Shown here: in pieces, positions 1-44,972 of the stretch
Layout of the letters: every line of letters starts with the position of its first letter
Position numbering within the stretch: the stretch's first letter is position 1
Origin: Lachnospiraceae bacterium
GTDB lineage: Bacteria > Bacillota > Clostridia > Lachnospirales > Lachnospiraceae
Direction of reading: 5' to 3'
Length of the DNA: 44,972 bases
NCBI GenBank assembly: GCA_024403255.1
Contig: JAKSSE010000006.1
Location: 1-44,972, forward strand
Position numbers and translations under genes: made by a program
Notes under the pieces: generated by a model
What the model saw: the letters and a program-made list of their open reading frames with translations, nothing else
Told to the model about the DNA's origin: nothing
Database searches by the model: none

Positions 1-6
1 GACATC

Positions 7-2265
7 TTAGAGCTCGCCGTGGCAGGTTCTTGAGATTACATCCATCTGCTGCTCACGAGTAAGATCGATGAACTTAACTGCGTAACCAGAAACACGGATA
101 GTAAAGTTAGCATACTCTGGCTTCTCTGGATGCTCCATAGCATCCTCAAGTTTCTCTTTACCAAATACGTTTACGTTAAGGTGATGAGCTCCCTGGTCAA
201 AGTAACCGTCAAGAACTGTTACAAGCTTGTCTGCTCTTTCCTCATCATCATGACCTAAAGCGTTAGGGTTCATGGTCTGGGTGTTTGAAATACCATCAAG
301 TGCCTCTTCGTATGGAAGTTTGGCAACTGAGTTAAGTGATGCAAGAAGACCGCTCTGCTCTGCACCGTAAGATGGATTTGCACCAGGTGCAAGTGGCTGA
401 CCAGCCTTACGTCCATCTGGAAGAGAACCAGTAGCCTTACCATAAACAACATTTGAAGTAATGGTAAGAATTGAAGTGGTAGGCTCTGAATCACGATAAG
501 TATGGATGTGACGAAGCTTCTCCATGAAGGTTCTAAGAAGCCATACTGCGATTTCATCAGCACGCTCATCATCGTTACCATACTTAGGGAAATCTCCAGT
601 GGTCTCGAAATCGGTAGTAACACCATTCTCGTTTCTGATAGCCTTAACCTTTGCATACTTGATAGCTGAAAGTGAGTCTACACAGTGTGAGAATCCAGCG
701 ATACCAGTTGCAAATGAACGACGTACATGAGTATCAATAAGAGCCATCTGGCAAGCCTCATAGTAATACTTATCATGCATATAATGAATCATGTTAAGAG
801 TATTTACATAAAGGTGTGCAAGCCAATCCATCATAACATCAAACTTCTTCATTACCTCATCATAATCAAGGTACTCTGAAGTAACTGGTTTGTACTCAGG
901 TCCAACCTGCTCACCACTCTTCTCATCAATACCACCATTGATAGCGTAAAGAAGGCACTTAGCAAGGTTTGCTCTAGCTCCGAAGAACTGAAGCTCTTTA
1001 CCAGTCTCAGTAGCAGATACACAGCAGCAGATGCTGTAGTCATCGCCCCATACAGGACGCATAACATCATCGTTCTCATACTGGATTGAGCTTGTTGTAA
1101 CTGAGATATATGAAGCATATCTCTTGAAAGTCTCTGGGAGTCTTGAAGAGTACATAACAGTGAGGTTAGGCTCTGGTGAAGGTCCCATGTTTTCAAGAGT
1201 ATGAAGGAATCTATAGCAGTTCTTGGTTACCTGATGACGACCATCGATACCAATACCACCAACCTCAAGAGTTGCCCAAACTGGATCGCCTGAGAAAAGC
1301 TGGTTGTAAGACTCAATACGAGCAAACTTAACCATACGGCACTTAAGAACAAGATGATCGATAAGCTCCTGTGCCTGCTCCTCAGTAAGAATACCTGCTT
1401 TAAGGTCTCTTTCAATAAAGATATCAAGGAAAGTAGATACACGGCCAACTGACATTGCAGCACCATTCTGGGTCTTGATAGCTGCAAGATATCCAAAGTA
1501 AAGCCACTGAACAGCCTCTTTAGCATTCTTAGCTGGCTGAGAAATATCAAATCCATAAATCTGAGCCATCTCTTTCATGCCCTTGAGTGCATTAATCTGA
1601 TCTGCAATTTCCTCGCGAAGCTGGAAGTCATAACGACGCATACCCTGACGCTCAGTGTTTGCGAAATCCTTCTGCTTTTTCTCGATAAGATAGTCAATAC
1701 CATAAAGAGCGATACGACGATAATCACCTACAATACGTCCACGACCATAAGTATCTGGAAGACCAGTAAGAATCTTAGCGTGACGTGCTTTTTTCATCTC
1801 TGGAGTATAGATGTCAAATACACCCTGGTTGTGAGTCTTATGATACTTTGTAAAAATCTCATGAAGCTTCTCACTTGGCTCATAGCCATACATCTTGCAT
1901 GACTGCTCTGCCATATTAATACCACCAAATGGCATAAATGCTCTCTTAAGTGGCTTATCAGTCTGAAGACCTACAACCTGCTCAAGGTCTTTCATAGACT
2001 CATCTATATATCCTGGGCCATAAGAAGTAAGGCTTGATACGATTTCAGTCTCCATATCAAGAACGCCACGCTTTGCACGCTCTTCTTTCTGAAGTTCCTG
2101 AAGACGTCCCCAAAGCTTATTGGTAGCTTCGGTAGGGCCTGCTAAAAAACTCTCATCCCCATCATACTGTGTATAGTTGTTCTGAATGAAATCTCTGACA
2201 TCGATATGGTCCTTCCATACCTCACCAGAAAAGCCATCCCACTGTGAAAAATTGTGCTGACTCAT
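7..2265 (-). CDS. pflB: Formate C-acetyltransferase (pyruvate formate-lyase)
   Basis: Converts pyruvate and CoA to acetyl-CoA and formate in the cytoplasm, the main anaerobic pyruvate outlet in mixed-acid or butyrate fermenters. The protein is 752 residues, the usual PflB length. It has the active-site cysteine run (ICCCVSATE, about residue 412) and the C-terminal glycyl-radical motif RVSGYAV with the radical Gly near residue 727. The ATG at 2265 is preceded by AAGGGAG. The activating enzyme PflA is not in the window; it could lie beyond position 1, since the stop codon is only six bases from the edge. A promoter and two palindromes sit upstream, suggesting redox control. Identification is secure. 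Confidence 0.97.
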
Positions 2266-2289
2266 CGTGCTCCCTTTCTGTGTGTTAAT

Positions 2290-2307
2290 TTGTTATTTTT
2301 TTAACAT
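2290..2307. promoter_or_regulatory. Candidate Rex-type operator, promoter-distal
   Basis: The 18-mer TTGTTATTTTTTTAACAT matches the clostridial Rex consensus TTGTTAA-N4-TTAACAA at 12 of 14 fixed positions. It lies between the predicted pflB transcription start and the ribosome site, where a bound repressor would block transcription. The match is direct; Rex binding is inference. Confidence 0.45.
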
Positions 2308-2319
2308 AGTGCATTGAGT

Positions 2320-2348
2320 ATTGTATAATTGTATACAAAAAAAATCAA
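2320..2348 (-). promoter_or_regulatory. pflB promoter
   Basis: Read on the minus strand, TTGATT (2348-2343) and TACAAT (2325-2320) are separated by 17 bases, a good sigma-A arrangement 55 bases before the pflB ATG. The -10 box lies inside the palindrome at 2321-2338, and the -35 overlaps the terminator of the upstream DNA-repair pair. Confidence 0.55.
2321..2338. promoter_or_regulatory. Perfect 18-bp palindrome over the pflB promoter
   Basis: TTGTATA-ATTG-TATACAA has perfect 7-bp arms and a 4-bp centre, the same architecture as a Rex operator but with ATA instead of TAA in the inner arm. It covers the predicted -10 box of pflB. It may be a second, weaker Rex site or the site of another redox regulator. 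Confidence 0.4.
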
Positions 2349-2369
2349 CAAAACCCCTTTTTTTTGATT
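2336..2369 (-). terminator. AT-rich intrinsic terminator after the TIGR03915-type gene
   Basis: On the minus strand AATCAA and TTGATT pair, then a one-base mismatch and an AAAA/TTTT helix close an AGGGG loop; eight T follow. The stem is weak, but the position, 18 bases past the stop at 2387, is right. It overlaps the pflB -35. Confidence 0.45.
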
Positions 2370-2386
2370 GTATTTCTTAAGATACA

Positions 2387-3139
2387 CTAATTCATTTCAA
2401 CAGCATGCTTTCTTGCCCACATAGGGAACAAATTATCCTGGCATTTCTTGTTGGTTCTTTCTTTTATTGCAATCGTATCAAAGAAGACTTTCCACATATC
2501 TGTATAGGAGTCATTTTCCTCTTCTGTTTGCAAAAGACGCGCCAGTTCTTCATCGCTAAGCTTATACATATAAAAGTGTGCATCCTTATGATGAACAACA
2601 GCTTCTTTATGAATATCATCAACTATCACAAAGTTTTCCGATGGCATTCTGTCCTCGAAAATAGGCCCCAGAGCAATCGCAATTCTACTTTTAGGTTCAA
2701 AGTGTGCTATATACACTTCTCCCACCTGATGAAAACGCAGCACTTCCTGAAATCTGTTAACTTCATTTCCCAAGCGTTTTCTTATTTCATTGTGGCGCAT
2801 AATATCAGCATACTGAACCATGCCAAGCGCATCTGGCCCATGATGAAATCCAAGAATCATGCAGTGATACATATTATCCAAAACATCCTCTTCATACGCC
2901 ATAGACGAATATGCAAGCTGCCTATAAAACCAGGGAGATATTTTCATATTCACAGCATCCATCACTTTTTCTACTTTTTCTGAATCAGCATCTACATGAA
3001 TATACTCATCAAACAGTGTCAACTGCTCAACTGGTTCTAGCATGAGCTTTATATTCTTATGCCCTCTTTTACTGGTCCAGGCATCATATATGCAGCTTAA
3101 CATCGCTTCTAAATTTGGTTCACAGGTATATATGTACAT
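2387..3139 (-). CDS. TIGR03915-type probable DNA repair protein, partner of the radical-SAM protein
   Basis: A 250-residue cytoplasmic protein beginning MYIYTCEPNLEAMLSCIYDAW, typical of the TIGR03915/DUF4130 family, which is nearly always next to a TIGR03916 radical-SAM protein and is thought to act in DNA metabolism; no biochemical activity is established that I know of. A longer frame opens at 3169 but would overlap the upstream gene. The ATG at 3139 is preferred because GGGGGT precedes it and the radical-SAM stop (TGA, 3143-3141) lies one base before it, implying translational coupling. The pair sits behind two LexA-like boxes, supporting a DNA-damage role. Confidence 0.8.
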   Translation of the reverse strand: MYIYTCEPNLEAMLSCIYDAWTSKRGHKNIKLMLEPVEQLTLFDEYIHVDADSEKVEKVMDAVNMKISPWFYRQLAYSSMAYEEDVLDNMYHCMILGFHHGPDALGMVQYADIMRHNEIRKRLGNEVNRFQEVLRFHQVGEVYIAHFEPKSRIAIALGPIFEDRMPSENFVIVDDIHKEAVVHHKDAHFYMYKLSDEELARLLQTEEENDSYTDMWKVFFDTIAIKERTNKKCQDNLFPMWARKHAVEMN

Positions 3140-3140
3140 A

Positions 3141-4571
3141 TCAACCCCCTGCTTTAAGCCCAAAATCACTAAAAAGGCTCATCTGCTTGTACTGGACCGT
3201 CTGACCTTCGATTTTCATCACACTTACCTTTTCAGTGTCGGTAAGCTGGTTTCGAATAAAGTTTTCTTCTATGGGAGTTCTATAGAGCATTTTCCCATTA
3301 CATGTAATGAAATACTGTGCACGCTTTAACATCACATGCATCTTTTTAAGCATTTCAAAATTCACATTTCCATATCTTCTGGCAGAAACAATCTTCTTAA
3401 CACTGGTAGGGCCTATGCCTGGCACTCTGAGTAGAACCTCCTCTGGAGCCTTATTAATTTCGACCGGGAAATTCTCAAGGTGATGAATTGCCCAATTGCA
3501 TTTAGGGTCAAGTTTCTGATCAAAAAACGGATTTTTTTCTGATAATAATTCTTCTGCAAAAAAGCCATAATATCTCATAAGCCAGTCAGCCTGATAAAGT
3601 CTATGTTCTCTAAGAAGAGGAACTGGCGTCCCTATTTCTGGCAAACTATCATCCTCATTAATTGGAATATATCCTGAATAAAAAACTCTCTTTAAATCAA
3701 AAGACTGATAAAGGCTTTGAGTAGTCCTGATAAGCTCAAGGTCAGTCTCATCCGTTGCACCAATTATCATCTGAGTACTTTGACCCGCTGCTGCAAAAGG
3801 ACGCCTTAAATCCCTGTCCTTTCTTTCAGCTGGCAAAAAAAGAGAGCTACCACCTTCGATTTTATCCACGGTATTTCCAAAGATACTGTGAGTAAGTTTT
3901 TGATTAATTCCCGCCCTTTCCATTTTCGCGCTTTTGCCTATCGCAAGACGATGTGAAGCTATAGTCTGGGATATTTGATTCATTGGACGAATAATATTCG
4001 TCATCGTCTTATTTGGTGCAAGCTTCTCAAGCGACGCCTGAGTAGGAAGCTCCATATTTATACTAATCCTGTCTGCCAAAAGGCCAGCGGAATATAAAAG
4101 CTCTTCTGATGCACCCGGAATAGCCTTCACGTGAATGTATCCATTAAAGTGATATTCCATACGAAGCATACGTAAGGCTTCACACATCTTTTCCATTGTA
4201 TAATTTGGATTTTGGATAATACCAGAACTTAAAAACAATCCCTCTATATAGTTTCTTTTATAAAACTCTATAGTAAGATTGCAGATTTCTTCTGGGGAAA
4301 AAGTGGCACGAGGGACATCATTGCTAATTCTGTTTTTGCAATATTTGCAATCGTATATGCAATGATTTGTCATAAGAATTTTGAGCAGAGAAACACATCT
4401 GCCATCAGCAGCAAAGGTATGGCACACACCAGCCGCACAGGAATTACCAAGCATCCCCTTCTGTCCACGTCTGTCTACTCCGCTGCTGGTACAGGCTACA
4501 TCGTACTTTGCAGCATCGCTTAAAATCTCAAGTTTTTTATCTAAAGACAATTCTTCCTGTATCTCAAACAT
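3141..4571 (-). CDS. Putative DNA modification/repair radical-SAM protein (TIGR03916 type)
   Basis: A 476-residue radical-SAM enzyme. The 4Fe-4S cluster motif is C71-x3-C75-x2-C78 (CIYDCKYC). Additional cysteines at 27, 45, 50 and 59 precede it and are typical of this family. A helix-hairpin-helix DNA-contact motif (VPGIGPTSVKKIV) starts near residue 383, indicating nucleic acid binding. The family is linked by domain fusion and gene context to uracil-DNA-glycosylase-like repair, but the reaction is unknown. The ATG at 4571 follows AAGGGGAA. The promoter is covered by two LexA-like boxes, one of which includes the start codon. The downstream partner gene is one base away. Confidence 0.85.
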   Translation of the reverse strand: MFEIQEELSLDKKLEILSDAAKYDVACTSSGVDRRGQKGMLGNSCAAGVCHTFAADGRCVSLLKILMTNHCIYDCKYCKNRISNDVPRATFSPEEICNLTIEFYKRNYIEGLFLSSGIIQNPNYTMEKMCEALRMLRMEYHFNGYIHVKAIPGASEELLYSAGLLADRISINMELPTQASLEKLAPNKTMTNIIRPMNQISQTIASHRLAIGKSAKMERAGINQKLTHSIFGNTVDKIEGGSSLFLPAERKDRDLRRPFAAAGQSTQMIIGATDETDLELIRTTQSLYQSFDLKRVFYSGYIPINEDDSLPEIGTPVPLLREHRLYQADWLMRYYGFFAEELLSEKNPFFDQKLDPKCNWAIHHLENFPVEINKAPEEVLLRVPGIGPTSVKKIVSARRYGNVNFEMLKKMHVMLKRAQYFITCNGKMLYRTPIEENFIRNQLTDTEKVSVMKIEGQTVQYKQMSLFSDFGLKAGG

Positions 4572-4578
4572 TTGTTCG
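4565..4578. promoter_or_regulatory. LexA (SOS) box overlapping the radical-SAM start codon
   Basis: On the minus strand CGAACAAATGTTTG matches the Gram-positive LexA/DinR consensus CGAACRNRYGTTYC at 13 of 14 positions. The ATG inside it is the start codon of the radical-SAM gene. Confidence 0.65.
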
Positions 4579-4593
4579 TTCCCCTTGTTTTAG

Positions 4594-4622
4594 ATTATAC
4601 AAACAAACGTTCGGAAATGCAA
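4594..4622 (-). promoter_or_regulatory. Promoter of the radical-SAM DNA-repair pair
   Basis: Minus strand TTGCAT (4622-4617), 17-base spacer, TATAAT (4599-4594). The perfect -10 and correct spacing lie 23 bases before the ATG. The spacer is filled by a LexA-like box. Confidence 0.7.
4600..4613. promoter_or_regulatory. LexA (SOS) box between -35 and -10
   Basis: Minus strand CGAACGTTTGTTTG matches CGAACRNRYGTTYC at 12 of 14 positions. It lies exactly inside the promoter spacer and 35 bp from the second box at 4565-4578. Confidence 0.65.
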
Positions 4623-4624
4623 GC

Positions 4625-4656
4625 AAAAAAATAGCCCTTGCGAATAAGCAAGGGCT
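4625..4656 (-). terminator. Intrinsic terminator of the HD-GYP gene
   Basis: AGCCCTTGC (4633-4641) and GCAAGGGCT (4648-4656) form a perfect 9-bp stem with a 6-base loop; on the minus strand it is followed by ATTTTTTT. It begins eight bases past the HD-GYP stop codon. Confidence 0.9.
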
Positions 4657-4663
4657 GAAACAT

Positions 4664-5983
4664 TTAAACTACTATCTCTCCGTCAGATACTGCTTCCAGG
4701 AATGCATCAACCATTCTAGGATCAAACTGACTTCCACGATAAGTTTCAAACTGGCCAAGAATATACTCACGATCCATAGCCTGTCTGTAAACACGAGTCG
4801 AACTCATCGCATCAAAGGCATCTGCTACACATAATATACGAGCCACCTCAGGGATTTCCTCCGCTGCAAGTCCATCAGGATATCCAGCTCCATCCCACCT
4901 CTCATGGTGGTTCCTGGCTGCCGTAGCTGCCATTGATACAAGGCTTAATTTTTCAAGCATCTGATAACCGATTACGCTATGGGTTTTTATGATTGAAAAC
5001 TCATCATCAGTAAGCTTACCAGGCTTATTTAAAATACCATCAGGAATTCCAACTTTCCCACTATCATGAAGAAGACCACAATAGTAAACCTGTCTTTGCT
5101 CTTCTGCACCGTAGCCTAATCTTCTCGCAATAATACGTGCTACAGAAGCAACTCGATTGGAATGACCTGCAGTGTATTCGTCCTTTGCATCAACAAAACT
5201 TGAAATAGTCTGCATGGTCTGCTCAACAAGTTCCTGCTGGGTTCGAAGCATTTTCTCACTTCGTCTCATTTGTATTATAAATACAACAAGTGCTATTGCT
5301 GAGATTGCCCATATGATTCCTAATCCGATAAGAACCTGAACTGACGCCTTGTTTGCATATGCTGATGATGGATTGCATTTTAAAGTAACACTTGAAAATG
5401 CTGGAATAGGATCTTCCTGATTAGAGTAGAAAATGAATCCTATTTCCTTAAATCCATTTGGTGCAATAGGCATCTCGTATTCTTTCTGAGAAGGATGATA
5501 AATAACATAATCACCTGGCTCAAGAGGAATAAGGATATCCGGATCATCCAGTTTATCAAGAACTATTTTACTTGGATTAACTGATCGTAAATCTAACTCC
5601 TGCTCATTATTGCCCTGATGGACCTCCATCGTTCCACACCAGGCGTTATTAAGCCAAACTTCCTGCTCTATATCAATTCGCAGTGTCCAGTCTGGTATTT
5701 CATCTTCCATTTCGCTATTTATGTTGCAGGAATAGGTTATACCATTTATTTTCTTTTCATTTGGATCATTTACAAGAAGCTTTTCCCAGGAATCTCCAAC
5801 ACCTCCACGTGGCTTAATCTCTACCTGAACACGTGAATCAGTATTCCCATCTTTCTGAACTATAGTGATTCCATTCTTCTGGGTCGAACCCACTTCAACC
5901 ACAACAATAAGTGCTGCCAGAATGAAAAGAATCAACAGAAAAGAAAAGATTGCTGTAATGATTTTATAAGATCGATTTTTCAT
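4664..5983 (-). CDS. Membrane HD-GYP domain protein (c-di-GMP phosphodiesterase)
   Basis: Predicted to hydrolyse cyclic di-GMP. The 439 residues form a membrane segment (about 9-30), an extracytoplasmic sensor region of unrecognised type (about 31-212), a second membrane segment (about 215-238) and a cytoplasmic HD-GYP domain. Visible signature residues are HSNRVA, LLHDSGKVGIPD, NHHERWDGAGYPDGL and CVADAFDAMSS, so the metal-binding HD and the GYP loop are intact. The start at 5983 is odd: no ribosome site is visible, and an extended -10-like element lies only eight bases before the ATG, suggesting a leaderless mRNA. It follows the deacetylase gene by 25 bases. Confidence 0.9.
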   Translation of the reverse strand: MKNRSYKIITAIFSFLLILFILAALIVVVEVGSTQKNGITIVQKDGNTDSRVQVEIKPRGGVGDSWEKLLVNDPNEKKINGITYSCNINSEMEDEIPDWTLRIDIEQEVWLNNAWCGTMEVHQGNNEQELDLRSVNPSKIVLDKLDDPDILIPLEPGDYVIYHPSQKEYEMPIAPNGFKEIGFIFYSNQEDPIPAFSSVTLKCNPSSAYANKASVQVLIGLGIIWAISAIALVVFIIQMRRSEKMLRTQQELVEQTMQTISSFVDAKDEYTAGHSNRVASVARIIARRLGYGAEEQRQVYYCGLLHDSGKVGIPDGILNKPGKLTDDEFSIIKTHSVIGYQMLEKLSLVSMAATAARNHHERWDGAGYPDGLAAEEIPEVARILCVADAFDAMSSTRVYRQAMDREYILGQFETYRGSQFDPRMVDAFLEAVSDGEIVV

Positions 5984-5991
5984 ACGGTACT

Positions 5992-6000
5992 ATAGTATCA
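5992..6000 (-). promoter_or_regulatory. Extended -10-like element abutting the HD-GYP start
   Basis: Minus strand TGATACTAT (TGn plus TACTAT) ends eight bases before the ATG at 5983. Transcription would begin at or next to the A of the ATG. No good -35 is visible. Confidence 0.35.
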
Positions 6001-6008
6001 CATTTAAA

Positions 6009-6893
6009 CTAAATTGTCTTTAGTGTTTCTTGTTCTTTTAAGCGAAATTCTGAAGAATTTGCTTCCCATAAATCATCTCTGGTTGGGTCAAGGGTTTCAT
6101 TTCGATCCACAGAGTACCCTGGATGAAACATAAGCTCAAGGTCACAGCCCTTGTTTTTAGCCACTTTTTCATACTTCGAATGGAGTTTTGAAACGATATC
6201 TTTCTCCATTCTCAAGGTAGAAAACATTCCCCAAAAAACAGGAACATTGACGCCCAATTGTTCAACTTTTTTTCTGGTAGGACCAATTATTTTCAAAATC
6301 ATCCACTTAATTACATTGATGAACGGTATTTTTTTCCATACAGATGGGGTTGTTAAAACAGGGGACACAGGATCCTTGGAAATTCTAATCCAGGATGGTT
6401 TATATCCCTCCTCCTTTATCACCTCACAAACAGACTTCCAGATAATAGGAATCATATGATAATGAAGATGCGAATCTATTCCCCAAAGAGGTAATTCTTC
6501 TTTATCCCCTTTAAAAATCGAAAGCCCCATTTCTATCTGCTTTTTTATCTCACTTTTAAACTCAGCTTTATAAATTTCCTTTTTCTTTCCAAAAGAAAAT
6601 CCCATCAGTACAGCCTTAATGAATCCAAGCGAAAAATAGCCTCTCGCATCAACCAAATCCGAAACTTCATCCGCCTCGGAAAGAGCTGGTCCCTCAACAA
6701 AATTAAGGTGCACAGTAGGCCTTATTTCACCCTCATCAACTAAAGTGCGAACAAGTTCATAGCACTCTTTTACCCTTGGACTATTAGCCATAACAGCAAG
6801 CGAATTTAACACTCCGTCATTATGGCAATCCAAAAATGGCTGTGACTGGAAAAGACTCTGACCAAGGTCATCAGCATGATAATAAATCTTCAT
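6009..6893 (-). CDS. YdjC/ChbG-family carbohydrate deacetylase
   Basis: A 294-residue cytoplasmic protein of the YdjC-like family, metal-dependent deacetylases acting on N-acetylated oligosaccharides such as diacetylchitobiose. Metal-ligand motifs are visible: HADDLGQS at the N-terminus (about 6-13), HLNFVEGPAL (about 72-81), GIDSHLHYHMIP (about 155) and MFHPGYS (about 262). The ATG at 6893 follows AAAGGA. It is divergent from a glycosyltransferase gene 98 bases away and may share the region with it. The exact substrate is unknown; a role in cell-surface glycan turnover is possible from context. Confidence 0.85.
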   Translation of the reverse strand: MKIYYHADDLGQSLFQSQPFLDCHNDGVLNSLAVMANSPRVKECYELVRTLVDEGEIRPTVHLNFVEGPALSEADEVSDLVDARGYFSLGFIKAVLMGFSFGKKKEIYKAEFKSEIKKQIEMGLSIFKGDKEELPLWGIDSHLHYHMIPIIWKSVCEVIKEEGYKPSWIRISKDPVSPVLTTPSVWKKIPFINVIKWMILKIIGPTRKKVEQLGVNVPVFWGMFSTLRMEKDIVSKLHSKYEKVAKNKGCDLELMFHPGYSVDRNETLDPTRDDLWEANSSEFRLKEQETLKTI

Positions 6894-6991
6894 AGTATTC
6901 CTTTATAATTCAAGATATATCTGTTAAAATATCAGTAACTTTGGGCTTTTCCCAATTATATACTATTTAAGAAAGCGAGAAAAGTATACAC

Positions 6992-7933
6992 ATGAGTGGA
7001 CTTTTATCAGTAGTTCTACCAGCTTATAACGAAAGCGAAGTTATAGAACTTTCAATAAAAACATTGTGCGAAACTTTTGAAAACGCGAATATTAATTATG
7101 AACTTGTTTTTGTTGATGATGGTTCAAAAGATGACACCTGGAAAAAGCTCTCAGATGCATCTTCTGACAGTCACATAAAAGCAATTCATTTTTCAAGAAA
7201 CTTCGGAAAAGAAGCTGCCATCTTTGCAGGTCTAGAGATGTCAAAAGGTGACTGCGTCATAGTTATGGACTGTGACCTTCAGCACCCTCCAAAAACTGCT
7301 GTTGAGATGTATCGTCTTTGGGAACAGGGTTTTGAAGTAGTTGAAGGTGTTAAAAACACCCGCGGAAAAGAAACCATTTTCCATACTATTGCAGCAAACA
7401 CTTTCTATAAAATGATGAGTTCATCAGCTGGCATCGATATGTCCCGTGCCTCTGATTTTAAGCTTTTAGACAGAAAAGCTGTCACAGCCCTTCTTAAACT
7501 TCCTGAAAGAAATATGTTCTTCAGAGCTCTTTCTTCATGGGTTGGTTTTAAATCTACCCAGATTGAATATGATGTTGCAGAGCGTGCTGGCGGAAGTTCA
7601 AAATGGTCAACCGTCTCCCTGGTAAAGTATGCGCTTAAAAATATTACAAGCTTCACTTCATTCCCTCTTCAGCTTGTTTCAATCTGCGGTGTGGTTATGA
7701 TTTTAATCTGCATTTTCTTTGCAGTTGAAGCTATCATTACATACTCTCAGGGAAATGCAAAAGAAGGTTTTACAACTGTAATTTTACTTCTCACCTTCGC
7801 AAGCTCAGTCCTTATGCTTTCTCTTGGAATCATAGGATACTATCTTTCAAAGATTTATGAGGAAATCAAGGGGCGTCCTCGTTACATCATCGCAGAAACA
7901 AGGAACATGATTGATGAAACAAGAAATATTTAA
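6992..7933 (+). CDS. Family 2 glycosyltransferase, polyprenyl-phosphate sugar transferase type (GtrB/DPM1-like)
   Basis: A 313-residue GT2 enzyme that likely transfers a sugar from a nucleotide donor to polyprenyl phosphate at the inner membrane face. The catalytic GT-A domain shows VDDGS at 41-45 and the metal-binding DCD at 93-95 within DCDLQHPP. Two C-terminal membrane helices (about 228-252 and 263-290) match the bactoprenol glucosyltransferase type. The ribosome site before the ATG at 6992 is weak (GAAAGCGAG). The end overlaps the next gene by 20 bases, implying coupling with cellobiose 2-epimerase, an unusual partnership. The sugar specificity cannot be read from sequence. Confidence 0.88.
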   Translation: MSGLLSVVLPAYNESEVIELSIKTLCETFENANINYELVFVDDGSKDDTWKKLSDASSDSHIKAIHFSRNFGKEAAIFAGLEMSKGDCVIVMDCDLQHPPKTAVEMYRLWEQGFEVVEGVKNTRGKETIFHTIAANTFYKMMSSSAGIDMSRASDFKLLDRKAVTALLKLPERNMFFRALSSWVGFKSTQIEYDVAERAGGSSKWSTVSLVKYALKNITSFTSFPLQLVSICGVVMILICIFFAVEAIITYSQGNAKEGFTTVILLLTFASSVLMLSLGIIGYYLSKIYEEIKGRPRYIIAETRNMIDETRNI

Positions 7934-9095
7934 TCATTTAACTGGAAATCTTATTCCATTTTGGCAAAACATCGCCGACGAAAAGTTCGGCGGTTTTTAT
8001 GGTCTTGTAACTGCCGATGGAAAAGTTCATAAAGAAGCAGAAAAAGGCACAATATTACATGCCAGAATCCTATGGTTCTTTTCTAACGCTTCAATTTTAT
8101 TAGGCAAAGAGATTCCTGCCACAAAACATGCTTATGAATGGATTAAAAACATTGCTTTAGATAAAGAAAACGGCGGAGTTTACTGGTCAACCACCTTCGA
8201 CGGAAAGCCTCTTGATACAACAAAACATACTTATTGTCAGGCTTTTGCAATCTATGGCTTATCTTCTTACTATCTTTTGACCAAAGACGAAGAAGCACTT
8301 AAAATTGCCTGCGACTTATACCACATAATCGAAGAAAGATGCGTTGGCGAACTTTCTTATCGCGAGGCATTTAACGTAGACTTCACTCCAACATCAAACG
8401 AAAAACTTTCAGAGAACGGAGTTGAAGCATATTACACCATGAACACTCTCCTTCACGTTATGGAAGGATATACCGAATTATATAGAGCACTTTTAGCTAG
8501 TGGCGACACCTTGGCGGAAGAATTGGCTGACAAGTTAAATAACTGCTTAAAAATAGAATATGAAAAAATATATTCGCCAGAACTAAAGCGTCAGCTTGTA
8601 TTCTTTGATGATAAATTTGATTCAATCATCGATCTTTACTCGTACGGTCACGACATCGAAACCTCATGGCTACTTGATCGTACCGTCGAAGTTCTCGGTG
8701 ATAAATGTGAAAACAAAGATGCTCTTTTAGCAATGACACAGCAGTTTGCCGAGGAAGTTTATTCCATCGCATTCGACGGCCACTCTCTTCCATACGAAGC
8801 TGAAAATGGTATTGTAAATACCACCAGAGCATGGTGGGTTCAGGCAGAAACAGCTTTAGGTTTCAATCATGCTTATAAAAAAACAGGCGATGAAAAATTT
8901 AAAGAAGCCACAAAGAAAGTCTGGCAATACATAAAGACTAATTTTATTGTCGCAAAATACTTTGGAGATGAGCCATCCGAATGGCTAAATGAACTAACTA
9001 TGGATGGAAAATCCAAAGACATGGATCTAGTATCCATTTGGAAATGCCCTTATCACAACGGAAGAATGTGTATTGAGCTTATAAATAACTTATAA
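7914..9095 (+). CDS. Cellobiose 2-epimerase (N-acylglucosamine 2-epimerase family)
   Basis: Predicted to interconvert cellobiose and glucosyl-mannose (beta-1,4-linked oligosaccharides) in the cytoplasm, feeding mannan or cellulose breakdown. The 393-residue protein has the (alpha/alpha)6-barrel family signatures: HARILWFFS, HTYCQAFAIYGL, EAYYTMNTLLHVMEGYT, YGHDIETSWLL, TRAWWVQAE and KCPYHNGRMC, which include the catalytic histidines. The ATG at 7914, with AGGA nine bases before it, is preferred over the TTG at 7911. It overlaps the end of the glycosyltransferase gene and ends at a bidirectional terminator. No mannosylglucose phosphorylase is next to it, unlike in many rumen bacteria. Confidence 0.88.
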   Translation: MKQEIFNHLTGNLIPFWQNIADEKFGGFYGLVTADGKVHKEAEKGTILHARILWFFSNASILLGKEIPATKHAYEWIKNIALDKENGGVYWSTTFDGKPLDTTKHTYCQAFAIYGLSSYYLLTKDEEALKIACDLYHIIEERCVGELSYREAFNVDFTPTSNEKLSENGVEAYYTMNTLLHVMEGYTELYRALLASGDTLAEELADKLNNCLKIEYEKIYSPELKRQLVFFDDKFDSIIDLYSYGHDIETSWLLDRTVEVLGDKCENKDALLAMTQQFAEEVYSIAFDGHSLPYEAENGIVNTTRAWWVQAETALGFNHAYKKTGDEKFKEATKKVWQYIKTNFIVAKYFGDEPSEWLNELTMDGKSKDMDLVSIWKCPYHNGRMCIELINNL

Positions 9096-9130
9096 AAAAT
9101 ACCCCCGGAACCAGTCCGGGGATATTTTTT
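9094..9130. terminator. Bidirectional terminator between convergent genes
   Basis: The stem 9100-9109/9115-9124 (core CCCCGGA/TCCGGGG, one mismatch further out) is flanked by an A run on the left and ATTTTTT on the right, so it can end transcripts from both sides. Its right flank overlaps the stop codon of the minus-strand aminotransferase. Confidence 0.85.
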
Positions 9131-10478
9131 AGAGAGTTTTCGCTATTGCGGCTAGCGAATCATAAAATGCCAAACAAAAATCTTCGATAATTCTTTTATC
9201 CATAGGGGTCGACAACGCCATAAGTCCTCTCGGAGCTATGAAGAAACCACGTTTTAGCATCTCAAGGTGAACTATCTTACAAAGATCTTTGTTTTCTAAC
9301 GTAACGTCCGTGTAATTTGCAGGCTCATTTTTCAGGAAATGATAATTAAGTAATGAGCCCGACTGGGTGACACATCCTTCTATTCCGGTTTTGTCAAAAG
9401 CATCAACCATGCCCTTTTTTGCCATATCGGCGAGTTTTTCCAATCTGTCACAATCACACTGTTTATACTGAATCATTGCTGCATAACCAGCAGCCATAGT
9501 TGCTCTATTTCCGTTAAATGTACCACTCTGAGTAACATGTACTTTACTGGTTGAGTTAAAGACATCCATGATATCTTTTCGACCTCCAACTGCTCCAACT
9601 GGAAGTCCTCCACCAATTATTTTTCCAAAGGCTGAAATATCAGGTATTACACCGTATTTTTTCTGCGCTCCACCTTCTGATAATCTAAGAGCCTGCACCT
9701 CATCGTAGATAAGAAGAACATCGTTTGCTTTAGTTATCTCTCTAAGCGCCTGCAAAAACTCTTTCTTTGCAGGAATGATGCCACCTGCTCCAAGAAATGG
9801 TTCAACAATTACTGCTGCTATTTCCTTTGCATGTTCCTCTATAACTTTTTTTGCTGTATCTATATCGTTGTAAGGGATGATAAACATTTCATCCGCTATC
9901 TTTTCGCTTACTCCAGGAATATCCGGTCTTGGAATAAGATTGTTTTCAGGTTTTTCATAATCAAGTGTATCCGGCGATACATTATATTCCATCATGTCCG
10001 TTGTGCCGTGATACCCACCAAGCATTTTTACAATGCCATTTTTCTTTGTATACACTTTTGCTGCTCGAGTAGCAAAAAGTGTCGCTTCAGTTCCCGAATT
10101 GCAGAATCTAACCTGTTCTACACAAGGAACCCTTTCTACCAAAAGTTCTGCCAGCTTAACCTGTTCTTCTATTCCTGCAGGTGCCGCAGTTCCTCTTTTT
10201 GCAACATCACAAATAGCATTAGCTATCTTTTCATTTGCATGTCCATGAATTAACGACGTGTAATTATTCAAAAAATCATAATATCTGTTTCCATCGACAT
10301 CAGTTATCGTAGCCCCTTTACCACTTTCAATAGTAAGAGGAAAAGGAGGATAGTAGGACACGGTTCTTGTCTCTCCACCTGCCAAATATAATTTTGCTTT
10401 TTCAAACGCCTTACCAGAAATTGGATTCTTTTCGGCATATTCTTTTTTTAGGTTTTCATAATACCCTTCAAGACCCAT
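9129..10478 (-). CDS. Class III aminotransferase, glutamate-1-semialdehyde aminomutase-like
   Basis: A PLP-dependent fold-type I enzyme of 449 residues most similar in layout to HemL: GETRTVSYYPP near the N-terminus, FCNSGTEATLFATRAAK for phosphate binding, YDEVQALRLSEGG, and the lysine of FGKIIGGGLPVGAVGG as the PLP Schiff-base residue. Heme synthesis is unlikely because no other hem gene is nearby and it ends a transporter operon; an amine or amino-acid substrate is more plausible. The ATG at 10478 (GGAGGA before it) is preferred to the TTG at 10493. It is the last gene of the operon and follows the kinase-like gene by 20 bases. Confidence 0.85.
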   Translation of the reverse strand: MGLEGYYENLKKEYAEKNPISGKAFEKAKLYLAGGETRTVSYYPPFPLTIESGKGATITDVDGNRYYDFLNNYTSLIHGHANEKIANAICDVAKRGTAAPAGIEEQVKLAELLVERVPCVEQVRFCNSGTEATLFATRAAKVYTKKNGIVKMLGGYHGTTDMMEYNVSPDTLDYEKPENNLIPRPDIPGVSEKIADEMFIIPYNDIDTAKKVIEEHAKEIAAVIVEPFLGAGGIIPAKKEFLQALREITKANDVLLIYDEVQALRLSEGGAQKKYGVIPDISAFGKIIGGGLPVGAVGGRKDIMDVFNSTSKVHVTQSGTFNGNRATMAAGYAAMIQYKQCDCDRLEKLADMAKKGMVDAFDKTGIEGCVTQSGSLLNYHFLKNEPANYTDVTLENKDLCKIVHLEMLKRGFFIAPRGLMALSTPMDKRIIEDFCLAFYDSLAAIAKTL

Positions 10479-10498
10479 GGCACTATCCTCCAACTAAA

Positions 10499-11095
10499 TT
10501 ACTCTATTCCAAATTTTTTCTTTGCCACACTAACAATAGCCTCTGCAGTTCCTTCAACTCCCAAGGTTCCACTATCAAGCATTACATGAATATGGTTCAT
10601 GTCGTTAGGGAGGTATTTTGCATACTTCATATGATATGCATCTCTTGCCTTATCAACTTCCTTGATTCTTTTTAAAGCTTCTTCTGGTGCTAAATCAAGT
10701 ACGTCTACACAGTTTTTAATTCTGCTGCCATATGATGCATAGATGAAAACATTAAGTACATTTTCATTATTTCTAAGAACATAATCTGCGCATCTTCCAA
10801 CAACAATACATGATGATTTGTCAGCCAGATTCATTATGATTCTTTCCTGTTCGTCAAAGATTTGATCTTTAAGCTCTGATGAACCATTGCCCAAAGGAAA
10901 CTGCATTCCAAAGAATTTTCCTCCATGGCTCTCTTCTGAATCACTTATTTTAGAAACAGGTACACCCATCTTTTTTGCTGTCGCATCTACGATATCTCTA
11001 TCGTAATATTCAATGTCTAAAAGCTGAGCTACTTTCTGTGCAACCTGGCGTCCAAGACTTCCAAATTGTCTGTTTAAAACTATTGTATATTTCAT
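10499..11095 (-). CDS. Cytidylate kinase-like family protein (AAK6/Cytidylate_kin2)
   Basis: A 198-residue P-loop kinase-like protein. It starts MKYTIVLNRQFGSLGRQVAQKVA, the family's degenerate Walker A form, and has YYDRDIVDATAKKMG, VVGRCADYVL and the late helix KEVDKARDAYH. It belongs to the group annotated as cytidylate kinase-like, whose true substrate is mostly unknown. True CMP kinase (Cmk) would be expected elsewhere. GAGGAAA precedes the ATG. Its placement between the solute-binding gene and an aminotransferase suggests phosphorylation of the imported substrate or a breakdown product, which is inference. Confidence 0.8.
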   Translation of the reverse strand: MKYTIVLNRQFGSLGRQVAQKVAQLLDIEYYDRDIVDATAKKMGVPVSKISDSEESHGGKFFGMQFPLGNGSSELKDQIFDEQERIIMNLADKSSCIVVGRCADYVLRNNENVLNVFIYASYGSRIKNCVDVLDLAPEEALKRIKEVDKARDAYHMKYAKYLPNDMNHIHVMLDSGTLGVEGTAEAIVSVAKKKFGIE

Positions 11096-11117
11096 TTAGT
11101 TTCCTCTTTTCTGATTA

Positions 11118-12053
11118 TTATTCAGCAAGGTTAACAGTATGACCACTTGCTGAATCGCAGAATACTGCTGCACTCATATTCCACTTTTCAAAGATTGCCT
11201 GTAATCTTCCATCATCCTTCATTGCGTTAAGAACGGTGTTAAACTCAGCTACAAATTCCTTATCTGCTGCTCTAAAACCAAATCCTGCAACTGCATCTTC
11301 AAGCTGTGGAGTGTATGAATCAAGATACTTAAGGCTAAGATTTGAATCATCAGCCATAGTAGGTGCTGCTGCAAAACAGTCGCAAAGAACTGCATCTGCC
11401 TGACCTGAGTTTACTGCTGCAAAAGTTAAATCGTTTGAGGTATAGTAATCAAGTGAGCCAACCTTACCTTCTGCTACCATAGCCTCTGCAAGGTCTGCTG
11501 CTACAGAACCAGAAGTTACAGCAAGCTTTTTGTCTGCAAGGTCTGCCTCAGCTGCGATATCTGAATCAGCTGCTATAAGCACACAGTCATTCTCATAGTA
11601 GATAACATCACTGAAGTATACTCCCTGCTGCATTCTAGCCTCAGTGATATACATTCCATCACAGGTACAATCAACATTGTCATTGTTAAGTTCAAGAATA
11701 ACTGACTCGTAAGCGGTAGGTTTAACCTCAATATTAGTTACGCCAAGTTCGCCAAGTACTGCTGTTAAAATGTCATAGTCAACGCCTACCCAAGCACCGC
11801 TTTCATCCTGATAAATATATGGTGCAAATGGATCCGCACCAATTCTAAATCCATTATCAATGTAGTTCTGCAAAGCTGCACTAACCTCTCCCTCAGCTGG
11901 TGCCTCTGCCTCTTCTGCTGGTGCTTCTTCTGCCTCAGTGGTTTCTGTTGTCTCCTCTTTTGCTGCTGGAGCCGCACTCTCTGTTGCGCCACATGCGACA
12001 AAACTTGCCGTCATCGTGATTGCCATCATCAATCCTAAAATCTTTTTCTTCAT
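11118..12053 (-). CDS. Polar amino acid ABC transporter, substrate-binding lipoprotein
   Basis: An extracellular solute-binding protein of the SBP_bac_3 family, 311 residues. The N-terminus MKKKILGLMMAITMTASFVAC is a lipoprotein signal with the lipid-anchor cysteine in VAC. A Glu/Ala/Pro-rich linker (about 25-55) precedes the binding domain, which has GADPFAPYIYQDESGAWVG and VDYDILTAV near its start. The ATG at 12053 follows a perfect AAGGAGGA; the in-frame start at 12092 is rejected because it overlaps the permease gene. It works with the permease and ATPase just upstream. The ligand cannot be told from sequence; the flanking aminotransferases suggest an amino acid or omega-amino acid. Confidence 0.92.
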   Translation of the reverse strand: MKKKILGLMMAITMTASFVACGATESAAPAAKEETTETTEAEEAPAEEAEAPAEGEVSAALQNYIDNGFRIGADPFAPYIYQDESGAWVGVDYDILTAVLGELGVTNIEVKPTAYESVILELNNDNVDCTCDGMYITEARMQQGVYFSDVIYYENDCVLIAADSDIAAEADLADKKLAVTSGSVAADLAEAMVAEGKVGSLDYYTSNDLTFAAVNSGQADAVLCDCFAAAPTMADDSNLSLKYLDSYTPQLEDAVAGFGFRAADKEFVAEFNTVLNAMKDDGRLQAIFEKWNMSAAVFCDSASGHTVNLAE

Positions 12054-12091
12054 AATACTGTCCTCCTTAGTAATAAATGGTCTCCCATACA

Positions 12092-12772
12092 TTATCTTTT
12101 TGATCTGTTTAATTTTTTCTCCAGACTTCTTACAATTTGCGAAAGTGGCAAACTGATTACCAAATAAAGCAAAGCAAGAATTGTATATGACTCAATTGTC
12201 TGGAATGTTTTTGCTGCATAGTTTTTTGTAACAAGAAGTAATTCCGCTGCCGATATAGATGCCAAAATAGAGGTGTCTTTTATCATGGTAATGATATAGT
12301 TACCAAAAACTGGAATCGAATTTCTTATTGCATTCGGAATTATGAATTTCATCATTACCTGACTCTTTTTAAAGCCAAGAGCCAATCCTGCTTCCATCTG
12401 GCCATTATCAATTGCTAAAATTGCTGAGCGAATGACTTCTGACATATAACACGCATAATTAAGACCGAATCCCATTACGCCTGCAAGAATCGCAGTAATA
12501 TTTACCTTTACGCCAAACATTTTAAAAAGTGCTGGAAAAACAAAGTATATATAAAAGCACTGAACAAGTAACGGCGTTCCTCTTATAAACTCGACAATCA
12601 CAAGTAAAACTCTGTCTAAAATCTTATTCTGCGACAAACGTCCCAACGCTATTAAAAAGCCAAGGATAAACGCCAACACGAAAGCAAAAAGAGTTATCTC
12701 TAATACAGTCAAAAGCGCAGGGCCAAGACTGGGATACAGCTGTATAAAAGCTTCTTTAAAATTAACTGTCAT
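12092..12772 (-). CDS. Polar amino acid ABC transporter, permease
   Basis: A 226-residue HisM/GlnP-type inner-membrane permease with about five hydrophobic helices. The EAA loop that docks to the ATPase is visible as EAGLALGFKKSQVMMKFIIP (about residues 142-161), and FIRGTPLLVQ is the family's early motif. GGAGG precedes the ATG. It follows the ATPase gene by three bases and is followed by the binding protein, the complete set for a homodimeric importer. Confidence 0.93.
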   Translation of the reverse strand: MTVNFKEAFIQLYPSLGPALLTVLEITLFAFVLAFILGFLIALGRLSQNKILDRVLLVIVEFIRGTPLLVQCFYIYFVFPALFKMFGVKVNITAILAGVMGFGLNYACYMSEVIRSAILAIDNGQMEAGLALGFKKSQVMMKFIIPNAIRNSIPVFGNYIITMIKDTSILASISAAELLLVTKNYAAKTFQTIESYTILALLYLVISLPLSQIVRSLEKKLNRSKR

Positions 12773-12775
12773 CTC

Positions 12776-13525
12776 TTATGCCTCCTCTTTGATTACTCGT
12801 GCCAAAAATTCCTTTGTTCGTGGATTCTTTGGATTTGTAAATATTTCTTCTGGACTGCCTTCCTCTGCAACATATCCATCTGCCATGAAAATCACTCTGT
12901 CTGCAACTTCTCTTGCGAACTGCATTTCATGAGTAACAACTATCATTGTCATACCTGTATCTGCAATGTCTTTCATAACCTTTAAAACATCACCTACAAG
13001 TTCTGGATCTAATGCTGATGTAGGTTCATCAAAAAGCAAAACATCCGGGCTCATTGCTAGCGCTCTTGCAATTGCAACTCGTTGTTGCTGACCACCTGAA
13101 AGAGTTTCTGGATAAGCTTTTGCAAAAGACTTAAGTCCGACCTTATCAAGCAAATCAAGTGCAAGTTCTTCAGCTTCCTTTTTTTCCATCTTGTTTAAAG
13201 ATATAGGAGCTACAGTCACGTTATTTAATACGCTCTTATTCTGGAACAGATTGAATCTTTGAAATACCATTCCAACCTTTTTTCTATAATCTGAAGCGAC
13301 AAAATCTTTTCTCGTGATATCATCACCGTTGTATAAAATCTCACCGCCACTTGCTGTTTCAAGAAGATTAAGGCATCTAAGCAAAGTACTTTTTCCTGAT
13401 CCTGATGGGCCGATGATAACAACAACCTCACCCTTATGGATTTCCATATTTACATCCCGCAAAACCTCAAGATCATCAAAATTTTTCTTTACATTCTTTA
13501 TTTCAAAAACAACCTGGTCTTTCAT
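12776..13525 (-). CDS. Polar amino acid ABC transporter, ATP-binding protein
   Basis: A 249-residue GlnQ-type ATPase. It has Walker [10 protein letters not shown] (about 39-47), the Q-loop ([11 protein letters not shown]), signature LSGGQQQR (about 142-149), Walker [14 protein letters not shown] and the switch histidine in VVTHEM. All catalytic residues are intact. AGGAG precedes the ATG. It lies 18 bases after the first aminotransferase gene, in the same operon. Confidence 0.95.
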
Positions 13526-13543
13526 ATTGAGATCTCCTCTTAT

Positions 13544-14869
13544 CTAGCCTAAAACCTCTAAAAGAGATTTTTCTAAAATATCTACAAGCTCATCTATCTC
13601 TTCTCTCTTTACATCAAAGCTTGTTCCTATCATGATTCCATCGCCTCTTATGCCGCGATCCATATTGACGCTTGTCATAATAATCAGGCCATTTTTCATA
13701 CATGCTTTAAAGATTTTCTCTGCTATTTTTTCAGTTCTAGGGAAGCTTTCTTTTGTTTCCTTATCAGCTACTATTTCGATTGCCTGCATAAGACCCATGC
13801 CACGTACATCTCCAATAAAGCTGTACTTGTCTTTTAAAGCCTCAAGTCTTGTTCGTAAATGTGCCCCCTGTGCCCTTACATTTTCTAGCAATCCTTCGTC
13901 TTTTATGATTTCTAATGTTTTCTTTACAACTGCTGAAGCAATTGGGTTACCTGCCCATGTATGTCCAACAGGGAAACCACCTGCATCCTCAATCGGCTTC
14001 GCTGCTTTAGCTGTACATGCAACGCATCCGATAGGGAAGTATCCACCGCCCATTGACTTGGCTAATGCAACAATATCTGGAACTACACCATACTGTTCTA
14101 TAGCCAGCATGCTTCCGGTTCTACCAGAACCACACATAACTTCATCCAAAACCATAAGTACATCGTATTTATCACAGATTTCTCTAATTCTCTTATAGTA
14201 TTCCTTAGGTGGTGTTACACATCCCATTGTGGTTCCAACCACTGTCTCGCAAATAAATGCTGCTACTGTATCTGGACCTGCTGTTAAAATTGCAGTTTCA
14301 AGTTCATTTGCACATTCAAGCATGCAATTTTCAGGATTCTTACCTGCCCAGCATCTGTAACAATATGGAGGCATTATGTGACCATCTTCTCTTAAGATTG
14401 CTGCAAACTCTTTTCTTCTGCCTGGGTTTCCACCATATGCAAGAGCATCTGTTGTATATCCGTGATAGCTCATCCATCGGCCTATAATTTTATTTTTCTG
14501 TGGTTTGCCCTGGTGATACCAATGTAGTCTTGCAAGCTTTGTTGCACATTCTGTAGATTCGGTTCCTCCTGATACCAGGAAAAATTTATCCATTGCAGGA
14601 AAATTTTCTTTTAATGTATCGGTAGCCTCGTTTACTATTTTTGAACTGACGTGATGTCTATGTACAAACGAAAGCTCTTCAGCCTGCTTTGCCATGACCT
14701 CTGCCATCTCTTTTCTTCCAAAGCCCAAACTTGAACTAATCGATCCAGCACATCCATCTATGTATCTTTTTCCATCCTCGTCATACATATAGATGCCTTC
14801 ACCTTTTACGATTAATGGATAATCAAAATCAGTCTCGAAGTATAAAATGTTAGGATGATTGTTTGCCAT
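13544..14869 (-). CDS. Class III aminotransferase (omega-amino acid type)
   Basis: A 441-residue PLP enzyme of the acetylornithine/4-aminobutyrate/beta-alanine aminotransferase superfamily. Visible features are VSGGTESTECATKLAR (phosphate binding), MSYHGYTTDALAYGG, LDEVMCGSGRTGSM with the cofactor aspartate, and the Schiff-base lysine in ALAKSMGGGYFPIG. The substrate is probably an amine or omega-amino acid taken up by the downstream transporter. The cysteine-rich insert PPYCYRCWAGKNPENC (about 166-181) is notable. AGAGGTG precedes the ATG. It is the first gene of the operon, with a terminator-like hairpin in its leader and the PucR regulator immediately upstream. Confidence 0.88.
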   Translation of the reverse strand: MANNHPNILYFETDFDYPLIVKGEGIYMYDEDGKRYIDGCAGSISSSLGFGRKEMAEVMAKQAEELSFVHRHHVSSKIVNEATDTLKENFPAMDKFFLVSGGTESTECATKLARLHWYHQGKPQKNKIIGRWMSYHGYTTDALAYGGNPGRRKEFAAILREDGHIMPPYCYRCWAGKNPENCMLECANELETAILTAGPDTVAAFICETVVGTTMGCVTPPKEYYKRIREICDKYDVLMVLDEVMCGSGRTGSMLAIEQYGVVPDIVALAKSMGGGYFPIGCVACTAKAAKPIEDAGGFPVGHTWAGNPIASAVVKKTLEIIKDEGLLENVRAQGAHLRTRLEALKDKYSFIGDVRGMGLMQAIEIVADKETKESFPRTEKIAEKIFKACMKNGLIIMTSVNMDRGIRGDGIMIGTSFDVKREEIDELVDILEKSLLEVLG

Positions 14870-14886
14870 TTATTAACACCTCTTTC

Positions 14887-14917
14887 CAAAAAAAATCGCC
14901 ACAGGATAACCTGTGAC
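14887..14917 (-). terminator. Terminator hairpin in the leader of the aminotransferase operon
   Basis: On the minus strand CACAGG-TTAT-CCTGTG, extendable by a T-G and a G-C pair, is followed by GCGA and a run of eight T. It ends 18 bases before the aminotransferase ATG, so it either ends the regulator's transcript or acts as an attenuator for the operon. Confidence 0.7.
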
Positions 14918-15018
14918 GTCTTTGTCGTTTATGGGTGTATTATAATTTTCCTATGTTGGACAAGTATACTTCCCTTTCCCACAATCTTTTATTATATTTT
15001 TTGTCCGTTTCAGACAAA

Positions 15019-16182
15019 TCAATTACTTATCGTCAAAATTTTCGAGAGATATATTCCAGTTTGTATCTGGTATAACCTGTTTTTTTCCAAACCTTCTGGC
15101 AAAAGCTGATCTATTTTTTTCATTCTGTATTTTATAGTATTTACGTGAACGTACATTTCATCCGCAGTCTCCTGCATATTCATATTACAACTGATATAAA
15201 CCTGAAGGGTTTCAATTAAATCAGGATGATTATATAATTCGCCTATAGACATTTTCATTATACTTTCAAGTTCTTCTTTTTGGCTAAAATCCACCAATGA
15301 AAAAATTCCTAATTCTTTATAGCTGAGTACTCTTTTTTCAGGACATAATATCCTGCCTTTTTCAAAGGTGGTGAGCACCTGTTTATAAGCCACGCTTAAA
15401 TCAGATGGCTGATTCGCCCACTCACTCACCGCAATATAATATTTATCTTTTCCCAGCTTAGTTTCTATGTACTTGTCAATTCCGTAAATTATGCTTTCCA
15501 AACTTATCTCTGTATCTGTTCCATGTGTATCAGGAATCAAAAATACAAGCTGATTCATTTTATAGTAATAAAAAATTTTTCTATGTATTGTATTCCTAAT
15601 CTTCTGAACTTCAAATTGAAGGTCTTCCGCTATAGAATTCTCTATTCGCCCTTTCCCTTCTTTTCGAACAGCTACAACACAATATCTCACATTACGCAAA
15701 TATCCATAATACTCCAGTTCAGCTTCGTAACTAATTGTAGAAGTCTCTGTCAATACGTTTCCTATAAGTATGTGTTGTCTGTTAATAGATGACATTTTTT
15801 CAAAAATCTGATTTCCGATTTTAAAAATGACATCTGCAAAGCTAACCTCTCCAGGAATAATGATAAAAGGAAACTCTTTTTCATCTGCAAATTCAACTGC
15901 TTTTTTCGGCACATCTGTAATAAATCCCAAACCCAGAACAAGCCCTGATGCTCCTTTTTCATTTAAATTTTCAATCATATTTATAAGACCGTTTTCAGCA
16001 TCGTCTTCAATTGCAATACCCGTTGTAAAAACAAGCATGTTAGGAGTAGCCCAGTCTTTTGAATTTTTAACCTCAATAACATGCCCCCATCTAATAAGAT
16101 TATTTAGGGCTGTTTTTCCCGCCAAAACCTGAGCATCTCTCATCTCTTCAAATTCAAATAATTCCTGAAAAGTAATATACAT
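15019..16182 (-). CDS. PucR-family transcriptional regulator
   Basis: A 387-residue activator-type regulator. The N-terminal PucR domain (about 1-120) begins MYITFQELFEFEEMRDAQVLAG; a GGDEF-like CdaR central region follows; and a C-terminal helix-turn-helix of the HTH_30 type is visible in MNMQETADEMYVHVNTIKYRMKKI (about residues 342-365). Family members control purine, amino acid or GABA catabolism and respond to pathway metabolites. The ATG at 16182 is chosen because GGAGGAA precedes it; in-frame starts at 16194 and 16212 have no ribosome site. It most likely controls the downstream aminotransferase/transporter operon and the divergent lipocalin-like gene. Confidence 0.88.
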   Translation of the reverse strand: MYITFQELFEFEEMRDAQVLAGKTALNNLIRWGHVIEVKNSKDWATPNMLVFTTGIAIEDDAENGLINMIENLNEKGASGLVLGLGFITDVPKKAVEFADEKEFPFIIIPGEVSFADVIFKIGNQIFEKMSSINRQHILIGNVLTETSTISYEAELEYYGYLRNVRYCVVAVRKEGKGRIENSIAEDLQFEVQKIRNTIHRKIFYYYKMNQLVFLIPDTHGTDTEISLESIIYGIDKYIETKLGKDKYYIAVSEWANQPSDLSVAYKQVLTTFEKGRILCPEKRVLSYKELGIFSLVDFSQKEELESIMKMSIGELYNHPDLIETLQVYISCNMNMQETADEMYVHVNTIKYRMKKIDQLLPEGLEKNRLYQIQTGIYLSKILTISN

Positions 16183-16226
16183 ATCTTCCTCCATATTGTC
16201 TTTTAGGGACAAATATCGTTTGAAAG

Positions 16227-16255
16227 ATTATAGGATTGAGCCATATTTTTGTCTT
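16227..16255 (-). promoter_or_regulatory. pucR-type gene promoter
   Basis: Minus strand AAGACA (16255-16250), 17-base spacer and TATAAT (16232-16227), 44 bases before the ATG at 16182. A TTTGTC word overlaps the -35 and a GACAAA word lies downstream near 16208. Confidence 0.55.
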
Positions 16256-16302
16256 GTAAATATCACTAGAATTAATGTCAATTAACCAAGAAAGGAGACG
16301 TT

Positions 16303-16716
16303 ATGCTTACAAAAGAAAAACTTATCGGAACCTGGAAACTACAGTCTTACACTATGATGGGAAAGGGCGGAGAAATATCATACCCTCTCGGAAAGGATTG
16401 TGAAGCATATTTGATGTACACAGAAGACGGTCATGTTTCTGCACAGATGTCCAAAGTTGGAAGAAGACCTTATGCGTCAAAAGATCTCCACGACGGAACC
16501 ATTGAGGAAATGGCAGAAGCTGCACACGGATATATGGCATATGCTGGAACATACACCCTGAATTTAGAAAAAGGAACCATTATGCATAATATTGAAATCA
16601 GCATGAATCCAACCTGGGAGCATCAGTCTCAGGTGAGATATGTAAATTATGATGGGGAATTTTTGACCATTACAGCTGACGTCAACGGTGGTTGCCTTGT
16701 TTGGGGTAAAGTTTAG
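16303..16716 (+). CDS. Lipocalin-like domain protein
   Basis: A 137-residue soluble protein of the lipocalin-like (Lipocalin_5, PF13924) group. It begins with the signature LIGTWKLQSY, then YLMYTEDGHVSAQM, HGYMAYAGTYTL and a beta-rich C-terminus, consistent with a small beta-barrel binding a hydrophobic ligand. There is no signal peptide, so it should be cytoplasmic. AAAGGAG precedes the ATG. It is divergent from the PucR-type regulator and may belong to the same regulon. Its stop overlaps the stop of the convergent membrane protein gene by four bases. Function is not established. Confidence 0.8.
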   Translation: MLTKEKLIGTWKLQSYTMMGKGGEISYPLGKDCEAYLMYTEDGHVSAQMSKVGRRPYASKDLHDGTIEEMAEAAHGYMAYAGTYTLNLEKGTIMHNIEISMNPTWEHQSQVRYVNYDGEFLTITADVNGGCLVWGKV

Positions 16717-18470
16717 TATTCCTCCACATACTCCATCCCGAGGATATCTTCATCCTGGGATATTCCAACAACAACTTCGTTGACCCTATATAGATGTAGT
16801 CCATAAGATTCTGGAACTACTGTATCAGCCGGGAAGATGTAGATTACATCCTTTCTGGCTTTTTTATTTTCTAATTCTTTTTTATATTCATCGATAGTAA
16901 TCTGCACTTCAGCATTTAAGTCTCTTGCAAGATAAAATGTATTTAAGTCACCACCAGCTTTAATAGCTTTTCTTGCAATAGCATAGCCAAGGCGTGTGCC
17001 TCTTTCCATATCGGTCTGCATATAAACAACGTGAGGACGAGTCTCTAATAACTTATCCCACACTTCGCCTTCTTTTATATACCAAGGTATATATTCTTCA
17101 CCAAAGAAATGGTTTGTTCTTCTATCAATTATTCCACTTGATAAATCGAATACCTGAACTAAAAGTGCAAGAATAAGGCCAGCTGTACAAATCTTCTTTG
17201 TAACAGCCTTTTCTTTACCTTTCAAAATATGATTTATGTAAACCAAATTTCCCAGGAAAATACTGTAACAAACAGGCCAGATAAACCTTCCGTTACATCT
17301 TAAAATCGAGAAAAGATTGACCAAAAATTCAGGCATTGGTATAGAAAACAGTGTGCGAACCGAAGGTTCATTTATGCTTTCTCCAATCGTAATATTAGGA
17401 ATAATCGCCCAAATGCCAAAGACTATGCAGGCAATTACGAGCAATCTAAATCTTAAAATATCCGTAGCCGCTTCGCTAAATTTCACCTTCTTATTCACAC
17501 GAATAATAAAAGCAAAAATGCAAAGAATAATCATGCCAAAGCCAAGATATCCATAGCCCTCAAACTGATACATTCCCTCCGGAAGATTTGGCAATATCCT
17601 GGCTGCAAAATCAGGATTCCCCGCATCAAAGAATGTAAGAAGTGTTGATGAAAACTCTCCAAATCCACCAGCACCTGCTGATACTCCGCCATAAAAAGCA
17701 CCAAGAATATAAAGATTAAAAATAACCACAACAAACGAGGTAATAAGGCTTATAACTGGCCATTTCCACTTTTTATCACGAATTACTACTTCAAGTGAAT
17801 TCAAGAAACAGAATATATAAACGATTGCGACAAGATAAAGGTGTATACCACTTGTTATAAACAAAAGAATCGCCCAGTAAATTACATTCTTTACAGGCTT
17901 TTCCTCTCTATATGGGTGCTTAATCCAAAGGAGCATCGCAAGAATAATTACCCACTGACCGGCTAAAGCTGTGTGAATAAACATTCTGTGTAAAACATAT
18001 GGACTTAAAATAAAGAATGTAGAAAGGGAAACTGATAACGCTGGCTTTTTCATAAAATAATTAATAAGATTTGCCGCAAAACCTCCCATTAAGCCAAACG
18101 ACATAAAACCATATATTCCAAAATACTGAAAAGTTTCAGGAAGAATACCAGAAATCAGTTTAAAGAATACTGCAAAAAGAGGTATTGAATCGCTGTAAAC
18201 AATAGAAACATTGTATGGCGCAGATATTCCGTCCATAAGTCCAATAGGGAAATGCCACGCACTATTCCTATAATAGAGCCACCCCATGTAATGCTGAGTA
18301 ATGTCTCTATCCATCATAACAATTCCCTCGTAGGAAGGATTAAGTGCTCTTACACCGTAGCAAATCAAAAATAGCACAAAACCAAGGACAAGACCCATAA
18401 CAAAAACAGGCCTTTCTAAAAAAGACCTGTCAGTATTATTCTGTTTACCCTGATTACTATTTAAATTCAT
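16713..18470 (-). CDS. Large polytopic membrane protein (DUF6311-like, GT-C-type layout)
   Basis: A 585-residue integral membrane protein with about ten hydrophobic helices between residues 22 and 465 and a C-terminal soluble domain of about 110 residues. After the first helix it has MMDRDITQHYMGWLYYRN, an acidic extracytoplasmic loop resembling the catalytic loop of GT-C glycosyltransferases. It looks like the DUF6311 group, but no activity is known. It starts three bases after mnmA, so it is probably co-transcribed with it. The start has no clear ribosome site, suggesting coupling. Family call is moderate; the membrane nature is certain. Confidence 0.7.
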   Translation of the reverse strand: MNLNSNQGKQNNTDRSFLERPVFVMGLVLGFVLFLICYGVRALNPSYEGIVMMDRDITQHYMGWLYYRNSAWHFPIGLMDGISAPYNVSIVYSDSIPLFAVFFKLISGILPETFQYFGIYGFMSFGLMGGFAANLINYFMKKPALSVSLSTFFILSPYVLHRMFIHTALAGQWVIILAMLLWIKHPYREEKPVKNVIYWAILLFITSGIHLYLVAIVYIFCFLNSLEVVIRDKKWKWPVISLITSFVVVIFNLYILGAFYGGVSAGAGGFGEFSSTLLTFFDAGNPDFAARILPNLPEGMYQFEGYGYLGFGMIILCIFAFIIRVNKKVKFSEAATDILRFRLLVIACIVFGIWAIIPNITIGESINEPSVRTLFSIPMPEFLVNLFSILRCNGRFIWPVCYSIFLGNLVYINHILKGKEKAVTKKICTAGLILALLVQVFDLSSGIIDRRTNHFFGEEYIPWYIKEGEVWDKLLETRPHVVYMQTDMERGTRLGYAIARKAIKAGGDLNTFYLARDLNAEVQITIDEYKKELENKKARKDVIYIFPADTVVPESYGLHLYRVNEVVVGISQDEDILGMEYVEEY

Positions 18471-18473
18471 TTT

Positions 18474-19601
18474 CTAACAAATAGTTCCGCCACCAATCAC
18501 GACATCACCTTCATACATTACAACAGCCTGACCTTTTGTAATCGCTCTGACTGGCTCATCAAGCTTTATATGTACCCTTCCATCAGGCAATGGATAAGCC
18601 ACAGCATCTGCTTCTTTTTGTGAGTATCTGGTTTTTGCCTTACATCTGATTTCCTTAGGCATAATATCAGCTACATCTTCTGGGGCTTCGCCAATAAAAT
18701 CACCATTTTCATCAACGCTTTGGCCGTATGCAATCCAGTTTACATCACATGCATCAAGTTCATCAGTAAAAAGCGCATCGTTTCTTGATAGGTGCACTTC
18801 ATTCTTTTCAAGATCAAGATGATGAACATATAAAGGCTCCTTTAAAGAAAGACCAAGTCCCCTTCTTTGCCCCAAAGTATAGTGAATAATACCTTTGTGC
18901 TTGCCTAGAATCTCACCGTCTGGACCGATAAAATCGCCAGGTTTATATTCCTTATCCGAAAATCTCTTTATGACAGCTGCATAATCGCCATCTGGAACAA
19001 AACAGATATCCTGACTGTCTCGTTTTCTTGCATTTATAAAGCCCTGCGCTTCCGCCATTTCCCTTGCTTTTTCTTTTGTAAAAGCACCAAGCGGAAATGA
19101 GGTGTGCGCCATTTCTTTTTGCTTCATACCATAAAGCACATAGCTTTGATCTTTAGTGTGATCAACACCTTTTTTTAGTACAAAACGTTTTCTATCAGCA
19201 TCATAGCAAACCCTTGCATAATGGCCTGTTACTACCATGTCACACTCAAGTTCCATAGCTCTGTGATAGAACTTTTCAAATTTCATATGCTTATTGCAGT
19301 CGATACATGGATTTGGTGTATGTCCACATTCATACTCGCATATAAAATGATCAATTACTTTTTCTTTAAATTCCCTTTTGAAATTAAGAACATAAAAAGG
19401 CATATCGAGTTTATTTGCTACTGCTCTTGCATCTTCAACGTCAGATAAAGAGCAGCAGGTTTTCTCTCGCTCAATACCTGCTGTCTCATTATCATAAAGA
19501 TGCATAGTAGCACCTATGCACTCATATCCCTGTTCTTTCATAAGGTAAGCTGCGACCGAAGAATCAACGCCTCCGCTCATAGCTATCATTGCTTTTTTCA
19601 T
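18474..19601 (-). CDS. mnmA: tRNA-specific 2-thiouridylase
   Basis: Thiolates uridine 34 of Lys, Glu and Gln tRNAs using ATP and a persulfide sulfur. The 375 residues carry the PP-loop SGGVDSS (9-15), C99 in NPCIDCNK, SQDICFVPDG with the second catalytic cysteine (about 199), the central beta-barrel motif YTLGQRRGLG, and LDEPVRAITKGQAVVMYEGD at the C-terminus. Length is normal. It starts two bases after the nadA stop with no clear ribosome site, so translation is probably coupled. The sulfur donor (IscS/NifS) is not in the window. Confidence 0.96.
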   Translation of the reverse strand: MKKAMIAMSGGVDSSVAAYLMKEQGYECIGATMHLYDNETAGIEREKTCCSLSDVEDARAVANKLDMPFYVLNFKREFKEKVIDHFICEYECGHTPNPCIDCNKHMKFEKFYHRAMELECDMVVTGHYARVCYDADRKRFVLKKGVDHTKDQSYVLYGMKQKEMAHTSFPLGAFTKEKAREMAEAQGFINARKRDSQDICFVPDGDYAAVIKRFSDKEYKPGDFIGPDGEILGKHKGIIHYTLGQRRGLGLSLKEPLYVHHLDLEKNEVHLSRNDALFTDELDACDVNWIAYGQSVDENGDFIGEAPEDVADIMPKEIRCKAKTRYSQKEADAVAYPLPDGRVHIKLDEPVRAITKGQAVVMYEGDVVIGGGTIC

Positions 19602-19603
19602 AC

Positions 19604-20506
19604 TTATTTTGCAAGCTCAAGCATTCTTGTAAGTGGGAGCATAGCCTTCTTAGCAACCTCTTCCTCAACGAAAATCTCGTTGGTATCATTCTCAAGAACG
19701 TCAACTATTTTATCCAGAGTAACCTTCTTCATGTTTACACAAACCTGATCCGGCTTAATTGTATAAAGTTTCTTTCCTGGAGCAACCTTTTCTATCTCGT
19801 GGAATACACCATCAACTGTACCAATAATAAATTCTTCAGCATCAGCATCTTTAACATAGTCAATGATTCCTGATGTACTTCCGACATAATCAGCATGCTT
19901 TAATACTTCCTCTGTACACTCTGGATGAGCTGCAAACTTTGCATTTGGATGAGCTTCTTTTGCTTCTAAAACCATACTTTCAAACATTGCAGTATGTCTT
20001 GGGCAGTGTCCAGCATTAAAGATAAAATTCTTCTCTGGAACCTGATTTGCAACAAATCTGCCAAGGTTTCTGTCTGGAATAAAGAAAATATTTTTGTTAG
20101 GAAGATTCTTAACAATCTTTACCGCATTTGAAGATGTAACACATACGTCAGATAAAGTCTTAAGTTCAGCAGTGGAATTGATATAGCATACAACTGCAAC
20201 ATCCTCATACTGCTCTTTTATCTTTAAAATTTCTTCCTTTGTGGCCATATGCGCCATAGGACAGTCAGCTGTAGCATCTGGCATAAATACACGCTTTGAT
20301 GGGTTTAATATCTTTGCACTTTCGCCCATAAACTCAACGCCAGCAAAAATGATTCTATCCTGCTCAACCTTTGTTGCAACCTTCGCTAAATAGAACGAAT
20401 CTCCAATATAATCCGCAATATCCTGAACATCCTCATCAACATAATAATGAGCAAGAATTACTGCATTTTTTTCTTCCTTAAGTTTCTTGATTTTTTCAGC
20501 TAACAT
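19604..20506 (-). CDS. nadA: Quinolinate synthase
   Basis: Condenses iminoaspartate with dihydroxyacetone phosphate to quinolinate for NAD synthesis. The 300-residue protein has the three cluster cysteines in DCPMAHM (about 81), GHCPRH (about 167) and DQVCVNMK (about 255), plus ILAHYYVDEDVQDIADYIGDS at the N-terminus. A perfect AGGAGG precedes the ATG. nadB and nadC, its usual operon partners, are absent here; instead it sits between a lipoprotein gene and mnmA. Confidence 0.96.
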   Translation of the reverse strand: MLAEKIKKLKEEKNAVILAHYYVDEDVQDIADYIGDSFYLAKVATKVEQDRIIFAGVEFMGESAKILNPSKRVFMPDATADCPMAHMATKEEILKIKEQYEDVAVVCYINSTAELKTLSDVCVTSSNAVKIVKNLPNKNIFFIPDRNLGRFVANQVPEKNFIFNAGHCPRHTAMFESMVLEAKEAHPNAKFAAHPECTEEVLKHADYVGSTSGIIDYVKDADAEEFIIGTVDGVFHEIEKVAPGKKLYTIKPDQVCVNMKKVTLDKIVDVLENDTNEIFVEEEVAKKAMLPLTRMLELAK

Positions 20507-20532
20507 ACTGCCTCCTGAAGCCCATTAAACTT

Positions 20533-21660
20533 CTATCTAACTTTATAGTATCTGTAAATTTCTCCGTCAAACACAACAAATCCAGCTGTTCCTGAGAAAA
20601 GATATGCCGTCTCGCCTGATACAACATCTTTACCAATAATATTAAAGTCTTTATCAATAAGATCGTAGTTTGTGCCGTCTGCAGAAACTAAAGCGTAACC
20701 CTGAGCGGTAAAATCAGTCGCATCTGCATAGGTTGCAAGTACATTTCCAGTTCTATCAACATAGCACCACTGTCCATTCAAATCCTTTGCCAGGTATCCA
20801 TCAATATCTACGCTATAGACACTAACAACTTCATAATCTTCAATATTTAACTCTGAAGTAGCATCAGGTACATCACTCTGGTAATTAGCTGCATCGCTCC
20901 ACTGGCTGCTTTCGATATCGTATGCACCAACTATGGTTTCAAACATCGTATCACCAACCTCAATCTTATTTCTTGCACCATTAAGTCTGACAGCAGGGAA
21001 GGTGCCATCGATAAATTTAAATGGAACTTCTTCAATTGGAAGGCTAATTGTAAGGGCCTGCTCACCATCCTGATTATAGAATTCAAGAACTACATCACAA
21101 TTTGATGTTGCATATGCTGTAGGATACGAAATTAACAGATAATCTTTTATTATTCTTGCAGCATATCCACTATAAGATCCATCCTCATGAGTTAAATCTA
21201 TATCAATCTTCTTTATTTCATTTCCATCAAAGTCAAGAATAGTGTATGAAATATTTCCCCCATCCTCGTTACATGCAACAATTCTTTCATCATTTATTAC
21301 ATCTGCGTAATCACAATAAAAGGTTTCAAGTGCTGTAAAATCCAGCTCGCTAAATTCTACTGGACTACCTTCTGTCTCTCCACATACTGAGCAGGTCTTT
21401 GCTTTTTCTACAGTTGCAACCTGCCAGGTATGTCCTAAAGGCTCTCCTTCTGTCTCACCACATACTGAACAGGTCTTTGCAGCTGTACATGTTGCATCCA
21501 CCCAGGTATGCTCGAGCTTTTCACCTCGCACCTCTCCACATCTTCCACAAGTCTCTGGAGCTGCACATGTTGCTGGAACCCATTCATGCTTTACGCAGCA
21601 TCCTGTCAAAAGCATTACAGATGCTACCGCTGTAAGCGCTGCTACAACTATTTTTTTCAT
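20533..21660 (-). CDS. Lipoprotein with three CxxC-containing 26-residue repeats
   Basis: A 375-residue secreted lipoprotein (signal with lipobox LLTGC, Cys21). Residues 25-100 are three tandem repeats of exactly 26 residues, each starting with H and W (H25, H51, H77) and carrying a CxxC (38/41, 64/67, 90/93); an extra Cys (32, 58) occurs in the first two. The remaining 270 residues are beta-rich with DxDG-type turns (DSDGTNYDLIDKDF-like), resembling WG-repeat domains. The ATG at 21660 is chosen over 21675 because of GGAGAG and the signal peptide. It lies in the cyclase/binding-protein run, suggesting an envelope role. Precise function is unknown. Confidence 0.75.
   Translation of the reverse strand: MKKIVVAALTAVASVMLLTGCCVKHEWVPATCAAPETCGRCGEVRGEKLEHTWVDATCTAAKTCSVCGETEGEPLGHTWQVATVEKAKTCSVCGETEGSPVEFSELDFTALETFYCDYADVINDERIVACNEDGGNISYTILDFDGNEIKKIDIDLTHEDGSYSGYAARIIKDYLLISYPTAYATSNCDVVLEFYNQDGEQALTISLPIEEVPFKFIDGTFPAVRLNGARNKIEVGDTMFETIVGAYDIESSQWSDAANYQSDVPDATSELNIEDYEVVSVYSVDIDGYLAKDLNGQWCYVDRTGNVLATYADATDFTAQGYALVSADGTNYDLIDKDFNIIGKDVVSGETAYLFSGTAGFVVFDGEIYRYYKVR
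21355..21588 (-). repeat. Three 78-bp in-frame tandem repeats encoding CxxC units
   Basis: Three consecutive 26-codon units within the lipoprotein gene. Each unit has the pattern H-x-W near the start and TC-x2-CGE-x3-G near the end; the second and third share KTCSVCGETEG exactly. The period is strictly 78 bp. Confidence 0.85.
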
Positions 21661-21686
21661 TTTCTTTCTCTCCATATTTTTATTAT

Positions 21687-22973
21687 TTATTCATTGCATT
21701 TTTCTGCAATGGTTTTATATAAACTTTGCGAACATTCAGCCAATGTCTTCTTGTTATAAATGTAGTCATCTCCACATTCTTTAAACGCGGATATGATTTC
21801 GTCATTCTCCATGACTGGCTGAATAATAGAAAGTCTATCTATATTTTCGTTCATATATTCACTCGCCATAAATTCATAACTTATATCTGAATCCGGCATA
21901 TCGTGAAGAGTCTGTCTTGCTGTTTTTGAAACTGGAACACCCTTCTCAGACATCTGAAGACTTGCCATCTCCGGACTATTTATCAGGAAATTTAAAAGCT
22001 TTGCAGCCTCCTGTGGATGGTCTGTATAAGCCGAAATTGCATACATAGTTGCAGGCTTAATATACCAGCCAGATAACTTCGAATCATCCGGAATAAGATA
22101 ACCAGCAATTTTAGGAATTCCACCTTTGCTTTCAAGAGCATTGCAATAGTTACCTGCGTCGCTAACCCAACACATAGTTGCAGCTACAGTTCCATCAGCA
22201 AACTTGGATTTTTCAAAATCCTCTACCGGGATCATGACTTTTTCGTCAACCATCTTTCGGTAAAAATCAAGCATTTCTCCAAGCTCTTTTTCATCAACAT
22301 TAAGCATTCCGTCTTCTGAGAAAACTCTCTTTCCGTGGGTTTGTTCAAACCAGCTAAGAGAAAGCATAAAGGCCTGTTTTTTTACAAAGCCAAACGGATA
22401 TATACCATCCTCTCTCATTACTTCAGCTGCTGCAAACACCTCGTCCCAGGTTTTGGGAAACTCAAGTCCATATTTATCCCAAATCACCTGGTTATAGTAA
22501 AACTCATAAGAATTGAACGCTATTGGAAGCGCATTGAGTTTTCCATTTTTTATACCATACTGAAGATCAGATTCTTCAAAATTTGATAGGTCAATATAAT
22601 CGGAAAGCTCACTAAGATCATAAAATCCACTGCCGTCTGGAGAATACTGGTCAATCCATGCATAATTAATCTGCATTACATCCGCTTCGGTATGCGACTC
22701 CATGGCAACGCGCATTCTTCTTTCAAATCCCTGCCATACACCATAGGTGTTTTTTACTTTTATGTCAGGATTTTCCTTCTCAAAAATGCCAATACCATTC
22801 ATGGTGTATTCATGACGATTATCATTTCCCCACCATGACATTCTGATTTGAGTTCTATCTTCCTGGGTTTCAACTGTTTCAATAGGTGCTCCTAGTATTA
22901 CCTCAGAAACACTACCACAGCCAGAAAGCAAAAGCGCAGGAACTAGTAATAATGGAAGTATTTTTTTCATCAC
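21687..22973 (-). CDS. Carbohydrate-type ABC solute-binding lipoprotein, orphan
   Basis: A 428-residue extracellular binding protein of the SBP_bac_1/UgpB family. The signal ends in the lipobox LLSGCGS. Family features are SWWGNDNRHEYTMNGIGIFEKENP at the start of the mature domain, YYNQVIWDKYGLEFPKTWDEV, and HPQEAAKLLNFLINSPE near the C-terminus. Its start codon overlaps the stop of the diguanylate cyclase gene, so the two are translationally coupled. No permease or ATPase is nearby, so it may import through a distant partner or serve as the ligand-binding subunit of the cyclase sensor; the latter is inference. Confidence 0.9.
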   Translation of the reverse strand: MMKKILPLLLVPALLLSGCGSVSEVILGAPIETVETQEDRTQIRMSWWGNDNRHEYTMNGIGIFEKENPDIKVKNTYGVWQGFERRMRVAMESHTEADVMQINYAWIDQYSPDGSGFYDLSELSDYIDLSNFEESDLQYGIKNGKLNALPIAFNSYEFYYNQVIWDKYGLEFPKTWDEVFAAAEVMREDGIYPFGFVKKQAFMLSLSWFEQTHGKRVFSEDGMLNVDEKELGEMLDFYRKMVDEKVMIPVEDFEKSKFADGTVAATMCWVSDAGNYCNALESKGGIPKIAGYLIPDDSKLSGWYIKPATMYAISAYTDHPQEAAKLLNFLINSPEMASLQMSEKGVPVSKTARQTLHDMPDSDISYEFMASEYMNENIDRLSIIQPVMENDEIISAFKECGDDYIYNKKTLAECSQSLYKTIAEKCNE

Positions 22974-24439
22974 TTTACCTCCCCTGCATCATAAATTGTG
23001 TATCTGTTTTTGCCTGATTTTTTAGATATATAAAGAGCTTCGTCGGCTGCTTTATAGAGATTGTCAAATCTTCTTTCTCCTGTCAAAACAGCTATTCCGA
23101 TACTAAGCGAAACATTCACCCTTGTTTTATCTTCAAAAAACTCTTTGTCAAACGCAGCAAACAAATCCTTTATGGCGTTTACGATCGCTGCTGTTTCTTC
23201 TTCTACATTTTCATTATCTTTTTCAGTATAAATGGCAAACTCATCTCCACCAACACGTCCAACAGTGTATCCTTCGTCAAACTGTTCCGAGACAAGTTTT
23301 CCCATTCTGACAATAAACTCATCTCCATAAGCATGGCCCAAATTGTCATTCACGAGTTTAAAATTATCAACATCTATCATAACAAAGGTTCGGGTAGCTT
23401 CAGGTCTTAATCCAGAAAGCCTTCTACTTACTTCTGCATTAAAACTTTGTTTATTGAACAATCCCGAAAGCATATCCGTTACTGCCTCTTCCTGCAATTC
23501 TTCAACTACTGAATCAACAGGCTTAAACATATGTGAAAGGAAGGCCAAGCCAATCGCAATCATAATGGCAACAACTATCCACGCCATCACCAACGCACTA
23601 TGCTTTATCTGATTTGTTTCTCCCAAAATATAAGAAGTAGGCATGGCACACACAACGCTCCAACCATTTTCACATGAATTCGCGTTAGCTATATAATTAT
23701 CCGATGCCTTCCCTTCGATAATCCCAGCAATTTCTTCATCAAGCACACTTGCAATGTTATCAGGTTTTGATGAATAGAGAATTGTATTATTTTCATCAAC
23801 AAGGTTTATAACCATTCCCTCTAGTTCAGTAGGATATTCAAAAGCATTTTCCAGTTCTCTTGAATAAAACGAGGTCATTATTATTGCGTCATCATTTAAC
23901 TGTTTAACGTAGTAGAGTCTATCTGTAACATCGCCTATCCCGAAAATCCATCCATCCTGAGTTCTTGTATTGTTGATAGACGACTTTAGTTCTTTATATA
24001 ATTCTTCTGCGTCAAACAGAGCAGCTGTAGTATTTGATGTCCATCCAACCCTGTTTCCATTTGAATATACAACTGCAAAATCAGAAAAATTCTGCATAAG
24101 ACCAAGATCTGCAATTCTATCAGCAATTGCTTCATCATTTTTTATTCTGGTGTACTCATCGTATTCATCTTTAACAGGGTTATACTTATAATATTTTTCA
24201 TCAGCGAACAACAACGTTGTAATTGTCTCAACAGTATTTAAGTAATTATTCGTATTTAACTCTATCTGTTGGCAATTTGCTGAAATAAGGTTTGAAACCT
24301 TATTGGCTAAAACATCACTTGAAAAATTAATTATAAGGGTGGAAATTGTATAGATTGAAAAGAATGACAAAAGAACGTATGCAACAAGCATACGAATCTG
24401 AACAGCTCTTATATTTACCCTCTCATTAATTCTTTTCAT
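22970..24439 (-). CDS. Membrane diguanylate cyclase with extracytoplasmic Cache-like sensor
   Basis: Predicted to make cyclic di-GMP. The 489 residues comprise a membrane helix (about 14-36), an extracytoplasmic sensor of Cache-like layout (about 37-275), a second helix (about 280-302) and a GGDEF domain. The active-site motif GGDEF is intact at 397-401. The usual inhibitory I-site RxxD nine residues before it is absent (DEGY there), so product feedback may be missing. No ribosome site precedes the ATG; an extended -10 lies eight bases upstream, suggesting a leaderless mRNA. It is the first gene of a run with a binding protein and a repeat lipoprotein. Confidence 0.92.
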   Translation of the reverse strand: MKRINERVNIRAVQIRMLVAYVLLSFFSIYTISTLIINFSSDVLANKVSNLISANCQQIELNTNNYLNTVETITTLLFADEKYYKYNPVKDEYDEYTRIKNDEAIADRIADLGLMQNFSDFAVVYSNGNRVGWTSNTTAALFDAEELYKELKSSINNTRTQDGWIFGIGDVTDRLYYVKQLNDDAIIMTSFYSRELENAFEYPTELEGMVINLVDENNTILYSSKPDNIASVLDEEIAGIIEGKASDNYIANANSCENGWSVVCAMPTSYILGETNQIKHSALVMAWIVVAIMIAIGLAFLSHMFKPVDSVVEELQEEAVTDMLSGLFNKQSFNAEVSRRLSGLRPEATRTFVMIDVDNFKLVNDNLGHAYGDEFIVRMGKLVSEQFDEGYTVGRVGGDEFAIYTEKDNENVEEETAAIVNAIKDLFAAFDKEFFEDKTRVNVSLSIGIAVLTGERRFDNLYKAADEALYISKKSGKNRYTIYDAGEVK

Positions 24440-24447
24440 AATCGATT

Positions 24448-24456
24448 ATTATACCA
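24448..24456 (-). promoter_or_regulatory. Extended -10 promoter abutting the GGDEF gene start
   Basis: Minus strand TGGTATAAT (TGn plus a perfect TATAAT) ends eight bases before the ATG at 24439. No good -35 is seen, as is common for extended -10 promoters. Transcription should start within a base or two of the ATG. Confidence 0.55.
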
Positions 24457-24477
24457 AAAAACCTTCCTATTTACTAA

Positions 24478-25788
24478 TCAATTAACTGTATCTATCTCTT
24501 GCATCTTTTCAAGTGCAATTATTCCGCAGGAAAATATCAGATGATATATTCCATTCTTTTGTTCATCAATTATACACTTCATATCGTGTTGAGACAGATA
24601 GTACTCTAACATATCCCGTTCCATACCTCGCACCTCAATAGCCATTTCTGTGCCACATTCTCCGATTAATAAATCTGCTTTTAATTTATCGGCACCTTTT
24701 AACCCCTCGCACAGCCATTCCAAAATGCTTTTTAGAGCCTCTCTTTTTGTTCCATATAACCTTTTAATTTTTCTAATATGTCTGTTAAGCTGATCGTCTC
24801 GCAAAAAATGGGACAGTGCTATTTGTTCAGTTTTTGAAGCAGTCTGATCATATTTTGACGCCACTTCCATGTACTTTGCCCTTATTGATGAAGGCAGAAT
24901 CATAAAACTGATTCTTATGGATGGCATTAAAACTCGGGAAAAGCCCCCCAGATAAACAACATTTTCCCCTTTCGCCAGAGCAAAAATACTTGGACATGGA
25001 TGTTTTGAATAATTAAATTCATTCTGATAATCATCTTCTATAATGATATGCCCATTTTCACTATGCTTTGCTATTTCATGACGCCTTTTTAGGCTCATCG
25101 CTTCACCATAAGAAGTCATATGGGCAGGAGAAACATAAATTACATCCGCTTCCTTATCTCTATATCCAACAGCAAAACTATTATCTTCAAACACTTTTGC
25201 GTATCTCTCAAAGCCAACAGTTGGAACAGATGCTGTCCTAAGACCCTCATTTTTTAGAATCGGAAGTAAAATCATAAGAAGACTTTGAGTTGATGCTCCA
25301 ATAACAATATCATCCAAAGTACAATATATGTTCCTATTCTTTCTTACATATTCTGCTATTTCCTCTCTAAGTTCCTCCTCACCCTGAGAATTTCCATAGC
25401 TAACAAGTGTTTCTGTATATCTGAGGGCACTTTTCATATACCTTTGCCATAATGAAAAGCAGAAATATTCTGGATCCTCTCCAATTTTTGAAAAATCATA
25501 GCGAACAGCGATTTTTTCAGACTTTTTAGGGTTAGTTGTTGCTAGTTGAACCTTGTTTAAACTAGCTTTTTTATTCATCGAGACATAGTATCCCGACCTT
25601 TCCTGACTTACAATGTACCCGTCAGCTACCAGTTGAAAGTACGCTGCTTCAGCTGTTGTCTTACTAATCCCCAAGTCTTTACAACATTCCCGTAAAGATG
25701 GCATTCTGTCACCTGGTAGAAATTTTCCATCTTCGATAAGTTCTTTATAATAAGAATATGTTTTTATATATAATATGTTCCCGCTCAT
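24478..25788 (-). CDS. MocR-type (GntR/aminotransferase) transcriptional regulator, likely PdxR-like
   Basis: A 436-residue fusion of a winged-helix GntR DNA-binding domain (about 1-75; MPSLRECCKDLGISKTTAEAAY is the recognition region) with a fold-type I aminotransferase domain that binds PLP as a sensor. The region IIIEDDYQNEFNYSKHPCPS and GGFSRVLMPSIRISFMI match MocR proteins. In the latter the position expected for the PLP lysine reads S-R (GGFSRVL), so the Schiff-base lysine may be displaced or missing; alignment is needed. It is divergent from pyridoxal kinase, the classic arrangement of PdxR controlling vitamin B6 genes. Confidence 0.87.
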   Translation of the reverse strand: MSGNILYIKTYSYYKELIEDGKFLPGDRMPSLRECCKDLGISKTTAEAAYFQLVADGYIVSQERSGYYVSMNKKASLNKVQLATTNPKKSEKIAVRYDFSKIGEDPEYFCFSLWQRYMKSALRYTETLVSYGNSQGEEELREEIAEYVRKNRNIYCTLDDIVIGASTQSLLMILLPILKNEGLRTASVPTVGFERYAKVFEDNSFAVGYRDKEADVIYVSPAHMTSYGEAMSLKRRHEIAKHSENGHIIIEDDYQNEFNYSKHPCPSIFALAKGENVVYLGGFSRVLMPSIRISFMILPSSIRAKYMEVASKYDQTASKTEQIALSHFLRDDQLNRHIRKIKRLYGTKREALKSILEWLCEGLKGADKLKADLLIGECGTEMAIEVRGMERDMLEYYLSQHDMKCIIDEQKNGIYHLIFSCGIIALEKMQEIDTVN

Positions 25789-25813
25789 ATCTGTCCCCTT
25801 ATTTTTTCTTATT

Positions 25814-25837
25814 TTTGTCTATTTTTTCAAAGACAAA
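25814..25837. promoter_or_regulatory. Inverted repeat in the MocR/pyridoxal kinase intergenic region
   Basis: TTTGTCTAT and AAAGACAAA form arms of nine bases with one mismatch, separated by six. They lie just upstream of overlapping divergent -10 boxes (TATACT 25845-25850 on plus, TATAAT 25846-25841 on minus). A candidate operator for the MocR regulator. Confidence 0.35.
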
Positions 25838-25894
25838 CTCATTATATACTACGTTCATATTTTTTTAAACACTAAGCTTGGAGAGAAAAATAAA

Positions 25895-26740
25895 ATGCAG
25901 AAAAAAATTGCTTTAATAAATGACGTTACCGGGTTTGGGCGATGTTCTATTGCAGTAATGGCTCCTATAGTGTCTGCAATGAAAATACAGGCAGTTACAG
26001 TTCCAACAGCCATACTTTCAGCTCATACTCAGTTTCCTGAATACTATTTTGATGATTACACTTCAAAAATGACCGACTATATAGAAACCTACAAGAAGCT
26101 CCAGCTTTCCTTTGATGCTATAGCTACTGGTTTTCTTGGCTCGATGGAACAGGTTGAAATAGTAATAAATTTCATTAAAAATTTTAAAAATGACAACAAT
26201 TTCATACTTGTAGACCCTGTAATGGGAGATTATGGAAAGCTTTACCAAACCTACACACCTCAGATGTGTGAAAAAATGAAAGAACTTGTCCAGTATGCTG
26301 ACATAATTACCCCAAATCTCACGGAATTATGTACTCTGCTTGATTACGAATATCCACGGGGAAAAATCACACTCGACATGTTGCACGAAATGTGCAAAGA
26401 GTTAGCCAAAAAAGGTCCTAAACACATCGTAGTTACCGGCATTAATCTCAATCAGACACAGATTGCCAACTATATTTACGATACGGATTTAGCCGAGTCT
26501 GGTGATGATGATTTTAGAATAGTAATGGTAGACAGAATCGGCGGCGACAGAAGCGGAACTGGTGATGTTATCAGTTCAATAATAGCTGGTATGTACATGA
26601 ACGGATATAGCGTTTATGACGCAGTAAAAAAAGCTGCAGATTTTGTTTCAAAATGCATTCGTTACTGTGAAGAAAACAAAGTGCCTAACCATTATGGGTT
26701 ATGTTTCGAGATGTTTATGAATGAATTAGTTAATCTGTAA
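25895..26740 (+). CDS. pdxK: Pyridoxal/pyridoxamine kinase
   Basis: Phosphorylates vitamin B6 vitamers in the cytoplasm. The 281-residue ribokinase-fold protein starts MQKKIALINDVTGFGRCS and has TAILSAHTQFPEY (substrate region), VDPVMGDYGK, TPNLTELCTLL and the catalytic anion-hole motif SGTGDVISSIIAG. The ATG at 25895 follows GGAGAG; the longer frame from 25775 would run through the divergent promoter. It is followed by a radical-SAM gene and an ECF transporter component, and faces a MocR regulator, together a B6 salvage unit. Confidence 0.92.
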   Translation: MQKKIALINDVTGFGRCSIAVMAPIVSAMKIQAVTVPTAILSAHTQFPEYYFDDYTSKMTDYIETYKKLQLSFDAIATGFLGSMEQVEIVINFIKNFKNDNNFILVDPVMGDYGKLYQTYTPQMCEKMKELVQYADIITPNLTELCTLLDYEYPRGKITLDMLHEMCKELAKKGPKHIVVTGINLNQTQIANYIYDTDLAESGDDDFRIVMVDRIGGDRSGTGDVISSIIAGMYMNGYSVYDAVKKAADFVSKCIRYCEENKVPNHYGLCFEMFMNELVNL

Positions 26741-26766
26741 TAGCAACTTTAGATAAGGAGAAAACC

Positions 26767-27426
26767 ATGATTTTATACACAGTTACAGGTCTTGAAGGCG
26801 ACGAGGGTTACTTAGATATTGCTAAAAGTGGCGATCTTACCGGAAAAAACGTATACGTAAATATGACAAATAAGTGTCCTTGCAATTGCACTTTTTGTCT
26901 TCGTCATACTAAAGAGCAGCTGGAAGGCAATTCTTTATGGTTAAAAGATGGGGAACCTACTGTAGACGAAGTTCTAAAAGAGTTTGCAAAATACGATCTT
27001 TCAGTAATCGGTGAAGTTGTTTTTTGCGGCTTTGGTGAGCCTACCAAAAGAATAGAAGACATCACCCAAATAATTGATGAGCTAAAAAAACAGTATCCAT
27101 CATTAAAATTCAGAATAAACACTGTAGGTCTTGGAAATATGATTCATAAAAAAGATATCACTCCTTTATTAGAAGGCAGATTTGACACTGTTTCAATTTC
27201 CCTCAACGCACCAACAAAAGAAGAATTTTTTGAATTAACAAGATCACGTTTTGGCATAGATTCATACGAAGAAATCAAAAAATTCGCAGTTCTCGCAAAA
27301 CAGTACGTTCCTAATGTAGTTATGACAGTTGTAGATGTAGTAATGTCTAAAGAAAAGATAGAAATCTGTCGTGGAATCTGCGAGGAGCTTGGCGTAACGC
27401 TTAGAGTACGTCCTTTTGAAGGCTAA
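26767..27426 (+). CDS. Radical-SAM protein, TatD-associated family type
   Basis: A compact 219-residue radical-SAM protein. The cluster motif is CPCNCTFC (C-x3-C-x2-C), followed by LR, with FCGFGEPTKR as the SAM-binding GGE-like segment and RINTVGLGN further on. The pattern NMTNKCPCNCTFCLR and LWLKDGEPT resemble the radical-SAM family often found beside tatD. Here no tatD is present and the gene lies between pyridoxal kinase and an ECF S component, so a role tied to vitamin B6 is possible but only inferred. AAGGAG precedes the ATG. The reaction is unknown. Confidence 0.8.
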   Translation: MILYTVTGLEGDEGYLDIAKSGDLTGKNVYVNMTNKCPCNCTFCLRHTKEQLEGNSLWLKDGEPTVDEVLKEFAKYDLSVIGEVVFCGFGEPTKRIEDITQIIDELKKQYPSLKFRINTVGLGNMIHKKDITPLLEGRFDTVSISLNAPTKEEFFELTRSRFGIDSYEEIKKFAVLAKQYVPNVVMTVVDVVMSKEKIEICRGICEELGVTLRVRPFEG

Positions 27427-27447
27427 CATATAATATCGGAGGTCAAC

Positions 27448-27939
27448 ATGAATACAAAAATAAAAGAATTAACTTTAACAGCAGTGATGATGGCTTTGGT
27501 TTTTGTCGTAACCAGATTTATCCAAATTCCAATTCCACTTGGATATTTTAACGTAGGCAACAGTGTCATTTTACTTTTCTGCACACTAATTTCAGCACCC
27601 TACGGGCTTGCAGCCTCTGCACTCGGTTCAGCTTTAGCTGACCTTTTATCCTATCCTGTTTATACACTTCCAACCTTTATTATAAAAGCGCTTATGCCTA
27701 TCGTTTTTTACGCTTTATTAAAGGTCTTTCATGGAAAAAAATTTGCGGTTCCTTTTGCTGCCGCTATAGCAACACTCATTCCATTATTTGGGTACACAAT
27801 AACAGGCATGTTTTTATACGGAGGCTTTGCTGCTGGACTTGCTCAGTTTCCTGGATTACTGCTTGAATACATTGCAAACCTTGTTATTATCACTGCTCTT
27901 TTCAAGCCAATAACTGCAATCAAAAAATTTCATGAATAA
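27448..27939 (+). CDS. ECF transporter S component, predicted vitamin B6 uptake
   Basis: A 163-residue membrane protein with five to six hydrophobic helices and the ECF S-component signature: TLTAVMMALVFVVTRFIQIP at the N-terminus, then IPLGYFNVGNSVILL and SALADLLSY. It captures a vitamin and needs shared EcfA/EcfT subunits encoded elsewhere. The substrate is predicted as pyridoxine or a related vitamer from its operon with pyridoxal kinase and the MocR regulator. A strong GGAGG site precedes the ATG. Sequence alone does not prove the ligand. Confidence 0.8.
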   Translation: MNTKIKELTLTAVMMALVFVVTRFIQIPIPLGYFNVGNSVILLFCTLISAPYGLAASALGSALADLLSYPVYTLPTFIIKALMPIVFYALLKVFHGKKFAVPFAAAIATLIPLFGYTITGMFLYGGFAAGLAQFPGLLLEYIANLVIITALFKPITAIKKFHE

Positions 27940-27945
27940 GTAAAG

Positions 27946-28010
27946 CATTTTGCCTCCATTTATTGTAAAATAACTTTTGTATTTATTTTGCATAAAAGGA
28001 GGCTAAAATG
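27946..28010 (+). promoter_or_regulatory. Long hairpin sequestering the ribosome site and AUG of the nhaC-type gene
   Basis: CATTTTGCCTCC (27946-27957) is complementary to GGAGGC-T-AAAATG (27998-28010) with one bulged T, covering both the Shine-Dalgarno and the start codon. Inside, TTTA/TAAA pairs and a 10-bp helix TGTAAAATAA (27964-27973)/TTATTTTGCA (27983-27992) close a nine-base loop. About 26 pairs in all. There is no U run, so it is not a terminator for this strand. Confidence 0.65.
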
Positions 28011-29531
28011 TTCGAAGGAACTTTCTTATCACTTCTGCCACCAATAATCGCTATTGTGCTGGCTCTTATCACCAAAGAGGTCTACTCTTCTTTATTTATT
28101 GGTATCCTCTGTGGAGGCCTTTTATATTCAGGTTTTTCTTTCTCTGGTACCGTAACCCACGTATTAAATGATGGTATTATCGCATCACTTGCAGATGCCT
28201 ACAACGTCGGAATTCTTATTTTCCTGGTTGTTCTCGGTTCAATGGTTATGCTCATGGACAGAGCCGGAGGTTCCGCCGCTTTTGGTCGCTGGGCTGCCAG
28301 CCACATCAAAACAAAATTCGGTGCAATGATGGCAACCATGGTACTCGGAATTCTCATCTTTATCGATGACTATTTCAACTGCCTTACTGTTGGGTCCGTA
28401 ATGAGACCTGTAACTGACAAGCACAAAATCCCAAGATCAAAGCTTGCATACTTAATCGACGCAACCGCTGCTCCAATCTGTATAATAGCCCCTGTTTCAT
28501 CCTGGGCTGCTGCGGTTTCAGGATTTGTTGAGGGTGCAAACGGACTTGAACTTTTCGTACGTGCAATCCCATACAACTTCTACGCGTTTCTTTCAATTGT
28601 CATGATCATCACTATTTCAAAGATGAATTTTGACTATGGCCCAATGGCTTTAAGCGACAGATCAGAGCCAAAAGAAGATAACATTACAGAAAAAAATATT
28701 CCACTTGCTGGAACTGCAAACCCTAACCCACCAGTTAGCGCCAAAGGCAAAGTTATACACCTTGTATTCCCAATCATTGTCCTTATCATTTGCTCGGTAA
28801 TCGGCCTTGTATATTCCGGTGGAATCTTTGAAGGTGCAAGCTTCATCCAGGCCTTCTCTGATGCAGATGCCTCAGTTGGTCTTTCAATTGGATCTCTCAT
28901 TGCACTTATAATTACAATCATCTTTTACCTTGCAACCAAGGTACTCAATTTCAATGAATGTATGAGTTCAATTCCTGAAGGCTTCAAAAGTATGGTACCT
29001 GCAATCTTAATCCTTACTTTTGCATGGTCTCTTAAAGCTATGACCGATTCACTTGGTGCAAGAGAATATGTTGCAGGCATCGTTGCAGGCTTCGCAGATA
29101 AGCCAGCAATTATGTCACTTCTTCCTGCAATCGTATTTATAATTGGTGCTCTCTTAGCATTCTCAACAGGAACCTCCTGGGGAACCTTCGGAGTATTAAT
29201 CCCAATCGTTGTAAACGTATTTGGTGGCAATCTTTCAAACGAGCTTATGATTATAGCAATCTCAGCTTGCATGGCTGGTGCAGTTTGTGGTGATCACTGC
29301 TCTCCAATCTCAGACACAACCATTATGGCTTCAGCTGGTGCCGAATGTGATCACATCGAACACGTCTCAACCCAGCTTCCATACGCACTTACCGTTGCAG
29401 GTGTTTCAGTAGTATGCTACATCTTCTCTGGTTTCATCAGAAACTGGATTGTATGCCTCCCACTCAGCATCGCAATCATGGTTGGCGCACTTGTTGTTCT
29501 TAAGCTGGTTTTAGGCAAAAAGCAAGCTTAA
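28008..29531 (+). CDS. NhaC-family Na+/H+ antiporter
   Basis: A 507-residue membrane transporter of the NhaC superfamily with about twelve hydrophobic helices. Characteristic segments are LPPIIAIVLALITKEVYSSLFIG, GILIFIDDYFNCLTVGSVMRPVTD, APICIIAPVSSWAAAVSGF and GDHCSPISDTTIMASAGA. It probably exchanges Na+ and H+, though some family members carry amino acids or organic acids. Translation may be controlled by a hairpin over the ribosome site. It lies 68 bases after the B6 transporter gene and is followed by a terminator hairpin. Confidence 0.9.
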   Translation: MFEGTFLSLLPPIIAIVLALITKEVYSSLFIGILCGGLLYSGFSFSGTVTHVLNDGIIASLADAYNVGILIFLVVLGSMVMLMDRAGGSAAFGRWAASHIKTKFGAMMATMVLGILIFIDDYFNCLTVGSVMRPVTDKHKIPRSKLAYLIDATAAPICIIAPVSSWAAAVSGFVEGANGLELFVRAIPYNFYAFLSIVMIITISKMNFDYGPMALSDRSEPKEDNITEKNIPLAGTANPNPPVSAKGKVIHLVFPIIVLIICSVIGLVYSGGIFEGASFIQAFSDADASVGLSIGSLIALIITIIFYLATKVLNFNECMSSIPEGFKSMVPAILILTFAWSLKAMTDSLGAREYVAGIVAGFADKPAIMSLLPAIVFIIGALLAFSTGTSWGTFGVLIPIVVNVFGGNLSNELMIIAISACMAGAVCGDHCSPISDTTIMASAGAECDHIEHVSTQLPYALTVAGVSVVCYIFSGFIRNWIVCLPLSIAIMVGALVVLKLVLGKKQA

Positions 29532-29571
29532 AAATATAACCCTTTTGGCCTTAGTAACATTAATACAGGCC

Positions 29572-29665
29572 TTTTGGGTAACATATCCACAAAAATAGCT
29601 TAAGCTACCCAAAACAAAAATCGTTTGGGTAGCTTTTTTCATTACAATATGTTTGTTACCCAAAA
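29572..29665. repeat. 94-bp array 1: four 11-bp words, spacing 21-8-21
   Basis: TTTTGGGTAAC (29572-29582), GCTACCCAAAA (29604-29614), GTTTGGGTAGC (29623-29633) and GTTACCCAAAA (29655-29665) alternate in orientation, with 21, 8 and 21 bases between them. The outer pair is a perfect inverted repeat, and the inner pair forms the terminator hairpin. Confidence 0.85.
29604..29640 (+). terminator. Intrinsic terminator of the antiporter gene (inner pair of array 1)
   Basis: AGCTACCCAAA and TTTGGGTAGCT pair perfectly around a short A-rich loop and are followed by TTTTTTC on the plus strand, about 80 bases past the stop codon. Confidence 0.85.
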
Positions 29666-29737
29666 TTGTACGCAAATAAGGCATTACACGCACGGAATAT
29701 AACTTGAATGATAATTCAAAGTGCTACTTCTAGGATA

Positions 29738-29831
29738 TTTTGGGTAACAACGGCTAGAAAAAGTACATTGTTGCCCAAAACTGATTTCGATTGGGTAACA
29801 AACTCCAATTTCGCGTGCATGCTACCCAAAA
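29738..29831. repeat. 94-bp array 2: same four-word layout, spacing 21-8-21
   Basis: TTTTGGGTAAC (29738-29748), GTTGCCCAAAA (29770-29780), GATTGGGTAAC (29789-29799) and GCTACCCAAAA (29821-29831). The geometry is identical to array 1, base for base, while the spacer sequences differ. The inner pair is not followed by a T run, so it is not a terminator. Confidence 0.85.
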
Positions 29832-29864
29832 AAACATAACAAATCAACAAAAAGTAAAATATAC

Positions 29865-29893
29865 TTGACATTGCAAAATGTAAAGTATATATT
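29865..29893 (+). promoter_or_regulatory. Promoter of the membrane protein/XRE pair
   Basis: Consensus TTGACA (29865-29870), 17-base spacer, TATATT (29888-29893). An inverted repeat ATGTAA-N8-TTACAT (29878-29897) overlaps the -10, and a ninth TACCCAAA word (29907-29917) lies just after the predicted start. The XRE protein may bind here. Confidence 0.75.
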
Positions 29894-29945
29894 ACATATT
29901 GTAAAGGATACCCAAACAATTGTAATTTATATTTGGAGGAAGAAA

Positions 29946-30473
29946 ATGAATGATTATACTTTAGGATATATTTGTGGAATACTTGCCGTTTTGTTAATTG
30001 CAGTAGTAATAAGACTTATTTTCAGAAAGAAAAAAATGGACTGCAAAGAAGGCTTTGATGAAAGACAGCTTTTTGAAAGAGGAAATGCTTATAAGCTTGG
30101 CTTCACAACTTTTATGATTGAGTTCGCAATTTATATACTTTATACACTTGGTGATTTTGGCTATGAAATTCCAGTAGAGCCTGCGGCTTTAGCTTCTATT
30201 GCGCTCTTCATTCCTGTTACTATTTTCTGTGTATACGCTGTAAGACATGACGCTTTTATGGGATACAATGCAACGGGAAAAAGTTTTTATTGGCTTTACA
30301 TTTTAGCTTTTGTATTAAATATTATCCCTGGAATCATGTCTATCTGCGATGGAAGTATTATAGAAAACGGAGTGCTTACACTTCACAGTACAAACCTTAT
30401 TGTAGCAATAATGTTTGGTGGAATCCTTCTTGCTTTATATGTGAAAAATAAAGAAGATAAGGAGGAAGAATAG
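29946..30473 (+). CDS. Four-helix membrane protein paired with an XRE regulator
   Basis: A 175-residue membrane protein with helices at about 6-26, 55-76, 83-103 and 120-140, plus a last one near 148-168. Between the first and second helices is a cytoplasmic segment KKMDCKEGFDERQLFERGNAYK, typical of the DUF2178/DUF3796-like proteins that accompany short XRE regulators in Firmicutes. GGAGGA precedes the ATG at 29946; the longer open frame from 29865 has no ribosome site. Function is unknown; the family pairing suggests a small regulated envelope module. Confidence 0.75.
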   Translation: MNDYTLGYICGILAVLLIAVVIRLIFRKKKMDCKEGFDERQLFERGNAYKLGFTTFMIEFAIYILYTLGDFGYEIPVEPAALASIALFIPVTIFCVYAVRHDAFMGYNATGKSFYWLYILAFVLNIIPGIMSICDGSIIENGVLTLHSTNLIVAIMFGGILLALYVKNKEDKEEE

Positions 30474-30476
30474 CCT

Positions 30477-30671
30477 GTGAAAAATCTAAGGATTAAATCG
30501 GCACGTGCCGCAAAAGATATGTCTCAGGAGGCTCTTGCTCAGGCAGTGGGAGTCTCACGTCAGACAATAAATGCCATAGAAAAGGGTGACTATAATCCGA
30601 CAATTAAGCTTTGCCTTGCAATTTGCAGAGCATTAGATAAAACCCTTGATGACCTCTTCTGGGAAGAATAA
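30477..30671 (+). CDS. Short XRE-family helix-turn-helix regulator
   Basis: A 64-residue Cro/CI-type DNA-binding protein consisting only of the HTH domain: MSQEALAQAVGVSRQTINAIEKGDYNPTIKLC is the five-helix core, and it ends TLDDLFWEE, typical of the YozG/YgzD group. It starts with GTG at 30477, with GGAGGA about ten bases upstream inside the end of the membrane protein gene, only three bases past that gene's stop. It probably autoregulates the pair through the promoter at 29865-29893. Confidence 0.9.
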   Translation: MKNLRIKSARAAKDMSQEALAQAVGVSRQTINAIEKGDYNPTIKLCLAICRALDKTLDDLFWEE

Positions 30672-30700
30672 AAAAAGTCCTGCATATGCAGGACTTTTTA
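30671..30700. terminator. Bidirectional terminator between XRE gene and proA
   Basis: AGTCCTGCA and TGCAGGACT form a near-perfect stem with A-rich and T-rich flanks on both sides. It separates convergent transcripts. Confidence 0.9.
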
Positions 30701-30707
30701 TAACACC

Positions 30708-32015
30708 CTATAAATCTTTAAACTTGAACTGGCTCTTTCCAGATGCATAATCTGCCACAATCTGACCATGTCCAAAGAGCTTATATTTGTAGGTTACAAG
30801 ACCTTCTAACCCAACTGGACCTCTTGCATGAATCTTGCCAGTACTGATGCCAACTTCAGCACCAAAGCCGTATCTAAAGCCATCCGCAAATCTTGTTGAA
30901 CAGTTCTGATATACACCTGCGGAATCTACAAGCTGCATAAAGTGTTCAGCAGTTTCAGCGTTTTCAGTGAGAATACAGTCCGTATGGTGTGAACCAAATC
31001 TATTAATATGGTTAATCGCCTCATCAACGTTCTCAACCAGCTTCACTGAAATAATCATATCCAGATATTCTGTGCCAAAGTCATCTTCCATCATGACATC
31101 ATCAGCAGCAATCATATTCTCCTCTGCATTTATGATACCTGCTGCCTCTCCTGTCCCTCGAAGTTTTACCCCCGCATCAGCTAATGCTTTTGCAATTTTA
31201 GGAAGTGCTGTAACAGCGATCTCGCGATGAACCAAAAGCGTTTCTGTAGCGTTGCACGCTGCTGTGTACTGAGTTTTTGCATCCACAATTACTGGAAGCA
31301 TTTTTTCAAGGTCAACATCCTTATCGACATATGTATGACAAATACCATCTGCATGGCCCATTACCGGGATTTTTGTGTTATTCATGATGTACTGAACAAA
31401 TGCATTTGAACCACGAGGAATCAATAGATCTACGCTCTCGTGGCACTGCAAAAGTTCATCTATCTCATTATGAAGTTCTGCCTGCAAAAGACAATTTTCA
31501 GGAAGACCTGCTTTTGTAACAGCATCGTATATTACTTCAAACAAAACCTTATTGGTTTTTGCAGTTTCTTTTCCTCCTTTAAGTATTGCACAGTTACCGC
31601 TCTTGATGCACAAAGAAGAAATCTGAACAAGAGCGTCTGGACGTGCCTCAAAAATAATTCCTATAACACCGATAGGGCAGGAAACTCTTTTTAATATAAG
31701 ACCTTCATCAAGTTGTCTTTCAAGCTGAAGCTTTCCTATTGGATCTGGTAAAGAAATAAGACCATCGATGCCAGCCAAAACATCTTCAAGTTTATGCTCA
31801 TCAAACTTAAGACGTTTCTTTACTGCTGCCGAAACTCCATTTGAATCAGCTGCATCCATATCTTCTTTGTTTGCAGCAAAGATTCTATCTTTATTATCTT
31901 TAAGCGCGTCTGCTGCTGCCTTTAAAGCATTATTCCTAATTTCAACAGATAGTGCCGCCATCTTCGAACTGTCCTGTTTCATTTTAGCTGCAGATTCTTT
32001 AATGTTAAGTGCCAT
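30708..32015 (-). CDS. proA: Glutamate-5-semialdehyde dehydrogenase (gamma-glutamyl phosphate reductase)
   Basis: Second step of proline synthesis: reduces gamma-glutamyl phosphate with NADPH. The 435-residue protein has the family signatures LPDPIGKLQLERQLDEG, VSCPIGVIGIIFEARPDA, ILKGGKETAKTN, LLIPRGSNAFV and the catalytic-cysteine region YTAACNATETLLVH. The ATG at 32015 with AAAGGA before it is chosen over the GTG at 32030. proB is not next to it; instead it is the last gene of a sulfur/radical-SAM operon, starting one base after hydE. Confidence 0.96.
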   Translation of the reverse strand: MALNIKESAAKMKQDSSKMAALSVEIRNNALKAAADALKDNKDRIFAANKEDMDAADSNGVSAAVKKRLKFDEHKLEDVLAGIDGLISLPDPIGKLQLERQLDEGLILKRVSCPIGVIGIIFEARPDALVQISSLCIKSGNCAILKGGKETAKTNKVLFEVIYDAVTKAGLPENCLLQAELHNEIDELLQCHESVDLLIPRGSNAFVQYIMNNTKIPVMGHADGICHTYVDKDVDLEKMLPVIVDAKTQYTAACNATETLLVHREIAVTALPKIAKALADAGVKLRGTGEAAGIINAEENMIAADDVMMEDDFGTEYLDMIISVKLVENVDEAINHINRFGSHHTDCILTENAETAEHFMQLVDSAGVYQNCSTRFADGFRYGFGAEVGISTGKIHARGPVGLEGLVTYKYKLFGHGQIVADYASGKSQFKFKDL

Positions 32016-32016
32016 T

Positions 32017-33057
32017 TTATATCCTTTCACGTTTTACGTTTCCAACGCTATTTACAATCTTATACCCGATACTGCTAATTCTGGTTTCTAAACAATTTTT
32101 ACACATTGCAGCGTCATCGTCCATACAAATTTTATTATCATACAAAAGATATTTTTTTCTTTCATCCGATGGAGTTAAATTTGGCATAAGCACATTGGCG
32201 CCTGCCTTAATTCCCATTTCGCGACCTTTGGGGTGAATTGTTCCAAGAGCTGTCGTTGCAGGAATAAGTGCATATGGAAAAAGTAGTCTTAGAATAGAAA
32301 TAAGTCTTAATGTAAGCTCTAGTGTACCACTTTTAAATTCAGCAAAAGGAGTCTGACCTTGTGCGATAAATGGGCCCATTCCAATCATATCAGGCTCAAG
32401 CATTTGCAAAAAACGAAGGTCAGCCACTATGTTTTCTGGCGTTTGATAAGGTGAACCAACCATAAAGCCTGCACCCACCTGGTATCCGATTTCCTTTAAA
32501 TTAAAAAGACATTCTTTTCTATTTGTAAGACTCATCTCTTCTGGATGAAGCCTTCTATAATGCCCGTCAGTTGCTGTTTCATGGCGCAAAAGATATCGGT
32601 TTGCTCCAGCATCAAAATATGCCTTATAACTTTCCTTACTTTTTTCTCCTATAGAAAGAGTAATCGCGCAATCTGGGTATTTACTTCTGATGTTAGAGAC
32701 TATTTCGCATATTTTGTCATCAGTAAAATATGGGTCCTCTCCGCCTTGCAGGACAAACGTGCGAAAGCCAAGACTATATCCTTTGTCGCAAGTCGCAATA
32801 ATATCATCAAAGCTCATGCGATAACGCTCAGCGCATTTATTACTTCTTCTTATCCCGCAATAATAACAATCATTTTTGCAATAATTGGTAAACTCAATAA
32901 GACCTCTTAAATAGACCTCATCACCGTATATTTTTCTTCGAACGTCATCAGCTTTTTCTGCAAGGATTTCATCGCACTCATCTGTTTGAATTAACGATAA
33001 AAGTGCATCATCTGAAAGATCGTTTTCTTTAAAAAGCTTTTCTATCTGCTCTTTCAT
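32017..33057 (-). CDS. hydE: [FeFe] hydrogenase H-cluster radical-SAM maturase HydE
   Basis: A 346-residue radical-SAM enzyme that helps build the dithiolate bridge of the hydrogenase H-cluster. The signature LRGLIEFTNYCKNDCYYCGIR contains the cluster motif C-x3-C-x2-C (about residues 60-67); the second region FVLQGGEDPYFTDD and the C-terminal CKNCLETRISSIGY, with cysteines for an optional second cluster, also match. hydF, hydG and a hydrogenase gene are not in the window. GAGGG precedes the ATG. The C-terminal cysteines are one short of a clear CX7CX2C pattern by eye. Confidence 0.9.
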   Translation of the reverse strand: MKEQIEKLFKENDLSDDALLSLIQTDECDEILAEKADDVRRKIYGDEVYLRGLIEFTNYCKNDCYYCGIRRSNKCAERYRMSFDDIIATCDKGYSLGFRTFVLQGGEDPYFTDDKICEIVSNIRSKYPDCAITLSIGEKSKESYKAYFDAGANRYLLRHETATDGHYRRLHPEEMSLTNRKECLFNLKEIGYQVGAGFMVGSPYQTPENIVADLRFLQMLEPDMIGMGPFIAQGQTPFAEFKSGTLELTLRLISILRLLFPYALIPATTALGTIHPKGREMGIKAGANVLMPNLTPSDERKKYLLYDNKICMDDDAAMCKNCLETRISSIGYKIVNSVGNVKRERI

Positions 33058-33070
33058 CAGCCCTCAAAAA

Positions 33071-33799
33071 TCACAATTTGTTATAAAATCCCAAGATATC
33101 TTTCACAACTTCGCCGGCAATAATAAGGCCAACAGTTGATGGAACAAAAGCTGTACTTCCAGGAATGGATCTTCTTGTCCCCTGAGCTTCCTCCTCAGCA
33201 CTTTGCATCGGAGTTATTGGTTTTTCCTTCGAATATACAACCTTGAGTTTTTTTATGCCACGCTTTTTTAGTTCATGTCTCATAACCTTAGCCAAAGGAC
33301 AAACTGATGTCTTATAAATATCAGCGACCTCAAACATTGCTGGATTTATTTTATTTCCAGCTCCCATGCTGCTTATTATAGGAACGCCTGCTTCCTTTGC
33401 CTGAAGCACCAGCTGAACCTTACCTGTAACAGTATCTATCGCATCAACAATATAATCGTAGTTTTTAAAATCAAACTGATCCTTTGTTTCCGGCATATAA
33501 AAAGTCTTGTAGATGTTAACTACTGCATCCGGATTAATCTCCAGAATTCTCTCCTTTGCAACATCCACTTTGTACTGACCTATAGTTTTAGTGGTTGCAA
33601 TAATCTGTCTGTTTACATTTGATAAACACACAGTATCATTATCGACTAAATCAAGCGTCCCAACACCACTTCTAGCCAAAGCCTCAACGGTATAACCGCC
33701 AACACCGCCAACGCCAAAGACAGCGACTCTCGCATTTTTAAGTCGCTCCATATTATCTTCGCCAAAAATAAGTTGTGTTCTAGAAAACTGATTTAACAC
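33071..33799 (-). CDS. tcdA: tRNA threonylcarbamoyladenosine dehydratase (ThiF/E1-like)
   Basis: Cyclises t6A37 of tRNA to ct6A using ATP. The 242-residue E1-like protein starts LNQFSRTQLIFGEDN, with the nucleotide-binding GVGGVGGYTVEALARSGVG, DNDTVCLSNVNRQ, the family motif YIVDAIDTVTGKV, and GAGNKINP. The GTG at 33799 is chosen because GAGGTG lies just before it and it gives the usual N-terminus; the ATG at 33811 is an alternative that overlaps the upstream gene. The sulfur-transfer partner may be the upstream rhodanese-TtcA fusion. Confidence 0.9.
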   Translation of the reverse strand: MLNQFSRTQLIFGEDNMERLKNARVAVFGVGGVGGYTVEALARSGVGTLDLVDNDTVCLSNVNRQIIATTKTIGQYKVDVAKERILEINPDAVVNIYKTFYMPETKDQFDFKNYDYIVDAIDTVTGKVQLVLQAKEAGVPIISSMGAGNKINPAMFEVADIYKTSVCPLAKVMRHELKKRGIKKLKVVYSKEKPITPMQSAEEEAQGTRRSIPGSTAFVPSTVGLIIAGEVVKDILGFYNKL

Positions 33800-33800
33800 A

Positions 33801-34946
33801 TTACACCTCATCGTAATTTTCCAAGAAATGGTGCTTTACACCATGTTCTTTATAGGCAATCACTGTACTTAAATTTACATTCTCTACGCTTTTAAAGATA
33901 TTAGCTTCCACAAAAGGATTGACTTTCTTAAGCTCCGCTATGAGTTTCTTTATTTCAAGTCGCTTTGAATTACTTGTGCCGTCGTCCTGGCAGCTGCTAC
34001 AGGTGTCTGTAAAGTGACATGCACACTGTAAGAAATGCAAATCATTATAATCACGCCATGCTTTTATATCATCTTCTCTGATTAAATATAAAGGTCTTAT
34101 GAGCTCCATTCCTTCAAAGTTAGTGCTGTGAAGTTTTGGCATCATCGTCTGAACCTGAGCACCATAAAGCATACCCATAAGTATGGTCTCAATGACATCA
34201 TCATAATGGTGTCCAAGCGCTATCTTGTTACAGCCAAGTTCCTGAGCTTTTTTATAAAGATGGCCTCTTCGCATCCTTGCGCATAAATAACATGGAGACT
34301 TTTCTATAGTATCTACAGCATCAAAAATATCCGACTCAAAAATAGTGATAGGGATATTCATAAGCTTTGCATTCTGCTCGATTATTTTTCTATTCTCAGG
34401 ACTATATCCTGGATCCATAACAAGGAATGTCAGTTCAAAGTCAAATTTATTATGTCTTTTTATTTCCTGAAAAAGCTTTGCCATAAGCATAGAATCTTTT
34501 CCGCCTGAAATGCAAACCGCTATGTGATCATTTTCTTTTATAAGTTCATATTCATTTATTGCTCTGGCAAATCTGGAGAATAAGTTTTTATGAAACTTCT
34601 TTCTTATACTGATTTCTATCTGTTCAAGGCGTTCTTTCTCATTTAGCATATCATCCTGCATTTTTAAAACCAGATATTTATAGTATCCGCCTGCAAGTGA
34701 ATATGCTTCAAAGCCCTCATCTTTAAGATTTTCAGCGACCTCTTTGCTAATGATTCCTTTCGCGCAGTAAACGATAATCTTTCTATCTTTTGGAAGCTCG
34801 CCCATCTTATTTGGCACTTCCTCAACAGGTATATGCGTAGCCCCTGATATTATGCCATAAGCCACAGAACCCTCATCTCGTATATCAACGAACTGATAAG
34901 TTTTCTCATCCCACTCTTTAATTTCTTCGTATGTTACATCTATCAA
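33801..34946 (-). CDS. Rhodanese domain fused to TtcA-type tRNA thiolase (PP-loop ATPase)
   Basis: A 381-residue two-domain protein. Residues 1-100 form a rhodanese domain with the persulfide-carrying cysteine in IVYCAKG (about 61). Residues 110-381 form a TtcA/TtuA-type tRNA thiolation domain with the PP-loop SGGKDS (about 147), CYLC (about 219-222), GHHYDDVIETILMGML, and a late Cys-rich CACHFTDTCSSC. The fusion would deliver sulfur directly to the thiolation site; the likely product is 2-thiocytidine-32. It starts at a TTG, two bases from the stop of the preceding gene, with no strong ribosome site, so coupling is likely. Confidence 0.88.
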   Translation of the reverse strand: MIDVTYEEIKEWDEKTYQFVDIRDEGSVAYGIISGATHIPVEEVPNKMGELPKDRKIIVYCAKGIISKEVAENLKDEGFEAYSLAGGYYKYLVLKMQDDMLNEKERLEQIEISIRKKFHKNLFSRFARAINEYELIKENDHIAVCISGGKDSMLMAKLFQEIKRHNKFDFELTFLVMDPGYSPENRKIIEQNAKLMNIPITIFESDIFDAVDTIEKSPCYLCARMRRGHLYKKAQELGCNKIALGHHYDDVIETILMGMLYGAQVQTMMPKLHSTNFEGMELIRPLYLIREDDIKAWRDYNDLHFLQCACHFTDTCSSCQDDGTSNSKRLEIKKLIAELKKVNPFVEANIFKSVENVNLSTVIAYKEHGVKHHFLENYDEV

Positions 34947-34948
34947 AA

Positions 34949-35485
34949 CTATAATCCCAAATTGTAAAAATCTTCTTTTGTGTATCTATGATATGTAAAA
35001 TGGTGCCCTTCATCATTAATACAGTACCAATAAATATCAGGAGTCCCATCTTTAAAGTAAATCAAATAATCAAACTCCGAATCTTTCATTTCCTCAAAAA
35101 TTACGTTTTCGGAGTATTTTTTAAACAACGCTAAAATCTCATCTATTGTAACATCATGCTTGGAAACAAGCTCAATAAAATCATATAAAAATCCCTCATG
35201 AGGTGTATTTTTATAAACATACTCACTAGCGTCATCTGAAAGGTGTATACAAAATCTCTCGTCTTTATAAGATACTTCTACTTCACCAAATATTTCCTGT
35301 CTTTTTGCAAAGTATTTTTCCAGATGCTTTTTCATAGCTTCACAGTCAAGGCTTTCTTCCATCATCAGATTTAATGACGACAACGGATAATACAGCCTAA
35401 TCTGCTCCTTCATATATCCAAGCTTTATCTGTTCTTCTTTTATAACATCTATTATGTTTGCACTTAAATCTTTAGCACGATTCAT
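34949..35485 (-). CDS. Conserved protein, DUF3877-like
   Basis: A 178-residue soluble protein starting MNRAKDLSANIIDVIKEEQIKLGYMKEQIRLYYP; the layout resembles DUF3877, a family found in Lachnospiraceae whose function is unknown. It is acidic, has no cysteine motif and no signal or membrane segment, and ends in an aromatic-rich stretch with YWYCINDEGHHFTYHRYT. It sits between larE and the rhodanese-TtcA fusion with gaps of eight and two bases, so it is probably co-expressed with sulfur-transfer genes. The ribosome site is weak. Confidence 0.65.
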   Translation of the reverse strand: MNRAKDLSANIIDVIKEEQIKLGYMKEQIRLYYPLSSLNLMMEESLDCEAMKKHLEKYFAKRQEIFGEVEVSYKDERFCIHLSDDASEYVYKNTPHEGFLYDFIELVSKHDVTIDEILALFKKYSENVIFEEMKDSEFDYLIYFKDGTPDIYWYCINDEGHHFTYHRYTKEDFYNLGL

Positions 35486-35493
35486 ACTTTTAT

Positions 35494-36324
35494 CTATTTG
35501 AGCACTTCATTCATACTTCCAGTTCTATACCCTGTCAGATCCATCGTCACGTAATCAAATCCATATTCCTTAAACTTTTCCGTAATTTGATCACGAACGT
35601 TCTTGGAAACCAGTTTTTCAAATTCTTCCGGCATAACTTCTATTCTTGCCATAATATTGTGAATTCTAACTCTAAACTGATGAAAACCCAGTTCAAAAAG
35701 AAGCTGTTCTGCTTTATCAACCATCTCTAATTTCTCTTTTGTTATTGTCTCCCAATACACAAATCTTGTGGATAGACACGCAAAAGAAGGTTTATCCCAG
35801 GTAGGAAGATTCAAATGTTTTGACAGCACTCGAATATCCTCCTTCGTAAATCCGACCTCTCGCAAAGGGCTCTTTATCCCCAGTTCAGCTATTGCCACAT
35901 GCCCTGGTCTATAATCACCTTCATCATCGAGATTTGATCCCTCAACTACCTCTTTTATTTTTTCTCTTTCAGCAACTTTCAAAAGATTGCTAAATATTTC
36001 TTTTTTACATAAATAGCACCTGTTTTTAGGATTCTGTGCAAAGCCAGGAATTTCAAGTTCATCTACAAGACAGACCTTATGCCGTATACCATGTTTTTTG
36101 CAAAATCCCTCTGCTTCTTCTAGCTCCCTCTTTGGAAAAGAACATACGCTGGCTGTTACCGCTAACATATTATTCCCAAGAGCCTGCTTTGCCGCAAAAA
36201 GGAGGAACGTCGAGTCCACTCCACTTGAAAAAGCTACGGCCACACTTCCAAGGGTTCTTAAGTAGGCTATTAATTTATCATATTTTTCCAACTGTTCACT
36301 TGTAGGAACACTGCTATTTATCAT
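35494..36324 (-). CDS. larE: ATP-dependent sacrificial sulfur transferase, LarE type
   Basis: A 276-residue PP-loop enzyme (SSGVDST, about 34-40). LarE donates the sulfur of its own cysteine to a pyridine dinucleotide cofactor precursor for lactate racemase. CYLCKKEIF (about 97) and the FACLSTRF motif, containing the family's sacrificial cysteine, are present, with GSNLDDEGDYRPGH also typical. larB and larC, which make and metallate the cofactor, are not nearby; it leads a tRNA-sulfur operon instead, so it may have another substrate. GGGTGAGG precedes the ATG. Confidence 0.88.
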   Translation of the reverse strand: MINSSVPTSEQLEKYDKLIAYLRTLGSVAVAFSSGVDSTFLLFAAKQALGNNMLAVTASVCSFPKRELEEAEGFCKKHGIRHKVCLVDELEIPGFAQNPKNRCYLCKKEIFSNLLKVAEREKIKEVVEGSNLDDEGDYRPGHVAIAELGIKSPLREVGFTKEDIRVLSKHLNLPTWDKPSFACLSTRFVYWETITKEKLEMVDKAEQLLFELGFHQFRVRIHNIMARIEVMPEEFEKLVSKNVRDQITEKFKEYGFDYVTMDLTGYRTGSMNEVLK

Positions 36325-36412
36325 TTAACCTCACCCCTGAAACATTATGAATTTCGGAACAAAAACAGTTGTATTATATCATAATATTCTTTTTAACTTG
36401 TCTGTCCTAAAT

Positions 36413-36443
36413 AAAAAATGGACTAATCCGAAAATCAGTCCAT
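36413..36443 (-). terminator. Terminator of the cysteine synthase gene
   Basis: Minus strand ATGGACT and AGTCCAT pair around a 12-base loop and are followed by TTTTTT, about 20 bases past the cysK stop. Confidence 0.8.
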
Positions 36444-36463
36444 CCTAAATATAATTTTATATT

Positions 36464-37390
36464 CTACTCAAATAACGGAGTTGAGAAATATCTTTCTGCT
36501 GTATCTGGAAGTACAGTTACAACGGTCTTTCCTTTACCAAGCTTTTTAGCAAGTCTTTTAGCTGCTGCCACATTTGTTCCGCTTGATATACCACACATGA
36601 GACCTTCTTTTGCCGCAAGCTCTTTTGCTGTGTTAAGAGCTTCCTCATCAGAAATTATGGCGATATCCTCATATATATTTTGATTTAATACTGGAGGTAT
36701 AACACCATCGCCTATTCCCATCTGAATGTGGTTTGTAACAGTTCCACCAGCAAGAACTGCCGCATTTTCTGGCTCAACTGCCCAAATAAGAATGTCAGGA
36801 TTCTGTGCTTTAAGAGTCTCACCTATACCAGAAATAGTTCCGCCTGTTCCAATACCTGAGCAAAAACCATGAATCGGTCCTGCCACCTGCTCAAGTATCT
36901 CAAGACCAGTGTGATGCTTGTGTGCCATAGGGTTTGCTTTATTTTCAAACTGCTGCGGCACAAAAACATTTGGATTTTCTTTTGCCATCTTTAATGCGGT
37001 CTGCATACATTCATCAATGGCTTTTCCAATGTTTCCTTCATCGTGAATAAGAATAACTTCTGCACCGTAATGTTCAACCAAAAATCTTCTTTCATGGCTA
37101 ACAGAATCCGGCATTATGATAACTGTCTTATATCCTTTTACTGCACCAACAAGGGCAAGTCCAATACCCTGGTTTCCACTTGTAGGCTCAACAATAATTG
37201 TATCCTTATTTATGATGCCCTGTTCCTCGGCAACTTTTATCATATTGTATGCAGTACGAGTTTTTATCGAGCCACCAACATTAAGCCCTTCAAACTTTAC
37301 AAGAATTCTGGCAGAATCCTCATCTGTCATATGCTGAAGTTCAATAATTGGTGTATGTCCAATCGCCTCCAATATGTTTTTGCAAATCAT
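36464..37390 (-). CDS. cysK: Cysteine synthase (O-acetylserine sulfhydrylase)
   Basis: Makes cysteine from O-acetylserine and sulfide, PLP-dependent. The 308-residue protein has the PLP lysine at K43 in GGSIKTRTA, the substrate loop TSGNQGIGLA, the phosphate-binding GIGTGGTISGIG and the C-terminal SSGTNVAAA. SIKTR instead of the more usual SVKDR is a mild variant. AAGGTAA precedes the ATG. It is probably co-transcribed with the ferredoxin gene 15 bases upstream and the thiol proteins before that. The end is marked by a terminator. Confidence 0.93.
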   Translation of the reverse strand: MICKNILEAIGHTPIIELQHMTDEDSARILVKFEGLNVGGSIKTRTAYNMIKVAEEQGIINKDTIIVEPTSGNQGIGLALVGAVKGYKTVIIMPDSVSHERRFLVEHYGAEVILIHDEGNIGKAIDECMQTALKMAKENPNVFVPQQFENKANPMAHKHHTGLEILEQVAGPIHGFCSGIGTGGTISGIGETLKAQNPDILIWAVEPENAAVLAGGTVTNHIQMGIGDGVIPPVLNQNIYEDIAIISDEEALNTAKELAAKEGLMCGISSGTNVAAAKRLAKKLGKGKTVVTVLPDTAERYFSTPLFE

Positions 37391-37405
37391 TTTGTAATTA
37401 CCTTC

Positions 37406-38236
37406 CTATTTGTTTTTTACTCCCATAGACAAAGCCTGCTTTGGGCATGCGTTTATACATTTTCCACAGCGAATGCATTCCGCACTGTTAGTTTTTTCCG
37501 ACGGATCAACGCACATATCACAGGCATTATAACAAACTTTGCAGTTAATGCACTTATCTTTATCTAATTTCATAGAAATAACAGAAACTTTATTAAACAA
37601 TCCATAGAACGCACCTAGTGGGCACAGATACTTACAGAACGGACGATAAATCAAAATACTGCATATTACTATTAAAACCAGAACGCTAAGTTTCCAGGTG
37701 AAAATTTTGCCAAACACCTGAAACAATGAATGATCTGCAAGAGAAAGCAAAATACCAGCTATAGTTCCTGACGGACATATATACTTGCAGAAAAATGGTG
37801 TCAACTTATAAAGAATCGGCAAAGCGATGACACATACCACAAGTATCACATACTTTAAATATCTTAATATTCTGTCTCCCTTCCACTCTTTTATTTTTTT
37901 ATAAAAAGGGATTTTATAAAGCAAATCCTGCACAAGTCCAAACGGGCACAAAAAGCCGCAGACTATCCTGCCGAGGACTGTTCCAAAAAAGATTAAAAGC
38001 CCGAGTACATAATAAGGGAATTTAAACTTTAAGCCTGAAAGAGTGTTTTGAAGAGAGCCAATTGGGCACGCCCCCACTGCCCCCGGACACGAATAACAAT
38101 TAAGTCCCGGTACACAGACCTGCTTTGTCTGACCTGTATATATTTTCCCGGTGAAAAAGCCCTTAAAATTTGCATTCTGAATAAGCGTGGTTATCACCTG
38201 GATAATTGTTCTTTTCTTGTTATCCAATTCCCACAC
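37406..38236 (-). CDS. Membrane 4Fe-4S ferredoxin (NapH/RdxA-like)
   Basis: A 276-residue integral membrane protein with about five helices and two C-terminal ferredoxin clusters (CINCKVCYNACDMC and CIRCGKCINACPK, about residues 225-265). Between the helices lie NapH-type motifs CGFLCPFGLVQDLLYKIP, YICPSGTIAG and CKYLCPLGAFYG, and an early cysteine loop CVPGLNCYSCPGAVGACPIG. It probably passes electrons across or along the membrane. The start is uncertain: GTG at 38236 overlaps the 45-residue CxxC gene by 17 bases; TTG nine bases further in is an alternative. Confidence 0.85.
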   Translation of the reverse strand: MWELDNKKRTIIQVITTLIQNANFKGFFTGKIYTGQTKQVCVPGLNCYSCPGAVGACPIGSLQNTLSGLKFKFPYYVLGLLIFFGTVLGRIVCGFLCPFGLVQDLLYKIPFYKKIKEWKGDRILRYLKYVILVVCVIALPILYKLTPFFCKYICPSGTIAGILLSLADHSLFQVFGKIFTWKLSVLVLIVICSILIYRPFCKYLCPLGAFYGLFNKVSVISMKLDKDKCINCKVCYNACDMCVDPSEKTNSAECIRCGKCINACPKQALSMGVKNK

Positions 38237-38357
38237 ACTCCAGACAAATCTTTATAGCTTTTTGTAAAACGATTAAATTTTGCTCCTGCGAAATTCCAAC
38301 ACCAATTAATGCTGCAGCCACAAGAAGCAATGTAATCGTCTGAACTCTTTTTTTCAT
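38220..38357 (-). CDS. 45-residue CxxC membrane peptide (CD1871A family type)
   Basis: A small gene in the gap between two larger ones. It encodes 45 residues: a short basic start (MKKRVQ), one hydrophobic helix (about 7-22), and the C-terminus AIKICLECVGIG with a CxxC. This layout and the ICLECxGIG ending match the CD1871A family of CXXC-motif proteins from Clostridia. The start codon lies one base after the TlpA-like stop (TAATATG), and the end overlaps the ferredoxin gene by 17 bases, so translation is coupled on both sides. It is probably a membrane thiol shuttle between the two neighbours (inference). Confidence 0.85.
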   Translation of the reverse strand: MKKRVQTITLLLVAAALIGVGISQEQNLIVLQKAIKICLECVGIG

Positions 38358-38358
38358 A

Positions 38359-39003
38359 TTATCTATTCAAATACTTTTCAATAATCTGTTTCCAGTCATC
38401 ATAACTATTTGATCCAACGAATGGCTCATCTGTCAGTACATGTCCGTGTCCATCAATAAAGATTGTAGTAGGAACATACTCTGTGGTATATGGCTCCATG
38501 CTGGATACATATCTTAAAATAGGGTATGTTGTGCCGCAGGAATCAAGAACATCATTTACATCACTGTCCATACCCTCAGTCTGGAAAACTCCAAGAATAA
38601 CAAATTTCTGGCTTTTATACTCTTCATACAATTTCTCAAGATCTGGCATCTCGCCAACACAAGGTCCACACCATGGCTCCCAGAAATTAATCATTACTAA
38701 ATTCGCTTCTGCCAAATCTTCTGTGCTAATAGCATGTCCATTTATATCCTCTGTTTCAAATGCAAAAACAGATGCTCCCTCATAAGGGCATGGTCCCTCC
38801 TCGATGACTTCTTCTGCCTCTGGTTCCTCAGATTCTTCGACAGGCTCCTCAGTAGTTTCTTCTTCGATAGTTTCTGGTTCCTGCTCTTTAGGCTCTTCTA
38901 CAGACTCCTCAACAGCCGCCGTTTCTTCAACATCTATGTCGTCACAGCCAACCAAAGTAAAACTAAGAGCACCTATCATCATTAACAATAAAAGTTTTTT
39001 CAT
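38359..39003 (-). CDS. TlpA/ResA-like thioredoxin-fold lipoprotein
   Basis: A 214-residue lipoprotein (lipobox LVGC) with a Glu-rich linker (about 22-60) and a thioredoxin-like domain. The redox motif is WCGPC in NFWEPWCGPCVGEMP (about residues 108-122), followed by FVILGVFQTEG and EYVPTTIFIDGHG with the cis-proline. It should reduce or isomerise disulfides outside the membrane. The ATG at 39003 with GAGGT is chosen over the frame from 39036. It is the first gene of the thiol/ferredoxin/cysK run and is preceded by a strong terminator only 18 bases upstream. Confidence 0.9.
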   Translation of the reverse strand: MKKLLLLMMIGALSFTLVGCDDIDVEETAAVEESVEEPKEQEPETIEEETTEEPVEESEEPEAEEVIEEGPCPYEGASVFAFETEDINGHAISTEDLAEANLVMINFWEPWCGPCVGEMPDLEKLYEEYKSQKFVILGVFQTEGMDSDVNDVLDSCGTTYPILRYVSSMEPYTTEYVPTTIFIDGHGHVLTDEPFVGSNSYDDWKQIIEKYLNR

Positions 39004-39020
39004 ATTTACCTCATTTCCAA

Positions 39021-39055
39021 AATAAAATAGAGCCACACAAAAAGTGTGGCTCTAT
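39021..39055 (-). terminator. Strong terminator between the 73-residue gene and the TlpA-like gene
   Basis: ATAGAGCCACAC (39027-39038) and GTGTGGCTCTAT (39044-39055) form a perfect 12-bp stem with an AAAAA loop; the minus strand continues TTTTATTTT. It ends about 18 bases before the TlpA-like start. Confidence 0.92.
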
Positions 39056-39069
39056 AATACTACATTTTT

Positions 39070-39291
39070 CTATAACATTGTAGGTCTCGCTATAAACGAG
39101 ATAATTCCCGCTATCAGAAGCCCTATGAACGCCAAAAATCCCAAGCCTCCTGCAAAAAGCACAACCAGGATAATAGGCCAGAAGAAAACTACAGCCAGAA
39201 TCTTAAAGATTCCCCATGCCAGTTTCATTCCTATAAAAAACAATCTGCCAAAAATAGCCAATAAAAGAATCCCGAAAATAAAGCCCAACAT
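39070..39291 (-). CDS. Small hydrophobic membrane protein
   Basis: A 73-residue protein, almost wholly hydrophobic, with two helices (about 1-22 and 30-66) and few charged residues (R16, K23, K30, R69). A strong AGGAGGGTG site precedes the ATG at 39291 and a perfect terminator follows the stop, so the gene is real. I do not recognise a named family; such proteins are common in Lachnospiraceae. Function unknown. Confidence 0.7.
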   Translation of the reverse strand: MLGFIFGILLLAIFGRLFFIGMKLAWGIFKILAVVFFWPIILVVLFAGGLGFLAFIGLLIAGIISFIARPTML

Positions 39292-39365
39292 AACACCCTC
39301 CTATCTAAGTCCCCGTGACTTATAAATATTATGCGTATCTTTTATGATGTTATGTTCTCATAAAT

Positions 39366-40001
39366 TTATGGATTATTTGTGAACAGATTTTGGGGCGTTA
39401 ACTCCGTCACTAGAAGGTCATCAATGTTCTTCCAGTTTTCACATCTCACAAATCGTTCATTGGGAAATTCTGCACTTTTATTCCACGGCCTGTCAAATAC
39501 TGCTACCCTGCAATTTTCAAAATGAAGTACATGTTCAAATGCAGCTGGAGAATCCTCAATTGCAAAGTCAAATTCAAGATTATATAGGTCATTTAATGTC
39601 ATGCTGTATGAACAGCCTTGATTAAAGTTCTCTCTGCCATATTTATCAACGCAAAACAAAGGCACTCTATTTAGTCCATGATTATCAAGCCATTTTCTTG
39701 AAGGTTCATAGGAATCAAAAGGTCTACCTGTTACAATCGAAACTTCATGTCCCTCATCAATCCATTTATTAATTATTTTTGATGCCCCTGGAGTTTCTTT
39801 ATATGCCAACAAATTCTCCGGAAAATGTCCTGCCTTCATCAGCTCATCATACTGCTCATCACTTAAGTCAAAAGATTTTTGCAGATTAAAAAACTGCACC
39901 TCTTTATAGGGCACATCTATATCAAATAATTCCTTTGCTAGTTTAGTGAAGTATTCTGCAGTTTCACAGATTACATCATCGAAGTCTATGTAGATTTTCA
40001 A
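39366..40001 (-). CDS. HAD-superfamily 5' nucleotidase (NT5C type)
   Basis: A 211-residue phosphatase-like protein. Catalytic motif I is DFDDV (about 6-10), motif II T in SIVTGRP (about 94), and motif III/IV region FAIEDSPAAF. The layout matches 5'(3')-deoxyribonucleotidase-like HAD enzymes that dephosphorylate nucleotides, although the substrate is unproven. It starts with TTG at 40001, supported by AGGAG six to seven bases before it. No operon partner is obvious; the flanks are 74 and 124 bases long. Confidence 0.82.
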   Translation of the reverse strand: MKIYIDFDDVICETAEYFTKLAKELFDIDVPYKEVQFFNLQKSFDLSDEQYDELMKAGHFPENLLAYKETPGASKIINKWIDEGHEVSIVTGRPFDSYEPSRKWLDNHGLNRVPLFCVDKYGRENFNQGCSYSMTLNDLYNLEFDFAIEDSPAAFEHVLHFENCRVAVFDRPWNKSAEFPNERFVRCENWKNIDDLLVTELTPQNLFTNNP

Positions 40002-40124
40002 AATGAACTCCTATCCCCGTCCCTGGGGCTCATACAATGCTCTATTTGTTTTCTCTTTATGTTTTGCTTTCCCCTTAAATCATAGTAAATTTTAAGGGTA
40101 AGTTGATGTTTTTCACTTATCCCC

Positions 40125-41000
40125 CTAAATCATATAATCAATTTGCCTGTCAAGCATAGGACCTTCCTGCATTATATCTCCTACATTCGTATAGTTCAGC
40201 AAACTTGATTCACTAGCATCAAGCATCTCCTGAAAATAGGCTTCTTCCTTTTCTCTTTTTTCTGCAATTCTCTCCTGCTGTTTTATCTTTTGCTTCTTTT
40301 CAGCTGCCCTTTTTTCTATAACTTTCTTTTCTTCCTTCTTCTTTGCTACCTTTACTGCCATCGATTTAGCAGCATTAATCCTGCTCTTTCTAGCCGATTT
40401 TTCAGGATCAAGATTATCATAAAGGAAGCTCTGATTTCTTACCTGTGGATGTGAATCAGATGATGACCAAGGATGATCTGATGTACAGCTTCCGCGATAT
40501 GGAATCCCATCAGCTCCTGCGTATTTCCTGTTAACCTCGCTCAACGAGAATATACTTCCAGTGATGTGACTGGTAACATTACGACCATCACTATATGTCA
40601 TAGTCCATTCTCGCCCTACCTCCATTTCTCTATCCATCAATCCATATACCTTAGCACGATATCCTGGATCACTTGCCATCTTTTTCAACTGACTGTTATC
40701 GATATACAAGTAATGCTTGCCACTCACCACATCACGAGGCTCATGATCTGTAAGAGTATAATCCGAAAACATTTCGCCAATCTGTTTCTTAAGATCTGCA
40801 ACAGACATCTCACCATCTTCCATCGTCTTTGTCGCATAATACTTTTGAGCCTTAATTCCGTATGAAATAGCCGCATCACTCATGTCTTCAAGATATTTAT
40901 ATGCTTTCTTTCCATCCCATGAAGGCTTTCCGTTTTTAGCTGTCTCACTTCTCTTATTAAAGTTTATATTACTAAAGTTACCAATACCCGAAATTGCCAT
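40125..41000 (-). CDS. DUF6033-family protein with C-terminal coiled coil
   Basis: A 291-residue protein starting MAISGIGNFSNINFNK, the layout of DUF6033, a family common and multi-copy in Lachnospiraceae with unknown function. Residues 30-200 form the conserved part (SGKHYLYIDNSQLKKMASDP, MTYSDGRNVTSHITGSIFSLSEVN and PYRGSCTSDHPWSSSDSHP). Residues about 205-265 are Lys/Glu-rich and probably a long coiled coil. There is no signal or membrane helix. The ATG at 41000 with GGTGGAG is preferred over the frame start at 41072. Confidence 0.75.
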   Translation of the reverse strand: MAISGIGNFSNINFNKRSETAKNGKPSWDGKKAYKYLEDMSDAAISYGIKAQKYYATKTMEDGEMSVADLKKQIGEMFSDYTLTDHEPRDVVSGKHYLYIDNSQLKKMASDPGYRAKVYGLMDREMEVGREWTMTYSDGRNVTSHITGSIFSLSEVNRKYAGADGIPYRGSCTSDHPWSSSDSHPQVRNQSFLYDNLDPEKSARKSRINAAKSMAVKVAKKKEEKKVIEKRAAEKKQKIKQQERIAEKREKEEAYFQEMLDASESSLLNYTNVGDIMQEGPMLDRQIDYMI

Positions 41001-41099
41001 ACTCTCCACCTCATGTTTGTAATTGTTTTTCTTATTATTGATATCGACCGACATTAAAAAGAACTCAACCACAAATGGTGTGAAATGAAATCTATTTTA

Positions 41100-41144
41100 G
41101 AAAAATAAAAAACCAACAAGAACTTCTAAAGTGCTCTTGTTGGT
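41100..41144 (-). terminator. Terminator of the AbiE/DUF2971 cassette
   Basis: ACCAACAAGA (41112-41121) and TCTTGTTGGT (41135-41144) form a 10-bp stem; on the minus strand it is followed by TTTTTTATTTTT. It ends the run of minus-strand accessory genes. Confidence 0.88.
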
Positions 41145-41168
41145 CAAAATGAATCTTAACTCCTACAG

Positions 41169-41768
41169 TTAATTACACTCAAATCTTCTTCGAAAATCTA
41201 CATTGCAATAATACTGCTGTATTTCTTCTAAGTTTGTAGATTTATAATAAGCAGAGAGTTTACGTTCTCGATATAGAATATAGTTTTCTTTTGCAACGCT
41301 AAACTCTTGCTGTATATCTCTCCCTCTCTCTATTTTTTCAAAAAATACTTTTTCATCTTCTTCTCGATACTCTTCCTTTAGCCATTTTATCATTTCTACC
41401 GCAAAATTACACAAGCACTGCGTACAATGAATTATTTTCTTATACTCTTTACTATTCACATTGTTCTCAAGCATAAAATTTCTAGTCAAAGATATGTAAC
41501 TATCCTGTATCATAACATATTGTTCGATATTATCCTTTTTTTTACAAACAACTTGATGCAATAGTGTTGCATTGCGTTCAAACTCATTCAGAGCATTTTT
41601 GATTTCGAATAGTCTATTCTTCTCAGTATCTAAGATTGACAAAACCAGATTAATCTCATTTGCTCGCTGAGACATTTTTGATGATTTATAATTAGAAAAA
41701 CATATTATAATAGTTGCAATTACATAAATCGCAGTAATAATAACCATTGACCATTCTGCTGACATCAT
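41169..41768 (-). CDS. Membrane-anchored coiled-coil protein, unknown
   Basis: A 199-residue protein with one N-terminal membrane helix (about 7-25) and a long helical cytoplasmic part: RANEINLVLSILDTEKNRLFEIKNALNEFER is a likely coiled coil, with further charged helices to residue 180. No enzymatic motif is visible. GAGG precedes the ATG pair at 41768/41765. It follows the DUF2971 gene by 74 bases without a clear promoter and is followed by the cassette terminator. Such membrane-anchored helical proteins occur as effectors or sensors in defence cassettes, but that is inference. Confidence 0.65.
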   Translation of the reverse strand: MMSAEWSMVIITAIYVIATIIICFSNYKSSKMSQRANEINLVLSILDTEKNRLFEIKNALNEFERNATLLHQVVCKKKDNIEQYVMIQDSYISLTRNFMLENNVNSKEYKKIIHCTQCLCNFAVEMIKWLKEEYREEDEKVFFEKIERGRDIQQEFSVAKENYILYRERKLSAYYKSTNLEEIQQYYCNVDFRRRFECN

Positions 41769-41842
41769 TCATTCCTCGAAATTCTTTACGTTATACTAAT
41801 TAGCTCTACCTTCTATTTATCTTTTATCCTACAAGACTTAAT

Positions 41843-42814
41843 CTAAAACCTTATAGGAATATTTGACTGCCACACCTGCACATTTTTATACTTTTTCACT
41901 CGCATCAATTCCTTAAGGCTTTCTTTTGCAATAGTAAATTCCGTGATTGGAGAAACAGTTATTCTCGATATCGCATCATCGTTATACTTGATTTTTAAAA
42001 ACGGAACCAAGATTCCCTGTTTTGTTCTAAAATCATATTCTATCTCCTGATTATTACCTCCATAACAGCCTTTTAAACCATTCTCTATTAAATATTTGTC
42101 GCTTATTTCAATAACAATTCTATACTCTTTCTCATGTTCAAATTTACTATGTTTAAAAAATGGGCTGTATTTATCAATATACAAAAGCAAATTTGTCTTA
42201 GCAAACTCAATGCCATGAAAAGCACAAGCAACATCTATATCGTGCAAAATTCTTTCAATTTCTTCGAATTGTTTCTTCTCGTTGTACAAAACCTGTCCAT
42301 ACAAAACCTCAAAAGGATCTGACGTCTTTGGTTGACTCGTATCAAAAGTTTTCAATAGTTTTTCTATATTAAACCCTATATTATAACCTTGATAATTTCC
42401 ATTATTTACATAATAGTTCCACATTGCTAGCGAATCAGGCTCAGTACATGTACAAAACACAAATTTTCTTACTTTCTCATATTTATATTTTACCTCTTCC
42501 AATGATTTAATTGGTGCAACTACCGATTCCCCAATAAGATAGTCAAATGCAGCTTCAACATTTTTAAATTCACCTTTATTCCGTGAAATATATGTTCTTA
42601 TCAACTCAATAAGATATATGTCTTCTTTTTTGTCATTCAAATACCTAATGTCCGTAAAATAGACACATTTCTTCCTGATGATGTTTAAAAAAGCCTCTGG
42701 CGATGTATAATGATATTTCAATGTTTCATCTTTGTTCACGTTAATTAACTCATCACCTGGCGAAAAAGATTTTATCATTATGGAATTAAACTTATACTGT
42801 TGTTTAATATTCAT
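41843..42814 (-). CDS. DUF2971-domain protein
   Basis: A 323-residue soluble protein with the DUF2971 signature: LKYHYTSPEAFLNIIRKKCVYFTDIRYLND near the N-terminus (about 30-60) and AMWNYYVNNGNYQGYNIGFN (about 132-151), then EKEYRIVIE. The family is widespread in accessory regions and phage-defence neighbourhoods; its activity is not established to my knowledge, though the YHYTS...F/W layout is reminiscent of ADP-ribosyltransferase-like folds. AGAGG precedes the ATG, 15 bases after the AbiEii stop, so it is co-transcribed with the toxin-antitoxin genes. Confidence 0.8.
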   Translation of the reverse strand: MNIKQQYKFNSIMIKSFSPGDELINVNKDETLKYHYTSPEAFLNIIRKKCVYFTDIRYLNDKKEDIYLIELIRTYISRNKGEFKNVEAAFDYLIGESVVAPIKSLEEVKYKYEKVRKFVFCTCTEPDSLAMWNYYVNNGNYQGYNIGFNIEKLLKTFDTSQPKTSDPFEVLYGQVLYNEKKQFEEIERILHDIDVACAFHGIEFAKTNLLLYIDKYSPFFKHSKFEHEKEYRIVIEISDKYLIENGLKGCYGGNNQEIEYDFRTKQGILVPFLKIKYNDDAISRITVSPITEFTIAKESLKELMRVKKYKNVQVWQSNIPIRF

Positions 42815-42829
42815 TTATACGCCTCTGCT

Positions 42830-43753
42830 CTATATAATACTTTCAGCAAAAACACCACTTTCAGCAACAAATTTTACCGCCTTTATAGCATCGTTGTAGC
42901 TAACAGGTTCTTTCTGGAAATAAGCTGTAATGGAAGCATAATCATCTTTATATACTTCCTTATCAATTATCTCTAGCAAGACTGCTGGAACGTTAACTCC
43001 ACCCGCTGCAGAAGGACATATGCTCATTTTTGCTCTGACAGCTCTAACTTGTTTTACAAGGTCTTTAAATTCTTCATCCAGTTCCACCTTAGGAAGCAAC
43101 ATATAAATATCATAAATATGTCTCGAATATCTTTTTGTCTTTCCCTGCAAATAGTAATCACAAATTGCAAACACCTTATCTGCCAAGGTTCTGTCGATGT
43201 CCTGAACTTTCATCGTAAATGGGTGCAAATCATACTCATCTACAATATCCTCATTCTCTTTCATCAAATACTGATACACATAACTCTCAACAGGTAGTTC
43301 CACTGTAGGAAAAGACAATGAGGCAAGTGACACCTCCATCTTCACTCCATGAATGAGCCTTCCTTCCGACACATACCCCTCTATCGGGTCATAAGAGAAA
43401 GTATATGCATTATAATCTCTTCTGCTTCTTGCGTTCTCCCAATCAATAATCGGCAGACTCAATTCTTCGCTTATTCCAGCGATTGTTTCATTTTTCAGCT
43501 TTTTTCTCATGCCCTGTGTAAGCTTATCTGAAAACGAAATATCAATATCCTCCGAAAAACGGTCTATTACATGGTGGCATTTTGATAATGATGTACCACC
43601 TTTAAACACACACTCTGGGCACCATATGGAAAGTTTTTTCAGAATCATTGTCACATAATAATCCTTTTCAACAATAGGCACTACCAAATCCAAATCCTCA
43701 GCAGCAGAAACAATTACTTCTTGAAATAATTCCTTGTCATTATGCAAAAACAT
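42830..43753 (-). CDS. AbiEii-type nucleotidyltransferase toxin
   Basis: The toxin half of an AbiE-type (type IV) toxin-antitoxin system. The 307-residue protein has the nucleotidyltransferase motif FKGGTSLSK (50-58) and the metal-binding aspartates D69 and D71 in RFSEDIDIS, with the third region at about 175-180 (LADKVFAICDYY). Such toxins modify tRNA with nucleotides and give abortive phage infection. Its start overlaps the end of the antitoxin gene by 14 bases, the standard arrangement. The region is visibly AT-rich compared with housekeeping neighbours, suggesting transfer. Confidence 0.9.
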   Translation of the reverse strand: MFLHNDKELFQEVIVSAAEDLDLVVPIVEKDYYVTMILKKLSIWCPECVFKGGTSLSKCHHVIDRFSEDIDISFSDKLTQGMRKKLKNETIAGISEELSLPIIDWENARSRRDYNAYTFSYDPIEGYVSEGRLIHGVKMEVSLASLSFPTVELPVESYVYQYLMKENEDIVDEYDLHPFTMKVQDIDRTLADKVFAICDYYLQGKTKRYSRHIYDIYMLLPKVELDEEFKDLVKQVRAVRAKMSICPSAAGGVNVPAVLLEIIDKEVYKDDYASITAYFQKEPVSYNDAIKAVKFVAESGVFAESII

Positions 43754-44360
43754 TATACAACCTCATTTCATAAATATATTTATAAACCCGATCTGGGAAC
43801 AATGTAATATACTCATCTACATCTGAGCGTTTCATTCCGATTTTTTTTATATATGAACTAATAATATATGTTGCTGCAACCATATCCTCATCCACATACT
43901 GCTCAAAATCTTTCAATAAATCTAATAGCTGTAATACATCGACATTTTCTTTATTTATTTGTGTCCGAGGTCTTCTAAGCATTATTTTTTGATTCTTTAC
44001 ACTAACCTCTCTACATTTCGCACTTGCACCATTACTTACAATTTCAATCGTATAAGGTACTTGTGTTGTTAACCCAAGAAGATTAGCAAAAGTGTACCCG
44101 GAATAATATCCGTTAACCTGATCGTTTCTAGCAATATACTTATATCTTGCCACTTTACTTGCAGATAAAGGAACTCCACCCTTCAGTCTTGTATTCCCCT
44201 TCATGTAATATATTCCTGTTTCGTATCTGTAGATTTGACCACTATCGCACAACACCTTAAACATCTGACGCAGATTAGTATCTGTAACTGGCAAGTCTAT
44301 ATCAGAAACAAAAATTGGTTCATTTACTTTATAGTTTTTCTGTAAATATTCTAACAACAT
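43740..44360 (-). CDS. AbiEi-type antitoxin/autoregulator (DUF6088-like)
   Basis: The antitoxin half of the AbiE pair, 206 residues. The N-terminal part (about 1-60: VNEPIFVSDIDLPVTDTNLRQMFKVLCDSGQIYRY) is a winged-helix DNA-binding domain, followed by the YYMKGNTRLKGGVPLS segment and the antitoxin core. AbiEi proteins bind their own promoter, which fits the two 13-bp direct repeats found upstream. GAAGGTG precedes the ATG. It is the first gene of a four-gene cassette. Confidence 0.88.
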   Translation of the reverse strand: MLLEYLQKNYKVNEPIFVSDIDLPVTDTNLRQMFKVLCDSGQIYRYETGIYYMKGNTRLKGGVPLSASKVARYKYIARNDQVNGYYSGYTFANLLGLTTQVPYTIEIVSNGASAKCREVSVKNQKIMLRRPRTQINKENVDVLQLLDLLKDFEQYVDEDMVAATYIISSYIKKIGMKRSDVDEYITLFPDRVYKYIYEMRLYNVFA

Positions 44361-44372
44361 AAAATCACCTTC

Positions 44373-44429
44373 TAACTCATTTTAATTGCACTGGGTAAAT
44401 TTTGTTATTTACAATATAACTCATTTTAA
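44373..44429. repeat. Two 13-bp direct repeats at the AbiE promoter
   Basis: TAACTCATTTTAA occurs at 44373-44385 and again at 44417-44429, 44 bp apart and identical. The far copy fills the promoter spacer, and the near copy lies just before the ribosome site. Probable AbiEi operators. Confidence 0.7.
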
Positions 44430-44442
44430 CCTCAGTTGTCAA
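44413..44442 (-). promoter_or_regulatory. Promoter of the AbiE cassette
   Basis: Minus strand TTGACA (44442-44437), 18-base spacer and TATATT (44418-44413), 52 bases before the ATG. Confidence 0.7.
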
Positions 44443-44491
44443 TATTGGTTAGTCCATGTTAAAATCAATGTAAACCTTGCAGAACTTCATC

Positions 44492-44528
44492 AAAAAATCG
44501 ATGCGATATTTCACTATCGCACCGATTT
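44492..44528 (-). terminator. Hairpin terminator downstream of the rRNA methyltransferase
   Basis: AAATCGATGCGATA (44495-44508) and TATCGCACCGATTT (44515-44528) form a 14-bp stem with one mismatch and a six-base loop; the minus strand continues TTTTTTG. It lies 130 bases past the rlmD-type stop. The 44361-44657 gap otherwise holds only the AbiE promoter and a possible small promoter (44544-44573). Confidence 0.75.
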
Positions 44529-44657
44529 GATTACCATCACATTATTGTAGCTATACTACCTCTTTATATTCAAAAAATGATATTAGATTGTCTTTTCTAG
44601 TTCCCAGTTCTTATCTGATAACACACCTACCTGATTTCCTAATATTTTATTTCAAAA

Positions 44658-44972
44658 TTACTTTTTGAGCCTCATCTTCTTCCTCACCAGCTTTACGCAC
44701 GCTTCTGTGTGCGGCGTTTTTGCGAACTGATCCACAGCCCTAAACCGCTTTATCTCATACCCGTTCGCACGAAGGAACTTAACGTCCCTCGCAAGCGTTG
44801 CCGAGTCGCAGCTTACATATACAACTCTTTCTGGATTAGCCGTCAAAATTGCTGAAAGGCAACCCTCATCGCAGCCCTTTCTAGGTGGGTCAACAACCAC
44901 CACCTCTGGATGAGCGGCATCCCCGCGTTTTAAAAGCTCAGGTGCAATTTCTTCTGCCTTTCCAACCAAAAA
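44658..44972 (-). CDS. RlmD/RumA-type 23S rRNA (uracil) methyltransferase, C-terminal part
   Basis: The open frame continues beyond the window edge, so only about 104 C-terminal residues are present. The TrmA/RumA signatures are visible: VVVDPPRKGCDEG (catalytic-domain motif IV), YVSCDSATLARDV with the nucleophilic cysteine, and the family ending VDQFAKTPHTEACVKLVRK. The in-frame TTG near 44969 is internal, not a start. The exact target (U1939 or U747) cannot be decided from this part. Confidence 0.92.
   Translation of the reverse strand, partial: FLVGKAEEIAPELLKRGDAAHPEVVVVDPPRKGCDEGCLSAILTANPERVVYVSCDSATLARDVKFLRANGYEIKRFRAVDQFAKTPHTEACVKLVRKKMRLKK

Follow-up and report, generated by a model that had tools for sequence, protein, structure and literature searches.

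Intergenic arrays of inverted 11-bp words at set spacing in a Lachnospiraceae genome, and the same layout with other words in three related genera

Introduction

The described systems closest to the arrays reported here are BIMEs and REPINs. IHF and gyrase are among the proteins that bind BIMEs (PMC2817692). REPINs have conserved ends and a spacer constrained by length, and compensatory changes are common in them (PMC3116915). The main text of a REP survey makes no mention of Firmicutes or clostridia (PMC3733652). Here we describe arrays in which an 11-bp word alternates with its inverse, in a Lachnospiraceae genome and in the window (the whole stretch of DNA analyzed, 44,972 nucleotides of contig JAKSSE010000006.1, assembly GCA_024403255.1). 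A literature search of partial coverage returned no earlier description of such arrays. The first-pass annotation of this DNA had gone further, knowing of no described element with this layout; that view does not hold, as BIMEs and REPINs already show regularly spaced alternating words and length-constrained spacers (PMC2817692, PMC3116915, PMC3733652).

Like BIMEs, the arrays are extragenic and dispersed, with regular spacing, alternating orientation and species-specific sequence (PMC2817692). Like REPINs, they have inverted conserved ends, a spacer fixed in length but not in sequence and, in some genomes, tandem clusters (PMC3116915). However, each REP is an imperfect palindrome of ~20-40 nt, whereas no inverted repeat occurs within the 11-bp word; REPs usually number >100 copies per genome, against 15 full units in 1.50 Mb here; and the companion RAYT gene of REPs is repeat-flanked, whereas none flanked by words was found here (G000, the present genome, is 61% complete). 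Unlike BIMEs, the arrays lack covariation and have periods near whole helical turns, and of the compensatory changes and RAYT neighbors that mark REPINs neither was found, bar one matched change in array 1. GTAG- and CGTC-tagged REPs offer a further likeness: GTAG occurs in the word of one relative (GGTAGCC in G138), and GGGTAGC occurs in some words of the present genome. In those REPs, however, the tag lies outside the stem (PMC3733652), whereas here it lies inside the inverted pair, and the word of another relative, G290, has no tag. The family is BIME/REPIN-like in layout and is not filed as either, because an internal palindrome, compensatory changes and a word-flanked RAYT gene were all tested for, with negative outcome.

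Results

Two arrays in the window

Direct reading of the window places four words in array 1 (TTTTGGGTAAC at 29572, GCTACCCAAAA at 29604, GTTTGGGTAGC at 29623 and GTTACCCAAAA at 29655) and four in array 2 (TTTTGGGTAAC at 29738, GTTGCCCAAAA at 29770, GATTGGGTAAC at 29789 and GCTACCCAAAA at 29821). It confirms what the first-pass annotation had described, namely eight 11-bp words of alternating orientation with spacers of 21, 8 and 21 bp in both arrays. Each array word differs from TTTTGGGTAAC at 0-2 positions; with at most one mismatch allowed, the window holds nine word matches, six of them inside the arrays, where 0.93 would be expected by chance; all of 100 shuffles gave fewer than nine. A covariance model, R1, was built from 14 units of this genome, a unit being a word, 21 bp and an inverted word. 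The units in the window are as follows:

29572..29614, + strand: array 1 unit a, TTTTGGGTAAC-21-GCTACCCAAAA; 44.7 bits with the R1 model, of which it is itself a seed
29623..29665, + strand: array 1 unit b, GTTTGGGTAGC-21-GTTACCCAAAA; direct reading, R1 seed
29738..29780, + strand: array 2 unit a, TTTTGGGTAAC-21-GTTGCCCAAAA; direct reading, R1 seed
29789..29831, + strand: array 2 unit b, GATTGGGTAAC-21-GCTACCCAAAA; direct reading, R1 seed

An extra degenerate word (GATACCCAAAC) lies at 29907-29917, outside the array geometry, between a promoter-like site and the downstream operon. A CRISPR array was excluded: the words alternate in orientation and spacers recur within a locus, whereas CRISPR arrays have direct repeats and unique spacers.

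Neighbors and a terminator-like hairpin

The surroundings of the arrays comprise the following features:

28008..29531, + strand: Na+/H+ antiporter family protein, the upstream neighbor (PF03553, 8e-52)
29602..29640, + strand: terminator-like hairpin formed by the two inner words of array 1 (words 2 and 3), then a T run (-16.4 kcal/mol, z -5.6)
29865..29893, + strand: TTGACA-17-TATATT, a promoter-like site separating array 2 from the downstream operon (11/12, a consensus match only)
29865..30473, + strand: open frame downstream, listed with a TTG start and 202 aa, true start probably further in; no Pfam match
30477..30671, + strand: XRE/HTH_3 regulator, 64 aa (PF01381, 1e-18)

In array 1 alone the words form a nested, well matched arrangement, words 1 and 4 pairing at 11 of 11 positions and words 2 and 3 at 10 of 11. 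The hairpin of words 2 and 3 lies ~70 bp past the antiporter stop, in the same direction, and has the sequence features of an intrinsic terminator, a GC-containing stem and a T run 3' of a co-directional gene. The earlier remark that an inner pair doubles as a terminator was thus right for 29602-29635, which TTTTTT follows. Because the T run follows nested, well matched words, the inner pair of array 1 is probably the terminator of the antiporter gene. The consensus terminator scan allows loops of 3-8 only and so does not list this hairpin. The adjacent XRE protein, suggested earlier for a gel-shift test, is not implicated; the other arrays of this genome adjoin unrelated genes.

The word family within this genome

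The two window arrays are members of a lineage-specific dispersed intergenic repeat family. The assembly is incomplete (1.50 Mb, 61% complete, with the window as contig 57); it contains 15 full units at four intergenic loci, all of which a search with the R1 model returned, with no other strong match. Outside the window these are:

C9, 5792-6021: word array of four units, between a long-palindrome-bearing stretch and hrcA
C79, 272-623: word array of six units, with genes for tRNA-Pro and a DinB/ImpB-type polymerase nearby
C24, 29-71: one full unit, at a contig end

Of the 15 units, 14 have an inner spacer of 21 bp and one has 22 bp. Neighboring units are joined by linkers of 19 bp on C9 and C79 (18 once) and of 8 bp in the window, giving unit periods of 62 and 51 bp, respectively. 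As a general pattern, then, 21-8-21 fails: it recurs exactly at no other locus, and the other multi-unit loci of this genome read 21-19-21. Tandem units at one locus are almost identical to each other, and a higher-order period spans two of them, measuring 124 bp on C79 and 147 bp in the relative G138. Among the flanking genes scanned, no family is shared.

Another dispersed repeat was also seen. It is a long palindrome (GCACTAGGGATG...ATATAGGCTAAAGAC...GTCTTAGCATATATT...CATCCCTAGTGC) with a structured insert of variable length, and it sits immediately before two word arrays (C9 and C79). Its copies are:

L009:1580-1790, long-palindrome repeat
L014:190-262, long-palindrome repeat
L037:1487-1685, long-palindrome repeat
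L038:1303-1457, long-palindrome repeat, inner arms only

Three further elements were noted. A CIRCE-like TTAGCACTC-N9-GAGTGCTAA lies upstream of hrcA (L009:2151-2177), with a word array ~130 bp before it; a TwoAYGGAY RNA (Rfam RF01731) scores above its gathering score at L012:1625-1782; and a cobalamin-riboswitch-like stretch (AGCCAGGAGACCTGCC), recognized by eye, lies upstream of a lipoprotein-like gene (L037:1700-1890). Rfam searches of the window and five array or word loci returned one tRNA and one TwoAYGGAY RNA only.

Outside this genome, the exact unit pattern was found in none of ~200 other genomes of the family. Among ~85,000 species genomes it gave three single matches in unrelated organisms, each with no second unit nearby, which we regard as chance. 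Plasmids and phages gave no match and viral contigs one lone unit without an array, while the R1 model, run on 31 genomes, gave beyond G000 weak matches only (best E 0.05).

The same layout with other words

An alternating-word detector was run on sampled stretches of relatives and followed by genome-wide word searches; its null, one Markov-resampled set of 1.69 Mb, gave two clusters, neither alternating. Three further genera of the family proved to have arrays of this layout, dispersed between genes and built from other words; as sampling of the other genera was partial, at roughly 20-400 kb each, it does not establish absence elsewhere. The words are:

G138, TTTTGGTAGCC: arrays at C2, C10, C18 and C19; spacer 36 in 22 of 23 units, linker 23-24, period ~73.7
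G290, TTACATATAA: arrays at four loci, all with spacer 19-20; linker 56 at C70 and 45-46 at the other three, periods 84.7 and 95.5
G267, AGCAATGA: three loci; spacer 22, period 73

G138 has a fifth array, at C33, with irregular spacing, and one of its arrays opens with an exceptional 81-bp step. All 16 arrays across the four genera lie between neighboring genes, some in G138 enclosing short open frames. Other 8-mer clusters from the sampled relatives (G152, G121, G311 and a second G267 cluster), irregular or two-copy ones among them, were set aside. An order-level relative carries a TGATACAA/TTGTATCA array with GGGGACGGTTCTTTTTG between copies (L044:2360-2500), possibly a different kind of repeat.

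Phasing and constraint

Each of the periods 51, 62, 73, 73.7, 84.7 and 95.5 is within 1.5 bp of a whole number of 10.5-bp turns (5, 6, 7, 7, 8 and 9, respectively). Under a uniform null this phasing has p 0.0004 with the turn fixed at 10.5, 0.0024 with the turn fitted between 10.2 and 10.8, and 0.001 with one value per genus, figures to be read with the facts that the phasing idea arose from the first five periods, that the period classes were the analyst's choice, and that the families are four independent ones only. The G267 period of 73 was obtained after the idea had been recorded. An 11-bp step plus an offset fits the same periods still better (R 0.98 at 11.0), and the TTGTATCA array of the order-level relative, with a period near 34, falls outside the 10.5-bp phasing. 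In G138, the 81-bp step and the irregularly spaced array are exceptions to it as well.

Among the four window units the words are 87% identical, whereas the spacers reach 38% at best orientation against 35% when shuffled. This bears out the earlier suggestion that geometry rather than sequence is conserved: spacer length is held, spacer sequence is free, and the arrangement recurs with other words in other genera. One C79 spacer, when reverse-complemented, does agree with a window spacer (29583-29603) at 14 of 15 positions. Its local score was reached by 4 of 40,000 shuffles, the pair being one of ~100 compared, and the match suggests common descent for that window unit at least. Between loci of G138, two have spacers 75% alike in opposite orientation and the others are weakly similar; the fixed length therefore reflects a lack of indels in addition to any fresh assembly. 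That words and spacer length are spared while the remaining sequence drifts suggests that the words are recognized at a defined distance from each other.

Discussion

The reading that we tentatively prefer, with somewhat less than even confidence, is that each word is a half-site at which an oligomeric protein binds duplex DNA, with a spacing that would place the units on one face of the helix. The dispersal of the units, the sparing of words and spacer length, the lack of covariation and the phasing speak for it. A binding array of this sort was among the proposals of the first-pass annotation, and it is still the best single reading. Against it stand the flanking genes scanned, which have no common family, the better fit of an 11-bp step, the exceptions to the phasing and the strong folding of array 1 RNA.

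Alternatively, the inverted pairs may act as hairpins in RNA or single-stranded DNA, whether as REPIN-like elements spread by a Y1 (tyrosine) transposase or as mRNA-stabilizing or terminating structures. We consider this a serious rival, if somewhat unlikely. The layout is very close to that of REPINs, with their conserved ends and length-constrained spacer (PMC3116915), and RNA of array 1 folds to -31.5 kcal/mol (z -6.8). Because inverted words give folding by construction, however, such folding does not separate duplex from hairpin. Covariation within word pairs was absent (87.7% paired against 87.4% in shuffles) and in word flanks was not above permutation (p 0.23 and 0.97), whereas compensatory changes are common in REPINs (PMC3116915); the one matched change is from A-T to G-C in the inner, terminator-like pair of array 1. 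A stem extension in G138 was suggestive by eye and not significant against permutation. Y1 transposase genes are present in G000, G138 and G290, and RAYT-like genes that score below the cut-off in G290 and G267, but none of these was found flanked by words, and the RAYT model had no match in G138 or in G000 (61% complete). Moreover, a hairpin would not need an exact loop length.

It is quite unlikely, in our estimation, that the arrays are non-functional minisatellites, in which the words would be the terminal inverted repeats of a tiny mobile element and slippage would drive growth and decay without selection. The near-identity of tandem units at each locus and the two-unit periods on C79 and in G138 fit such an origin, as does the joining of the C9 and C79 arrays to the same long palindromic repeat. 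Neutral decay, however, would not spare words or spacer length while spacers randomize, and a non-systematic look found neither a target duplication nor an element boundary. A recombination or partition site, as also floated earlier, in which an 8-bp core would be framed by inverted 11-bp arms, as for a tyrosine recombinase or a parS-like cluster, is very improbable: the window inner pair does read 11-8-11, roughly as long as the core site of a recombinase, but other loci read 11-19-11, and no recombinase or partition gene lies among the array-flanking genes examined.

If the words are half-sites for a DNA-binding protein, the unit would be an inverted 11-bp word pair at fixed distance, repeated head to tail. 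Spacing that sets the units on one helix face would allow the protein to bind cooperatively and to wrap or bridge DNA between genes; protein and site changing together would give each genus its own word; and the inner words of array 1 would additionally have been co-opted as a transcription terminator. The full proposal, that of a fast-changing architectural DNA-binding protein on intergenic inverted-word arrays at whole helical turns, with word and turn number specific to the genus, is speculative, and we think it rather unlikely.

Dispersed palindromic repeats of the REP/BIME type have been described mostly outside this lineage, and the reason for their retention is disputed. Here several genera share one layout, with unrelated or loosely similar words that are retained as the spacers drift, and with periods near whole turns. 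This makes the choice between duplex binding and hairpin directly testable.
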